Below the pieces are notes generated by a model. It did no database searches and was not told where the DNA came from. It was given only the letters and a program-made list of their open reading frames with translations. From the NCBI GenBank assembly GCA_012932295.1, contig JAAONU010000120.1, positions 120,323-184,322 on the forward strand: DNA of 64,000 nucleotides, given 5' to 3'. The number at the start of each line of letters is the position of its first letter. The first letter of the stretch is position 1. Source of the stretch: Cyclina sinensis (Eukaryota; Mollusca; Bivalvia; Venerida; Veneridae). Made by a program: the position numbers and the translations under genes. This document shows, one piece after another, positions 1 to 64,000 of the stretch.

Positions 1-420
1 GAGCTAGCAGATACTTTTGCCTACAGAAACTGACCAGCAGTAACACTGGGGATTCAGGCAACATCACATGTGAGCATTTTGGCCACCACATAATATCTTC
101 TCTTTAAGCTTTGATACAAAGTTTATAATAATCATCAAACAAGTTTTACAAAGTCAAAATTTTCCTTCTGATGAAAATATCTGCCATGTAAACATTATGG
201 GAAGGAAAACGTCTGTCTAAGAAAAATTACTGGAGAGCTTTTCTTCTGCCATGGATAGGTAAGCTGCCTGTTTTTAGCCAAAATGAGGTGAGGTTTAATT
301 CTGTGAAACACCAAAGTCATTCAAGTAAATCATTTCTGTCATTTCAAGTGTTTTTCTAAAACTGGAATAAGTATACGTCTGTATCATTAAGGTTTCCAAT
401 AGTATGCAGGTAATACTTAC

Positions 421-520
421 GGTTTAACAGCACCATTTTCTGTGGGACACCAGGCCTTAACTTTGCAACTTTTATAGCCTGGATCTCTTTCTGAGTCGAT
501 ACATTCACCAGTCATAAAAC
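421..520 (-). CDS. P2X exon 5 (last exon in the window)
   Basis: 100 nt, acceptor TTTCCAG, donor CC/GTAAGT. It encodes GFMTGEC, then KSCKVKAWCP, the conserved cysteine-rich head segment. It ends in phase 2, so the reading frame continues left of the window. Confidence 0.9.
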
Positions 521-3500
521 CTGGAAACAAATACAATGACTACTGAATTTAAGAGAGAAAAGTTAAAATTATTGTGTAAAAACAATTTATCAAAATTTGA
601 TATGTGCACTCAAATTTTTGTATGAACTAACAATCTCAAAAGCTTTCCCTTACACTCACACTGAAATGACACATATTGAATTAAGCATACGTAAACAGGT
701 TGAAATATACTTTTTTTCATCACCTACAACCCAAGAGACATAAGTCTGGCATTCACGTATGTATTTGACAGAATTATCACAAGCACATGAGTGAAATTAT
801 TCCCATGGCGGTTAGTTTTATACAGAAAATTATGTTTAACTTTTACAACAAAAGTATAAAGTGTTAACAATTTTGGTGCCAGTTTTGAAAATCATTTGCA
901 TTATTTTCAGAAGCTGTTAAAAACACAGACCTAAATCTCACAGACTCATCACAAGGAAACAATATCACTGAAATAGGTTGAAACTGTGAAGGTGTTTCTT
1001 TTTGCACAACTGGGCTCAGGTATCATACTTACCATCACCAGCCATGAGAGGCTGGTCTGCTATGCAGATACTAGCATTATCAGTACAGTTAGCCCCTGGT
1101 ATTCGGATATCCTGCAATAGATAATGTACCATTAAACTTTATACTGTGTTGTTTTTGCTTCAATACAATGAACTTTGTTCTTACTCAAATATACGGAAAA
1201 TTGAAAAGCAATCAAATGAAACACAACAGAACTAAATGACAGCATATTACCAAACTTTTCCCAGAACTATATGACAGTGTATTACCAAACTTTTCCCAGA
1301 ACTATATGACAGTGTATTACCAAACTTTTCCCAGAACTATATGACAGTGTATTACCAAACTTTTCCCAGAACTATATGACAGTGTATTACCAAACTTTTC
1401 CCAGAACTATATGACAGTGTATTACCAAACTTTTCCCAGAACTATATGACAGTGTATTACCAAACTTTTCCCAGAACTATATGACAGTGTATTACCAAAC
1501 TTTTCCCAGTCCCTTCAGTTCTTCCAGTTAATAAAGAAAGATGTAGTACAAACAAAAAGATGCAAAATAGTTAGCCAATTCAAAGATTTACATTTTTATA
1601 TCTTCTGATATCACTGATGTCCGAGGAAATACTTATTCATAAGTAATTTTTACCATTACCAGCTATAACTGGGAAAGCACTGTATCAGACAGGCGCGTAG
1701 CTACCAGTACGCAGAATACGCAGCTGCATACACATTGGTCCAGAAAATTGAGTAAAATTGGTGAAAAAATATGACTTATATTAAGCCAAAAACCCACCAA
1801 AACGCTCCTGAGACGATCTACAGAAAAAAAAATTCCGGGGGAGCATGCCCCCGGACCCCCCTAGGATTCTGCGTACACTTTCAAAAGCCCTGGCTACGCC
1901 CCTGTCAGATATGGCTCTATCTACAGACACACCTCCCATCCTGGATGGAATTAAAACCCCTAAGCTTGTAAATGAGACCAAAGTCCTTTAACCACCAAGC
2001 TGTCAATGCCGACCATTATTACTGACTGATTACTGAAATAACTCTGCAATATTTCAGGCTTGGAAAATCAACCAGAAAGAATACCTTAAATTTGTACAAA
2101 ACAGACCTTGGTACTTGATGGTAACACAGCATGGCTCCCAAGAAATGCAGGATGATCATTGTCTGCACATACCACAAAAGCAAAATCATTTTCTGACAGC
2201 CTGTTAATGGCTAATAATTAACCTAACAGATATTTCCATAAGCCTCAGTTATAACTGTTTTGTCCTGTGAAGTTTGAATCAATCTGTTCTATTCTTCTTA
2301 TAGGTGGATATCCAACCTTGTCATGTTGAGACTAGCCTATGCTACAGAATAAATAATAATGACCTTCACCTAAAATTTCAGATGACCTTGAGATAAAAAC
2401 TTGAAACGATTGTAAGAGTATATTCATCAGATCTCATCCTATTTTCGTATCATATTTATTTGCTGATTAAAAAGCCAAAGGTTGAGTCATTTGATATATA
2501 ATATCTAGGGTGCAGTGTGTAATATTAGCTCTAATGATTTCATGCTCATATTTATCCTTGGCAATACTGTCTCCAGTTAATTTTAAATTTGCCTTTGACA
2601 ATATCTCTACTAGCAGGGATTAAGCAGAATCAAAACTGTCCATAATATATTTTTCTTTATTATTTAAATAAGTCTTTAAAATGAAAAAAATCATCCAATC
2701 ACCATTCAGTAAGGGCACAAACATTTATTATTCTAGGGGGAGAACCTGAAAACTGATTATTAAATAGAGCAGACCATAATAAGACTTCAAAGTGTAGGGT
2801 GATCATGGTCTTTACTGATTGTGGAAAGTTTAATATATAAATTTAAGTACTAAAAACATGACTTTTATCAGCATTGGATATAACCTGAAGGAGAATCTTT
2901 AATTGTTTTTAAGTTCCCCACCAGGGATGCATATAGTCACCCCTCCATCTGTCTGTCTGTCCTAAAATTCTGTCCGGACTATTTCTCAACAGCCACTGGC
3001 TGGAATAAATAGCTACATAGGAAGCCAAGAGATGAGCATATTAGCAGCATGTTTTGGTTCAACAGCTTTTTCACAAAGTTATGCCCCTTTCAACCCTTTT
3101 CAGCTGTCAAGTTTGTCCGGGCAATTTCTCAGCAGCCACTGACTGGAATTCATTGAAACTTTATAGGAAGTTTTACTGACAAGAGGAGCTGTACATATTA
3201 GCAGATTGTTCTGGTTCACTGATTTTTCACAGAGATATGCCTGTTTCATGTATTTTTAATTGTAATTTTTGTCCAAACTATTTCTCAGCAACCACAGAGT
3301 GGAATTTATCGAAAGTTTCATAGGAAGTGTACAAGTAATATAACAGGAAGGGAGATAATTCCAAAAGTTACAAAGAAAGAGTTATTGTTCCTGTACAGTG
3401 CATTTCTCTTCCTGTATTGTGTCATTTTGTAAACTTTCAACAAATTAGTGCAATAGGTTTGGATTTTCACATTTTAGTGGAAAAGATAAGAGAGGATATT

Positions 3501-6500
3501 TTGTTTGGTGAAGTGCAACTCACTGCCAATATGTGTAGTATTACCAGGTTAGCATACATACATAATCTATTAAGATTTCATTATGAGAACTTGTGAAAGG
3601 CAGAATCTGTCTTAGAAGATACATGACCTGGACTGTTTCCTTTATTTTATGTCAGTGCTATGATAATTCTTCAAAAATAAGGGTGGATTTATAATCTAAA
3701 ATTGGCCTGGTTAGGTGTGACAATGCTTTTCTTTTTTTTATAGAGAACTTACAGGGAAAATGTATTTACATCATTTATACTTTGAAAAGAAAAACTATAA
3801 TGGGGTGAAATTATTTTTGACTGAAAAATTTTAGTGATCAGCCAACACCCCACATTTCTTGTATTGACATAACAATATGTTATGAAGTGTTTCATTATAA
3901 TTCTTTTTTATTTGTTGCTTTTGTTAAGATTTAGAGAGCCATACAACTTTATTATAACCCAAAAATTTATCAAATTCTGTTTCAACATTTACCTTATTAC
4001 CTTATAGGTAATCACACCCCTATTATATAAGCCCACATCCCTACTTTTCATTCATTTTCAACCACAGTTTCATAATATTCCCCACCCAGACCTCTTCACC
4101 ATGAAACACAAAACAACTCCTCTCTACACCTTCCTCAACTGCATATTTTTTTACTCTCCTGTGTTCGTTTGGGAAGCATCCATCGTTTCCAATGACATCC
4201 TTGTGTTCAGTAGTCAAGGTTGGTGAGCACCAACAATTAAACATTTCAAACTCCTGAATCATCAATTCTATCTACCCATATGTTACCAGCAAACCCTCAA
4301 AGTGAGAACATTAATGCAATCAATATAGCTCAGCTAAAATATTTAACTTGCATATTTAACTGAGCTCTTGTGTAACCATGGTTACCACACTATGTTCCAT
4401 GGTAACTATAATTTTTACGAAAAGTCAGCCAAATTAATAAACATTTATAACTAACCTACCTCTTCACATGTCCCAATTTTCTGTTCGTCTGTTATAATGA
4501 GGTTGGTTATCACAAAAAAAGCATTGTTTTCCTGGAAAAAAAAGGCGACGATAAAAATCAACAGCCAATTTATTTGTTTCAAAGTTTGTTTTTATATCAA
4601 TCTTTTCACTTCAATTTACCAAAAGAACTGTACTGATAGCATATATTGCAATGCAAAACAGCATAACACAGGGTGTGGGCAAAACTACTGTAACTACAAA
4701 TAAAATAAAGAGATACAATTATTAGATCAGTGATATGGAGAAAATATAGTTTTTTGTAACTTTATCACATCATGAACTGACTATAATATTCTTTGTTTTA
4801 AACAGTGTACTTGTTCTTTGCATTTAAAATAATACTATTGTTAAAACTGAACTTCTGTTCATACTTTATGTTAATAAGGCCAATGCTCTAAGTAAAAACG
4901 AACTTGTTTTCAGTTTAAAAAAAAAAAATACTTTAACTGTTTATCAGTTCTGTTAATGGATAAGTTACCTGGACATCATGCTCTTAAGAACAGGCACTAT
5001 AGGCAATTATTCTTTGTGGAAAAAATGACAAATCTCTTATTTACTGAGACCCATGGTCCCCAATCAGCAATAGGTTACGGTAGTTTACAAGTCAGCTATC
5101 CAATCATTGCACATTTATTTTAGATATTTTCTGTAGCAGCAAATTAAACAAGCTATTTTTTGTTTAATGATCAACATTATTTTTTGTCCAATCACATTGC
5201 AGTATTTTTCAAATTTCTGCTAATTCTAACTTTGGTTAATGTGTACTAACTAAATTAAATTTACTTAATCAGGTCCATCTAACCATGCTGTTCAGAGAGA
5301 TGCTTTGTATTTAGTTGAAAAATAATGTTGATCATTAAATAGGTTAATGTTTGATAATACGCATTAACAAAAATAATTGGACGCGTGCCTGTGGCACGCC
5401 TGACCAATTTATTTTTGTTAATGCGTATTATTAAACACTAACCTATACTCAAAGACATGGTATATTTCAGATAACCATGACATATCTGCCAAGTATATGC
5501 TAGTTGAGCTTGGTTTCCTCAACTTTACACCAGCATAAATATTTAATACCTACAGCTCATACTTGTACATGTATTCAGATAAATAAAACTTTTGAAAGCT
5601 GCTATCTGATCGACTGGTACAATTTTTAATAACGTTTTTAAACTATTAAAGGCTTTTTTTCTACCTGTGGAGGCACAACATAATCGGCCACATCCCATAT
5701 TCTGCCATTTGTGTTGTTTGTCAGATTGTGTGTGCGTGCCACACCCTTCAATTTGGTTGTTATGGCTCCTTGTACATTGTCAAATTCCTGGTAACCTTTC
5801 TTAAATATAATGGCAAACCTAAAATAAAAGAAAAAGAAAACTGCCTTAACGCAGTAATACATTTTGTGATTATTCACTATAATGGGCTTATAAATGAGTC
5901 TTGTCTCCCTAAAAAAAACTCAGATTTTATTTTAAGAATGAATAAGAGCATTCTAATTAAATAAAAAGGCACACTATCTCAAATAAGAACAGTAATAATC
6001 CAAGTTCTGGCTGGCTGTCTGTCTGTCTGTCTATCTATCTGTTTTGTTGGTTGGTTGGTCAGTCAGTTCTGTTTGTCTGTCTGTCTGTCTGTTCAAATAC
6101 ATCAGCAGTACCAGTTGCCAATGCCTTCAGAAGTGCTTAGTTATTTCATATCGCACAATTAAATGCAAAAAGCAAGAAAGCTTTTCATGTCATAGGTTAT
6201 AGTTATTTCTTACAAAGTGACCTGTTGATAGGACTCGATAACCAATTCACACAGACTAAATCCAATTCTGAACTAGGGGTTAGTTATCCTTTTATCTTCA
6301 TAGGTATCTCAAAAGGTGTTCATTAAACAAGTGGTCTACAAGTGGTCTACAAGGGCCTTAATTGAGAGGGACTGGACACTTGAAAATTGCGAAAATATGT
6401 TGTCCCGCGCATGTGCAGTCGGTTCTTTATAAATACCTCAATGGTGGAAAGTATATATTTTTGCTTATACAATAGTATAATCAAATGCTGAAAACAACTT

Positions 6501-9500
6501 ACAGTAAGAAATTACAGCAGGAATTCTAGCCGAATTACTAAAATAAATATTCCCATATTATTTTGATTATCTGGTTTGTTATTTTTCACCGCAACTTTTG
6601 CTTAAAAAACAATGAAAAAGATACTAAAATGGAATCATTGTTTTCCAAAATGGCGGAAAGTATGTACAAATTCTTGTTTTCTGGTTAACTTTCGGGGGGT
6701 ATCAAACAAAAATGGAGTCACGAAATAAGTTGACATATGATGAAAGGTGAATTGAGATTTGCAAAGCATTTAATTGCTATATCTGCCTTTGTTTATGAAA
6801 TACAGTACTGTAAACATAGCAGTTTTGATGTAAATACAGTAATTCAGTAATCATCAACGTACCGAAATTTCGGGTGGTATCAGTGCTAACAGACCTGATA
6901 AAAAACATTAAACATGAATTGCATCGCACTCTACTTGGAAGATATTGGGATCTTGATATGAGGTTTCCAACCTTCTCTTGATATTAACTTCCAAATGGAG
7001 TGGTTAAATATTGTGCTTTCATCAAATCAAGACAGATTTTTTAACACAAAAAAAAAGAAAAATATGTATTAAGTTGTTGTCTTTTACTCGTCTGTTTGTA
7101 AAGACAACTTCTGTTGTTTAAGAAAAAAATTACATCTCCATTTTACTGCTACAAGATCATTCATGATCACACTAAGCAAGTGTGTTGTCTGGGAATAGCT
7201 GTTAATACAAATATTAGGTGCAATCTAATATTTAAAAGCAAGTTAAAAGGAGACTACAAGACTGAGATAAAAGGATTAAAACAATACTTGCTTAGAACTG
7301 GTAGAAAGGATGCAGCTGCCCAGTGAAAAGGTCTAAGCTGGGACTAGCTTGTAAGGATAAAGGTAGACCATTCCACAGACAAATACTTCTTGGAAAAAAT
7401 GAATGCGAGTGATACTGCGTCCTTGAGTGTGGTATCAGGTAGTTCAGGTTTCTGGTGGGTGTCAGATGGTGATAGTCAACCCTCACAAGATTGTGTCTGA
7501 TTTTATAAAGGAGAGTAACAGAGCTGATGTTGCATCTCTGCTCTAGAGTTTGCCAATTAAGATCTTTTAGCATCTTAGATACACTACTGGTATAATTGTA
7601 GTCATTATGTACGTATCTAGCAGCTGACCTTTGAACTTGTTCTATTTTGTAAACAAGATGTTTTTGCCAAGGATGCCAAACCGTGGAACTGCTACTATTC
7701 TAACTCAGGGGCCTTACATAAGTATTATAGGCAGTTTCTTTGACCATTTTGTTGGAGGTTTTGACATTTCTTTTTATGAATCTGAGTGTGTTTTTTGCTT
7801 TTGCTGTTATGTTATTTATATGATTGGTCCAAGATAGATCTTTACTTATTGTTACGCCTAAGTATTTAGCAGCCTCGATTGATTTTAATTCTTGACCATG
7901 TAGTTTATAAGGAAATGTTACAGGATGTTTCTTACGACTGATTCTTAGGATTTCACATTTATCTGGATTAAACTCCATGGACCAATCAGAATCCCAGTTT
8001 TCAAGGCTGTTGATATCTTTTTGGAGGGTTTCGGCATCTTGGGTTGATTCACTTACAAGGTATATTATTGTGTCGTCTGCGAATAGTCGAACTTTGCCCT
8101 TGACACTGTCAGGCAGGTCATTTCTATAAGATAGGAATAGGCAAGGGCCAAGTACTGAACCTTGAGGAAGCCCAGAGAGGACATGTAGTTTGTCAGATAG
8201 TGTTATATATTATAAAAGGTCAAAGTTTCTTCTTTCTTGCGAATTTTTTATTTAAAAAATTAGCCCATTTTTTACATAAAATACCGATGTTTTTGTAAAC
8301 TAGGTGTGAGCATTGCATGCCAACTTACCGCTAACCAACGATAAATAATTACAAAAAAAGAGAGAATCATATTGATGGCAGATTTACAGACAGTAAAAAC
8401 ATGTGGTTTTCTAAATTATTTATTTTCACTTGAAAATTACAAGTTAAATTGTTGATAGATTTGATTTTGTCTACAGGCGAACACTACAGTGACCATTTGC
8501 ATTAACGGTGGCACAAAATACTCAAATACACCCAAATACACTTTAAATATACTTCAATACTGGTAAAGGCGGCTTATAACAAATACTTATTAACAACTTT
8601 GTTTCTACGAGGCACAGATAAAACAGAAAATTATAATCAATAGCAAAATTTTAGATATTCAATCATACTTATTAGCCACATTTCGGACGTAAACTGCTAT
8701 CGTAAAATTTTCACTCTGTGAAAAATATAAACTAATGTAGATTATTTCCCTTTTTTAATGTCTATTCGAACTTTAAACTAATTTTCCATTAAGATTTTTA
8801 TTCTTATTTGTAGAAATTTCTTTTTATACACTGCATTTTTTTATATTTAAGGTATTTAAATTATATCTAATAAACATAATTAGTAATTATCAGATGGTTT
8901 TGTTTTCATCGCACGGTTTATGAAAAGAATCCTGAATACTCAAACAAATTGAGTATTATCGTAAAATAACCATTAAAACTTACATTTTTTCATCAAATCT
9001 ATTTGTTATGTCCATGGTCTTGCTTTATTGATAAGAATGTGTTTTTTTATGTTTATGGAGGTTACGTACCACTGCAATAACGTATCAGGAGGTCATGTAC
9101 AATTTTTGGAGGTTACGTACCACATATATATATTTTGGAGGCTACGTACCGCATATATATTTTTGATGTAATTTTTTTTTATAAATGACAATATAGTTTG
9201 TTTATAATATTGAAATCAGACATAATAAAATGAATAAGTAATTTTAACAGCTATTGTAATATACTGAAAAAAGGTAAAATATAGAAAAGCAATATACAAA
9301 TGGCAAAGTTTTTACCTTTATCTACGTAAAATTAACCTTTATTTACGTATAATTATCATACATGAATTAGACAATGAATTGTCAAATTTGATTTTGTGCA
9401 GGTAAATAAAAATATTGCCATTTAACTGTTGTGTTCTGTTGTTAAGCTATTCTTCATAATTATTATAATTTTATTTTTAAATTCGATTTAACAATGATAT

Positions 9501-10237
9501 AACTGTGCAACAAACAGATCTACCTGATATTTTTCACACCTTTATGGCAACACTTCACCTGTATTAAATCTAAAATCTTATTTATATAAGTGGTCTATAA
9601 CCTCCAATAATGGTACATTTATGTAGTGGTACATAAACGCCATGGTACGTAATCTCCAGTTTAAGTTTTTTAAATGATATAGTTCATGTGTATTTAGGTA
9701 TATTTGCGTGTATTTGAGTATTTCGTGCTGTCCCTGCATAAATGTAATCGCTATGAGTTTTCAAAAATAGATTATTACATGAGCCACTCTTTCACATTAT
9801 TAATTACTATGATAAATCTACCATCTCAGATCTCATTTCTACTTTCACTTTCCATGCATGTAACATGCAAAAACTATTATGAAAAATAAATCAATTTTTT
9901 TAAAACATTTAATCACCAATTCTGAGAATGAACTCTTTCAAATAAATGCGAGACTACACATAGTTTAAAATGCATAAGAAATAATACTACTTATGATACT
10001 GACAGATCAATAGTGTGGTAAACAAACCACGTTGACAAGTTCACGGGGATTTTTTTTTTTTTTTTTTGGATACAGTTCCATGTCATCTCAATATACTCAC
10101 CCAATAACGTAACCTATTATACAGACTTGCAAAAATCTGTTGATAACCCCCACTTTCTTGCTCTGAATGTGTACAATTCTGGGTGTATCGTATTCAAAGA
10201 AAACGCCAATAACTTTACTTATCACCGAGGTCGCCAT
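421..10237 (-). CDS. P2X purinoceptor (ATP-gated cation channel), first five coding exons
   Basis: A trimeric plasma-membrane channel opened by extracellular ATP. Five exons read on the minus strand: 10101-10237, 5665-5818, 4460-4531, 1033-1111 and 421-520. All have AG/GT borders and join in one frame to about 181 residues. Exon 1 has the family N-terminus with the conserved TPR phosphorylation site (residues 18-20) and the start of TM1, ending YVIG as in vertebrate P2X exon 1. Exon 2 has KKGYQ, the K-x-K pair (TKLKG) that binds ATP phosphate in the family, and RIWDVADYV. Exon 3 is 72 nt, as in vertebrates, with TNLIITDEQ and the first conserved Cys. Exons 4-5 carry five more of the ten conserved Cys (IPGANC, SIC, GEC, KSC, AWC). 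The remaining exons, including TM2, lie left of base 1. Which paralog it is cannot be told. Introns hold many repeats. Confidence 0.93.
1033..1111 (-). CDS. P2X exon 4
   Basis: 79 nt, acceptor TTGCAG, donor GATG/GTAAGT. It encodes DIRIPGANC and a second Cys pair member (SIC). It is slightly longer than the vertebrate exon (about 73 nt). Confidence 0.87.
1226..1505. repeat. Minisatellite, 35 bp x 8
   Basis: Eight head-to-tail 35-bp units in P2X intron 4's neighbourhood, upstream of exon 4 on the minus strand. Unit 1 has a few differences; the other seven are essentially identical, which suggests recent expansion. Confidence 0.95.
1690..1904. mobile_element. MITE, family with CAGGCGCGTAGC termini, copy 1 (215 bp)
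   Basis: Starts CAGGCGCGTAGC and ends GCTACGCCCCTG, which are inverted repeats with one mismatch. It is flanked by a 5-bp duplication, TCAGA (1685-1689 and 1905-1909). It has no transposase. An internal G-rich/C-rich palindrome (GGGGGAGCATGCCCCC) is shared with the copy at 18530. A 5-bp duplication does not point clearly to one superfamily, so none is assigned. Confidence 0.85.
2940..3345. repeat. Three diverged ~150-bp repeat units
   Basis: The segment 'ctatttctcaacagccactg' and close variants recur near 2977, 3122 and 3278, each followed by a GGAAT and CATAGGAAG context. The units are diverged and have no ORF. This is a typical dispersed or tandem mollusc-type repeat inside a P2X intron. 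Confidence 0.7.
4460..4531 (-). CDS. P2X exon 3
   Basis: 72 nt encoding 24 residues starting ENNAFFVITN and ending TCEE. The phase and length match the vertebrate P2X third exon. The donor is GAG/GTAGGT. Confidence 0.9.
5163..5339. mobile_element. Small inverted-repeat element (177 bp)
   Basis: A 22-bp terminal inverted repeat: 5163-5184 (TTTAATGATCAACATTATTT...) is the reverse complement of 5318-5339. There is no coding content. A related diverged sequence lies near 32611-32815, sharing TTTTTTGTCCAATC and a TAATACGCATTA core. Confidence 0.7.
5341..5444. mobile_element. Foldback palindrome with a nested hairpin
   Basis: The arms 5341-5380 and 5404-5444 are near-perfect reverse complements of about 40 bp. 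The 23-bp centre is itself a hairpin (GCGTGCC tgt GGCACGC). It abuts the inverted-repeat element at 5163-5339, so the two may be parts of one composite element. Confidence 0.8.
5665..5818 (-). CDS. P2X exon 2
   Basis: 154 nt after a polypyrimidine tract and TTTTAG acceptor; ends CCACAG/GTAG. It encodes the end of TM1, the KKGYQ stretch, the ATP-binding lysines in TKLKG, two potential N-glycosylation sites (NLT, NNT) and RIWDVADYV. Confidence 0.92.
6008..6092. repeat. Interrupted (CTGT)n microsatellite
   Basis: Runs of CTGT, CTAT, TTGG and again CTGT upstream of P2X exon 2, inside intron 1. Confidence 0.85.
7113..8200 (-). mobile_element. 5'-truncated CR1/Jockey-type LINE, family A copy 1
   Basis: Reads on the minus strand. 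From 8200 downward it encodes the end of the reverse transcriptase: QGSVLGP, the FADDT catalytic box, FNPDKCEILRI, AAKYLGVTISKDLSW (7700-7978), then the C-terminal part at 7292-7573 with RNLNYLIPHSRTQYHS and PRSICLWNGLP. Frame breaks separate the pieces, so it is dead. The 3' UTR runs to about 7113. A sister copy lies at 60672-61656 on the plus strand. It sits inside P2X intron 1. Confidence 0.85.
8507..9733. mobile_element. Candidate DNA transposon with ~45-bp inverted ends
   Basis: The left end (8510 on, GCACAAAATACTCAAATACA) and right end (reverse complement from 9730, GCACGAAATACTCAAATACA) are inverted repeats. Short flanking sequences (TGCATTAA / TGCATAAA) resemble a degraded 8-bp target duplication. 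There is no transposase ORF. A second inverted motif pair, GGAGGTTACGTACCAC at 9057 and GGTACGTAATCTCC at 9644, is nested within it. It lies in P2X intron 1. No superfamily is assigned. Confidence 0.55.
10101..10237 (-). CDS. P2X exon 1 (start codon exon)
   Basis: The ATG at 10237-10235 begins MATSVISKV. An upstream in-frame ATG at 10336 would add 33 residues with no family resemblance, so 10237 is preferred. The exon ends in a strong GTGAGT donor at 10100 in phase 2; the next exon supplies the last base of a glycine codon. Confidence 0.9.
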
Positions 10238-10611
10238 TTTGTATATCACATGATAATGATAAATAACAGTTCTAACGAAAAGGACGTTTTTTCTCGGATA
10301 TGATAATCGGATACATCGGACCAACTCGATCGTCATTGGACATTTCCGTGACAGACAAAAGGTTGTTTCAAGTTATATTAATATTATTTTATAGGGCAGT
10401 TATAATCGTCATCCACGTTGCCTAACGCTGTGCAATCTGTAAAGAGGCTGTCAAAAAACTAAACATAGGCCTACTCCTAAGAATATGAATATTTTTTTTT
10501 TAATCCTGAATGCTAGCTACTGATCTGTAAGTATTTTATCATGGTGATCTCCTTCATACATTGTCAATTTCTGAGGTGTGTGCGGTAAATGTGGGACAAA
10601 AACTTTAGATT
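10238..10611 (-). promoter_or_regulatory. P2X 5' flank
   Basis: The sequence between the P2X start codon and the LINE at 10612. It must hold some 5' UTR and perhaps the proximal promoter. I see no convincing TATA box or initiator, so the transcription start is not placed. Confidence 0.3.
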
Positions 10612-12480
10612 CTCAGATACAACAAGAGATACAAGATACAAGAAGATTTATTTAAAGTCGGTAGTATACAAACATGATAACATTAGCTTATATATATTTA
10701 TTTTCCGACTATATAACAAAAGACAATTAACATAAAACGAATAACAGCTCTGAAAGACAAGAATGGTATGCATTTATAAAGTTATACTATGATAATACAG
10801 TTGAGATTAAAATATATGAGTTAGCAACTAGGTACTACCTACAGCAAAAGGTAGGAACAAAGGGGACAACTAAAAAAAACACATGCATGATACATACAGA
10901 GTACAACATACACAATACAATTAAAACAAAGGAAGATACATAATTATGCAGAGTTGATTTATATAAAATTTAGCTTAAAATTTTATAAATCTAGTTACAG
11001 CATTAAGACTAGACTGAGAGAAAGCAGAATAATAAACATTCATAATACATATGTTATAGCACAAAGATAAAAAGGCATACTAACACAGCAAGCAGAAACT
11101 AAAAACAGGGATACGAGCAGAACAGTACGGTGCATTAAGGGTTGCAGTGCATGCACAATAGAAGTACTAACATAAGCATCAATAGATAAAATACAGAAAC
11201 TATACATATCAGAACGGCACATATAATTACAAGCAGTACATATTTGCAGTAAGCAGGTTATACGCACAAAGCTAAAAGTACTAGCTACACACAGAACACT
11301 TACAGGTTGGGCCACTCCATGTCCGGATCAATCTACCAAACTCCTTGTAATTTTCTGCTTGGCGTATGTGATTTGCTAGATTGTTCCACACCTGGGTGGC
11401 CTCAAACCTGAACGAGTTTTTACCATATGTTGTGGTTCTAACAGTCGGTACATCCAGTAGGTGAGTATATCTAAAAGAATAAGAAGAGTTTCCAAAATTT
11501 ATAAGTTCATGAAGATAAGGTGGGTTCAAGTTATAAAGACATTTAAAAGCTTCACTAGCTATACTTTTCATTCGGTTAAGATGTAAAGTAGGCATATTTG
11601 CTTTTTGTAAAAGATGTTCATAACTAGGATTAAAGTCGTTAAAAACGATACGAAGAGCCCTAAATTGCATTTCTCAAGTTTATCAGAGTTTGTTTTGCTG
11701 CAAAAATGCCATACCAGTGGGCAGTAATTAAAATTTGATCTAACAAAGGATTTATAGATAAGAATTTTACAATAGGCATTAAGAAATTTACTTATACGAA
11801 ATAAAACCTTTAACTGACCAGCAGCTTTCTTACACATTCTAGAAATTTGTTGATCAAAGTTGAGTAAAATATCTATTTCAATGCCTAAAAGTTTTACACT
11901 GTCTTCACAGTTTATAGTGAAATTGTCAATGTTAAAAGTTCTAATACACTCATGAGATTTTTTACCTATGGCTATGGCTTGAAACTTATCAGGATTTGCC
12001 TGCATCTGGTTAGTTTGGAACCACTCAATAAAGACTTTGCCGTCATTTTCAAGTGTGGTTTTTAAAATATCTGCATTATTGTGGCAAAAAGATAACATAT
12101 TGTCATTCGCATAGTTATAAAGAGAAGACCTATTAACAAAGTAAAAAATGTCGTTCATAAAAATATTAAAAATCAGCGGTCCAAGAATCGAACCTTGAGG
12201 CACCCCCTTGATAGTCTCACGCCATTTACTATGTTGGTTGCCTATCTTAACTAATTGTTTACGATTTGTTAGGTAGTCAAGAACTAGATCACAGGCGCTG
12301 TCAGACAACCCATACACGCAGTTTGAGGACGATGAGGTCATGGAGCAGACAATCAAACGCCTTGGATAGGTCCATCAGGATTGCTGCTGCAAGCTGATTC
12401 TGGTCCATTGCTTTCTTCCAGTACTCAACCAGGCGCAACAGGGTTGTCTGGCAGCCATAACCTAGCCTGAAAGCAGACAA
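10612..12480 (-). mobile_element. 5'-truncated LINE with a mutated catalytic box
   Basis: Reads on the minus strand. At 12470-12360 it encodes RLGYGCQTTLL and ILMDLSKAFDCL (RT motif A). At 12356-11568 it has QGSILGPLIFNIF, then YANDN where the family has Y-A-D-D, a change in a catalytic aspartate. The C-terminal tail lies at 11670-11281 (VWNNLANHIRQ). A frameshift separates the last two parts near 11660. The 3' UTR contains AATAAA and ends near 10615 in repeats of CTTGTAT. It is inactive. Confidence 0.88.
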
Positions 12481-14434
12481 AAATCATGGAAAATACCGTT
12501 AAAGTAATTTAGAAGAATTCAGATACTGAGCACAACAACCGAAATTTTGTTAAAAGAAAATTGAATTTGAACTACCTTTTTCTACACCAATGAGTATAAA
12601 GCAATCTCCTATGCAGAGACGTACCGCTCCGTACCTTCACTAACATGTGGGTGCGGTGTGTAAGAGAGTGAAATGAAAGATGCACTGTGTTGTGCGGAAA
12701 AAGAAATGCCTCTAATAGCAACGGACTGACCGGTACACTATGATGTAATGCGACGGTTAAGGGGAGTCATTGCAACATTAAACCTCTGTGTAGATTTCTT
12801 TAGCGGAAAGGAAGTAAATGACAGAAAACAACGACCAAAAGTTTAACTTAACTTTTTGTTTGTTACTTTTATTTTCATGCTGATTTTCCGTATTTAATTG
12901 TACACTAATGTGTCTCTATAATAATAATAATAATAATGTATCAGTATAAATATACAAGTGAGCGAGCAAGAAAGTCAAATAAATGACTGATTGAATTAGT
13001 TTCATACCATAATTATTTTAATATTAGTCCAACGTACATCAAAAATTAACATTCTGTTTATTTGAAGACTCTCTAGATTCCAGCTGGATGGATAATTACG
13101 AAAGCAAAATTTGTGCCTCGGTGTGAACCTTCGCCTCCTACCCAGCCGACAGACTTCTTGCGCTTTAAACGCTAAATGAATTCTTATGTACCTGCACAAA
13201 CAAACTGACAAAATAAAAATACGTCTAAAATTTTGCATCGTTTACATACATATAGAATTTCAATCCATAGTGGCAATCTCCGGGTCCGGACGCACTAGCT
13301 GCTGACATCTCCGAGAATTGAACTGGGATTCAAACTGTTTATTCCAAAATATTGAGTAATGTTATTATTTGACTTTTGATAAATTAATATTAGCCTCTGT
13401 ACTACAGTAAAGCTCGTCCTGGTATAGAATACTGTTTTCTTTTAATGTCTCTGTATTTTCTGTAGTAATGCAGACAGAGTTACAAATAAGTTACATCATG
13501 TAATAGAAAATTAAGCTGTTCTATAAAATGATACCTTACTTATTAAAAATTTGGATCAGAAATGAAAAAAACGTATTATGCTAGGAAAGAAAACAACTTA
13601 TGGTAAGGAATGTATGATACTTGTCAGTATATTATCTTCATCCTGAAAGAGTCTGCAATACCTTCAAAACTGAGATAGATAAACGTTTGCCTTGTTAAAC
13701 AGAAATGGTTATTTTATTCAAGATATGTTTATTCAAGATATAATTATTCATGATATGTTTATGATTTCAGTAGTGATTTGGTTTTGATGGAAAGTGTTGA
13801 CGTGAGACGTGACGTGGGAAAACAGTGTATTGAGCTTGCTTGTAAAGTATTGTTGAAGGAGTTATCTGTGGTATTTTAGGTCTTTTTGGAAAAAGAGTAA
13901 ACAGACCCTTTTCACAGTATAGAAATTATTAACATATACCTCGTCTTAACTGTAAAGTTGTTAGATATACAACGTGTTAAAACCCAAAGATTTTTTTAAC
14001 CTTATATCAATTCTGATCATTCAGATGCTATCAACTGACCAGGCAGCGTGGTTTACCACTACGTGCAACACACGAGTACTTTACCAATGAAGTGAAGACG
14101 TTTTATAGTTCCTCAGCAAATGGCTAATGACACTGGGTCAGATTACTGCGAAGTGTCACGTCCTATGTGTGATAATGTTGAACGTATTGTTTCTGTAAAA
14201 TGAGAAAAAATATAGGTACTTCTTGATGTGTTTCACATTCATAAATGGCTGGCTTATATGATATGCCATAAGATAAACAAATGTGATAACAGATTAGATT
14301 TGTTTCAGTGTGTGGGTGAGAGATGGTAAAGTTACAGTAACTAAAACCAGCTTTAGTCACTATTTATTGAGAAGCGTTTCAGATACTGGCTATTTCCCAT
14401 CAACAAACAGTTTGAAGTTGTTCAGGAATTCGAG
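12481..14434. other. No gene recognised
   Basis: AT-rich non-coding sequence with a short (ATA)n run at 12919-12938. Short ORFs here show no recognisable domain. Confidence 0.5.
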
Positions 14435-17400
14435 ATGAAGGTATAAAAATATTATTTATTTATTTATAATTTGACTGAGAGCTCAAGTAAGTTATGTCAG
14501 ATTCGTTTAATTTTTTCTACTACTTGCATTTCTCAAAACGATTTTTTTCTATATTGTACATTGTTTCAAATCAAATTCATTTAGATATATCAATTATCAA
14601 TCGAAAAAAATCATTTACACTTGTCATCCTCGTTCCATAATTGATAGCGTATTTCGGCATTACTGCTCATATTAAGTCACGTGTCCTATAAACGAATTCA
14701 TTTCAGTCTGTTCGGAACAGTGGTCTAGTTGAAAGATGCTGCGAGTTCAATTCCCTACTGCTCCACTAACATAACTGTCTTTCAAATGAAACGTTAAACA
14801 GAGGTTCCTCGTATCAGTGCTATTCCCTTAGCATGGCATGCTTTCTGTTTCTTGCACTAAAATAGCTAAAACTCTGCAGGGGGTGTCGATCATATGGGCA
14901 ACCGGTTCCATCAATGAATAAATAGCACACACGCGCAAACACACTATCTGTTTCATTTACCTTAAGTGCTGTCAATGGAACGTGTTGAGACCGTGCATAC
15001 TGCATTTTCTCCAAAGTTTTGCCTTAAATACTCGACATATTTCTGACAAATTTAGATCTGCCTAAAGTCTCTTGATTATCCAAGTGATCATGGCTAACTT
15101 GCATTTAGTGGATGTGAAACCGTTGATTTTAAGAAGCTTTGAGTTTGTATTTAGCCATTTTGGAGTTTGAAATACTTTTTGGAAGCAAAATTGTGACAAA
15201 TACATGAGTTTTGTTTCAGTAAATTTATTCTTTGTAAGTGAAACGGGATAACAAATCTAGTTTTGATGAATACATACATAGGCCTACATATATGTAGTTT
15301 ATTTTTGTTTGACATCTTTTATCTTAATTACCGTAGATTAAAACTCTGCCAGGTATTTTGCCAAGGAATAAAATGAAAATGTATAAAATTACATACATGG
15401 CGATACAATTTAATATAGAGGCGATTTAGTGTTCACTCGCTATTGTACTGTTATAGCCGACAGGTCTCACTTTTTGCTGACTAGAATTGAAGGGCCAGAA
15501 CAATTGTTTATTCTCTACACTTTTTATGATTGTTTTCATTTGGAAACGAGCAGAAGCATTACATTAACCAGTTATTCATATGAATAATGTTTTTTTTTTA
15601 GGTTTTTAGGGGTAAAATTAAAATGTAATAATCTTTTCAATATAATGACTTTGCTCTTTCTTAACAACAGTCATTATTATTATTGATTTTTTTTATATTT
15701 AAATTGAACCAATGCTAAACTGGACAAAAATTGTTTGCCATTTGACAAAACATCAAGCTCGTAACTCGGCGCGAGAACTCGTTCGAATCTAAGAAGACGT
15801 CATCAAGAGAGGTTAATTTAAGATACAGGAACTTGTTTCCCCATCTTTTTATAATGAAACTTCTTCAGTTTTATTTTCACTATATTGAAACAATTCACCA
15901 TTTCAATGTTTCTTGTTGATGGGGTAGGCGTATCATAATAAAAACATACATTCACGTTGGCGAATAGCTTTGACCTTTTAGCACTTGTAAATATTACATC
16001 CTGAAATATGAGTACATCACAGTCTGCCAGTGACAGGTGTAGGATTGTTCTTGATTATATTTTGTCATAAGATCTTTTTTTTAATTAGTTTTAGTTATGG
16101 TTTTGTTATTTTCTTTTCTTAATGGAGGTTTGCCTTAATTGATTGATTGATTAATTCGTGAATCATTGACTGGTGTTTGAGGTCTAAGTCCACCCGGATT
16201 AAGAAGTGATTGTAGTTTGATTGATTGATATTTGGTTACCACATATTGGGCAATATGCAAATAAATGAAGTGTTTACTTACAATGAGCAAATTCTAAGAA
16301 ATGTCGATAGATTTACATATTTAGGAGCAACAATTTCGTCAAATGGTAGTTTTAATCAAGTTCAAAAATCTTTGTCCGAACAAGCTACAAAAGCTCTTTA
16401 CTCGCTCAATTCACTTTTTGATAATTTATCACTAAATATTTTTGAAAAAGTTAAATTGTTTGACTCTATGATAACGCCTATCTTAAATTATGGTTCAGAA
16501 GTATGGGGTATGCATAATTCCCCTGACATTGAACTTGTACATAAAAAGTTTTTAAAGCAAATTCTTGGAGTAAGACAGCAAACGTCAAATGCAGCAGTTT
16601 ACGGTGAATTCGGAAGAGTGCCTATGATAATATTACGTAAAGAACGAATGATAAAATATTGGTATACAATCATGAAACAACCAAATTTATTATTATTTAA
16701 GTTAATGACGATGAAAGATACGCGTAATCAGTTTTCTAATAAATGGTTAATTAAGGTAAATACACTTTTACAAACTTTAGGCTTTGCTGACGCGATTAAC
16801 AGTCCGGAAAGAATCACTTTAAATGTTATAATTCAGCGAATACACGATCAGTATTTTCAGCGATGGCTTTCTGAAATCAGTAACTCAACAAAATAAGAGA
16901 CGTATTGTGCTATAAAAGATAAATTTGAAGCCGAAAAATATCTCACTTTTGTGCAGAATTCTAATTATAGAAAAGCCCTTTCACTATGTAGATGTTCAGC
17001 TTACAGACTTATGGTAGAAGAAGGTCGATTTAGAAATATTAATAGAGAAGATAGGATATGTTTAAAATGCAATATGAATGTAGTTGCATCAGAGTACCAC
17101 TTTTTGCTTGTCTGTCCTTATTACAGAAATTTAAGACTACAATATTTACCAAAGTTTTACTGCTCCTGGCCAAATTTACAAAAATTCAAATGCTTAATGA
17201 AAAACACACAGCGTAAAGTTGTCTTTAATTTATCTAAATTTATTCATTTAGCTAATAAACTTCGCGAAGAACTAGCAACATAAACTTTTTCCCCCCGATT
17301 TAAGTGATAATAAATGAAATCAAATAGAAAATAGTTTAACATATATCATTTTATTCTGTATTTTGTGTATACTCATATTTTGTACATACTCATATCACTA

Positions 17401-19285
17401 TAGTTTTTGTACTTTTCTCATTTGTAGACTGTTACTGTCATTTTCTGTATTATTTTTAGGGCGATGGACATTGTATTATGTTTATGCCTTTGTAAATAAA
17501 TCTTGAAATCTTGGTTACCGGGAAACAATTTTGATGTTATAGGTCGATCGTTGGAACATGATTTTGTGGAACTGATTGACGCTATCGTTAAAAAAAGTTA
17601 TTTCAAAGTAAAAAATTGGTATTGTAGAATATTTTTGACTTTATAATGAGAAATGGTTAGTGTGGAATATTTACGATTCTGTCGTTGAAAAATGGTATTT
17701 GTGGAAATGTTTGACCTAATACGTTCGGCGAGGGTTCAAATCTCACTGGGAACTTGATTATTTATCCCTTGAAAACGGTAATGGCAAATTGTGTCATAGT
17801 ATCCATTTAAACTAGGGCTGATGAAACTAAAAGTGACGACATAATAGAAAAAAGAACGCCTTCGGCACGATTACTACACGTTTTTTGAAGCATTTATTCC
17901 TACATTGTTATATTGCTCTCGATGAACAACGACTGTCTTTACTAGTTTATGTTCACAGCCAAGTGGACCGAGGCACTGCTGGATTTAGTATCTTCACCTT
18001 CCAAAGTCACACTTTTAACTCTGGCTGTCAGTCGAACCCGCGGCCTTCCGAAACGAGAGTTAATACCTTACTATTGATTTTTCGAGGTCACAGAAATAAT
18101 TTAAGGTACATTCAAAGTCAATATACTGTAGCTATATTTATTTGAACTTTACTGAAAAAAGCTGTTACAAAACATCCGCCAAGAAACTAGTTCCAAGTAA
18201 TGTGTACAAATATGTCGGAAATACTGAAAAATAGAAAACGTCTTTTGAAATAGGACTTATACGCTTGTATATGCTAAGATGTTTTAAAAATGACCAACAA
18301 ATATTAATTTGAAGCAAGAGGTAAATGCGTAATGTTTTGTAAGTGGTTATATTACACGTGTGTGCAAAAGAAATATGTAATGGTTATGTTGCATTACAAA
18401 CAACATTTGTAATGTGATAAACTGTATTATGTGGTTGTAATGTACTTTATTTTTCCAGTGTAACTATTTTGTTTAGAGGACAGTCGTAATATAATGTTTT
18501 AGCTTGCGAGAGAGTCATTTTGTAAATGCCAGGCGCGTAGCTAGCCTATAAAGAATGTGGATTCAAAATAATCTAGGGGGGTCAGGGGGCATGCCCCCCC
18601 CCTGAAAATTTTGAAATAAATGGTGCAATTTGGTGCGTTTTGGGGCCTCCGGAGAGCTTTCTTGACCAACGAAAATCCATTTATTTTAGCATAAAAATGG
18701 AGATGAATAGCTTTACTTTCGTTTATTTCAACTATTTTACTAAAAAAAAATTTTTTTTGTCAAAATAATGTGGATTCAGCTGCGTACTCGCGTATAGGCA
18801 GCTACGCGCCTGAATGCGAATAAATCAAACGGTAAAAGATAATTATGTGAGAATGAGGCTGAAGAACCGGAAATTCGCCGCTTATTTACTTTGACTTAAC
18901 GAAGAAACAGCGACATAGCCTTTTCCAAAGCTTCTCTGATTTACTTAAATCTTTATCTCCGTTGCTCTGTTTGTTTGGAGCAGGTTAATCTCCTAATGAT
19001 ATTGAAAAGTCATGACTTTTATCATAATTTCAGTTCAATGTGGCCATCCTCTCCTCTGTGATACTAATTATGCTCGCACTCATTCGGAACGTTTCACTGC
19101 GTTCTACGTCATCACCGTTAGCAGCAGACGACATCAAGTTGAGCAAACGACCATCCGTCGGATCCGTCAGACGTAGTATTAATGAACTAGAACAAATAGA
19201 AAGATACTATCAACAACTTCTTGTTAGGGGATATCTTCTAGAAACGGACTTCCGACAACTAGGTAAAAATTCTTTCACAGACTGA
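14435..19285 (+). CDS. Candidate secreted peptide precursor (neuropeptide-like), two exons
   Basis: Exon 1 is proposed to end at 14440 (ATGAAG, donor GTATAA). Exon 2 is 19034-19285 after the acceptor TTTCAG. Joined, the start reads MKFNVAILSSVILIMLALI, a good signal peptide. Next come a Ser/Thr-rich spacer, a dibasic KR, 37 residues beginning PSVGSVRRSINELEQIERYY and ending FRQL, then GK (a possible amidation and cleavage signal) and a stop five residues later. An AATAAA lies 74 nt after the stop. The layout fits an amidated peptide hormone precursor of about 84 residues. The RYY...RQL-G pattern faintly recalls the NPY family, but the diagnostic RxRF/RxRY end is missing. The exon 1 join is inferred and the intron is 4.6 kb. 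An alternative is an internal exon with a donor at 19264. Confidence 0.42.
16241..17510 (+). mobile_element. 5'-truncated LINE with 9-bp target site duplication
   Basis: Flanked by TTGGTTACC at 16232-16240 and 17511-17519. It encodes the RT thumb and C-terminus: RFTYLGATISSNGSF, ILNYGSEVWG and KKFLKQILGV up to 16893, one in-frame stop at 16894-16896, then the same frame to 17283. The second part has a C-x2-C-x10-H-x4-C motif (ICLKCN...YHFLLVC). A TGTAAATAAATCTTGAAATC tail ends it. The clade differs from the CR1/Jockey-type copies and matches the fragments at 53140-54610 and 58821-59400. It lies in the intron of the candidate peptide gene. Confidence 0.88.
17520..18524. other. No gene recognised
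   Basis: Non-coding. A stretch near 18015-18060 contains GCGGGTTCGACTG on the minus strand, which resembles a worn pol III B box, but no tRNA fold can be drawn. Confidence 0.4.
18530..18812. mobile_element. MITE, family with CAGGCGCGTAGC termini, copy 2 (283 bp)
   Basis: Begins CAGGCGCGTAGC and ends GCTACGCGCCTG, a perfect 12-bp inverted repeat. A 5-bp duplication, AATGC, flanks it (18525-18529 and 18813-18817). The internal GGGGGCATGCCCCC palindrome shows kinship with the copy at 1690-1904. It has no ORF. Confidence 0.9.
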
Positions 19286-19358
19286 CAGAGTTTGCATTGT
19301 ATTTTTCAGCCGTTATTCACCAGTACTTTTTTCATAAATACTTAACTTAAGAATACAA

Positions 19359-19364
19359 AATAAA
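19359..19364 (+). terminator. Possible poly(A) signal of the candidate peptide gene
   Basis: A canonical AATAAA 74 nt downstream of the stop codon at 19283-19285. It supports exon 2 being the terminal exon, but AATAAA is common in sequence this AT-rich. Confidence 0.4.
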
Positions 19365-19819
19365 GATAATTCAGACATATTATGTTCTTTTCCACATCAA
19401 AAAAATCTAGCATTCACAGATTTTTTCCAAGCGTGTTAATGTTTAGCACTATAGAAATTAGAACATATAAAAAATGCAAAATAAATCATTTATAGCATTT
19501 GTTTTCCAAACAAGTTCACGTTGTTTTAAAACTTACACTTAATAGACAAAAAAGTGCGCAGAACCATTACTTACATTGTATTTAAAAAAGATTAAAATTT
19601 TATGTTAATTTTGAACGACACAGTTCCTAACAAACATGGCTACATAAAGCTATACAGAATATACTAGAATATCACGTGTGTAACAAATACAATGAAACAA
19701 CAAGCGTTGAACAATTATAAAAGGTAAAATAGTAACAAGAAACTAACAGCTTTGTTAAGGGAGTGAACTCTTGAAAGACTGTCGCCTGCGTTCTATAATG
19801 CAGTGGGTAGAAAAGATCA

Positions 19820-19975
19820 AATTTTTATAGCTGTAATGTGATTTTGACATTTATGCCTAGAAAAACAAGTTCCTATAAACCACGTGAAGCATTTATTATT
19901 GTTAATGATCCATCAAAAGGTCTTGTAATCGACAACAACAACAACAACAACTTACGAACATGAAAGTCCGTAACA
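19820..19975 (+). other. Unidentified coding-like segment, copy 1
   Basis: One frame reads FYSCNVILTF, then KPREAFIIVNDPSKGLVID, then six Asn from a CAA-type microsatellite and a stop. A diverged copy on the minus strand at 61742-61939 keeps FYSCNVI and KPHEAFII. Conservation of amino acids over bases suggests both descend from a protein-coding exon. I do not recognise the family. A TAG sits four codons before FYSC, so a splice acceptor or a break lies there. Confidence 0.4.
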
Positions 19976-20271
19976 GAAAGATCCAATGCATCTTAGAATA
20001 AACAGTCCAGAACGGGATTCAAGTATTTATCCAATTATAGGAAGATGTGCACTAGACCGTTAAAAAAATTACTTTTTTACTAAAAATCACACAATTGTTG
20101 GATTGTTAAATGAAGTCTTTGTGATATTCTGTCTAAGATTATTTTTTTATATTTTATGAAACTTGCACGAAACACTGATTTGAAAAAAAAAGTATCTTTC
20201 TTTTAAAAAATCAAACAAAAAATATACCGTAAATAAAGGTGAAATGATAATCATGATTAACAAAGCACATC

Positions 20272-20301
20272 AATAATAATAATAATAATAATAATAATAA
20301 T
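20272..20301. repeat. (AAT)n microsatellite
   Basis: About ten AAT units directly upstream of the promoter-like segment at 20319. Confidence 0.9.
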
Positions 20302-20318
20302 TGCGCAGCAGCGGAGGG

Positions 20319-20380
20319 GTCACGTGACCTTGATAATGGCGGCGGTCAAATTGTCAGATATGAAACGGTCTATGATCAAC
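20319..20380 (+). promoter_or_regulatory. Promoter/first-exon-like segment with a CLEAR-type palindrome
   Basis: GTCACGTGAC (20319-20328) is a perfect E-box palindrome, the core of the CLEAR motif bound by TFEB-type factors. Eight bases later an ATG opens 15 codons, MAAVKLSDMKRSMIN, ending at a good donor (AAC/GTAAGA, 20381). A related sequence lies at 50556-50640. The downstream exons were not found, so the gene is unknown. Confidence 0.35.
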
Positions 20381-21339
20381 GTAAGAATCCCGAGGAAAAA
20401 AAGCCTTCGATGAAAGTATTCAAAGAAATGTCATCTAGTATTTCAAGTATTTACATAAATTCGTCGATCAAATAATAAAATTCATATGTAAACATATATT
20501 TTTCTCTCTTTTTTTCAGAATTATTACAACATTTTATCGAACAGCTGAAGTGGCATTTAGAGACACTGGTTAATGCTGAACAAGAAACCAGATTATAACG
20601 ACAAACTTTTCCTAGGATTTCAAATCTACAATATCCGATCATGTGCATGTGCTACGTGTTTCTGGATTTTTCCCCCCTTTTTCTCAGGTCAGCTTTGTCT
20701 GAAACGGAGATATTTTTCTTAACCACAGATAAATATGACAAGATTTTGATAACTTTTATTTTCAAAAATAAATGCTTATTTTCAAAAGCAATTAAAACGT
20801 TCATTTCAGCACCTTTTAAGTAATTGCACTTAGCCATTATTTGTTTAAACATTGAAAACATTTATGGTAAAGATCAAAAGATCTGTTAATCTGAGGAGAT
20901 TGTTTTCTACTTCGTCCTGGTGATTATTTGCATTTTTTATCCGAAAGCAAGTATGCTCGGTATCAAAATATTGCCAAATATTAATGGCCTATCACATTAA
21001 ACGCTGAATACCTTTTAAGAAGATTTGGAAAGTATTTTTTGAACAAGAAAATTGCTGTGATAAACCTTTTTACCGACATTGCCTAATTCAAATCTCTTAC
21101 ATAAATGGTTTGAAATTCAAAATGATATGACCTGGCCTGTTATAATAGACTATAATGTATAAAAAATGAGAATTTACCATAACCCGTATTTATTATTAAA
21201 AACTGTCTGTAATACTTTTAAAGTTTATTTCATGCTGTGTTGAATAAACTGATATGTATGTATTCAATTAAAAAAACTGTATTCAATAAAGAATATATGT
21301 TCAAGTGGTCAACAATCACTACTAGAGCATGCAATATAT

Positions 21340-21570
21340 GTAAGCTCTTGACCTTGTGGTTTCACACAAGAAGTTTTTCTATTTTTTTTATTTTCTGTTG
21401 TCATAACAACCAGATTCTTTGAACAGCTTTTGTAGAGCTTGGTGGTTTATAAGATGTTGTTTAAAAGTAAAAATGGACGACGCACAACATACTGGACACA
21501 CCTGGTGATCACAAAATCTCATTTTGAGCATGAACTCAGGAGAGCTTAACTGCATAATAATCTCAGTTGC
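21340..21570. repeat. Dispersed repeat, short copy
   Basis: Shares CCTTGTGGTTTCA..., GTTGTCATAACAACCAG, TTCTTTGAACAGCTTTTGTAGAG and an AGATGTTGTTTAAA block with the longer array at 24290-25440. No ORF. Confidence 0.65.
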
Positions 21571-21692
21571 TTGAAGTTTTAACCAAACCAAAAAAATGCA
21601 ATCGTTTTTTTCAAATTATTTAGACTTTCAAACCCTATTTGTCCTAACAGATATAACTGAAATGCAATTTTGTATCTTAAATGTGAAAAGGC

Positions 21693-21985
21693 CAAGTTTG
21701 GTTTGGTTTATTGGGGTTTAACGCCAGTTTTAACAACTAAGGTCATATCCCGGCGGTCAGTCCACCTAACCAGTGTTCCTGTGTATCCAACCAGCTTACT
21801 AACCAATTTCTCCGCAAGTGACTGACTACTTCCTCACTGTTTCAGAAGTGAGGGACAATTGACCTACAGACGCATGTCTGAGATCAATTATCATGGAGAA
21901 ATTTTGCCGGCCCTGATGGGGTTCGAATCGGGATCGTCATGATTGACAATCCGATGCTCTACCGATTGAGCTAGCCGGACCGGCT
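21693..21985 (-). mobile_element. tRNA-headed SINE, copy 1, with 12-bp target duplication
   Basis: Flanked by ATGTGAAAAGGC at 21681-21692 and 21986-21997. On the minus strand it begins with a tRNA-like head: TAGCTCAATCGGTAGAGCA (A box) and CGATTCGAACCCC (B box). A body follows and the tail is CAATAAACCAAACCAAAC. A second copy lies at 39229-39463. Transcription would be by RNA polymerase III from the internal boxes. Confidence 0.92.
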
Positions 21986-22322
21986 ATGTGAAAAGGCAAA
22001 ACGACTGATAATTTCAAGAGGCTACTTGTCTTCTCAAACACGCTTTAAAAGCTATGGTCCTTCTGTTTGCCAAGTAAGATAAAAATTCTCTGGTCCTGCT
22101 CTGTCATGTACTCCATCTGCATGAAATGATAGTTTATGCTATGCATGCCTTCTTTAAGACCAAGAATTAAAACATTTAAATAGAATAAAGCAGAATAAAG
22201 GCTTATTTTTTCTCTTTTCAAGATAATGATACTTCTTGGAATGAGAAAAATATGATAGTTTTGATTCAGAAAACGACAGGAAAGCCACCTGAATGTTAAA
22301 CCTGTATTTAACATACATCAAT

Positions 22323-22867
22323 TTGTGAATGAACAGAGAATTTCGTTGTACAATATTGTATAATACATCTATTTTGTTGTATATATCTTACATTTATTCC
22401 GGGTGTATAATTTTTATTTTGAAAGATCTACATTCAAAATCTAAATAACCAACTCCCAACTGGAAGGTAGTTGGGGAATCTAGCGAATAACCAACTGAGT
22501 CCCCTGGTGGATGAACAGAGAATTTCGTGGTACAATACTGCATAATACATCTATCTTGTTGTATATATCTTACATTTATTCCGGATGTATAATTTCTATT
22601 TTGAGATATATGCATGCAAAATCTGAATAACCAATAATAATAATCTGAATACCTTGTAGAAGGCAGTTGGGGATTCAAGCGAATAACCAACTGAGTCCCC
22701 TGGTGAATAAACAGAGAATTTCATTGTACAATATTGCATAATACATCTATTTTGTTGTATATATCTTACATTTATTCCGGCTGTATAATTTTTATTTTGA
22801 AAGATATACACGCAAAATCTGAGTAACCAACTCCCAACTAGAAGGTAGTTTGGGATTCAAGCGAATA
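22323..22867. repeat. Tandem array, ~180 bp x 3
   Basis: Units start near 22331, 22513 and 22708 with GAACAGAGAATTTCGTTGTA or variants. Each ends in AACCAACTGAGTCCCCTGGT or a variant. The second unit has a small AAT-rich insertion. No convincing ORF. Confidence 0.9.
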
Positions 22868-23046
22868 ACAAAAAGTCTATCCTTTCATTTGAAAAATGAA
22901 GTTTTAAGTTAAGCTTTTAACATTACTGAAATAAATATTCATTAAGTAAGTATAAAAGGCAATTCAAATAACAGTAATTCAGTTACACTTTTAATGAGTG
23001 AACTTTAAAATAAGTCCGACAAGATATTCTCTAAGGCACAAAAATC

Positions 23047-24009
23047 ACAATGGGATTATCAATTCCGTTCTCATTACTTGGTTAGGTGGGAACAATCATC
23101 ACAATGGGATTATCAATTCCGTTCTCATTACTTGTTTAGGTGGGAACAATCATCACAATGGGATTATCAATTCCGTTCTCATTACTTGGTTAGGTGGGAA
23201 CAAACATCACAATGGGATTATCAATTCCGTTCTCATTACTTGGTTAGGTGGGAACAAACATCACATTGGGATTATCAATTCCGTTCTCTTTTCTTGGTTA
23301 GGTGGGAACAATCATCACAATGGGATTATCAATTCCGTTCTCTTTTCTTGGTTAGGTGGGAACAATCATCACAATGGGATTATCAATTCCGTTCTCATTT
23401 CTTGGTTAGGTGGGAACAATCATCACATTGGGATTATCAATTCCGTTCTCATTTCTTGGTTAGGTGGGAACAATCATCACATTGTGATTATCAATTCCGT
23501 TCTCATTACTTGGTTAGGTGGGAACAAACATCACAATGGGATTATCAATTCCGTTCTCTTTCTTGGTTAGGTGGGAACAAACATCACAATGGGATTATCA
23601 ATTCCGTTCTCTTTTCTTGGTTAGGTGGGAACAATCATCACAATGGGATTATCAATTCCGTTCTCATTTCTTGGTTAGGTGGGAACAATCATCACATTGT
23701 GATTATCAATTCCGTTCTCATTTCGTGGTTAGGTGGGAACAATCATCACATTGTGATTATCAATTCCGTTCTCATTTCTTGGTTAGGTGGGAACAATCAT
23801 CACATTGTGATTATCAATTCCGTTCTCTTTTCTTGGTTAGGTGGGAACAATCATCACAATGGGATTATCAATTCCGTTCTCATTACTTGGTTAGGTGGGC
23901 ACAAAATCACAATGGGATTATCAATTCCGTTCTCATTACTTGGTTAGGTGGGAACAATCATCACGATGGGATTATCAATTCCGTTGTCATTTCTTGGTTA
24001 TGTGGGAAC
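23047..24009. repeat. Minisatellite, 54 bp x 18, open in several frames
   Basis: Eighteen units begin at 23047 and recur every 54 bp, except for two 53-bp spacings (23533 to 23586 and 23856 to 23909). Since 54 is a multiple of three and the unit has no stop in two frames, long ORFs result: 18-residue repeats such as WEQSSQWDYQFRSHYLVR or HHNGIINSVLITWLGGNN. The two 1-bp losses break every frame, and variant positions are not biased to third codon bases, so coding is unlikely. Confidence 0.95.
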
Positions 24010-24289
24010 GCTATTGTAAAGGGAAAAAAGAAAATATAGCTAAATTACCAGTTACATCACTTCCACTTGGCACTGATACGAACGACTCAAATAAACAAGA
24101 TGTAAAAGATGCAATCCAATCTTTTAAAATAGTACCAAGACGCCCTTTAACTCCTGTAACTGATTTTCGTTGACATACCTCCAGTGCCCTGAAGTAATCT
24201 GAAACAAAGGAAGTTAAGAAAAAGTGATTTGAATACAGAAATTAAAATTTTAAATAGAATCTGCTTGAGGAGTATTCTCCAATTTTAAT

Positions 24290-25440
24290 ATAAAGTTTGT
24301 CCTATATAAGCCTATGTAACATCAAGTGACCCAGGGGCAGGGCCATTAATAACCCCAAAAGCATAATTTTAGCAATCTAGGTAGAAGACCTCTAGATCAT
24401 ACTCCGTGTAAAATATTTCAGGTGTTAAGCTTATGGTTTCTCTTTAGACGATTTTCAAAGATAAAATATTTTACACGAAATGGAGCCCTTGGGCGGAGCC
24501 AATGTTGACCCAAGGTCCATGATTTGAATAAACCTGGAAGAGTTCCATGGACAATGTAACACACAAAATATCTAAGCTCTAGGGCATACTAAGAGAAGCA
24601 GATTTTTAAAGCTTTTCCTATGGAAGCCTTTGTAAAATCAAGTGACCCTGGGGCAAAGGCAATTATGATCTTAGGGACATAAATTGAACTCTCTTAGTAG
24701 AGGTCTTCTAGATGATGCTCCATGTAAAATATCTTTGGTCTCTCACAAGATTTTCAAAGATTAAATATTTTACAAAAATAGGACCCCAGGGCGGGACCAG
24801 TTTTGCACATTATTTGAGCAAACTCAGCAAACTTAGTAGAAGTCTACTAGACAAAGTAACGTGCAAAATGTCTTAGCTTAGCTCTAGGGTATATAGAATC
24901 GGAAAAGAAGACTTTTAAAATGTTCCCTTTGTCTTTGTAAAATCAAGTGATCTCGGGGATTGGCCATTACTCACCCCACGAAAATAATTTGAAGAACCTT
25001 GGTTAAGGACCTCTAGATGATGGAAAATATCTTAGCCCATGGCCTTGTGGTTTCAGACAACAAGTTTTTCTAGTTGTTCCCTATATAATCCTATGTAAAA
25101 TAAATTGAAACACGTGGCATGCCCATTTATATCGAAGGGATATAATTTGAGCAATCTTGGTAGAAAACCTTAAGGTGAACATTTTTGCAAAAATATCTAA
25201 GTTCTACACCTCGTGGTTTCAGGCAAGAATTTATTAAGGAAAAAAATCCATTCTGTTGCCATAGCAACCAGAGTTCTTAAATGAATTCAATTCTTTGAAA
25301 AACTTTTGTAGAGTTTCAAGCAAGGTTTAATCAATTTTAACCTTGTGGTTCAGGAGGAGATGTTGTTTAAAGCTAAAAGACGCACGCTGGGCACAGGGCG
25401 ATCCTAAAAACTAACACTGAGCATATGTTCAGGTGAGCTA
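24290..25440. repeat. Diverged ~300-bp dispersed repeat units
   Basis: Four units start with variants of CTATGTAAAATCAAGTGACC, GGGGCAGGGCCATTA and GGTAGAAGACCTCTAGATGA. The block ends in TTGCCATAGCAACCAGAG and GTTCAGGTGAGCTAAAA. Bivalve genomes commonly contain repeats of this style. No coding potential. Confidence 0.7.
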
Positions 25441-26269
25441 AAATCATTCCTTCAATGAATCGCTGTGAGTTCAACTTTAATCTGAAAATTTATAGCCCAA
25501 ACACACTTAAGCAGTTATCCAGGGGAAATGCATAAATTGGGTACTTAGGCAAGGTGACCACTTAAATTAGGATCAATGTTGGCTCACTTTCTTAGGCAGG
25601 CATATGGTAAACTTGAACACTGAATAACAACTTTATTATATGTTGTATACAAATGCATCTATTTTAATTTGTTACGTGTAAATCTAACAAATCAAATGAT
25701 TACAAAAATATTCACGAATCTAGAACACAAGTAAGCAGACGGCACATGTTCTTCACCAGAACTGACACTCTTCGTATTACATGCCATTTTCAATGCAATA
25801 CTTGATTATTTTTTGAAAGAAAAAAATCACAGTGGTAATTTCTCAAATATTTTTTTTTCTGACCGAAGATCAGAGTTCTTGTTCGTTCCTAAAAAGGAAA
25901 AGAGGTCATCTCATCGATTGCTCCAGCTACTCCAGGTATGACTAATATTATAAAAAAAATCATATATTAAGTTTTTGAAGAATGGTATAAACAGACACAC
26001 GAAAATACACTACCTGTACTGTTTTATGATTTTTATTCAATCTTCAGAGCACTAATCAAGACCTAGAAAAACTACCTTAATCAAGACCTAGAAAAACTAC
26101 CTTAAACGATTATCATAAAGTATAGATAAAATATGCAATTTCGCCCGAACAGTTTCAATTGCACACACCATTTTTTGCAAAAAAAACAAAACAAAAACAA
26201 ACAAATATAAACAAATAAAAAAATGAATATTCCAGAACAGCATTTGACAGAAAATAAGTTGAGAATTTT
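25441..26269. other. No gene recognised
   Basis: AT-rich non-coding DNA, with one 25-bp direct repeat near 26055-26105 (AATCAAGACCTAGAAAAACT). Confidence 0.5.
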
Positions 26270-29200
26270 CCTAAACATTAGTCTAGTAGTTTCAGGATTT
26301 GGGAGAGTGGTTTTCAGGGGAAAGGACACGGCTATCTCCCCAGTGATAGGTAAATAAGGTGCCAAAGTAGCAGCATTCGCTAGCCAGGCATCCCACCTAC
26401 ACGACAGTATATCATATAGGACTTTGTGAGGTCGCATCGCTGAGCTTCAGCGTGGGCACGTACGTCAACATGCCATGTAGACGTATTCGGAAGTGGGACG
26501 GTTACGGGTATGTAGCTCGAAGAGGCCAAGACGACACCGGGGCTGTGTGTTTTAGCCGCGGGTAGATTTCAAACCGACTTCTTTGTGTTTTTGGGCATTC
26601 TGTCTGAGCCAAGGGGAGGAGTCTCTATGTGAGTCTCGGGCTCAGCATGATAGACTTGCTTGCGTTGGAATTCATGCCGATATCTAGCAAGGCAAACGGG
26701 CTTTCCATCGGGTATTGCTCTGGTCTCTTGCTGTTCAAATTGATGGGGCAGAGCATGCCAAAGTGGATGCAATACGCGCATGTTCTTCTATTTTTATATA
26801 TTTCTATAAAGAGCATTTAGCAGTGGTCTTGGTTTCGATTCCCGGTAAATTTTGATATTTTTTTCTTCTTGTTTTATTGTTTCTAAGAATAAATCTATTG
26901 GGTTCAGGTTGTTTAGGGGGCTTGAGCTCGTAACTTTTGAACGCCTAGACGAGAACACGTTCTTGCTTTGCTGGCTTTGGGAGAGCGATTTTCAGGAGAA
27001 TGGACTCCCCAGTGGTAGGTAGATAAGATACCTTATTAGCAGCATTCGCTAGCCAGGCATCCCAGCTACACGACGGTGTATCATATAGTCCTTAGTAGGG
27101 TCGCATCGCTGTCCAGCAGTGGTACACTGGCTTGTGTTGAGTTTCAGGCCGTCCGCTAGACAGGTGAACGGGCTTTCAAATGGCCATTATCTGTTTAAAC
27201 TGCTGGAGCAGAGCGTGCCATATTTAGCGCAAGAAGTTCATTTTCTTCTATTTTACCCTATAAATACTATGCAGAAATATAGCAGTGGTCTCGGGTTCGT
27301 GTAACGGTAAAGGTTTGATTTTTTTCTTCCTGTCTTATTGTTCGTTAGCATTAGTCTAGAGGTTTCAGATGATTTTAGGGCCTCGGGCTCGCAACTATGG
27401 AACGCCGAGACGAAAACACTGGGTCACCTGGGTCGCTAGCTCCCCAGTGATAGGTAAATAAGGTGACTAAGTAGCAGCACTCGCTAGCCAGGTATCCTAG
27501 ATACACGATGGTATATCACAGTCGACTAAGTGGGGTCGCATCGCTGAGCTACATGGTGGGCGTGTTTTAAGGCGTCCTGTCCGAGCCAAGTGGGGCTGTG
27601 AGACAAACTAGTATAAATATGAAAGTATGAAAAACATATTTGCGCGAAGCTGTTTTCTTTCATCCAAGCTACACGACAGTGTATGACATCCGTCTGAGTG
27701 AGGTAGCATCTCTGAGCTACAGCGTGGGCACGTACGTCAACATGCCGAGTGGACGTATACGGAAGTGGGCCGGTTACGCATTTGTAACCCGGTCGAGTGC
27801 GAAAAGACATCAGAGTTGTGTGTTTGGGCCGCAGCTAGGTTTAGAACCTACTGCCTCGTGCATTCTGTCCGAGAAAGGGGGAGGTGGTTGGCTGCGTAAC
27901 AAATTAGTGTAAATACGTATGAAAAACGTATTTACGCGAAGGAGTTCTCTCAAGGTTTGAGGGGCTTGCGCTCGGCAGTGGTACACTGGCTTGGGTTGGG
28001 ATTCATGCCGTTTTCTTGCCAGGCAAGCGGGCTTTTTAGCAGGATTAGACACTGACCTGCCTCTAGCTGTTCAAACTGCTGGTGCTGAACGTGCCAAAGT
28101 GTGCAAAAACGCACATTTTCTCCTATTTTACCCTGTATTACTATACAGAGCATAGAGTAGTGGTCTAGGGTACGAGTCCCAATAGAGGTTTTATTTGTTT
28201 TTCTTCTCGTTGTATTGTTCTTAAGCATTAGTCTAGTGATTTCAGGTGGTTTTAGGGACCAGGCCTTGCAACTAAGGATCGCCGCGACGAAAACACGGAC
28301 AGGGGTCGCTGGTTTAGGGCGAGCGGCTTTCAGGATGATGGACACGGCTAGCTCCTTAGTGGTAGGTAGATAAGATGCATAAGTAGCAGCATTTGCTAGC
28401 CAGGCATCTCAGCTACACGACGGTATATTACACTCGCCTTAGCTTAGCTACAGCGTTGGCACTTATGTCAACATGCCGAGTGGACGTACACGGAAATGGG
28501 CGGGGTACAGTAATGGGTTCCGGTCGAGCCCAAGACGACATCGAGGCTGTGTGTTTGGGCCGAGGCTAGATTTCAAACCGACTGCCTCGTGTTTTGAGTC
28601 GTTCTTCTGAGCCAGGGTGTCGAGAGGCTGTTTGTCGAACTAAATAACGTATGAAAATCATATTTGCTAGAAGGTTTTGAGGGACTCAGGCTCGACAGTG
28701 GAACACTGGCTTGAGTTGGAATTTATGTCCTTTCCTTGTCAGGCAAACGGGCTTTTCAACGGGGTATGACACTAACCACTAGCTGTTCAAACTGCTTGCG
28801 CAGTACTTGCCAAAATGTGCGGAAAACGCGCATTATTCTTCAATATTACCGTTATTCGGAGCAAAGAGCAGTGGTCTCGATTTCGAGTCACGGAAAAGAT
28901 TAGATTTTTTTCTTGTTTTGTTGTTTTAAGCGTTATTCTAGTCGTTTCAGGTGGTTTCAGGGGCTCGGGCTCGCAACTATGGAACGCCGAGACGAGAACA
29001 CGGACCTGGGTCACTGGCTTTTGGAGAGCGGTTTACAGAGGAACGGACGCGGCTAGCTCCCCAGTGGAAGGTAGACAGGTTGTTTAAGTAGCAGCATTCG
29101 CTAGCCAGGGATCCTAGCTTCATGACGGTATATCACACTCGCCTTTGTGGGCTCACATCGCTAAGCTATATCGTGAGCACGTATGTCAACATGTCATGTG

Positions 29201-30015
29201 AACGTATACGGAAGTTGGCCGGGTACGGGAATGTAGCCCAATCGAACCCGAGACGACACCCTGGCTGTGTGTTTAGGCCGCGGCTAGGTTTCTAACCGAC
29301 TGCCTCGTGTTTTGAGGCGTTCTCTCCGAGCCAGTGGGTTGCATGTTTGACTAACTAGCGTAAATACGTATGAAAAACGTATTTGCGCAAAAGTGTTTTC
29401 TCTCAAGATTTGATGGGCATAGACTCGGCAGTGGTACACAAGCTTGAGTTGGAATTCATGTCGTTCGCTAGCAAGGTTAACGGGGTTTTAACAGGGTATG
29501 ACACTGGCGCCTAGCTGTTCAAACTGCTGGGGCAGAGCGTGTCAAAGTGTGTACAAAACGCGCATGTTCTATTTTACCCTATAGTACAATACAGAGAATA
29601 TAGCAGTGGTCTCAGGTTCGAGTCACGGTAAAGGTTTGATCTTCTTCTTGTCTTATTGTTTCCAAGCATTAGTCTAGTCGTTCCAGATGGTATTAGGGGC
29701 TCGGGCTCGCAACTATGGAACGCTGAGACGAGAACACGGACCTGAGTCGCTGGCTTTGGGAGAGCGATTTTCAGGGGAACGGACGCGGCTAGCTCCCCAG
29801 TCGTAGGTAGATAAGGCGTCTTAATAGCAACATTAGCTAGCCAGGCATCCCAGATATACAACGGTGTATCCACTCGCCTTAGTGGGGTCGCATCGCTGAG
29901 CTACAGCGGTTGGCACGTACGTCAACATGTCATGTGTACGTATACGGAAGTGGGCCGGGTACGGCTATGTATCCCGTTCGAGCTCGGGACGACACCGGGG
30001 CTGTGTGTCTTAGCA
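26270..30015. repeat. Satellite-like tandem array of ~0.45-0.9 kb units
   Basis: The anchor CATTAGTCTAGT-(TTTCAGG) recurs near 26277, 26884, 27348, 28226, 28932 and 29667. Each unit has the same order of blocks: GGCTCGGGCTCGCAACTATG, AACGCCGAGACGAGAACACG, GCTAGCTCCCCAGTG, GCATTCGCTAGCCAGGCATC, a palindrome AAATACGTATGAAAAACGTATTT-like core, and GTGGTCTCGGGTTCGAGTC. Several units have internal deletions. The GC content is higher than the surroundings and no ORF is conserved between units. Confidence 0.85.
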
Positions 30016-31232
30016 GATTTAGACCAGTCACTTCAAGCTAGATATTATGGCCCAGACGCTGTAGTTAAAAAAAGTTAGTGATTTGAATTATATTGTAAAC
30101 AAATCATTTACATTTTCACATTTTAAGTTTTGAAGGTTATGGGATGCCCTAGATTTTGTGGTACGTCTCTTTATAATTCAACACTTTAATTTATTCATAA
30201 TCCAGTGATAGCATCTTGCAGCAAGTTTTGGTTAAAGAGGCTGTACTCCAGATTTGACATAGAATATTTTTTTAATAAATTATATATTTAGATGCCGTGA
30301 GATTATAACAACATAATATTTTACTTCAAAACTGATTATAAAAGTCAAAATAGAATAAAGAAGTTTTTTCGCTCCAGCCTGATTTGAACTCTGGACCCTC
30401 ATGTTAACAAAATATTTCCAACGCTTTTACTGTCACCACCATCGCCGCATGTGATATTACAGATATTTACTTTAATCTTATACAATATAGTTATACCGTC
30501 GCGTTACGGTATAGCACTTTGAAAGGGAAAAAAATCAATTTATAATGTAATTATTTGACTTATTTTTTGTCAGTAAGTTATTTTTAAGCATTGGTCATAA
30601 ATATTACAAGAAATTATAATACAAGAAAACTTTCTCTTTTTTGTCATCTGGAGCACAGCCCCTTTAATACTTATGTACAGCCACAAACTTGCCACAGTAT
30701 TGCGATGCAAGGTAACCTTAAAGTAGGACACCATTTTATATTGAAAATGAGGCACCAAAAGGTACCACAAAGTCTTCTGTCTCTGTATCTGTCAAAACAA
30801 ACCATTAACTCAGTTAAACATACCATAACATATGGCTTGTATCTCATTCATAACTGTTATCTGTTACATCTAATACTAGAGATATGTTTACCTTGAAAAT
30901 AGCGTGAAAATCCTTAAAACGTGCTGACATTGTGATACCAGAAATTCCTTGTAAGTTGTATTGAATTTTTAGGCATAACATAGACTCTATATATGAACAC
31001 AACAGGTGTTCCTTTATGAGCGTTGATATATATCAATGGAACATATATCGTTACTATAAATCTTTTATTAAAACAATAACAAGGTACACGTAATTTAGAG
31101 CAATATTAGAATATTATAATATATAGAATCCCTTTGACTCGCTGTGCTTTAAAATAATAGTAACCAAAGGGATAAAAGAATTGACAAATACTATGTTTTG
31201 AAAATTTTGCATGATTTATCAGTTTACTATGT
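30016..31232. other. No gene recognised; one worn tRNA-like remnant
   Basis: On the minus strand 30447-30367 contains GAGGGTCCAGAGTTCAAATCAGGC, which resembles a degenerate T-arm and B box preceded by a TTGTTAA loop. It is probably a SINE relic. Otherwise non-coding; the tail probably includes sulfotransferase 3' UTR. Confidence 0.35.
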
Positions 31233-32375
31233 TTAACTGATATTAGATGGACAATTTTGAAAATAAGTGAATGTATTTAAATTAGTTGAATCAATGGAAA
31301 CCATTGGTAAACTGTCGTATCCAAATAGGTCGAAGTCAAGGGCAAATGCTTTTCTAACGGAGAGAACAACTGATTTAGGAAGCGTGTTCAAAGCTTGCAT
31401 AAGCGCTGCAGCCCTGTTATTTCTGACATCTTCAGAACTACTTCTTTTATGAGCGCGAGTAAGCTCATCTTGAAACTGCAGTTTTGTTATATTGATGGTA
31501 TCCTCTTTAGAGTAATACGGAAAATTCTCATTGAAGCTAATAACTCCGCGGCTTTGAAGTCTACTCCATACCCTAAACATAGCACATGCAAATGGAACTC
31601 CGCAGTCATTGGTCACACTCTGCTGTTGAGAAAAAACCCAATCGGCGGCGTCACGTATAGCATCCATAGCTGCGTCATTTTCAAAGTCATCAAATTTTAT
31701 CCTATCAGAAAGACCAAATTCTTCTAGAAGATACATTGTGTCTTCTTTGATTGTTTCATACTTGCCGATAAAATCAAAGGACAAATTACATGGCAAACAA
31801 TGAAAATAGTTTGACTGAAAATGTCCATCGATACATGGTGACGACATAACATTGTGAATGGTATAATTGACAAATTCTGCGAATGAAATATCATATCCAC
31901 ACTTAACTTTGGTGTCCAGGTTCCTCTGTGATTTTATTATTATCTTTCCGGCCGATTTCCAATAGTAGGGATTAGGAGAGTAAAATTTGTCGAGCCAGCC
32001 AGAAAAAAGTCTTGTATAAGGATCCCGGACAAATACAATGCTCCGAGCATGGTCAAATATTTCTGCAATATCAGTCCAGTTCTTATCTTTTAATGACCGG
32101 TATCCTCCCTTTTCTACGTAAGCCTCGCCCAAACCAATATGTGTCGGATTAGAGACATTTCGCCAGCCTCCTGCTATATGTAGAATACGTCTCCAGAAAG
32201 TACTCCCCGTCTTTTCGATGGCACAGTAAAGCATTTCTTTTTGTTTCACATACTTGAGATTATTTGCAACGCCTTTGTGTACACAGGTCTTAGAGTTTAT
32301 GATACCATTTAGAATTGAACATCCGTTTTCTAAAATCTTCCTGCGTTTCTTAAACCTCAGATGTATTTCACTTTC
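31233..32375 (-). CDS. Sulfotransferase terminal exon (catalytic domain)
   Basis: A strong acceptor (TTTTTTGTTCTTTTACAG) precedes the exon. It holds both PAPS-binding motifs, a Cys-rich centre (SPCIDGHF, FHCLPCN) and several potential N-glycosylation sites. The stop is TAA at 31235-31233. Confidence 0.9.
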   Translation of the reverse strand, partial: ESEIHLRFKKRRKILENGCSILNGIINSKTCVHKGVANNLKYVKQKEMLYCAIEKTGSTFWRRILHIAGGWRNVSNPTHIGLGEAYVEKGGYRSLKDKNWTDIAEIFDHARSIVFVRDPYTRLFSGWLDKFYSPNPYYWKSAGKIIIKSQRNLDTKVKCGYDISFAEFVNYTIHNVMSSPCIDGHFQSNYFHCLPCNLSFDFIGKYETIKEDTMYLLEEFGLSDRIKFDDFENDAAMDAIRDAADWVFSQQQSVTNDCGVPFACAMFRVWSRLQSRGVISFNENFPYYSKEDTINITKLQFQDELTRAHKRSSSEDVRNNRAAALMQALNTLPKSVVLSVRKAFALDFDLFGYDSLPMVSIDSTNLNTFTYFQNCPSNIS

Positions 32376-34030
32376 CTGTAAAAGAACAAAAAATCTTATT
32401 GCTCTAAAATGTATTTGTATCGCAATCAACAAAGATATATAAATTGAGGAGGAGGGAGATAATATTTTATAATGCGAGACACAATTACAGTTTCATAACA
32501 TAAGTTTTCTTGACCGTGGCTCTTCTTTTATGGAAAATCCGTAATTAGATAGTTATTTTTTAATAAAGAATATAAAGTGAATTATTTTAGTTGTTCGATG
32601 AATTAATAAAGTGGTTAAATTGTTTTTTGTCCAATCGTGTTGTAGTATGTTCAGTTTCATGACACTATTTCAGGTTAATCAGTGTCATCCACTTGTTCAG
32701 TTTATAACTCGATTTCAGCCTGTAATCAAATTATACATTTCCAGGACTTCGCAATTTAATGGTTTTAATACGCATTACTGCCAGACCAAATAAAATTTAT
32801 TAATACGAATAAATAAACATTAAAATTTACATAATACTAATTATATCAGCAAAATACGCCTCCCCATAAACTTCATGTGTTTTTATCATTTTTGCTTTTC
32901 CCGAAAATATTCAGGGTATTCATGTGCGTTTATGTATGCAGAAAGTTAAAATGTTATTTCTGTCATGTTAACTTTCGGAAAAAAAGTAGCTGTAAGGCAC
33001 ACGTTTGTAAGATATTGTTTTTAGAATAATGTATTTGCCTACATTCTCCTTCATATTATTACTATTATAATTATTAAACGAGAAGGGTGCACTTATAGGG
33101 GTGTAGTTCTAGTGCGATGCACTCTCAAGGTATAAACCGGGAGAGGTGCACTTATAAGGTGTAGTACGAGAAGTGGTGCAAGCTCAATGTAGAAAATGAG
33201 ATGGGATGCATTTATAAGGTGTAGTTAAAGAAACGGTGAACTCTCACTGTAAAAATCGAGAGGTGGTGCACTTATAATGTGTAGTATGTATGTCGATGCA
33301 CTGTTAAGGTATAAAACAGGATGTGTTGCACTTATAAGGGGTAGTACGAAAGGCAGTGCATTCTCAAGGTATAAAACGGGAGGTGGTTCACATAATGTGT
33401 AGTCTGAGAAGCGGTGCACTAATTAGATATATTACAATGAGAGGCGGTTCAGTTTAAGTAATTTAATAAAAGCATTATAAATGACTGGCATGTTGTGCTT
33501 TATTCAATACAACATGTATCAATTTTGGAAATGTTGTCATATTTTCGGATAAAAGTTATGTTTTAAGTTTCATTCTTATGTTTAGAATCTTTATTTTGTT
33601 TTTTGGTAGATGTCAAAAGCGTCGAGTGAGTGTGCGAGTTGAGCGAGCAAACGAGCAAGCTAGAGTGATGTGTGGGTGCATAAGTGTGTGAGAATGATTC
33701 AGTGAATGATCAGGGGTAAAAAACCGACGGAAATAATCTGAAACTCACACACTTTGACATTCACTGACTCAGTAAAAAGCTGACATACGGAAGGTCTATA
33801 TTGCTTTCTATTTAAACAGTCTATATTTAAGAACGTTTATTTTCAAAACCATACCTGAATCGACCTTAAGTTGTCATGCACGTCATTACATTGTTGACAA
33901 GGCTCTGTAGAATTTGAAATGGTTTTAACTTTTCCAATAGCTTCAGAGTTTTCTGCCTTTATAACACCCACATGCCTCAGCACTTGAGTACTTTCTGTCC
34001 TGTCACAATTGTGAATACTGCCAGGAAACC
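31233..34030 (-). CDS. Carbohydrate sulfotransferase (Sulfotransfer_2 family), 3' exons
   Basis: A Golgi type II membrane enzyme that moves sulfate from PAPS to a glycan. Exons seen: 33855-34030 and the terminal exon 31233-32375 (380 codons and a stop), joined in phase 0. The 5'-phosphosulfate loop is IEKTGSTFWRR and the 3'-phosphate site is VFVRDPYTRLFSGWLDKF. FIGKYETI and a C-terminal LFGY also match the family. The upstream exon encodes a Cys-containing stem region (CQQCND). The exon with start codon and membrane anchor was not found; by comparison with the copy at 62683 it should lie to the right of 34030. The terminal exon begins at GAAAGT after TTTTACAG, so the in-frame ATG at 32432 is intronic. 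The acceptor glycan is unknown. Confidence 0.88.
32611..32815. repeat. Diverged relative of the 5.16-5.44 kb foldback element
   Basis: Shares TTTTTTGTCCAATC, an AGTATGTTCA-like stretch and TAATACGCATTA with 5163-5444. It lies in the sulfotransferase intron, and the inverted arms are worn. Confidence 0.4.
33075..33430. repeat. Tandem array, ~60 bp x 6
   Basis: GGTGCACTTATAAGGTGTAG or variants recur near 33087, 33145, 33204, 33265, 33325 and 33385. Units are about 10-20% diverged. Located in the sulfotransferase intron. Confidence 0.85.
33855..34030 (-). CDS. Sulfotransferase stem-region exon
   Basis: 176 nt, acceptor AACTAAAG, donor ATTCAG/GTATGG. It reads FPGSIHNCDRTESTQVLRHV and ends NLRSIQ, in frame with the terminal exon. 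The same exon, 2 nt shorter, is at 63629-63802 in inverted orientation, and flanking intron sequence is also similar. Confidence 0.85.
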
Positions 34031-34909
34031 CTTTAGTTAAAGAAAACAAAGATACATTTTACTCTATGCCATTTGCGTTTAAATTGTTTAAAATGTCCAA
34101 AACTTTCGTACTTTTAAAACTGGACAGAATGTTATCACAAAACACAATGGGAAACTTGTCCATCAAAATGACTATAATAAATTTCTATAATATTACATAC
34201 ATTTTGTAATATTGTTTAATGAGGAATGTGAAACCATCTACAACTTGTCCATAAAAATGACGCATAACTATAATATTATATATTTTTATCATATTGTTTA
34301 ATGACTTATTGCCATTATATTATATTCATTTTGTAATATTGTTTATGAGGAAATCAACAACAACAGCATTATCTGTTAGAAGAAGAAAATGTTTTAAAAT
34401 TATAATTAAAGATATCTCTTACTGAAGGGAATTAAGTGTTTCTTACATTTCCTTTTTGTTACACTCAAAATAAATAAACATCAAGAAAGTTTGAGCACAC
34501 TTAACTTTATTTATCTAGTTTCCACGGTATCCCTAAACTGTTGTGTATTATCGGTTCAAACGTACTTTCCATGAGATAAGCCTAAGTATAGTGAAGAACT
34601 ACGATTGCTCAGAATTATCAACACTAGAGAGCAACACGATATGGAATTTGAATGTGTTTTATTTGTAGATTGCATGTTATTTTTATTTTTTATTTTTATT
34701 TTTTTTATTTTTCTTTTTGCAAAACTTATGAGACCACGCATCGTACACTTTGCTATGCAGTGTATCACGACACATTATACGATACTGGATTTGAAAATAG
34801 TTAAGTTGTCAGAAAATTGTTGACGGTTTCTCCAGATATAGTTGGGCTATAGTTTTTTGTCTTGTAGCTAATAAACAGCGTTTGAAATCAAAGATGAGAG
34901 GGCATATAT

Positions 34910-35690
34910 TTTTGCAAATGTCGGTCGGTCGGTCGGTAGACACTTTGGTTTCCGATCAATATCTATATCAATATCAATTTCCTCAGACTCGGTATGTAGG
35001 TTGGACATGCCTAGTAGATAACTACTATAGATTTTCAGGTTACCATGTTGTCAAGGTCAGAGTGACCTTGAATAGCAAAATGGTTTCCGATCAATTACTA
35101 TAGAATGCTTGGTCCAGGTTGTCCAAACTTAGTGTGTAGGTTGGTCATGATCAGTAAATGACATCACCAGGTCAAAGGTCAAGGTCACAGTGACCTTGAA
35201 TAGCAAAATGGTTTCCGATCAATTACTAAAGAACCCTTGGTCCCAGGTTGTTTAATCTTAGTAAGTGGGTTGGACATGACCAGTAGATGACCCCTTTAGT
35301 TTTTCAGATCACTAGATCAAAGGTCAATGTCACAGTGACCTTGAAGAGCAAAACAGTTTCGATCAATAACTATAAAACTCTTGAACCCAGATTGTTCAAT
35401 CTTAGTGTGTAGGTTGGTCATGACTAGTGATGACACTTATAGTTTTCAGCTCACCAGATCAAAGCTCAACGTCACAGTGAGCTTGAAAAGCAAAATGGTT
35501 TCAGATCAATAACTATAGAAGGCTTGGTCCCAGGTTCTTCATACTTAGTTTGCAGGTTAGTCATGACCAGAAAATGACCCCTATAGCATTACGTAACTAG
35601 GCCGAAGGTCAAGATCACAGTGACCTTGAGGAGCAAAACAGTTTCCGATAAATAACTATAGAACGCTTCGTCCCAGCTCTTCAAAACTGG
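34910..35690. repeat. Diverged ~142-bp tandem array, about 5 units
   Basis: CACAGTGACCTTGAA(T/G)AGCAAAA recurs near 35061, 35189, 35333, 35474 and 35617. Each is followed by TGGTTTCCGATCAAT and a GGTTGGTCATGACCAG block. A (TCGG)n run is at 34920-34937. No ORF. Confidence 0.85.
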
Positions 35691-35764
35691 ATGGCTGCCT
35701 CTAGGGATAAGGTGTTAGGAGGGCAAATGTGTTTTACAATCTCTTGTTTATTATAGTGTCACCC

Positions 35765-35970
35765 CTAATGAAAGGGCCAACCTCTCAACTGATGACACGC
35801 CTCACTTGTGTGCACGTTTACTCCCTGCCTCTTTATCCTATATGCTAGGCGCCAGTCGGACAGTTGGTGGCTCGCAAACTGGGCGCGTCTGAACAAGACC
35901 CTGACGGGACTATAATCTTCGACCTTCCACTCCGGCTGACGCCTTAACCACTTGATACAGAGACGATATA
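35765..35970 (-). mobile_element. Possible tRNA-derived SINE relic
   Basis: On the minus strand the start resembles a pol III A box (AGTGGTTAAGGCGTC). About 35 nt later comes a worn B-box position (GAAGATTATAGTCCCGTC). The body has no partner in this window, so the call is weak. Confidence 0.3.
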
Positions 35971-37254
35971 TATATGTTTGACTGTATACATACGTGTTTG
36001 ACTTTTCACAACACGACGTTTTACTCACTTTGCATTTTCTGCTTTTAGACATGACGGAGGTTGATTCAACATGTTCAACTTGAGGTGAAACTTCTCAAGT
36101 GTCGTAACCTTAAATCGCCATGTAAAAAGACATGACTCAAAAACACGTGTTTACGTTTTGTGTGATGACCTTCTTCAGGAACGATGAGCTCAACAGAGCA
36201 CACAAGAAACAATATACATTGTTGTAACTCATGTGGTCTGACTTTCAGCAGTAAATCTTCTCTTTAAAGACAAAAAACATCAAGTCTATCTAGGAATACA
36301 ATACAAAAGCACCTTCTGTGACAATATTTACTCCACAAAACAACACAGGACAGCACATGAAAAGAGTAACAAAAAACGTAAAGGAAGAAAGAACATAAAC
36401 AACACCATATAAAAATTGTGCATATAGACTGACACTTGAAGACATGCGGCAGGATTACAGAGTATTCAACATCTGAACGACATATCTGCCATATGAGGTT
36501 CATTCATCCAAACATGACGAACGTTAGTATTTCTGCCTAAAAATGTTTTGAGATAAGACATAGAAGAAAGTGTATGTAAATCAGTCCTATTGTTCCGTAA
36601 TATCCACTGTAGACTCGGGAAATATTTCATCTAGGTCAAAATGTGATCTGATCATGAAGTGTTTTTTTTTAATTTTTTGTTTGTTTTGTTTTTTTTTTGT
36701 TTTTTTTATTAAAAAAAAATATCAAAAAATATGTCTTGTAATTTGGATAAAAACTCAGTGGTGCTTTGTTTGCTTCATAGGACAATAGTTAGTTTATGAT
36801 TGACTGATAAATCAAAACTTACAAATTAAAGTGTTGAAATGTAAAGTTCTGCTGCCATTACAGAAGGCGGGATGTATCGTGTTTGTCCGTGATGATGCAC
36901 GGATAACTTATTTTATTTAATTGTCTGTGTTTAATGCTCATCATTTATTTGAACAATGCTAACATAATAACATTGAAGGTACACACAGTTATTTCATTAT
37001 AAAACGTCTTCGTCAGTTTTCAGCTCTTTGTGTGTATCAAAATGCGTCATTACGAGCACACATTAGCAAAAGAAGAAGTATTTTTAAATTTATATATTTC
37101 TGTACTGTTGAAATTTAAGAACTGTCATTTTAACGCTGAACATTTTTTTTCCTGAAAATACATATCAATAAAGATTCACTCTCCCTTAGTAACCAGCAAT
37201 TTGACAATATTACACTAAAATATAAGCTCATTAGAATATCACGCCTTGCAGGTA
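35971..37254. other. No gene recognised; long T tract
   Basis: Non-coding AT-rich DNA with a T-rich tract at 36661-36708 followed by A8. A minus-strand ORF at 36264-36503 is hydrophobic and Cys-rich, but no family is recognised. Confidence 0.4.
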
Positions 37255-37336
37255 AACAAACAAACAAACAAAAAACAAACAAACAAAAAACACAGACAGG
37301 CAGACAGACAGATAGATAGATAGATAGATAGATAGA
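37255..37336. repeat. (AAAC)n and (GATA)n microsatellites
   Basis: AAAC repeats, then AGAC and GATA repeats in direct succession. Confidence 0.9.
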
Positions 37337-37519
37337 CGAAATAACGCCATGAACAACCGAAGAATACATTTAAATAAACAGAGATGAAAATATCGAAGTC
37401 TCGGAAGTGTTTGTATTTGTACATCTTAATAATAAATTCAATTTTTAAAAATACATTCCACAACTAGAAATGCTAACATCCAAGCGTTGAATTATTATGT
37501 AACAGGTGGTGAAAAATCG

Positions 37520-37592
37520 TGGCTCGACCGGGACTCGAACCCAGGGCCTTCCGCTTACAGGGCGGACACTCTACCAACTGAGCTACCAAGCC
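37520..37592 (-). tRNA. tRNA-Thr(TGT)-like gene inside the 3' LTR of TRIM copy 1
   Basis: 73 nt on the minus strand folding as a complete cloverleaf: acceptor GGCTTGG/TCGAGCC, D arm GCTC/GAGT, anticodon stem TCCGC/GCGGA, T arm CTGGG/CCCGG. The anticodon TGT is at 37559-37557. Position 33 is C, not the near-universal T. The A box TAGCTCAGTTGG and B box GGTTCGAGTCC are perfect. TTTTT follows 2 nt after the tRNA. It is probably an element part, not a decoding tRNA. Confidence 0.75.
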
Positions 37593-37791
37593 ACACGGTT
37601 CTGCCTTATCGATTAATCACCTATAAACCTGTACCCGGCTACATATACCCCCTCCAAATTTAGAATTCGTCCCGAATTCTCAGAGTCACAGAGAATATTG
37701 TAAACACATTCTCGAAGTGCCGAAGCAGTAGCCAAATTATAACGTAGGTTATTTACGTTGGGCGCCAAATGTAACAGGTGGTGAAAAATCG

Positions 37792-37864
37792 TGGCTCGAG
37801 CGGGACTCGAACCCAGGGCCTTCCGCTTACAGGGCGGACACTCTACCAACTGAGCTACCAAGCC
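37792..37864 (-). tRNA. tRNA-Thr(TGT)-like gene inside the 5' LTR of TRIM copy 1
   Basis: Identical to the one at 37520-37592 except for one base, which makes the outermost T-stem pair a C-C mismatch. It also has C at position 33 and the TTTTT run downstream. Confidence 0.72.
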
Positions 37865-38321
37865 ACACGGTTCTGCCTTATCGATTAATCACCTATAAAC
37901 CTGTACCCGGCTACAATTACACGTTGGATAAATCTTTATAGACCAATATTTGAACATGTAAGGGTGTCTGACTTTCATGCTTTTTCTGTTTTTATTATGA
38001 AATGAAGAAAATAAAAAATCGATGTCGGAACTATATCTGACAAAAACGTCCAAAATATTCTGACCACCAAAGTTTTGGTGTAGAATTCGCAGTTAATAAT
38101 GATTTTTGATATCAGCATCTCCTAAAATGCCTTGATACGTAGCTCGACAGAATGGAAGTGCCGATGTTTGGCGCGTGGCCTTGCATCTTTTAATAGAAAG
38201 CAATGCAAGCTACAGTTAAGACACACTCTTAAAGATTTATAAGATTTTTTTTCATAATTAATTATCAGCAACATAACAGACCAGACGCCTGACATAATAA
38301 AACATTGACTTCCTGAAAATC

Positions 38322-38383
38322 AGGGCCAATATCAATAACACTGATCGGTCCCGGACCGAAAAAGTGATAATGATATTGGCCCT
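38322..38383. repeat. 62-bp palindrome with a nested inner palindrome
   Basis: AGGGCCAATATCAATAACAC (38322-38341) is nearly the reverse complement of the sequence ending at 38383. The centre TCGGTCCCGGACCGA is a second inverted repeat. It could be a small foldback element or a cruciform-prone site. Confidence 0.8.
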
Positions 38384-38689
38384 CTTGTAGCTCAATGTGA
38401 TTGGCTTAAAAATTAGGGCGAAAGAACTGATCTTCTTCTTTCTTATATTATAATGGCTAACATTCATTTACTGATATAAGGACATGCGTAGGGTTAGGAA
38501 AAGAGACAGGTGCTAGGGATCCCAGGCTACTCAATCCTCCCAGGAGTGACCTAACACCGCGCAGAAAAAAGATGCAAAAACTAACACCTTAAAACCTTAA
38601 AAGCCTCAGTAAATTAAAATATGCATATGGTTTTTTGTGCAGAAGAGAGAGTAAGTAAGGTTAAAAATGAAAGCATAGCGTGATATTTA

Positions 38690-41010
38690 TGGCCAATTCA
38701 TGCAGCTAGCGTTGACTTAAATCCAGAGGCTGAGTCTGCGCTGACTACATTCTGTGGTAGAGTATTACACAGGTAGACTGTGCGTGGAAAGAATGAATAC
38801 TTGTGTGTATCATAAGTTGGTTGTACCAGGTGGTAAGCTTGGCTATGGTAGTGTCTTGATTGTCTCGTATATTGTTGTAGGTACTGGTTCATGTCCATTG
38901 CTACAATGTTATTAGCTATTTTATAAAAGAGGCATAGTCTGTTTTTGGTCCGCCTACTTTCTAGGGAAGGCAAATTTAATGACGTTACGATGGTTGTCAT
39001 AGAGGCTAGTGCCTTAGAATAGTCGATGGCAACAAATCGGGCTGCTTACTTTGTATAGATTCTATCTTGTCGACATCTTTCTTCAGGTAATGGTCCCAGG
39101 CTGCAGAAGAATATTCTGATGTTAGGCGTACAACTTAGTTATTTATATGCTGCTGTTTTAGTTTCTTCGGAAGCTGAATGTAAGTTGCGTCTTAAATCCT
39201 AGTGATTGACTAGCTTTAGTTGTGATTTAGTTTGTTTGTTTGGGTTTAACGCCAGTTAAAACAGCTCTAGTCATACCCAGGCGGTCAGTCCACCTACTAA
39301 GTGTTCCTGGGTATCCAACCAGTTTACTTACCAATTTCTCCGCAAGTGACTGACTACTTCCTCACTTGCTCCAGACGCATTGTCAGTTATCACGGAGAAA
39401 CTTTGCCGGTCCTGATGGGGATCGAACCAGGATCCACAATCCGATGCTCTACCGATTGAGCTAGTGTTCATTTGAGGCACTGAAGAACTGTTATCATTAA
39501 CAAAGACGTAAGAGAACTGCAGATTAAGAACATCAGCCTTTTCCTTCGATATGTTTCTTAAAATGCCATTTTCACGAAGAAGAGACACTCCTGAGAAATC
39601 ATTTTTACTAAACTCTTGATGAAGCCCAAAAATCGTTTGATTGTACCATGATTGTTTTCAGATTTGTCACACACTATGTTATTCATATAATCCCAATAAG
39701 TACACCTGGCTTTTGCTGAATAAGAACTTCTAATTTCTTTAACTTGGGTAATAGTTGGTAATTTTTGTCTTTTTCATTTTATTGTATAAACGATCACGTT
39801 TTTTATGAGTCTTTTGATGTATGAGTTTATTCATGGAATGTGGTGTCTTCTTCCAGAAACATGCTGGTATGATTTTTCAGTCAAAGTATTTAAGGTAGAT
39901 CTAAAGGTTTCCCATATCTCATTTACAGCCATGTTTTAAGATGTCTATTTGATGTAAATTCCTGTAAGCCTTTCTTTACTCCAGACCAGTTTGCTTTATC
40001 AAAAAGATAGATTTTTCATTTTTCTTTTGGAATATTCCTGACTGACGCTAACATGTCAACATATGGCATGCAGTTGTCGGTAAAGCCTGGTATTACTCTG
40101 ACATTTTCTACTAGCGATAGGTTGGAAACAAGAAACAAATCTAAACAATTTCTGGTTGTATCAGTAATACATGTGGGTTCATTTATTAACTGTATTGTCT
40201 ATACAGCTTAAAAGCTTTTTATTTTCATTTACATGGTTTGCTCCTGCTTTTTTTTGACACTAATACAAATACACCGCAGCCGGTTCTACCTTTACGAACT
40301 TATCTGTATACATCATAGTGAGAAAGAAAGACCAACATTTTTAATGTTTAGTTTCAGCCAAGATTCATTTCCAAGAACAATATCTGGATTTACAGAAGAC
40401 AGCATGTTCAGAAAGCCAAGATTTTGCTTTTTCACAGATTGACAGCTCACTGTTATTATTTTCAAGTGCTGTAAGTTGTATGTACCAAATACAGTAGACT
40501 TAGGTTGTCTATGACTGGTAGAAGATGTTTGTGTATTACTGACAACACGTTTACTACATGGAGTACTACTACGAATAGGATTTAAATGGTGGTTATTACC
40601 TGGTAAATGTACTTAGATGTTACCTGGAGAGTGTACTATTTCTGAGCTACATGAACTGACTGAAGATAATGAGGTATTTGTGTCAACTGATTAGGGTGCT
40701 TCAAACAGTGATGATGTAAAATCTGGTATGCCACAATTTAAGCATTCCCAGTATTCATCTGGATATTTTTTGTGATTCTGATTAGTAAGTGTGTTCATTC
40801 CTTGACACCCTGTATGGAATCATGTGTCACATTCTTCGTATAAAATACCCCGTTCTGGATCCCAATTTACTTGGGTATTACAAACTTAACAAATATCAGG
40901 TCTATCAATACCTGTATTCGGGCTTGAAATATCATGAGCAATGGAATTTAGACTCAAATATTTTTACTTTTTTAGAGAATTTCGAAAGATTTAGACTAAC
41001 TGCAAGTTCT
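38690..41010 (-). mobile_element. CR1/Jockey-type LINE with PHD-finger ORF1, internally deleted
   Basis: Reads leftward. 40900-40720 encodes a PHD-like finger ending YWECLNCGIPDF, with one stop inside. 40480-40100 is the endonuclease (HLKIITVSCQSVKKQ, PDIVLGNESWL). 40100-39600 is the endonuclease end and linker, and 39588-39465 is the linker into RT. The RT core is missing: a SINE at 39229-39463 sits at the junction. Then come the RT C-terminus at 39225-39010 and 39000-38698 (SFFPRTVYLCNTLP). Multiple stops and frame breaks mean it is dead. Confidence 0.82.
39229..39463 (-). mobile_element. tRNA-headed SINE, copy 2
   Basis: Same body as the SINE at 21693-21985: GGGTTTAACGCCAGTT, GGCGGTCAGTCCACCTA and TTTCTCCGCAAGTGACTGAC. 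The 5' tRNA head is cut just before the A box (TAGCTCAATCGGTAGAGCAT). No clear target duplication, consistent with a rearranged junction within the LINE. Confidence 0.88.
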
Positions 41011-41356
41011 TCACTCATAATATGAAGGGTAAAGGCCATAAGCCCCACCACACGCAGAATTAACCTGCACATATTTTGGAATGTCGTGAAAAAGAGTAAC
41101 ACTACATTGAAAAGTCACAGTCATAAAAAATGGAGAAATAGGACGTAAGTTGAACTCTATTGTCGATGGACCCTTTTCTACCGAATTATTGACTTACAAC
41201 CCTTAAATGGACGCTTGGGGAAGGTTAAAAGTGAATTATCCAATGAGAATTTAGAAGCAGTCGCCCCAAGCAGACACCGGAAGTTGATTCTTATATAGAA
41301 TTCAGTTTTATACGGCAGCCTTTTTCTTTCCGAGTGATAGCATGAGTTTTAAGAAT

Positions 41357-41968
41357 TGTTTCAGACTTCGAATGTTTGTGCAGGTTCTATTTATCGGGCT
41401 TTACTATATTTTGATGGCCGTATATCATGTCCACCTGACCGGCGCAGTGTTAGTTTAGTGCGGTCTGGTTCCTGCCATAGCTTAGACTCACAAGAGATGA
41501 GTGCCTCCCATATTTAGAAAATAAAATTTTGAATTTATCTGTTAGAAGGCGCATTCTGCATTTTATTTGGTCAAAACTGTCCCTAGAAATAATAATTATA
41601 TGCAAATGCCAAAATTGCCGCCTTACCAGAGGGCAGTTGATTTTTAGAATTCGGAAAGTAAAGTACGATTTTTGTATATCTCAATTTCACTACGTTTTTG
41701 GGCACAGATAGCATTGTTCAATAATCGCTATTCGCTATTCGCTAAACGCTAATCGTTAGTCACATTAGCTAGTCACCGCTATTCTTTGGTACATAGGAAT
41801 AAAAGTGAAAGAAGTAGCGCGTATATTGCAGTTTTTCTTGTTGCCCAAGACACTTGGTGAAGCTGCCCACTACAGCTGTGCAGTAGTGCCTTTGTTAGTG
41901 TACACCCCAGAGTTCTACAATAATTGAAAACGATGGTTATTTTTCAGTTATTGAACAGTTATTCTACA
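41357..41968 (+). repeat. 5' LTR of the BEL/Pao element
   Basis: TG...CA termini. Compared with the 3' LTR it has an extra GCTATTC unit in the CGCTATTCGCTATTCGC stretch near 41730. Confidence 0.95.
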
Positions 41969-42112
41969 GTTATTGAATAGTTGTTCTACAGTTATTGAAC
42001 ATTATCTGTAACGAGAAAAGTTGCAGTTACTTGGATTAATTACGTTCAAAGTTCAAATTACCTGGATTATATGTGTTTTATATATTCCGGACTGTAGACT
42101 TATTGTTAGAAG

Positions 42113-43474
42113 ATGGCTACCGGCTCGTCACTCGACGAACGAGAAGCCTCTATGAAGAAGCTAGTCGCAAGCTTCTCAAGGATTGCCAAGTCAAGTGAAA
42201 TTAAGCTGACAGCAGGCGACTCCGGGTTTCGGCGGTTGCGGAAAGAGCTGTGCGACTGCTGGGAGGAGTTGGTCGACGTACGTCACAGATGTGAGGCGTC
42301 ACTTAATGAAGATAAATTCAATGAAATACAAGAACGATACAACCAGTTGTTGTCCCGAGTTAGTGACTCGGTTGAAAGTTACACAAGTTCTGTTTCGTCA
42401 CGCAATTCCACAGCATCACAGAAGTGGAGGGCAGAACTGCGCCTTCGCCAGATACGCGAAAGACAGGAAATAGAACGTAAAAGTGAGGAACTTCGGCGGG
42501 AGCTCGAACTACAGACCGCCCGACATGAAGTAGAACTGGCCGAGATAGAAGAGGAGGAGGCTGATAACGACGGAAGCAGAGAATCATTATCGTCACCGGA
42601 CGCACCGTCACCGGACGACAAAGTGAGAAACTATGTGCAAAATTGTAGTAAGGACTTACCTGCCAATGGAGACAGTGACAAACTTTGTAACAATGTGCCA
42701 ACCGCTCAAATCAGTGTTCAGGACCTTTATGGTTTACCAAAACCGGAATTAATAAAATTCAATGGGAATCCTGCGGATTACTGTAAGTTTCTTAGCAACT
42801 TTGAAACAAACATTGAGGCTAGGGTAAGTGATAGTAGATTAAGATTAAACTATCTTATTCAATTATGTCAGGGAGATGCCAGATATTGTATAGAAGACTG
42901 TGTAATCTTGCCTCCGAACGAAGGCTATTTAAGAGCTAAAGAAATCTTAAAATCTAGGTATGGCAAACCCCATTTAGTAGCCATGTCACATGTAGAAAGT
43001 TTGATAAATGGCGGTGTCATTAAGAGTAATGATGTTAAGGGACTGATGAATCTGTCACTTCATATGGAAAAATGCCACATCACTCTCTCCCAGCTAGGTT
43101 TCATGTCTGATGTGAATAACACTGAAAATTTGAGAAAAATAGTTAGGAGACTACCGGTTCACATTCGGTCTAAGTGGGTTGAACGTGCGAGCAGCCTGAT
43201 CGAACTGGGAGTCGAACCAAGTTTTGATCACCTTTTAACCTTTGTGAGGGAACGTTCTGTTGTTGCAAACACAATGTATGGTTATGACCTTGCAAATGGG
43301 TCTAGTAAACAAACAAAGAATTTGCCTCGAAATTCACAGGTTAACTCTTCACAGCGTAATAAAGTTGTAACTCTGTCCACTGGATCTGATAAGAGAAACT
43401 CAGGTAAATCCCCCTCAGAAAAACCCCAAGGGATCGATTATCGTGTATTTATTGCAAGAAGGCCCATAAATTAA
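42113..43474 (+). CDS. gag: BEL/Pao gag
   Basis: 453 codons from ATG at 42113, after a 144-nt leader. Residues about 95-150 are Arg/Glu-rich and likely form a coiled coil. Residues about 210-390 match the DUF1759 gag domain of BEL/Pao elements (ELIKFNGNPADYCKFLSNFE). The frame then runs out: the CCHC knuckle (CIYCKKAHKLREC) is encoded from 43444 in the other frame. The switch lies in a run of A5-C4-AA-G3 near 43420; either a 1-base indel or frameshifting in translation could explain it, and the run is not a canonical X-XXY-YYZ site. Confidence 0.9.
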   Translation: MATGSSLDEREASMKKLVASFSRIAKSSEIKLTAGDSGFRRLRKELCDCWEELVDVRHRCEASLNEDKFNEIQERYNQLLSRVSDSVESYTSSVSSRNSTASQKWRAELRLRQIRERQEIERKSEELRRELELQTARHEVELAEIEEEEADNDGSRESLSSPDAPSPDDKVRNYVQNCSKDLPANGDSDKLCNNVPTAQISVQDLYGLPKPELIKFNGNPADYCKFLSNFETNIEARVSDSRLRLNYLIQLCQGDARYCIEDCVILPPNEGYLRAKEILKSRYGKPHLVAMSHVESLINGGVIKSNDVKGLMNLSLHMEKCHITLSQLGFMSDVNNTENLRKIVRRLPVHIRSKWVERASSLIELGVEPSFDHLLTFVRERSVVANTMYGYDLANGSSKQTKNLPRNSQVNSSQRNKVVTLSTGSDKRNSGKSPSEKPQGIDYRVFIARRPIN

Positions 43475-44700
43475 GGGAATGTACAGAGTTTCGGCTAATC
43501 GATATTGATTCAAAGCTGACAGTTATCAGAGAGCATGAAATGTGTGAAAATTGCATGAATTTTAAACATGTTGCCGAAAATTGTAGGAAAAATAGTTGTT
43601 GTGAGGTTTCAGGTTGTACCGGGAAACATAATACGATGTTTCACCGAGACTCTGGTCAAAATCGTGAGTATGAAAATGGTCAGGATAAATATGTTGCTGC
43701 TTCCGAGTCGCAGTCTAAACAAAATCAGGTAAGTTTGCGCATACTCCCAGTAGTCGTCAGAACGGCATCTGCACAAGTAGAGACTTATGCACTCCTGGAC
43801 GAAGGGAGTGATGTTACACTGTGTAGTGATAGTCTTGTCAAAAGGCTAGGGATTGAAGGTAAACCTTGTAACTTCACGTTAACCACAGTGAACAAGTCTA
43901 GTCAGAATATGACTGGCAGAGAAGTGCAACTGCAGGTAAGTGCATTAAATGGAGGTCAGGTTATTGACCTTCAAAAGGTATGGTCTGTCAAAACCTTGCC
44001 TATCTCCTTGCAGTCGTTGCCAGATCAGTCTGTAACAGGTAAGTGGAAACACTTAAGTGGTATTCATTTACCGAAAATTGATATCGATAAAGTCGAATTG
44101 CTCGTGGGAAGCGACACCCCAGATGCCTTCTTGGTAGAGGAGCAGCGAAGGAGAAAAGGGGGTGAGCCCTATGCAATCAGGTCGATACTAGGCTGGAGCA
44201 TTATCGGACCTACAGGTAAGAGGTCAACACTAGACCGCGGTAGTATCAATTTTCAGCCTGCATCTAGTACACAGTTGCAAATCGATAAACTATGGTCAGC
44301 AGACTTTCCGGATGTCAAGAGTTGTGGCGCGGGGATGTCACAGGAAGACCGTCGTGCACTCTCCATAATGGAAGGTACAGTAGTAAAAGAAAATGGTCAC
44401 TACAAGCTAGGGCTCCCGTGGAGGGACCCTAGTGTAAGTCTCCCAAATAACGTGAAGATGGCCACAGTAAGACTCGCTCACTTGAAAAGAAAACTACAAA
44501 GAGATGATCAGTTATTTAATATGTACAAGGAAACAGTAAATGAGTATATTGAAAAAGGGTACGCTTCCTTATTGGATGCCAGAGCAGGATTCGAACCCAG
44601 TCGAATTTGGTATCTGCCTCATCACCCAGTGCTCAACCCAAAGAAGCCAGGCAAGGTAAGGGTTGTCTTTGACTGTGCTGCTAGGTATCAAGGCACATAA
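43444..44700 (+). CDS. pol: BEL/Pao pol, part 1: zinc knuckle, protease, start of RT
   Basis: Opens in frame with the CCHC knuckle, followed by Cys/His-rich sequence (MCENCMNFKH, CCEVSGCTGKH). The aspartic protease motif is ALLDEGSDVTL. The N-terminal RT region with RIWYLPHHPVL and VRVVFDCAA leads to a TAA at 44698-44700, beyond which the same frame continues. The stop interrupts the RT domain and would truncate the polyprotein. Confidence 0.9.
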   Translation, partial: CIYCKKAHKLRECTEFRLIDIDSKLTVIREHEMCENCMNFKHVAENCRKNSCCEVSGCTGKHNTMFHRDSGQNREYENGQDKYVAASESQSKQNQVSLRILPVVVRTASAQVETYALLDEGSDVTLCSDSLVKRLGIEGKPCNFTLTTVNKSSQNMTGREVQLQVSALNGGQVIDLQKVWSVKTLPISLQSLPDQSVTGKWKHLSGIHLPKIDIDKVELLVGSDTPDAFLVEEQRRRKGGEPYAIRSILGWSIIGPTGKRSTLDRGSINFQPASSTQLQIDKLWSADFPDVKSCGAGMSQEDRRALSIMEGTVVKENGHYKLGLPWRDPSVSLPNNVKMATVRLAHLKRKLQRDDQLFNMYKETVNEYIEKGYASLLDARAGFEPSRIWYLPHHPVLNPKKPGKVRVVFDCAARYQGT

Positions 44701-46344
44701 TTGAATGATAATCTGTTACAAGGCCCCGACCTAACCAACAGTATTACAGGCGTGCTGATGCGTTTCCGGCAGGCCCCAGTAGCAGTAGTTGCGGACATAG
44801 AAGCTATGTTCCACCAAGTAAGGGTGCATGAGCATGATAGGGATGCCCTAAGATTTCTTTGGTGGCCCCAAGGTAACTTACACGAGGAGCCAAAGGAGTA
44901 TTGTATGAACGTGCATTTATTTGGTGCAACTTCGTCTCCTAGTTGTGCAGCTTTCAGTTTAAAGCGCACAGCCAAGGACAATGTTGACAAATTTAGTCGA
45001 GAAGCGGTAAGTACGGTCGAACGTAATATCTACGTTGATGACTTGCTTAAGTCTGTACTTGACCCAAGTTCGGGAATTAGACTTGCCACTGAGTTGAAAG
45101 AACTTCTCTCGTTAGGGGGCTTCAGACTCACTAAATGGCTTTCTAATAGTGAACATGTCCTGAACTCTATCCATGAAGCAGATCGAGCTGAACCGAGGGC
45201 AAAGTTAAACATCGACACCGAATCTTTCCGTGAGCGAACACTTGGGTTACAGTGGCTTGTTAATCAGGATAAGTTTGTGTTTGATATTAATCTCCATGAC
45301 AAAGGTACGACAAGACGCAGTATCTTGTCGGTTGCAAGTTTGTTGTACGATCCGCTTGGGCTAGTTGCACCGGTGACATTAATACCCAAGTTGATTTTAC
45401 AGCGTGCTTGTAGGCTGAACTTAGGCTGGGACGAACAAATTCCAGAAGCGGAAGCAGAAAAATGGTCACAGTGGCTAGCAAGTCTACCAGCATTATCGAA
45501 GGTGAGTATTAGTAGATGCATAATTCCAAGTGAGCTTGACAGGTCAACTTTGAGAGCTGAATTACATATGTTCAGTGACGCATTTGAATTGACCTATGGA
45601 TCTGCCGTGTATTTAAAGGTGTATGACGCTTACGGACACAGTAAGTGCAGCCTTGTTATAGGTAAGTCAAGGTTAGCGCCTATAAAAGCTATGTCAATTC
45701 CAAGGCTCGAACTGGCAGCCGCTGTCGTTGCTGTCAAATTTTATCAGATTGTGGTAGAGGAGCTTGACATACAAATTTCTGAAAGATACTTTTGGACGGA
45801 CTCCATGATTGTATTGGGGTATATAAGAAATGAACAGAAAAGGTTCAAGACCTTTGTTGCGAACCGACTGTCCGTAACTCATGAGGTAACGTCACCACAT
45901 GACTGGAGGTATGTACCCTCTAATAGTAATCCCGCCGACATTGCGTCAAGGGGAATCAATCCGCAAGAGCATGAAAGGCTTGAAACATGGTTGATTGGGC
46001 CTGAATTCCTTAAAAGGAATGAGGCAGAGTGGCCAGTACAGGTAGGCAACGTGACCTTACAAGAGGATGACATAGAGCACAAGCCTCGGGCTAGCGTACT
46101 AAATACTCAAGGTAAGTGTGATTTAAGCACGTTAATAAGTAAGTTCTCCGACTGGCATAAACTACAAAATGCAGTTGGTTGGCTACTGCGTTTTAAGTGG
46201 TTTATTGTTCAGAGATTCCCACCTGAAAGACGAAATCTTGGCGATAAGGTAAGTAGTAAGTCCCTTGGTGTGAGGGAGATGCAAATGGCACAGATAGCCA
46301 TATTCGATCAAGTTCAGTATTTAGCGAACGTTGTTTGGAGATAG
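44701..46344 (+). CDS. pol: BEL/Pao pol, part 2: RT and RNase H, integrase lost
   Basis: Same frame as part 1. RT motifs: [12 protein letters not shown] (motif A), [14 protein letters not shown] (motif B) and YVDDLLKS (catalytic motif C). RNase [28 protein letters not shown] and NPADIASRG. After 46322 the sequence jumps into the far end of pol, removing the integrase zinc finger and DDE core that should span over 1 kb. Confidence 0.92.
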
Positions 46345-46599
46345 TACGGGAGTACTTGCCGACCTTGCAGGTAAGACAAAATGGCTTAATCCCCAAAGGA
46401 ATATATCCGTAAATGACCTCGTTCTCGTCTGCGATGAACAAGCGTCTCGTGGAAAATGGCCATTAGGCATCGTTCTCGAGGTAAACAAAGGTAGAGACGG
46501 ACTCGTTAGATCATGTAAGGTCAAGGTTAATGGGTCTGTAAAGGTACGACCGATTACAATGTTATGTATGTTAGAGCAGAGCACCGTTCATGCTAACTG
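46345..46599 (+). pseudogene. BEL/Pao DUF5641 C-terminal remnant
   Basis: Preserves REYLPTLQVRQKWLNP and NDLVLVCDEQASRGKWPLG across the frame change at the deletion joint. It ends at the stop 46598-46600. DUF5641 normally follows the integrase in BEL/Pao pol. Confidence 0.82.
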
Positions 46600-46846
46600 A
46601 TAACAGTGGTAAGCAACATGAATTAACCTTTGATGTACATGTATGTTCTCTGCTATTTAGGCGTTACGATATTCTGTAAATCTAGTATAATTTAGATTAG
46701 TATGTCTCACCCTTAGAAGTTAATGAATGTTTTTTTTACTATTAAGAAATAGATAGTATATTCATTGTACATTCTTGCATTTGTATATTCTTCGTCTTCC
46801 CTTAAATATATGAATGAACTTATAGGAAAGGTTCATTGAGGGCCGG

Positions 46847-47449
46847 TGTTTCAGACTTCGAATGTTTGTGCAGGTTCTATTTATCGGACTTTACTATATT
46901 TGATGGCCGTATATCATGTCCACCTGACCGGCTCAGTGTTAGTTTAGTGCAGTCTGGTTCCTGCCATAGCTTAGACTCACAAGAGATGAGTGCCTCCCAT
47001 ATTTAGAAAATAAAATTTGAATTTATCTGTTAGAAGGCGCATTCTGCATTTTGGTTGGTCAAAACTGTCCCTAGAAATAATAATTATATGCAAATGCCAA
47101 AATTGCCGCCTTACCAGAGGGCAGTTGATTTTTAGAATTCGGAAAGTAAAGTACGATTTTTGTATATCTCAATTTCACTACGTTTTTGGGCACAGATAGC
47201 ATTGTTCAATAATCGCTATTCGCTAAACGCTAATCGTTAGTCACATTAGCTAGTCACCGCTATTCTATGGTACATAGGAATAAAAGTGAAAGAAGTAGCG
47301 CGTATATTGCAGTTTTTCTTGTTGCCCAAGACACTTGGTGAAGCTGCCCACTACAGCTGTGCAGTAGTGCCTTTGTTAGTGTACACCCCAGAGTTCTACA
47401 ATAATTGAAAACGATGGTTATTTTTCAGTTATTGAACAGTTATTCTACA
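46847..47449 (+). repeat. 3' LTR of the BEL/Pao element
   Basis: Preceded by a purine-rich stretch ending GAGGGCCGG. The TG...CA ends match the 5' LTR. It is followed by the AGAAT duplication at 47450-47454. Confidence 0.95.
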
Positions 47450-47454
47450 AGAAT

Positions 47455-48160
47455 ACTTGAAATTGTTCTATCAACTTTTATCCTGAATAGTTATACAAAG
47501 TTACTGCCTAAAGAGGATTTTTATGGCCTAAGTACAGTATTCGTTTGAATAGCCCATTTGCTTTTTTTCAAAACTTGTAACTCTCAAGAACACCAGCAAA
47601 TGACTAAAGATGAAGCATGAACAAATTCTTGCCAATACGACTGCCCTCAAACAATTAACAGGGCCTATATCAAATCAACTATATTATAACAAATAGTATA
47701 AAATGTAAACTTTTGTCAGATATTTTATTTAAGATGAGTACTTTTTAGATTTGTTTGGGCACTGGAAAGCTAATAAAGCAAAACGTATTACCTTTAAAAA
47801 TAAATGTCCAAATGGCAAGTGGAATGAAGCAAATCATAATAAACTGTATCCGTATTTAGGCATTACGAATAAATGTGCGTTTTAATATAAACAGGAAATG
47901 CGACCATTTAAAACGATGCAAATTCAAACACAGTTAAACCATGAGCTTCGCTTAAGCGTCACGCGCTATTGACAGAGTATGACTTTACGCTTTGGACACA
48001 CACTTAATGAACAGCAACATGAAGACTAAGAAATGTTGTAACTCTTAGTTTTAAGGACAGTATTATAATAATATCTGCGAATAAGTTCAACATGATTATT
48101 GTGGAGTTCTTTAGTCATGTTTTACCTTAAACGATTCAAGATATACAGAGCATAAATATT
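47455..48160. other. No gene recognised
   Basis: AT-rich non-coding sequence between the BEL/Pao element and the duplicated segment. Confidence 0.5.
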
Positions 48161-48339
48161 CACACATTTAATCGGTATGACATATCACCTTGACCATTAC
48201 CCGGGTTTGCAAAAACTTGTCCTCTGTGCATAACTTCAATTTTGTATTTTTTTTTCTGCAAAATAGTTTCGTTTTTCTACAAGTTGATGAAATGATACAG
48301 TCAGAGTGGACAGTTTCAATTTCTTTAAGCAGTTCAAAA

Positions 48340-48905
48340 GATACAGACAAACGTATTATTGTAGGATCAATATCTTACAAACACGTGGCTTGCAGCTATT
48401 ATTTTCTTTCTGCATACACAAACTCACATGTTGAACATATCAATACTTTGCAAAATCAGATTTAACAAATGCAAGACACAAACAATAAAAAAACCGGTCC
48501 ATATTGCAACAGATGCTAAATTTCATACGGTCATTAAAATCTCGTTGTAAGGAAGAATATATATTCTTAAATTTCATATAACAATCAGGAACAAATAATA
48601 TATTCTTAAATTTCATGTAACAATCAGGAACAAATAAAGACCATGTTTTTAGCCTTCATGCATTTTCTAAAGAGCAAGTTTTGTAATACTATCAGTGTTT
48701 TACGGTGACTGATCAAACAAGACCGACAATGACAATTAACAGTGACTTATCAAAACAAAGACAGTATGTCACCCCCCATATTACGTAACCACATTCTTCA
48801 CTACAGGACATTGCGAAAGACAAAAGACGGTGTGATAATTAAAGAAGTGCTAAATAATGCATATTTATTGTCTAGTATCTTTTGAAACTGTATCAAAGAA
48901 TAAAA
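48340..48905. repeat. Inverted segmental duplication, arm 1
   Basis: Its reverse complement matches 59500-60540 after removal of the insertion at 59986-60496. Shared blocks include TTACAAACACGTGGCTTGCA, the oppositely oriented GACCATGTTTT block, and CTGTATCAAAGAATAAAA. Continuity resumes right of the TRIM at 49332-49375. Inside it a 43-bp block is doubled at about 48555-48640, whereas arm 2 has one. One frame on the plus strand reads KRIIVGSISYKHVACSYYF and the other arm has KRIIVRSVSYKRVAC, so the segment may once have coded; the protein is unknown. Confidence 0.8.
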
Positions 48906-48931
48906 CAAGTATAACAGGTGGTGAAAAATCG

Positions 48932-49004
48932 TGGCTCGGCCGGGATTTGAACCCAGGGCCTTCCGCTTACAGGGCGGACACTCTACCAACTGAGCTACCA
49001 AATC
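48932..49004 (-). tRNA. tRNA-Thr-like gene inside the 3' LTR of TRIM copy 2
   Basis: 73 nt aligning without gaps to the tRNAs of copy 1. The acceptor (GATTTGG) and T arm (TTCAAAT) have changes. The anticodon is TGT with C at position 33, and TTTTT lies downstream. Confidence 0.65.
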
Positions 49005-49203
49005 ACACGTTTCTGCCTTTTTGATTTATCACCTGTAAATCTGTACCCTGCTACATATACCCCCTCAAAAGTTAGAATTCGTCTCGAATTCTCAGAGTCA
49101 CGGAGAATATTCTAAACCTATTCTCGAGATGCCGAAGCTGTAGATAAATTATAACGCAGGTTATTTACGTTGGGCGCCAAATGTAACAGGTGGTGAAAAA
49201 TCG

Positions 49204-49276
49204 TGGCTTGACAGGGTCTTGAACCCAGGGTCTTCCGCTTACAGAGCGGACACTCAACCAACTGAGCTACCAAGCC
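49204..49276 (-). tRNA. tRNA-Thr-like gene inside the 5' LTR of TRIM copy 2
   Basis: 73 nt, acceptor GGCTTGG, anticodon stem TCCGC/GCGGA, loop TCTGTAA with C at position 33 and anticodon TGT. The T arm has GGTTCAAGACC, a weakened B box. TTTTT lies downstream. Confidence 0.65.
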
Positions 49277-49472
49277 ACACAGTTCTGCCTTATCGATTCA
49301 TCACCTATAAACCTGTACCAGGCTACACAAGTTTTAGATAAAATAGAGTGAATATGCGGTTGATGAGAGAGATGTTTAATTTTGTCATATTGTAAGCTTT
49401 TAGAGTTGTTCAAATAGTTGAAATTGTCTCAGGACCAATATAGGTGATATGGTTACTAACGTATTATCACCA

Positions 49473-49544
49473 GCCCGGGTAGCTCAGTTGGTAGAGCACC
49501 TGACTTGCATGCGGATGTCGCGGGTTCGAGTCCCGCCCTGGGTA
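49473..49544 (+). tRNA. tRNA-Ala(TGC)-like sequence, probably a SINE head
   Basis: 72 nt: acceptor GCCCGGG/CCTGGGT (with wobbles), D arm GCTC/GAGC, T arm GCGGG TTCGAGT CCCGC, anticodon loop CTTGCAT. The anticodon stem CCTGA/GCGGA has two mismatches, so it is unlikely to be functional. The A box TAGCTCAGTTGG and B box GGTTCGAGTCC are perfect. A downstream short inverted repeat, TGATTTTT...AAAAAATCA, suggests a SINE body. Confidence 0.5.
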
Positions 49545-50555
49545 TGTGATTTTTCTGACCCCGCGACAAAAAATCATAGGTTCACCTTCGAAATGGAAAA
49601 CTGTGCATGTGGTTTACACAACTCCACAAGCTTCCACTTTAAACAACCGATGGTCTTTTTTCACAGTCTTTCATGTGTTAAATAATTCCAGTTAATGATA
49701 TGTTCAAGTCTGGAATAAAACATACGAAATAGTAATAATAATACATGTACAATAAAATGATGTTTATTCTGCAACAAAATTCACGCAATATAAGACAGTA
49801 CGTCAGCTTGAAATGTGCTTAAGTTATACAGATTTATACGAAACTTAGGTAGCACTCCACACTAAATTTCTAATTCCTGCCGTCCCTGTACACAAACATT
49901 ATGTCCGAAGTTCCTGGTACAAAAGTATTAAACCTGAAAAAATAAGAATCATTTTATTAACAACATATTAAACAAAACATTGTAAATCAACAACTAAACT
50001 GTCACAAGTATTGTGGTAGAACTATACATGGAGCTGTGATTCATTCAGTAATCGCCGAAAATCAACAGTGGTCCAAGACCTAAAACACCACTTTTTGTCT
50101 CTCTGTCAAAACATACCTGCAAATAGTAGCTATAGAAACACTGTTTCTGTCTAGGCAAATCCCTTACATGCAAAATATCAACAAAGAAACAGGTGTTTCG
50201 CCTTGCAGATTTTTTGCTAATGATTGAAAGTATGTACCCCCCCTTGAAAAAATGTCTTGATTCTTCCGAGCCTGCAATTGAAATGCACTGTTTACAGAAA
50301 AACGGTGTTCATGACACCATCGGTCCCTGAACAATTATTACTAGCCCTATTTTCGAATTTGCCAGAGTTCATTTTAGATGTTGCAAAACAAAATCTGATG
50401 CTGAAAATGCATTTTGAACTCAAACAGTCATTTGACTCAGAATATTTACACTTTCAAAGAAATCATCCGTGGCCTTTCGAAACTGTGGCTACAATTAGTG
50501 TGGTGTGCTAACTTAAGCATCATAGCGAGGTTTAGCAGTCAATTAATGGCAGACG

Positions 50556-50640
50556 GTCACGTGACCTTCATAATGGGCGGTGGTCAATTTTATCAATTAT
50601 GGAAGGTCTATACAAGCGACTTTGTGAAACGACACCACCA
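50556..50640 (+). promoter_or_regulatory. Second promoter-like segment with GTCACGTGAC
   Basis: GTCACGTGAC (50556-50565), then CTTCATAATGGGCGGTGGTC, closely resembling 20319-20352. The ATG frame reads MGGGQFYQLW and then diverges. It shares ancestry with the 20.3-kb segment, either as a duplicated promoter or a shared repeat. Confidence 0.3.
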
Positions 50641-51039
50641 AGTACACAACTTTTAGGAGAAAAACTTCAAGAACGCATAAACGAACTGAAGGAATCAAAG
50701 ACATCATTAACCACAATCGGCACCAGGATGCCTTTTTATCGAAAAGGGAGGGGGATATATAATCACAGAACCAGCAGCAACAGCAAACAACATAATGTCT
50801 GCGACGTCCTACTCTCCTCGGTTCAACAGAACAAAAACACAACAAAACCCCAAATGAAACGACATCTAAAACCAGCGATGAAAAAATAATCAATGTAGGT
50901 ACATATTTTACTTTAAAATTGGAAAACAAAACACTTTATTAAATTTCAAGGCAGAAAGACTTTTGACTGTATTAAACAATGGAAAACAATCACCTCAGAT
51001 AAATGGGTTTAAAATTCAACTAGCGGCTGCGAAGTGATT

Positions 51040-52760
51040 ACAGTACAGTTGATGGACAACTTAAGATTAACAGTAAATGAGACGAAGTTTGTACTTATAC
51101 CATGCAAACAATTGTCATTCCTTGGCTTTTTATGTTCTGTTATATTAACAGTTCGATTAACAAAGGAAAAAAAGACAGGAAATCGAATAAATTTGTAAAG
51201 AATTTTTGCAAAATGAAAGAAGATCTATTATGCATTTTGCAAAACTGATTGGTAAACTTACCGCAGCATCACCTGCTGTTCAACATGCAGCGCTACATAT
51301 ACGACCGTTAGAAAAAGTAAGAGACAAACAGCTTAGGCTTCACTCTGGCAATTTTGATTCTTTTATGAAAATCCCAAGATCAATTCATAGTTTCTTGATA
51401 TGGTGGATTGATAATTGTCCATGTTTCAAAAGAATTGTACAAAACACACCAGATATAACAATATTTACGGATGCATCAATGACAATGTACGGCGCATATG
51501 AGCAAACGAATAATGTAAAAACGTGCGGGTTCTGGTCGGCGGACGATAAATTACTTCATATAAATGTTTTAGAACTCACGGCTTGCTAAATAGGATTGAA
51601 AACATTTTGTAATAATGTCAGAAATGTTCATGTTCGTGTTTATACCGACAACACAACGAGTTGCGCGTACATCAATCGTTTTGGGGGAAAGAAAACTTCA
51701 CTAGACAATACTGCCAGAAGACTTTGGTTCTGGTGTATCGATAGGAAATACAAGTGTCCACAACTCACGTTCCAGGGGTATTCAGTGAGAAAAGCTGATG
51801 AACTAAGTAGGACCGGGAATGAAGATCTTGAGTGGTCATTAAACAGCACAATTTTCGATGAAATACTGTCTAAATTTCCTAACATACAAATCTATTTGTT
51901 TGCGTTGAAACTTAATAAAACAATGACACAATATGTATCCAAATTCCCGGATCCTGGTGTTATATCTGCATCTCTAACGTGGAATCAGTGCTCCTACTAC
52001 ATATTTGCACCTTTCAGTTTGCTTACTCGCATTCTTCAAAAAATGGAGGAGGACAAGACAAATGCAGTAGTCATCGCTCCTAATTGGCCAACAAAGACTT
52101 GGTGGCCAATTTTGACCAATCTCATAAAAGGGCAATATTATCTGCTTCCAAAGGCTCGAAAATCTTAGGCTTGGAACACAGAACAGACCATCAACATCCA
52201 TTAACAAAAATTGAGGCTGGTTGTTTTCGATATTTCTTGAAAGCTCTCAGACTGCAGGGAATACCAGAGTCAGCAACAACACTTATCAGTGACTCATGGC
52301 GAAACAGCACAAAAACAGTATGACGGGTATATTAAAAATGGCTACATCATTGTAAAGGGAAAACGAATCCCTTTACACCAAATATAAGAGACATACTTGA
52401 ATTTCTAGTAACATTGCATGACAATGGTTTGAGTTATTCTGCTATAGGCACAACAAGATCAGCAGTTCGTTGTTTTGTGAGACTCACAGGGAATATAGAC
52501 ATAAAAAATAATGAACTTATTTCGCGCTTTATGAAATGAATTTTTCAAATTAGGCCGGTGTTGCCTAGATATGTAGATACCTGGGGCGTTAAATTGGTAC
52601 TAAATTACTTAGAAACAATAGACACGACTACCTTGTTATCTTGATCAAATTATGCATGTTATTTTTACTTGTCACTGCACAGAGGTGCCAAAGTCTTCAT
52701 GCGATAAGCTTGACAGATGTTCAACTATTTGATACCAAGGTAGTTACATATGTTTTGTGT
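51040..52760 (+). mobile_element. DIRS-type (tyrosine recombinase) retrotransposon fragment
   Basis: 51050-51180 encodes the end of the RT (NLRLTVNETKFVLIPC, LSFLGF). 51206-51589 continues with GKLTAASPAVQHAALH and the RNase H start ITIFTDASMTMYGAY, HINVLELTAC. After a stop at 51587-51589 the same frame runs to 52168 with VYTDNTTSCAYINRFGG, ADELSRTGNEDLEWSL and PNWPTKTWWPIL. The start of the tyrosine recombinase domain follows (VRCFVRLTG, LPRYVDTWGV) but breaks off near 52740, before the catalytic R-H-R-Y. The RT core is missing or upstream and unrecognisable. ORF 50599-50889 could be a gag-like remnant. It is inactive. Confidence 0.8.
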
Positions 52761-53008
52761 CTACTGAAACATTACTATTTTACTGTTTAATCTTATTCAG
52801 GTACACATTTTTTTTGACAAACTGCAAAAACAGTATGAATGTTATAGTTTTATTTTATTTGTGTGTCAAAGAAAAGTGATAATGTTTCAAAATTGTAACA
52901 AAGTCTTGAAAATTACATTGAAGTTTGTATTTATTTGTGTATTTTTTCTTATAAAATCCTCTTGGAAATATAAATTTGAACCGTTGCTGAGATAAAAAAT
53001 ATTCACAA

Positions 53009-53140
53009 ATGACGTCAAAAAATTCGCTAGAAAATCGCGCAGTAATTAAATTCTTAGCAGAACTGGACAACACACCAACACAGACGTATGAAATGATGCA
53101 GAAGACATCTATTAAATCATCTGTTTCCCGGGCGCTCGTA
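53009..53140 (+). pseudogene. Mariner-type transposase N-terminal fragment
   Basis: From ATG 53009 the frame encodes RAVIKFLAELDNTPTQTYEM and VSRALV, the helix-turn-helix start of mariner-family transposases. It is cut at about 53140, where the LINE on the opposite strand begins, so a rearrangement joined the two. No DDD catalytic region is present. Confidence 0.65.
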
Positions 53141-54610
53141 GTCCTTCTATATTAGTTGACTTTTTTACACCTAAAATTTTTCGTAAAAATTTACAATGTA
53201 TAAGTTCTATGTCTTTTGATTCATGATATCCCCATACAGAGGCATTGTAATTCAAAACAGATCCAACTAAGGTATCAAATAATTTGCATTTATCTTTTTT
53301 TGTTAACTCCACTTGATTTAGAATAGTAAAAAGATTATGTAAGGCATAGTTTGAATGTTGTGCTATTCTCTTCTTTAGCATGAACCGTTCTTAAATTAAT
53401 GTGTGCAAAGATATTTAAAAGAGAAAACAACTTCTAGATTTTTCTCATTAAACTTGAAGTTGTGCGAGGTATGACGCCCTTTCTCAAATATCATTATCTT
53501 AGGTTTTTTTCTTTATTTAGTTCTAATGCCTAAGGAAAACAATATTTTTCTAACTGGTTTAATAAATTTTGAAGAGCTACAGGGGTTTGTGCAAACAAAA
53601 CAGCATCATCTGCAAATAATGAAATGAATATTTTTAGTTCGTCAATAGTAAATAGACCTTTAATATCTGATTTAATGATTTCTTCAATGTCATTCTAGAA
53701 GAATAAAAATAGCAAACTTGAGCTTGGGTCCCCCTGTTTTACCCCTATATGTGAATCGAAAAATGCTGACGTTTTGCCTTTGTATCTAACACATTGTTTT
53801 ACAACACTATACATTGCTTCTAGAGCTTTAACAATTTTCGTTCTTATTTTTTCCATATACAGTTTTTGCCAGAGGAGAGTCCTATCTTACTTATCAAAAC
53901 ATTTTTCGTAGTCAATGAAGGCAGCATACAGTTTCTTATGATCATTAAGTGTTTAAGATATTACTGAATGAAATAAAAAGATACAATCTGTTGTAGACTT
54001 GCCTTTTTGAAAACCGAACTGGTTATGATTAAGACTTTTGTGTATCTGTGACCATTTTGTAATTCGATTTAGCAAAACTTGTGAATATATTTTGCCTAAA
54101 ATATTACTAAGACAAATTCCTCTATACTTGTCACCACCTTTAAAAATAGGCACTAATATTCCTTATCCCCAAATTTCTGGGTATTCCCTCCCATTAAATA
54201 AGCGGTTAAAAGTTTAAATAATACAAGTGCAATGTTATCAAAGGAACATTTAAATAGTTCTGCATAAAGCTCGTCTAGACCACTGCTTTTGTTATTATAT
54301 TTTTTAAAAGTTAACTCTTTATAACTAATTAAAAAAAATTATTTGTCTAAATATTCATCATATGATTGGTCATATTCTGGCGTGTTATTGTTACTATCAG
54401 ATTCTTCGCTGTATAAATTTCGAAAATGCTCAAATAAGTCATCGGCTGTTAGGTTCTCTGATAATTGTGGTTTTGGCATATTGTTGTTTTAATTTCTTCC
54501 AAAATTGTCTGGGTTTTTGTTTAGCCATATTCTGTAATTCTAATTTCTCTGTTTTTTAAGTTTATTCTTTTCTTTCCGTTTTATTCTATTTTATTCTATT
54601 TTATTCTATT
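53140..54610 (-). mobile_element. LINE fragment, same clade as the one at 16241
   Basis: Reads leftward: PDNFWKKLKQQYAKT and DDLFEHFRNLYSE (54540-54380), NNKSSGLDELYAELFK (54290), GGDKYRGICLSNILGKIYS and NHNQFGFQKGKSTTDCIF (54153-53953). Then come broken RT frames, and KCKLFDTLVGSVLNY with KFLRKILGVKK (53381-53150). Many stops. The 3' end is lost at the joint with the mariner scrap. A (TTTTATTCTA)n run at 54570-54610 marks its right edge. Confidence 0.8.
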
Positions 54611-54805
54611 GTATTTTGTTAACAACCCGGGCAGCTGTGTAAAGTGGCAAGGGATAAATGTGCGTCACTTCCGGTTTTGCTCGTGACAGGTGCGCGCGAC
54701 CATATGCATAAAATATGGATTTTAATTTGCTAAAAAAACATCTTTAAGATGAAAATTACCTGCGGAATTCTGTAAAACAGTCATAGTTAGATATATATTT
54801 TTCGC

Positions 54806-55604
54806 TCATATGAAAATTTTGAGGTCAAAATTTCGTGTCACATGACCTTTAAGTGACTTCATATCTTTGATAATTTGCGTTGCCCATATTGGTGTGTTCT
54901 GTGTTTGAAGGTGTTGTTGCGGTTGAATTTTTGGGGACCCAAACAGTAGCTGTGTAGGTACTCCATAGTTCATCATCTGATTAGGACTCGCGGAGTTCAA
55001 GTTTAAATTAACATAACATAACATAATTTTGTTGGCATAAAACAGCACATGGCAAATTTATAGCTACATAGTAAATTTATATAAATAATAACGCATGTAA
55101 AAAGCAAAGACGTGATCGTTATAAATCAGTGGTTTTCTTGAGAAACTAATCTAATAATTACATAGAGTACGTGGTAATTTTACAATGCATTATGAATCCG
55201 ATGTAGTTTCCATGTTAATTAACCTGTCCTATTTGTGTTGCAATATATAAAAATTTAGCTAAATTGTTCATAACTTTAATGGAATTTGATGACATAATGG
55301 ATTCAAATTTTTGTATAGTTGGCCAGTGACAATAATAGGGTTTGAAAAATCTTTTTGGTATATTGCTATACATTGCTGTCACTAGATCCGTGTTACCAGT
55401 CAGTACAGCAGGACTATTGTTCAGCTCGCACTTTCTTTTGTTAGCCGTATTATGTGTACATCGTGATTGAAAATCACTCGATTGTCCCATGCATAATCCA
55501 CAAACATCTATACTCGCTGTACTTACATTTTCGAGAGGAGAATTCGGTTTTCTCTTCTTTTTCTTCTTACTTTCAGAATTTCTAGCGTTTTTTTCCGATG
55601 GCAT
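54806..55604 (-). mobile_element. LINE ORF1 remnant interrupted by another LINE's 3' end
   Basis: 55604-55350 opens MPSEKNARNSESKKKKKRK and has a Cys-containing segment (VCGLCMGQ). 55048-54840 reads PIWATQIIKDMKSL, an ORF1-like stretch. Between them 55345-55200 encodes KPYYCHWPTIQKFESI and KFLYIATQI, the C-terminal end of the 16-kb-type LINE, ending in (ATGTT)n. The chimeric 129-codon ORF is therefore a by-product of insertion. The ORF1 identity is an inference. Confidence 0.5.
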
Positions 55605-55899
55605 TAATAATTGTCCTATTTCACACTATTACATCCAAAAATCTTTGAAAACAACATCCGGAAACTATTTTTAATTCCATTTATAAACAACAGCTATTTT
55701 TCATGTCTTCACTGAGTAACGGTAAAAAAAGGATAGCATTTACACGCATATCTGTAATATCATTATTCCATAAATATGAAAAACCTAAATCGGGCAACAT
55801 ATATTTTACATTTTTTGACCAACTATTTGATAAATTACCATTAGTACAATAGTTACAATAGTAATAGCTTCACAATAGTAAGAAGAATAACATAAGAAG

Positions 55900-58680
55900 G
55901 TCACTGAAAGTTCACGTAATTAATTGTAGGTCAATTGTAGACAAAAAACTTGAATTCAGCAATTTAGTAACTTCCACAAAGCCTGATATTGTGATCGGCA
56001 CCGAGTCCTGGCTTAAACCTAAGCACCATACTAGTGAGGTATTCGATCCGGAACTAGGTTACTCCATCTTCCGCCGCGACCGCATCAAGAAGGTCGGCGG
56101 AGGGGTTTTCATTGCTGTGAAGAACTGTATCACCGCCCAAGAAATGCCCGAACTTCAGTCCGAGCCAGGTCATAGAAACCCTAAATGATTCAAATCTAAT
56201 ACAAATGGTTAATCTCCCCACTCGAGAAAATAATATTCTAGATCTGTTCTTCACCACAAACACTACCATGGTAAACCAAGTAAATATTCTCCCAGGAATC
56301 AGTGATCACAATGTAGTAGAAGTAAAAGTCAATACATCCGCAAGGATATGTTACCAGAAGCCTCGCAAAATCCCGCTTTATAAAAAGGCAAACTGGCAGG
56401 AAATCAAACAGTCTCTAATTGACTACCACCAGGTCATGACAAATGAAGGCAAATATTCCGCACTAAACACAGAAGAGTTATGGGAAAATTTTTCAAGTAC
56501 CCTTAACAACCTCACAGACAAATGGATTCCATCCAAACAGTCATCAATAAGAAATCACCTTCCTTGGGTCAATCAGGATATAAAGAAACTGATCAGGAGA
56601 AGAAATCGAGCTTTCACTAAGGTTAAAAAAACTAGCTCCTCTTCTGATCGCAAGAAATTCCTAGATCTTAAGCATCTAGTGCGGAAAAAAGGTTAAGGAG
56701 GCTTATAACCAGTATCTTGAACACATTCTCAATCTAAACAACACTGATGCCACGGTCAAAACTAAACCTAATACTAAGAAATTATACTCCCTTATCAAGT
56801 ATTAAAGGCAGGAATCTTCCTCTATACCCCCCTTGAAGTACGAAAATAAGCTCCACCAGGATGACCATGCAAAAGCTACAGTACTGAACAAACAGTTTCA
56901 GTCTGTCTTTAGCCCAAAATCTCCCCTAAGCCTAGCCTCTATTTGCAATATGAAACTTAAACCAGATTCCCAATCTGTCCCGACCATGCCATGTATAACA
57001 GTTGGTACAAATGGCATTGAGAAACTTCTCAGTAACCTGAACCCACATAAGGCAAGCGGTCCTGATAAAATAAAACCCATTATACTTAAAACACTCTCTG
57101 CAGAACTGTCACCAATTCTGCAGGTCCTTTTTAATAAATCTCTAAAAGAAGGGTCACTACCATCCCAATGGAAAACTGCTTTTGTTGCCCCTATTTTTAA
57201 AAAGAGTGAAAGGTCAAACCCGTCCAATTACAGGCCCATCTCTTTAACGTGTGTACTATGTAAGGTCCTAGAACACATTGTTTCATCATCTATTGTCAAA
57301 CATTTCACCAATCATGGTATTCTTTACGACTTACAGCATGGATTTAGAGAAAAAAGGTCATGTGTTACCCAATTAGTTATGCTAGTAAATGACTTGGTCA
57401 CCTCAGTCTACAACAAGAAACAAGTAGATCTTATCCTGCTTGATTTCAGTAAGGCTTTCGATAAGGTCAGTCATGAGAAAGTCCTTCTGAAAATACACCA
57501 GTACGGAGTCAGAGGAAATACACTAAAGTGGATCAAAAGTTTCTTAGACAATAGGTCCCCAATCAGTTGTATTAAATGACACCTCATCTGATGCCATCCC
57601 AGTATCATCAGGTGTCCCACAAGGGTCTGTACTGGGTCCCCTGCTCTTCCTAGCCTACATAAATGACCTCCCACATAACATAAGCTCCAAAGTCCGGTTG
57701 TTTGCAGATGACACAGCGGTATACCTAACCTTGACATCTGCAAACCAATCAGTTACCCTCCAAAATGACCTCAAACTGCTCCAAAGTGGGAGTTGGAGTG
57801 GGATATGGAATTCAACCCCTCCAAATGTCAAGTTATCCACGTCACAAAAAGGAAACATCCTATTCCCACCCAGTATTACCTACATGGAGTCCATCTTGAA
57901 TCAGTCAGCTCAGCTAAATACCTTGGCGTGGATATCTCAAATAACCTTACATGGGATGAACACATCAATAGGTCAACTAAGAAAGCTAACCAAACCTTAG
58001 GATTTCTCCGGAGATACATCAAGGTCAGATCAGAACCCATTAAGTCCATCGCTTACCAGACTCTAGTCAGACCCCAACTGGAATATGCCTCCGAGATATG
58101 GTCGCCCCACACCCAGATACAAATAGACCAAGTCGAAAGTGTCCAGCGTAGAGCCGCCCGCTGGATAAAATCTGATTATGGTCGAACATCCAGTGTAACA
58201 GATATGCTCCATTCCATTCAACTCCGGCAATTGGAATTAAGGCGTATAGATGCTTGGTTATCATTATTCTATAAGATTCATCATAATCTGGTTGCTATCC
58301 CAATCAATGACTATCTGACCCCAATGACCCGCTCTGCTCGCCACAGTCACACCCTCTGTTATAGATTAATCACTGCAACCAAGGATTAATATAAGTTCTC
58401 ATACTTTCCCAGAACAGTGTTACATTGGAACCAACTTCCCCCAAATGTTGCCCACCTCCCCACCCTAGAGCAGTTCAATGCTGCAGTAAGTAGCATTGAA
58501 CATGTCCCACCCTAGTTCCCCGCAAGTAAGACTTTTTATATTTTTAACCAAAAATTTTATCTTTACTTCTTTCATTTCTACATTTTTATTCACTATAATC
58601 TTTCTCTTTTGATCCCGACGCGCGAAACGTTTACGTCCCCGAAAGGTGTTCGACGTTGATGGAAGATAGATAGATAGTTA
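55900..58680 (+). mobile_element. CR1/Jockey-type LINE, nearly complete ORF2 but broken
   Basis: Endonuclease start (INCRSIVDKK, PDIVIGTESWL, RRDRIKKVGGGVF) at 55930-56160. A deletion follows, then the endonuclease end (LPGISDHNVVEVKV) at 56205-56340. The RT runs through HKASGPDKIKPIILK, SNYRPISLTCVLCKVLEHIV, LILLDFSKAFDKVSH (57060-57480), then in a shifted frame QGSVLGPLLFLAYINDLP and the FADDTAVYL box (57600-57730), then SSAKYLGVDISNNLTW (57793-58389), to a stop near 58515. Frame breaks occur near 56697, 57570, 57790 and at a stop at 58389. The 3' UTR ends in GATAGATAGATAG (58665-58677). Confidence 0.9.
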
Positions 58681-58689
58681 TGCAGTTTG

Positions 58690-59400
58690 TTAAGCAGGGA
58701 TTGTAATCCTTCCTTAGAATAAGAGAATAAAACTGTATCGACGGCAAACAAAAGTAAAAATATTTGTATGTCATCTAATGAAAATGTATCAACATAATCA
58801 ATTTGTAAATTTCGTACATATCAATTTCGAAAAAAATAAATAACATGTGAGAGTGGTTCCCCTTGTTTAAAGCCCATATAACACACACAATTATCTGACA
58901 GGCAAGCATTTGCTCTTACACAAGATTTTGCACAATTATACATACTACGTAACATTGTTATAACTTTATATGATACTCCTGATTCAATTAATTTAAGCCA
59001 TATTCCATTTCTATATAACATATCAAAACATTTTTTGAAATCAATAAATAATGCATATACCTTTCTCTTTTCATGTTTTATTATTTTACTAATAATTGAA
59101 CTTAAAACAAAGATGCAATCAGTAGTACTTTTATCTTTCCTGAAGCCATACTGGAAGTTGTTCAACATTTCATTACTTTTGGCCCATCTACGCAATCGAA
59201 TGTTTAATAATTTTGAGAAAAGTTTAGAAAATATGCTAGTAAGGGTGATTCCCCTGTAAGTATTTACATCATTTGGATTTCCCTTTTTTGGCACTAGTAC
59301 AATGTTTAATTTTGTCATTTTGTCCATTTTGTAAGCTTTCAAAGTTGTTCAAATAATTGAAATCATATTTTCACCTTTTGAAAAGGAAAACAGTGCTTTC
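58690..59400 (-). mobile_element. LINE RT fragment, 16-kb-type clade
   Basis: 59342-58821 encodes VLVPKKGNPNDVNTYRGITL, NFQYGFRKDKSTTDCIFVL, YALFIDFKKCFDM (motif A) and MGFKQGEPLS (motif B region). It then degrades towards 58690 (the region matching FAVDTVLFS-type motif C is broken). It directly abuts the end of the LINE at 58680. Confidence 0.85.
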
Positions 59401-59449
59401 AATATTATTTGTGTTTAAAACATATTATATGTGGTTTACACAACAAAAA

Positions 59450-60600
59450 TTAAATATCCTGCTCATCAATCGCATGTTCACTCTATTTTAACTAAAATAT
59501 GTTTTTATTCTTTGATACAGTTTCAAAGAAACCTTGACAATAAATATGCATTATTTAGCGCTTCTTTAATTATCAAAATCTTGTTTGTCTTTTGCGGTGT
59601 CCTGTGGTGAAAGAATGTGGTTACTTAATATGGGGGTGACATACTGTCTTTGTTTTGATAAGTCACCGTTAATTGTCATCGTCGGTCTTGCTTGATCAGT
59701 CATGGTAAAACACTGTAATAACGAAATTTGATCTTAAGAAAATGCCTCAAGGCTATAAAACATGGTCTTTATTTGTTCCTGATTGTTATATGAAATTTAA
59801 GAATATATATTCTTCCTTACAAGCAAGATTTTAAAGACAGCATGGAATTCAGCATCTGTTGCCATATGGACCGTTTATTTTCTATTCTTATTTTCTTGCA
59901 TTTTGGAAACCTGTTTTTGCAAAGTATTGATATGTACGATGTATGAGTTTGTGTATGCAGAAAGAAAACAATAGCTGCAAGCCACGAGTGTAGGACAATA
60001 GCCCACTAGGACAATAGCCCTTTGGGACAATAGCCCACTAGGACAATAGTCCACTGGTTTGCATCATTATGCATTTAATTAAGAAATTGAATATGTAATG
60101 AGTTTAAAATATAAGTATTCATCAGTCAACAGTGATGAGTTTTTTTTAATTCTTACATTTCTGTTTAAACAAACAGCAGATCCAGATCTAATGGATTTTT
60201 TACCAACTCTATACTTTTTACTCATGTTTTATTTGGTAGACACAGGGTATAAATGAGTAAAAACACATTGTATTATTGAATATGAAAATTAATGCAGACA
60301 AAGGATTAATATATAAATGTGAATATTAAAAAATTAAACATCTATATAATTAGTTTATTACATCTGCACCCTTTTTGATAAACAGTGGGCTATGTCCTCC
60401 CTGCCAAATTTAGCAGTGGGCTATTGTCCAGTGGGATATTGTCCAGTGGGCTATTGTCCAGTGGGACATTGTCCAGTGGGCTATTGTCCGTTCCCCGCAA
60501 GCCACACGTTTGTAAGATACTGATCTTACAATTATACGTTTTCTTCCCTTCTTATTATTTTCAACATTACTGTTGTGGATATTTCTTGTAATACGAAAAA
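59450..60600. repeat. Inverted segmental duplication, arm 2
   Basis: Reverse complement of 48340-48905 plus 49332-49375, split by the element at 59986-60496. It provides the TRIM-free allele: the TTTTAG(T/A)TAAAATAGAGTGAA sequence directly follows AATAAAAACA. Short stretches left of it (59303-59450) match 49376-49625 in direct orientation, so the rearrangement was not a simple inversion. Confidence 0.78.
59986..60496. mobile_element. Foldback-type element with 17-bp subrepeats and 9-bp target duplication
   Basis: Flanked by GCAAGCCAC at 59977-59985 and 60497-60505. Arm 1 of the duplication has a single GTGGCTTGC there, proving insertion. The ends are arrays of a 17-bp unit, GGACAATAGCCCACTAG: four or more on the left and the inverse, CAGTGGGCTATTGTCC, six times on the right. 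The AT-rich centre has no ORF. A 9-bp duplication would fit Mutator-like elements, but no transposase is present to confirm it. Confidence 0.85.
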
Positions 60601-60671
60601 CAAAATTATTATGACACCTATGTAACTGTACCCTTTTGGTAAGATTTTTTAAAGATAGATACATGTACTTT

Positions 60672-61656
60672 TTAACAGCCAAGGGCAAAGTTAGACTATT
60701 CGCAGACGATACAATAGTATATCTAACCATCAAATCCACCCGAGATGCCGAAACCCTTCAAATGACCTTCATAGTCTTGAAAACTGGGAATCTGATTGGT
60801 CCATGGAATTCAACCCTGACAAATGTGAAATCCTTAGAATCCGCCGAAAAAACATCCTATCATATTCCCTTACAAACTTCATGGTATTGAACTGAAAACC
60901 ACAGAGGCTGCTAAATATTTAGGCGTAACAATAAGTAAAGACCTTTCCTGGACCAATCACATCAACAACATAACATCTAAAGCCAAAAATTCACTCAGGT
61001 TCATTAAAAGAAATGTTAAAACTTCAAATAAAAAGGTCAAAGAAACTGCCTACAAAACTTATGTAAGGCCCCAGTTAGAATACTGTTCTACGGTTTGGCA
61101 TCCTTGGCAAAAATATTTAATCTATAAATTAGAACAAGTTCAAAGATCTGCCGCCAGATATGTAACTAATGATTATAATTACACCAGTAGTGTGTCCCAA
61201 ATGTTGTTGGATCTAAAATGGCAAACCTTAGAACAAAGACGTAACATCAGCTCTGTCACTTTTTTGTATAAGATCCAACACAATCTTGTTAGGGTTGACC
61301 ATCACCACCTGACACCCACAAGAAACCTGAACTATCTTATACCACATTCAAGGACACAATATCATTCCCACTCATTCTTCCCAAGAAGTATTCGTCTGTG
61401 GAATGGTCTACCTGTGGCCTTGCAAGCTAGTCCCAGTATAGACACCTTTACTGGGAAGCTGCATCCTTTCCACCAGTTCTAAATCTATACACTGTTTTTA
61501 CCTTTTTAACTTTAGTTCTGTAGTTCTTTTACCTTGAAATTCTAGTAACTTTGCACTTAACATATCCTAACAGCTATTCCCAGACAACGCGCCTGCTTAG
61601 TATAATCAATTGTTGATTGTGAAGCAGTACAATGTAGATGTAGATGTAGATTTTTT
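60672..61656 (+). mobile_element. 5'-truncated CR1/Jockey-type LINE, family A copy 2
   Basis: Same family as 7113-8200. It encodes KVRLFADDTIVYLT (60686-60730), FNPDKCEILRI across a frame break, AAKYLGVTISKDLSW (60905-60955), and the C-terminal part RNLNYLIPHSRTQYHS and PRSIRLWNGLP (61192-61482, stop TAA). The 3' end is GTAGATGTAGATGTAGAT at 61632-61650. Confidence 0.88.
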
Positions 61657-61741
61657 TCGTGAAATTTTGATAAAATAAGAAGAATAAATCTACTGGAGAA
61701 TATCACAAGACCTTTATTTCACAGTTCAATAGATTCAGATG

Positions 61742-61939
61742 TCAGCACAAAATCTTTACAGATATTCTTTTTTCAGTTAGAAGACCATGGGGTATATCTT
61801 TGCTGATAATAAATGCTTCATGTGGTTTAATTGAATCTGTTTCTCTAACATACAACGTCACAATCACATTACAGCTATAAAAATGGGACATTTTTCGAAA
61901 GCTCTGCATTATCCAACTGCTTCGATCTGCGCAGTCCAT
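61742..61939 (-). other. Unidentified coding-like segment, copy 2
   Basis: 65 codons on the minus strand from ATG 61939 with FYSCNVIVTLYV and KPHEAFIISKDIPHGLL, matching 19820-19975. A stop at 61742-61744 is followed within 30 nt by AATAAA (minus strand, near 61716). It could be a real short terminal exon or a retrocopy. The family is not recognised. Confidence 0.4.
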
Positions 61940-62400
61940 GGCGGATGCAAGGGAGGTAATTAGGGAGGTAATAATTTCTGGAACGGTCTATACCAGCACT
62001 CTTACCACTCTTAAGGGAAGAAAAAGCTTTATCACATCATCGACCGTGAAATCCACGTCAAGTTCATCAACATTCATCAAGGACCCCGTTGGAAATAAGT
62101 CTTCGGACTTTACGGGTTATCCTGTGCACATTCCAATCCATTTTTATGTGATATTTTACGCTTTAAATGATTACAATTATGTGTTAGGTATTTGTGGCAT
62201 CCAATTTCTGTGATAAGCATTTTGTGATGTAGTCAAAGTTTGTGAAGATCTAGTCAAACTCTGTGATATTGAAATATATGCTAGAATTTATTTTAAATAG
62301 TATTAGTTTAGACTTATGAATTTATGTCTTTTAAATTGTATGTAATTATGGACCTTATTGCACAAATAAAATCTTATCTTATCTTATCTTAACATTGTTA
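61938..62400 (+). other. Small ORF ending in a retrotransposon-like 3' tail
   Basis: ATG 61938 (CCATGG context) opens 91 codons beginning MADAREVIREV, rich in Ser/Thr, with no recognised domain. Downstream, AATAAAATCTTATCTTATCTTATCTTA (62367 on) resembles the simple-repeat 3' end of a LINE or SINE. The ORF may be incidental. Confidence 0.3.
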
Positions 62401-62682
62401 TATACTATATCATTGCTATTTAAACCACAAACAAGTATATAACAAAAGAGCTCATGGTAATTTTTGTGGGTAAAACCTATTGTTACAAGAGTTAAGAGTC
62501 ATGCTGTGGATCAATGAATTACCACAAATGCTTTGCACATCGTGTAAAAGGTCTTTCACGGTAAATATTGCATGACGTGTTGCTCATGTTTCAATTACAT
62601 TTTAACTTTATCTCACTTGTGTTAGGATGAGACATCTAGAAGAGCATTCGCCGATATATTTAAACGAACATTTTTATACGAA

Positions 62683-63802
62683 ATGCATAAATTACGGACA
62701 GAGTTAGTTTTGATTTGCGCCATTTCACTTGTCATTTGGACATTCATTCTTAAAGGTAACACTTTTTGCTTTTTAACATTCCAGTGCCTAACAAAAAATA
62801 AAAACAGTACTAATCTTAAATAAAAGATCTGACATGGTTTTACATTTCATTAAATATATTTAACCAGTTTAGGAGAAAGGCGTATTCAGCGAGCCTCTTA
62901 CGAGCTTTATTTTTTCCTGGACGAGTTATGAAAGATTATATGTAATGTAAACTACTGTCAGATTTTTCCATCACAAAAGTGAGACAACAACAAAATTAAT
63001 AATGTTTAACGCTGTATCTAATTTAAGAATACGGAACAGATGCTTTTACAAAACATTCCTAAACAAAAAAGTTACTTTATTAAAATAAAACTGAAATAGA
63101 CAGTGAGCGTACGAATCAGAATGTCTGTACGATATCATATTTAGAATATTATAGTAAATATAAACAATCAAATTGTGGCAAAAACAAACAAACAAATAAA
63201 TAAATAAATAAATCTGTAATATTCAGAAATACGTCAAGATTGTATTACAACATTTGTTGTGTGATGAAAAAGGTTATTTTTGTATAAAATTTTGTATTCT
63301 CAACCCGTTTAAAGCCATGTTACAATGATTATTTATTTTGAGTGTAACAATAAGGAAACGCAAAAAACCCCTAATCACGTTCTGTAGGATTGAATTATAA
63401 CTCAAATATATGATCAAATAATGTTGTTGTAATTGTTTTCCTCATCAAACAATGTTATTTAATATTATAATAATAAGTCTTCTTGGTGGACAAGATGAGG
63501 ATGGTTTCACATCGTGTTTCTGTAAAATCGCTCTGACTTGATTTAAAAAAGACGAAATTTACGGATATTTTAGACAGCTGAGACACCCATTGCATAAAGT
63601 AAAATGTATCTTTTTTTCTTCATCATAGGTTTTCCTGACAGTTTTCACTATTGTGATAGGACAGCAAGTACTCATATGCTGAAGCATGTGAATGATATAA
63701 ATGCAAAACTCTGAAAGTGGTGGAAAAGATAAAACCTTTTCAAATGCTACAGAGCCTTGTCAACAATGTAATGATATCAATGATAGGATTGAGTCAATTC
63801 AG
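62683..63802 (+). pseudogene. Second carbohydrate sulfotransferase copy, 5' exons, with a 2-base deletion
   Basis: Exon 1 (62683-62755, donor AAAG/GTAACA) reads MHKLRTELVLICAISLVIW, a short cytoplasmic tail and signal anchor as in Golgi type II enzymes. Exon 2 (63629-63802, acceptor ATCATAG, donor ATTCAG/GTATGG) reads FPDSFHYCDRTASTHMLKHV and aligns to 33855-34030. It is 174 nt instead of 176: two bases are missing after GCA near 63705, bringing a TGA into frame at once. The catalytic exon lies beyond base 64000. The intron and 3' flank are also similar to the other copy, so this is an inverted gene-segment duplication. The deletion makes a pseudogene likely, unless it is a sequencing error or allele. 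Confidence 0.75.
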
Positions 63803-63947
63803 GTATGGTTTTGAAAAACGTTGTTAAATATAGGCTGTTTGAATAAACAGCAGTGTAGACCTTCCTTTTGTCAGCTTTTAGTGAGTAAATGTCAAATTAT
63901 GTGAGTTTCAGACTATTTCCGTCTGTTTTTTACCTGCCATTCACTGT

Positions 63948-63996
63948 TTCATTCTCACACACACACACCCTCCCACTCATCCACACACACACACCT
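63948..63996. repeat. (CA)n-rich microsatellite
   Basis: ACACACAC runs broken by CCTCCCA blocks at the right edge of the window. The equivalent place near 33660-33690 has only a weak version. Confidence 0.8.
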
Positions 63997-64000
63997 CCCA

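Follow-up and report, generated by a model that had tools for sequence, protein, structure and literature searches.

A tRNA-bearing family of miniature LTR retrotransposons, apparently of the Helenus type, in the clam Cyclina sinensis

The genome of Cyclina sinensis carries a group of miniature LTR retrotransposons (TRIMs), called family A here, with a tRNA-like gene in each LTR, and family A is a real transposon family. As far as sequence can tell, its TG...CA ends, 4-bp duplications, mutation-sharing LTR pairs and copies with the full tRNA-Lys primer complement show that it has spread by LTR-type reverse transcription and integrase-type insertion. Set against Helenus by description, it appears to be a new family of that type in a clam group absent from the table published in 2024. 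A sequence-only reading of this DNA had proposed a miniature LTR retrotransposon with a tRNA per LTR in a bivalve, and tests of both structure and copies bear this out. Its further statement that no example had been described does not stand, as Kojima in 2024 described the type as Helenus and placed it in the class TRIMp3, with Cassandra named as analogue (PMC10886601). Our best overall explanation, held with high confidence as one joint judgement, combines the LTR-type proliferation evident from the copies with deduced steps of transcription, priming and use of a Gypsy partner.

The window, meaning the whole 64,000-nucleotide stretch that was analysed, holds a complete 418-bp family A element on the minus strand (37498-37915), delimited by sequence reading, LTR alignment and genome search; all its features given below lie on that strand. 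Its 146-bp LTRs, placed by alignment at 37770-37915 (5' in element sense) and 37498-37643 (3'), have TG...CA ends and are 99.3% identical with one difference, and an ATTA target site duplication was read on the left (37494-37497) and on the right (37916-37919). The 126-bp interior (37644-37769) is noncoding, opens with TT-TGGCGCCCAACGT and closes with GGAGGGGGTATA. The primer site TGGCGCCCAACGT (37755-37767) begins two bases past the 5' LTR and is complementary over 13 nt to the native tRNA-Lys CTT; the polypurine tract GGAGGGGG (37648-37655) stands 4 nt before the 3' LTR, and upstream of the tract family comparison picked out an inverted-repeat motif, GAATTCGGGACGAATTCT (37662-37679). Short terminal direct repeats, a small noncoding interior, a length below 1 kb and a primer site and polypurine tract that adjoin the LTRs describe a TRIM, and within each LTR there is, as in Helenus, a tRNA-derived sequence with boxes A and B. 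This is a 73-nt tRNA-Thr(TGT)-like gene on the same strand as the element, called by ARAGORN and matched by Rfam RF00005 at 54.7 bits in the 5' LTR (37792-37864) and 62.5 bits in the 3' LTR (37520-37592), where the gathering score is 29. A TTTTT run, a candidate pol III terminator, stands 3 nt past the tRNA of the 5' LTR (37784-37788, LTR positions 128-132), another was read past the tRNA of the 3' LTR (37512-37516), and TATA within TATAGGTG of the 5' LTR (37894-37897) precedes the start of the tRNA by 33 nt. The first reading had given this anatomy in some detail: measurement returned the same 418-bp element, 146-bp TG...CA repeats and 126-bp interior, sequence reading the same primer site 2 nt from the LTR, polypurine tract and ATTA duplication, and ARAGORN with Rfam RF00005 the same sense-oriented 73-nt tRNA in each LTR.

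Many more copies are present in the genome. The 26-nt junction of LTR end and primer site occurs at 378 genomic places with up to three mismatches and its reversed control at none, so the match is not due to chance; the LTR 3' end, at the same threshold, occurs at 803 places (reversed control 0). A first DNA search with family A gave 47 matches, mostly full length at 96-100% identity (40 of 1184 candidates scored). The loci examined comprise 30 from the DNA search, 80 from zero-mismatch junctions or the search list, and 14 small stretches. Exact 4-bp duplications flank 35 of the 58 complete two-LTR copies, a set that includes a few duplicated insertions, as against 1 of 348 control comparisons; allowing one mismatch the figures are 45 of 58 and 21 of 348, and duplications of other lengths are rare (3-bp in 3 of 58, 5-bp in 1 of 58). 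Family A therefore has the 4-bp target site duplications of animal Helenus. Numerous full-length copies, and constant boundaries with 4-bp duplications at fixed LTR ends, had been expected from the single element, and both expectations held. LTRs resemble their partner within an element (distance 0.016) more closely than LTRs of other elements (0.030; 24 elements), none of 20,000 permutations giving a value as low.

Solo LTRs had been expected as well; they exist but look few, with one clean solo LTR with a duplication and one possible solo without a duplication among 12 isolated LTR ends. The remaining ends follow a polypurine tract (six, being 3' or array LTRs), precede altered primer sites (three) or are truncated (one). 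Three or more LTR matches were seen at 12 of the 80 junction or list loci, and these are tandem arrays, head-to-head pairs and mosaics of family A with the family B described below, plus L108, where the third match is the tRNA of an adjoining family B LTR. Tandem LTR-interior arrays were found at, among others, L026, L019, L042, L101 and L115, and a three-LTR array (L019 and L011) is bounded by a single TTTC pair. Head-to-head inverted TRIM pairs occur at L043, L077 and L084, and are possibly nested insertions or products of self-integration.

The primer can be approached through the host's own tRNA genes. The tRNA-Lys CTT genes of C. sinensis end in GCCCCACGTTGGGCG, which was found at five places, and the three of these that were fetched are all tRNA-Lys CTT. 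Among 109 junctions, with duplicates not removed, 74 match the tRNA-Lys complement for 13 nt and then continue with AAATAACCT, three carry the complete 18-nt complement and three more carry 17 of the 18. The continuation GTGG is found at 14 junctions genome-wide, two of which enter the family B interior (L046, C18:24971633) and two unrelated sequence (L065, L086). At full-complement junctions the change ends at base 18, the usual stopping point when a tRNA primer is copied. The full complement is probably a primer footprint, that is, tRNA sequence copied into the element; alternatively, it could be an older, fuller site kept in a few copies. Under either origin, copied or retained, it points to tRNA-Lys as the primer.

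Family A has two relatives in the same genome. Family B has an LTR of about 145 bp with a tRNA-Ala(TGC) and an interior of about 106 bp, and a search with it, in which 40 of 575 candidates were scored, produced 81 matches, 44 of them of unit length. In the window it is represented on the plus strand by a solo LTR (49425-49568) whose tRNA-Ala(TGC)-like gene lies at 49473-49544 and whose flanks, AAAT and AAAA, differ by one mismatch. This LTR stands about 100 bp from a second, older family A copy on the minus strand (48910-49327), which matches the first at 91% identity across 416 bp, has CAAG on both sides and has LTRs that differ by 13.7%. Family C, seen at L132-L135, has a 145-bp LTR with a decayed tRNA and has in common with the others its primer site and the motif that precedes the polypurine tract; ARAGORN found no tRNA in the one family C LTR tested, and remnants of boxes A and B are discernible by eye only. 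Common to all three families are TGGCGCCCAACGT, GAATTCG(A)GGACGAATTC before the polypurine tract and TTTTT behind the tRNA region. The motif before the tract reads GAATTCGGGACGAATTCT in family A and GAATTCGAGGACGAATTCTT in families B and C, the latter occurring at 542 genomic places (control 1), and TATAGGTG stands 33 nt before the tRNA in family A and 34 nt before it in family B. Judging by family C, this type of element may be able to do without a recognisable cloverleaf; what the families have in common is promoter remnants and terminator.

Families A and B also form chimeras. At L046 the order is LTR_A, primer site, interior_B, LTR_B, primer site, interior_A, LTR_A; at L099 a single LTR switches from B to A near the common ATAGGTGAT; and at C18:24971657-24971397 an LTR_A end is joined to interior_B. 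The joins occur at about 9-15 nt of common sequence, which would suit template switching among co-packaged RNAs and also recombination of one-LTR circles; either would imply that A and B use one machinery.

Six copies depart from family A sequence just past the primer site, and about 10 kb downstream of them contained no autonomous partner, which for animal Helenus would be a Gypsy-superfamily element. One of the six, L093, is followed about 1.8 kb downstream by a gag-like ORF with a zinc knuckle and also has a protease-like ORF, with Pfam matches below curated cut-offs. Its repeat was rejected as an LTR partner, the other genomic copy matching only to the end of the primer site and having no primer site of its own. 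The GAATTCGAGGACGAATTCTT loci likewise yielded no partner in the six sampled outside the family B matches (from 100 of the 542 listed): all are family B or C TRIM sequence, with family C at four of the six, two of the four having common flanks. Broken interiors behind a 5' LTR were surveyed at L031-L090, L097-L116 and L026. In nine of these, unrelated sequence takes over from the interior at bases 15-30, at or just beyond the primer site (L026, L039, L043, L057, L064, L065, L079, L086, L107), in L099 the break is at base 104, in L041, L054 and L089 it is at the 3' LTR border, and other internal breaks occur in L033, L062, L069, L084, L090 and L106. It is possible that the breaks clustered near the primer site are captured reverse-transcription intermediates (strong-stop DNA), an idea weakened by a selection pattern that required base 15 at most of these loci, by small numbers and by the absence of a duplicated 4-mer at the joint of interior and unrelated sequence in all eight cases tested.

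In a set of 142 LTRs, the better preserved ones, ARAGORN calls a tRNA in 130 and Thr(TGT) in 122 of them, and a run of 5 or 6 T is present in 131. Given these calls and the 803 LTR ends, annotations of the C. sinensis genome probably contain several hundred tRNA-Thr(TGT) calls that stem from family A. Many young copies with linked LTR pairs also provide a natural experiment that sets mutations passed through transposition against later ones, and selection on an LTR-borne tRNA can therefore be measured. We used 71 elements, with duplicated insertions removed, and took changes in one LTR as post-insertion and changes in both as mostly inherited; the LTR tail was omitted, because many of the copies had been picked by an intact LTR 3' end. 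U3 (124 over 51 sites) and the tRNA (183 over 73) have later substitutions at equal density, and the ratio of inherited to later substitutions is 24:183 in the tRNA versus 85:124 in U3 (p=9e-12). Counted as distinct inherited events the comparison is 15 versus 26 (p=0.007), and an earlier pass with 59 elements gave an inherited depletion in the tRNA in the same direction. Changes in stems keep rather than break pairing at 10:2 when inherited and 49:67 when later (p=0.012); with each distinct change counted once, 7:2 versus 49:67 is not significant (p=0.077). The ratio of recurrent to singleton variants gives weaker p values (tRNA 47:99 versus 33:37 for the mid-interior, p=0.036, and versus 48:61 for U3, p=0.067), and how large the effect looks thus varies with the measure chosen. 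Shared changes could also come from gene conversion between LTRs, but not preferentially in U3.

Transcription would start within the 5' LTR just upstream of the tRNA, with TATA 33 nt before it and boxes A and B inside, and the RNA would run to the TTTTT that follows the tRNA of the 3' LTR, or beyond it. The R segment would then correspond roughly to a pre-tRNA, with strand transfer running through R; tRNA-Lys(CTT) would prime at TGGCGCCCAACGT; and Ty3/Gypsy Gag-Pol would package, copy and insert the TRIM RNA, its integrase making the 4-bp duplications. We infer the polymerase, the borders of R and the partner, whereas the outcomes of priming and integration can be seen in the DNA of the copies. 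Use of the internal pol III promoter is likewise deduced from sequence, and is graded in the same way for Helenus by Kojima 2024 (PMC10886601). The terminator of the 5' LTR raises a difficulty for pol III-driven transposition: pol III would be expected to halt at this TTTTT, short of the primer site, so that readthrough or another polymerase must be assumed. Most 5' LTR transcripts would end there, with occasional readthrough to the 3' LTR, and, because the terminator also stands behind the 5' LTR tRNA, a single LTR would be expected to yield short tRNA-like transcripts as well. The production of full-length template by pol III elements becomes, by virtue of this terminator, a directly testable question. 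We further offer a tentative proposal, against which we would sooner bet than for it: that the R region is the pre-tRNA, begun by pol III at the tRNA leader and closed by a TTTTT terminator, that each LTR is both an independent, non-decoding (C33) tRNA-shaped RNA gene and, by readthrough, a source of genomic RNA, and that transposition selects the folded tRNA and not only boxes A and B. If true, selection would act on the folded tRNA through, e.g., RNA end formation, processing or packaging.

An unlikely alternative to this role for the tRNA makes it passive cargo, with pol II transcription from host or U3 signals and a tRNA that persists only because the family is young. The TATA 33 nt upstream of the tRNA would suit pol II, a terminator in the 5' LTR sits uneasily with pol III, and 11 of the 71 LTR pairs are identical (median pair distance 0.021). 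However, the tRNA shows a shortage of inherited substitutions, but not of later ones, when set against U3, family B retains a recognisable tRNA and the TTTTT run, and family C keeps the run together with the by-eye remnants of boxes A and B. Within the tRNA, inherited and later substitutions stand at 12:55 inside boxes A and B, where a single change at position 57 accounts for 7 of the 12, and at 12:129 outside them, so the depletion is not limited to the promoter boxes; that the boxes are no more constrained than other parts of the tRNA counts in favour of passive carriage.

We consider it very improbable that the LTRs hold a working tRNA-Thr gene and that the family is kept as a supplier of tRNA to its host. 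The anticodon is TGT in 135 of the 142 LTRs, and the majority sequence has the invariant bases that were checked (T8, A14, G18, G19, A21, G53, T54, T55, C56, A58, C61, A73). However, position 33 is C in 139 of the 142, and to our knowledge T33 is near-universal in elongator tRNAs; the family B tRNA-Ala has C-G as its third acceptor pair, not the G-U that, as far as we know, alanine tRNAs need. These features speak for a folded tRNA-like RNA and, because of C33, against ordinary decoding. That seven bivalve Helenus families can encode tRNA-Thr (Kojima 2024, PMC10886601) is a further point on the side of a working gene. We give almost no credence to a reading in which tRNA genes in tandem or as dimers, or a SINE dimer, have been taken for an LTR element: the tandem LTR-interior arrays would suit it, but the 4-bp duplications at fixed LTR ends, the primer site and polypurine tract, the mutation-sharing LTR pairs, the primer-complement copies and the one TTTC pair around the three-LTR array do not.

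The likeness to Helenus is extensive: a TRIM with a tRNA-derived sequence with boxes A and B in each LTR, tRNA-Lys primer sites among bivalve families, 4-bp duplications in animals, tRNA-Thr among the tRNAs that bivalve families can encode, several families per genome and, reported for zebrafish LTR-11_DR, tandem arrays (PMC10886601). Kojima 2024 proposed that Helenus arose by insertion of a SINE into an LTR (PMC10886601); the sequence-only reading had supposed capture of a tRNA gene, and either route may apply to family A. The host differs. C. sinensis, of the family Veneridae, belongs to Heterodonta, and the molluscan hosts in the paper's table come from five orders of Pteriomorphia only, molluscan Helenus being dated to the Pteriomorphia ancestor (PMC10886601). 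As tRNA-bearing TRIMs now extend to Heterodonta, that dating needs revisiting, the options being an older origin, repeated origin or horizontal transfer. Among the matches listed, no other paper names Helenus or reports it in Heterodonta. In the main text of PMC10886601 the stem "terminat" occurs twice, both times on Cassandra, and for Helenus that text has no mention of a tRNA terminator, primer-copy variants, chimeras of families or C33. New here are the Heterodonta host; three families (Thr, Ala and degenerate) with a common primer site, motif before the polypurine tract and TTTTT, two of which form chimeras; and inherited mutations that avoid the LTR tRNA although position 33 is C.

Of other TRIMs, Cassandra shares the noncoding structure, the tandem arrays and LTRs that hold a small RNA gene complete with promoter and terminator for pol III (PMC7215508), but that gene is 5S rRNA, not tRNA, and its hosts are plants. 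Ajax, another animal TRIM of TRIMp3, has a 5S rRNA fragment, a tRNA-Leu primer and 5-bp duplications (PMC10886601). PbTRIM of ants is an animal TRIM with LTRs of 152-184 bp and 4-bp duplications; its primer site is for tRNA-Leu, and the text of its report that we consulted mentions no tRNA in the LTR (PMC3532108). There is also biv-TRIM, a TRIM of venerid and other bivalves with tandem arrays and solo repeats, but with repeats of 202-218 bp, an interior of 77-80 bp, a GGGGAGA tract, no clear primer site and, in the published text consulted, no mention of a tRNA in its repeats (PMC6934838). Family A was judged different from biv-TRIM, from the reported dimensions only (PMC6934838).

The surroundings of the first copy are themselves repeated. 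The 3.4 kb around it (35998-39415) are 99.9% identical to C11:3575799-3579216, and C11 has a second junction about 11.4 kb beyond the first, the same spacing as in the window; contig C151 thus seems to duplicate part of C11 that was left uncollapsed. On C10 there is a third copy of this 3.4-kb stretch, 98.3% identical. Elsewhere in the window there is a BEL/Pao-like element (41357-47449), whose repeats of about 600 bp are 97.5% identical and flank ORFs with DUF1759 and Pao peptidase A17, and a carbohydrate sulfotransferase ORF on the minus strand (31236-32492), a single frame of 419 aa that is 67% identical to a Mercenaria homologue. For a protein of the window, Mercenaria mercenaria ranks first among named matches (67%), with Mactra, Ruditapes, Mya and Dreissena next and scallops far lower down. 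At 23035-24009 the window has a tandem repeat with a period of about 54 bp, shifted self-matches of 92-96% and long open frames.
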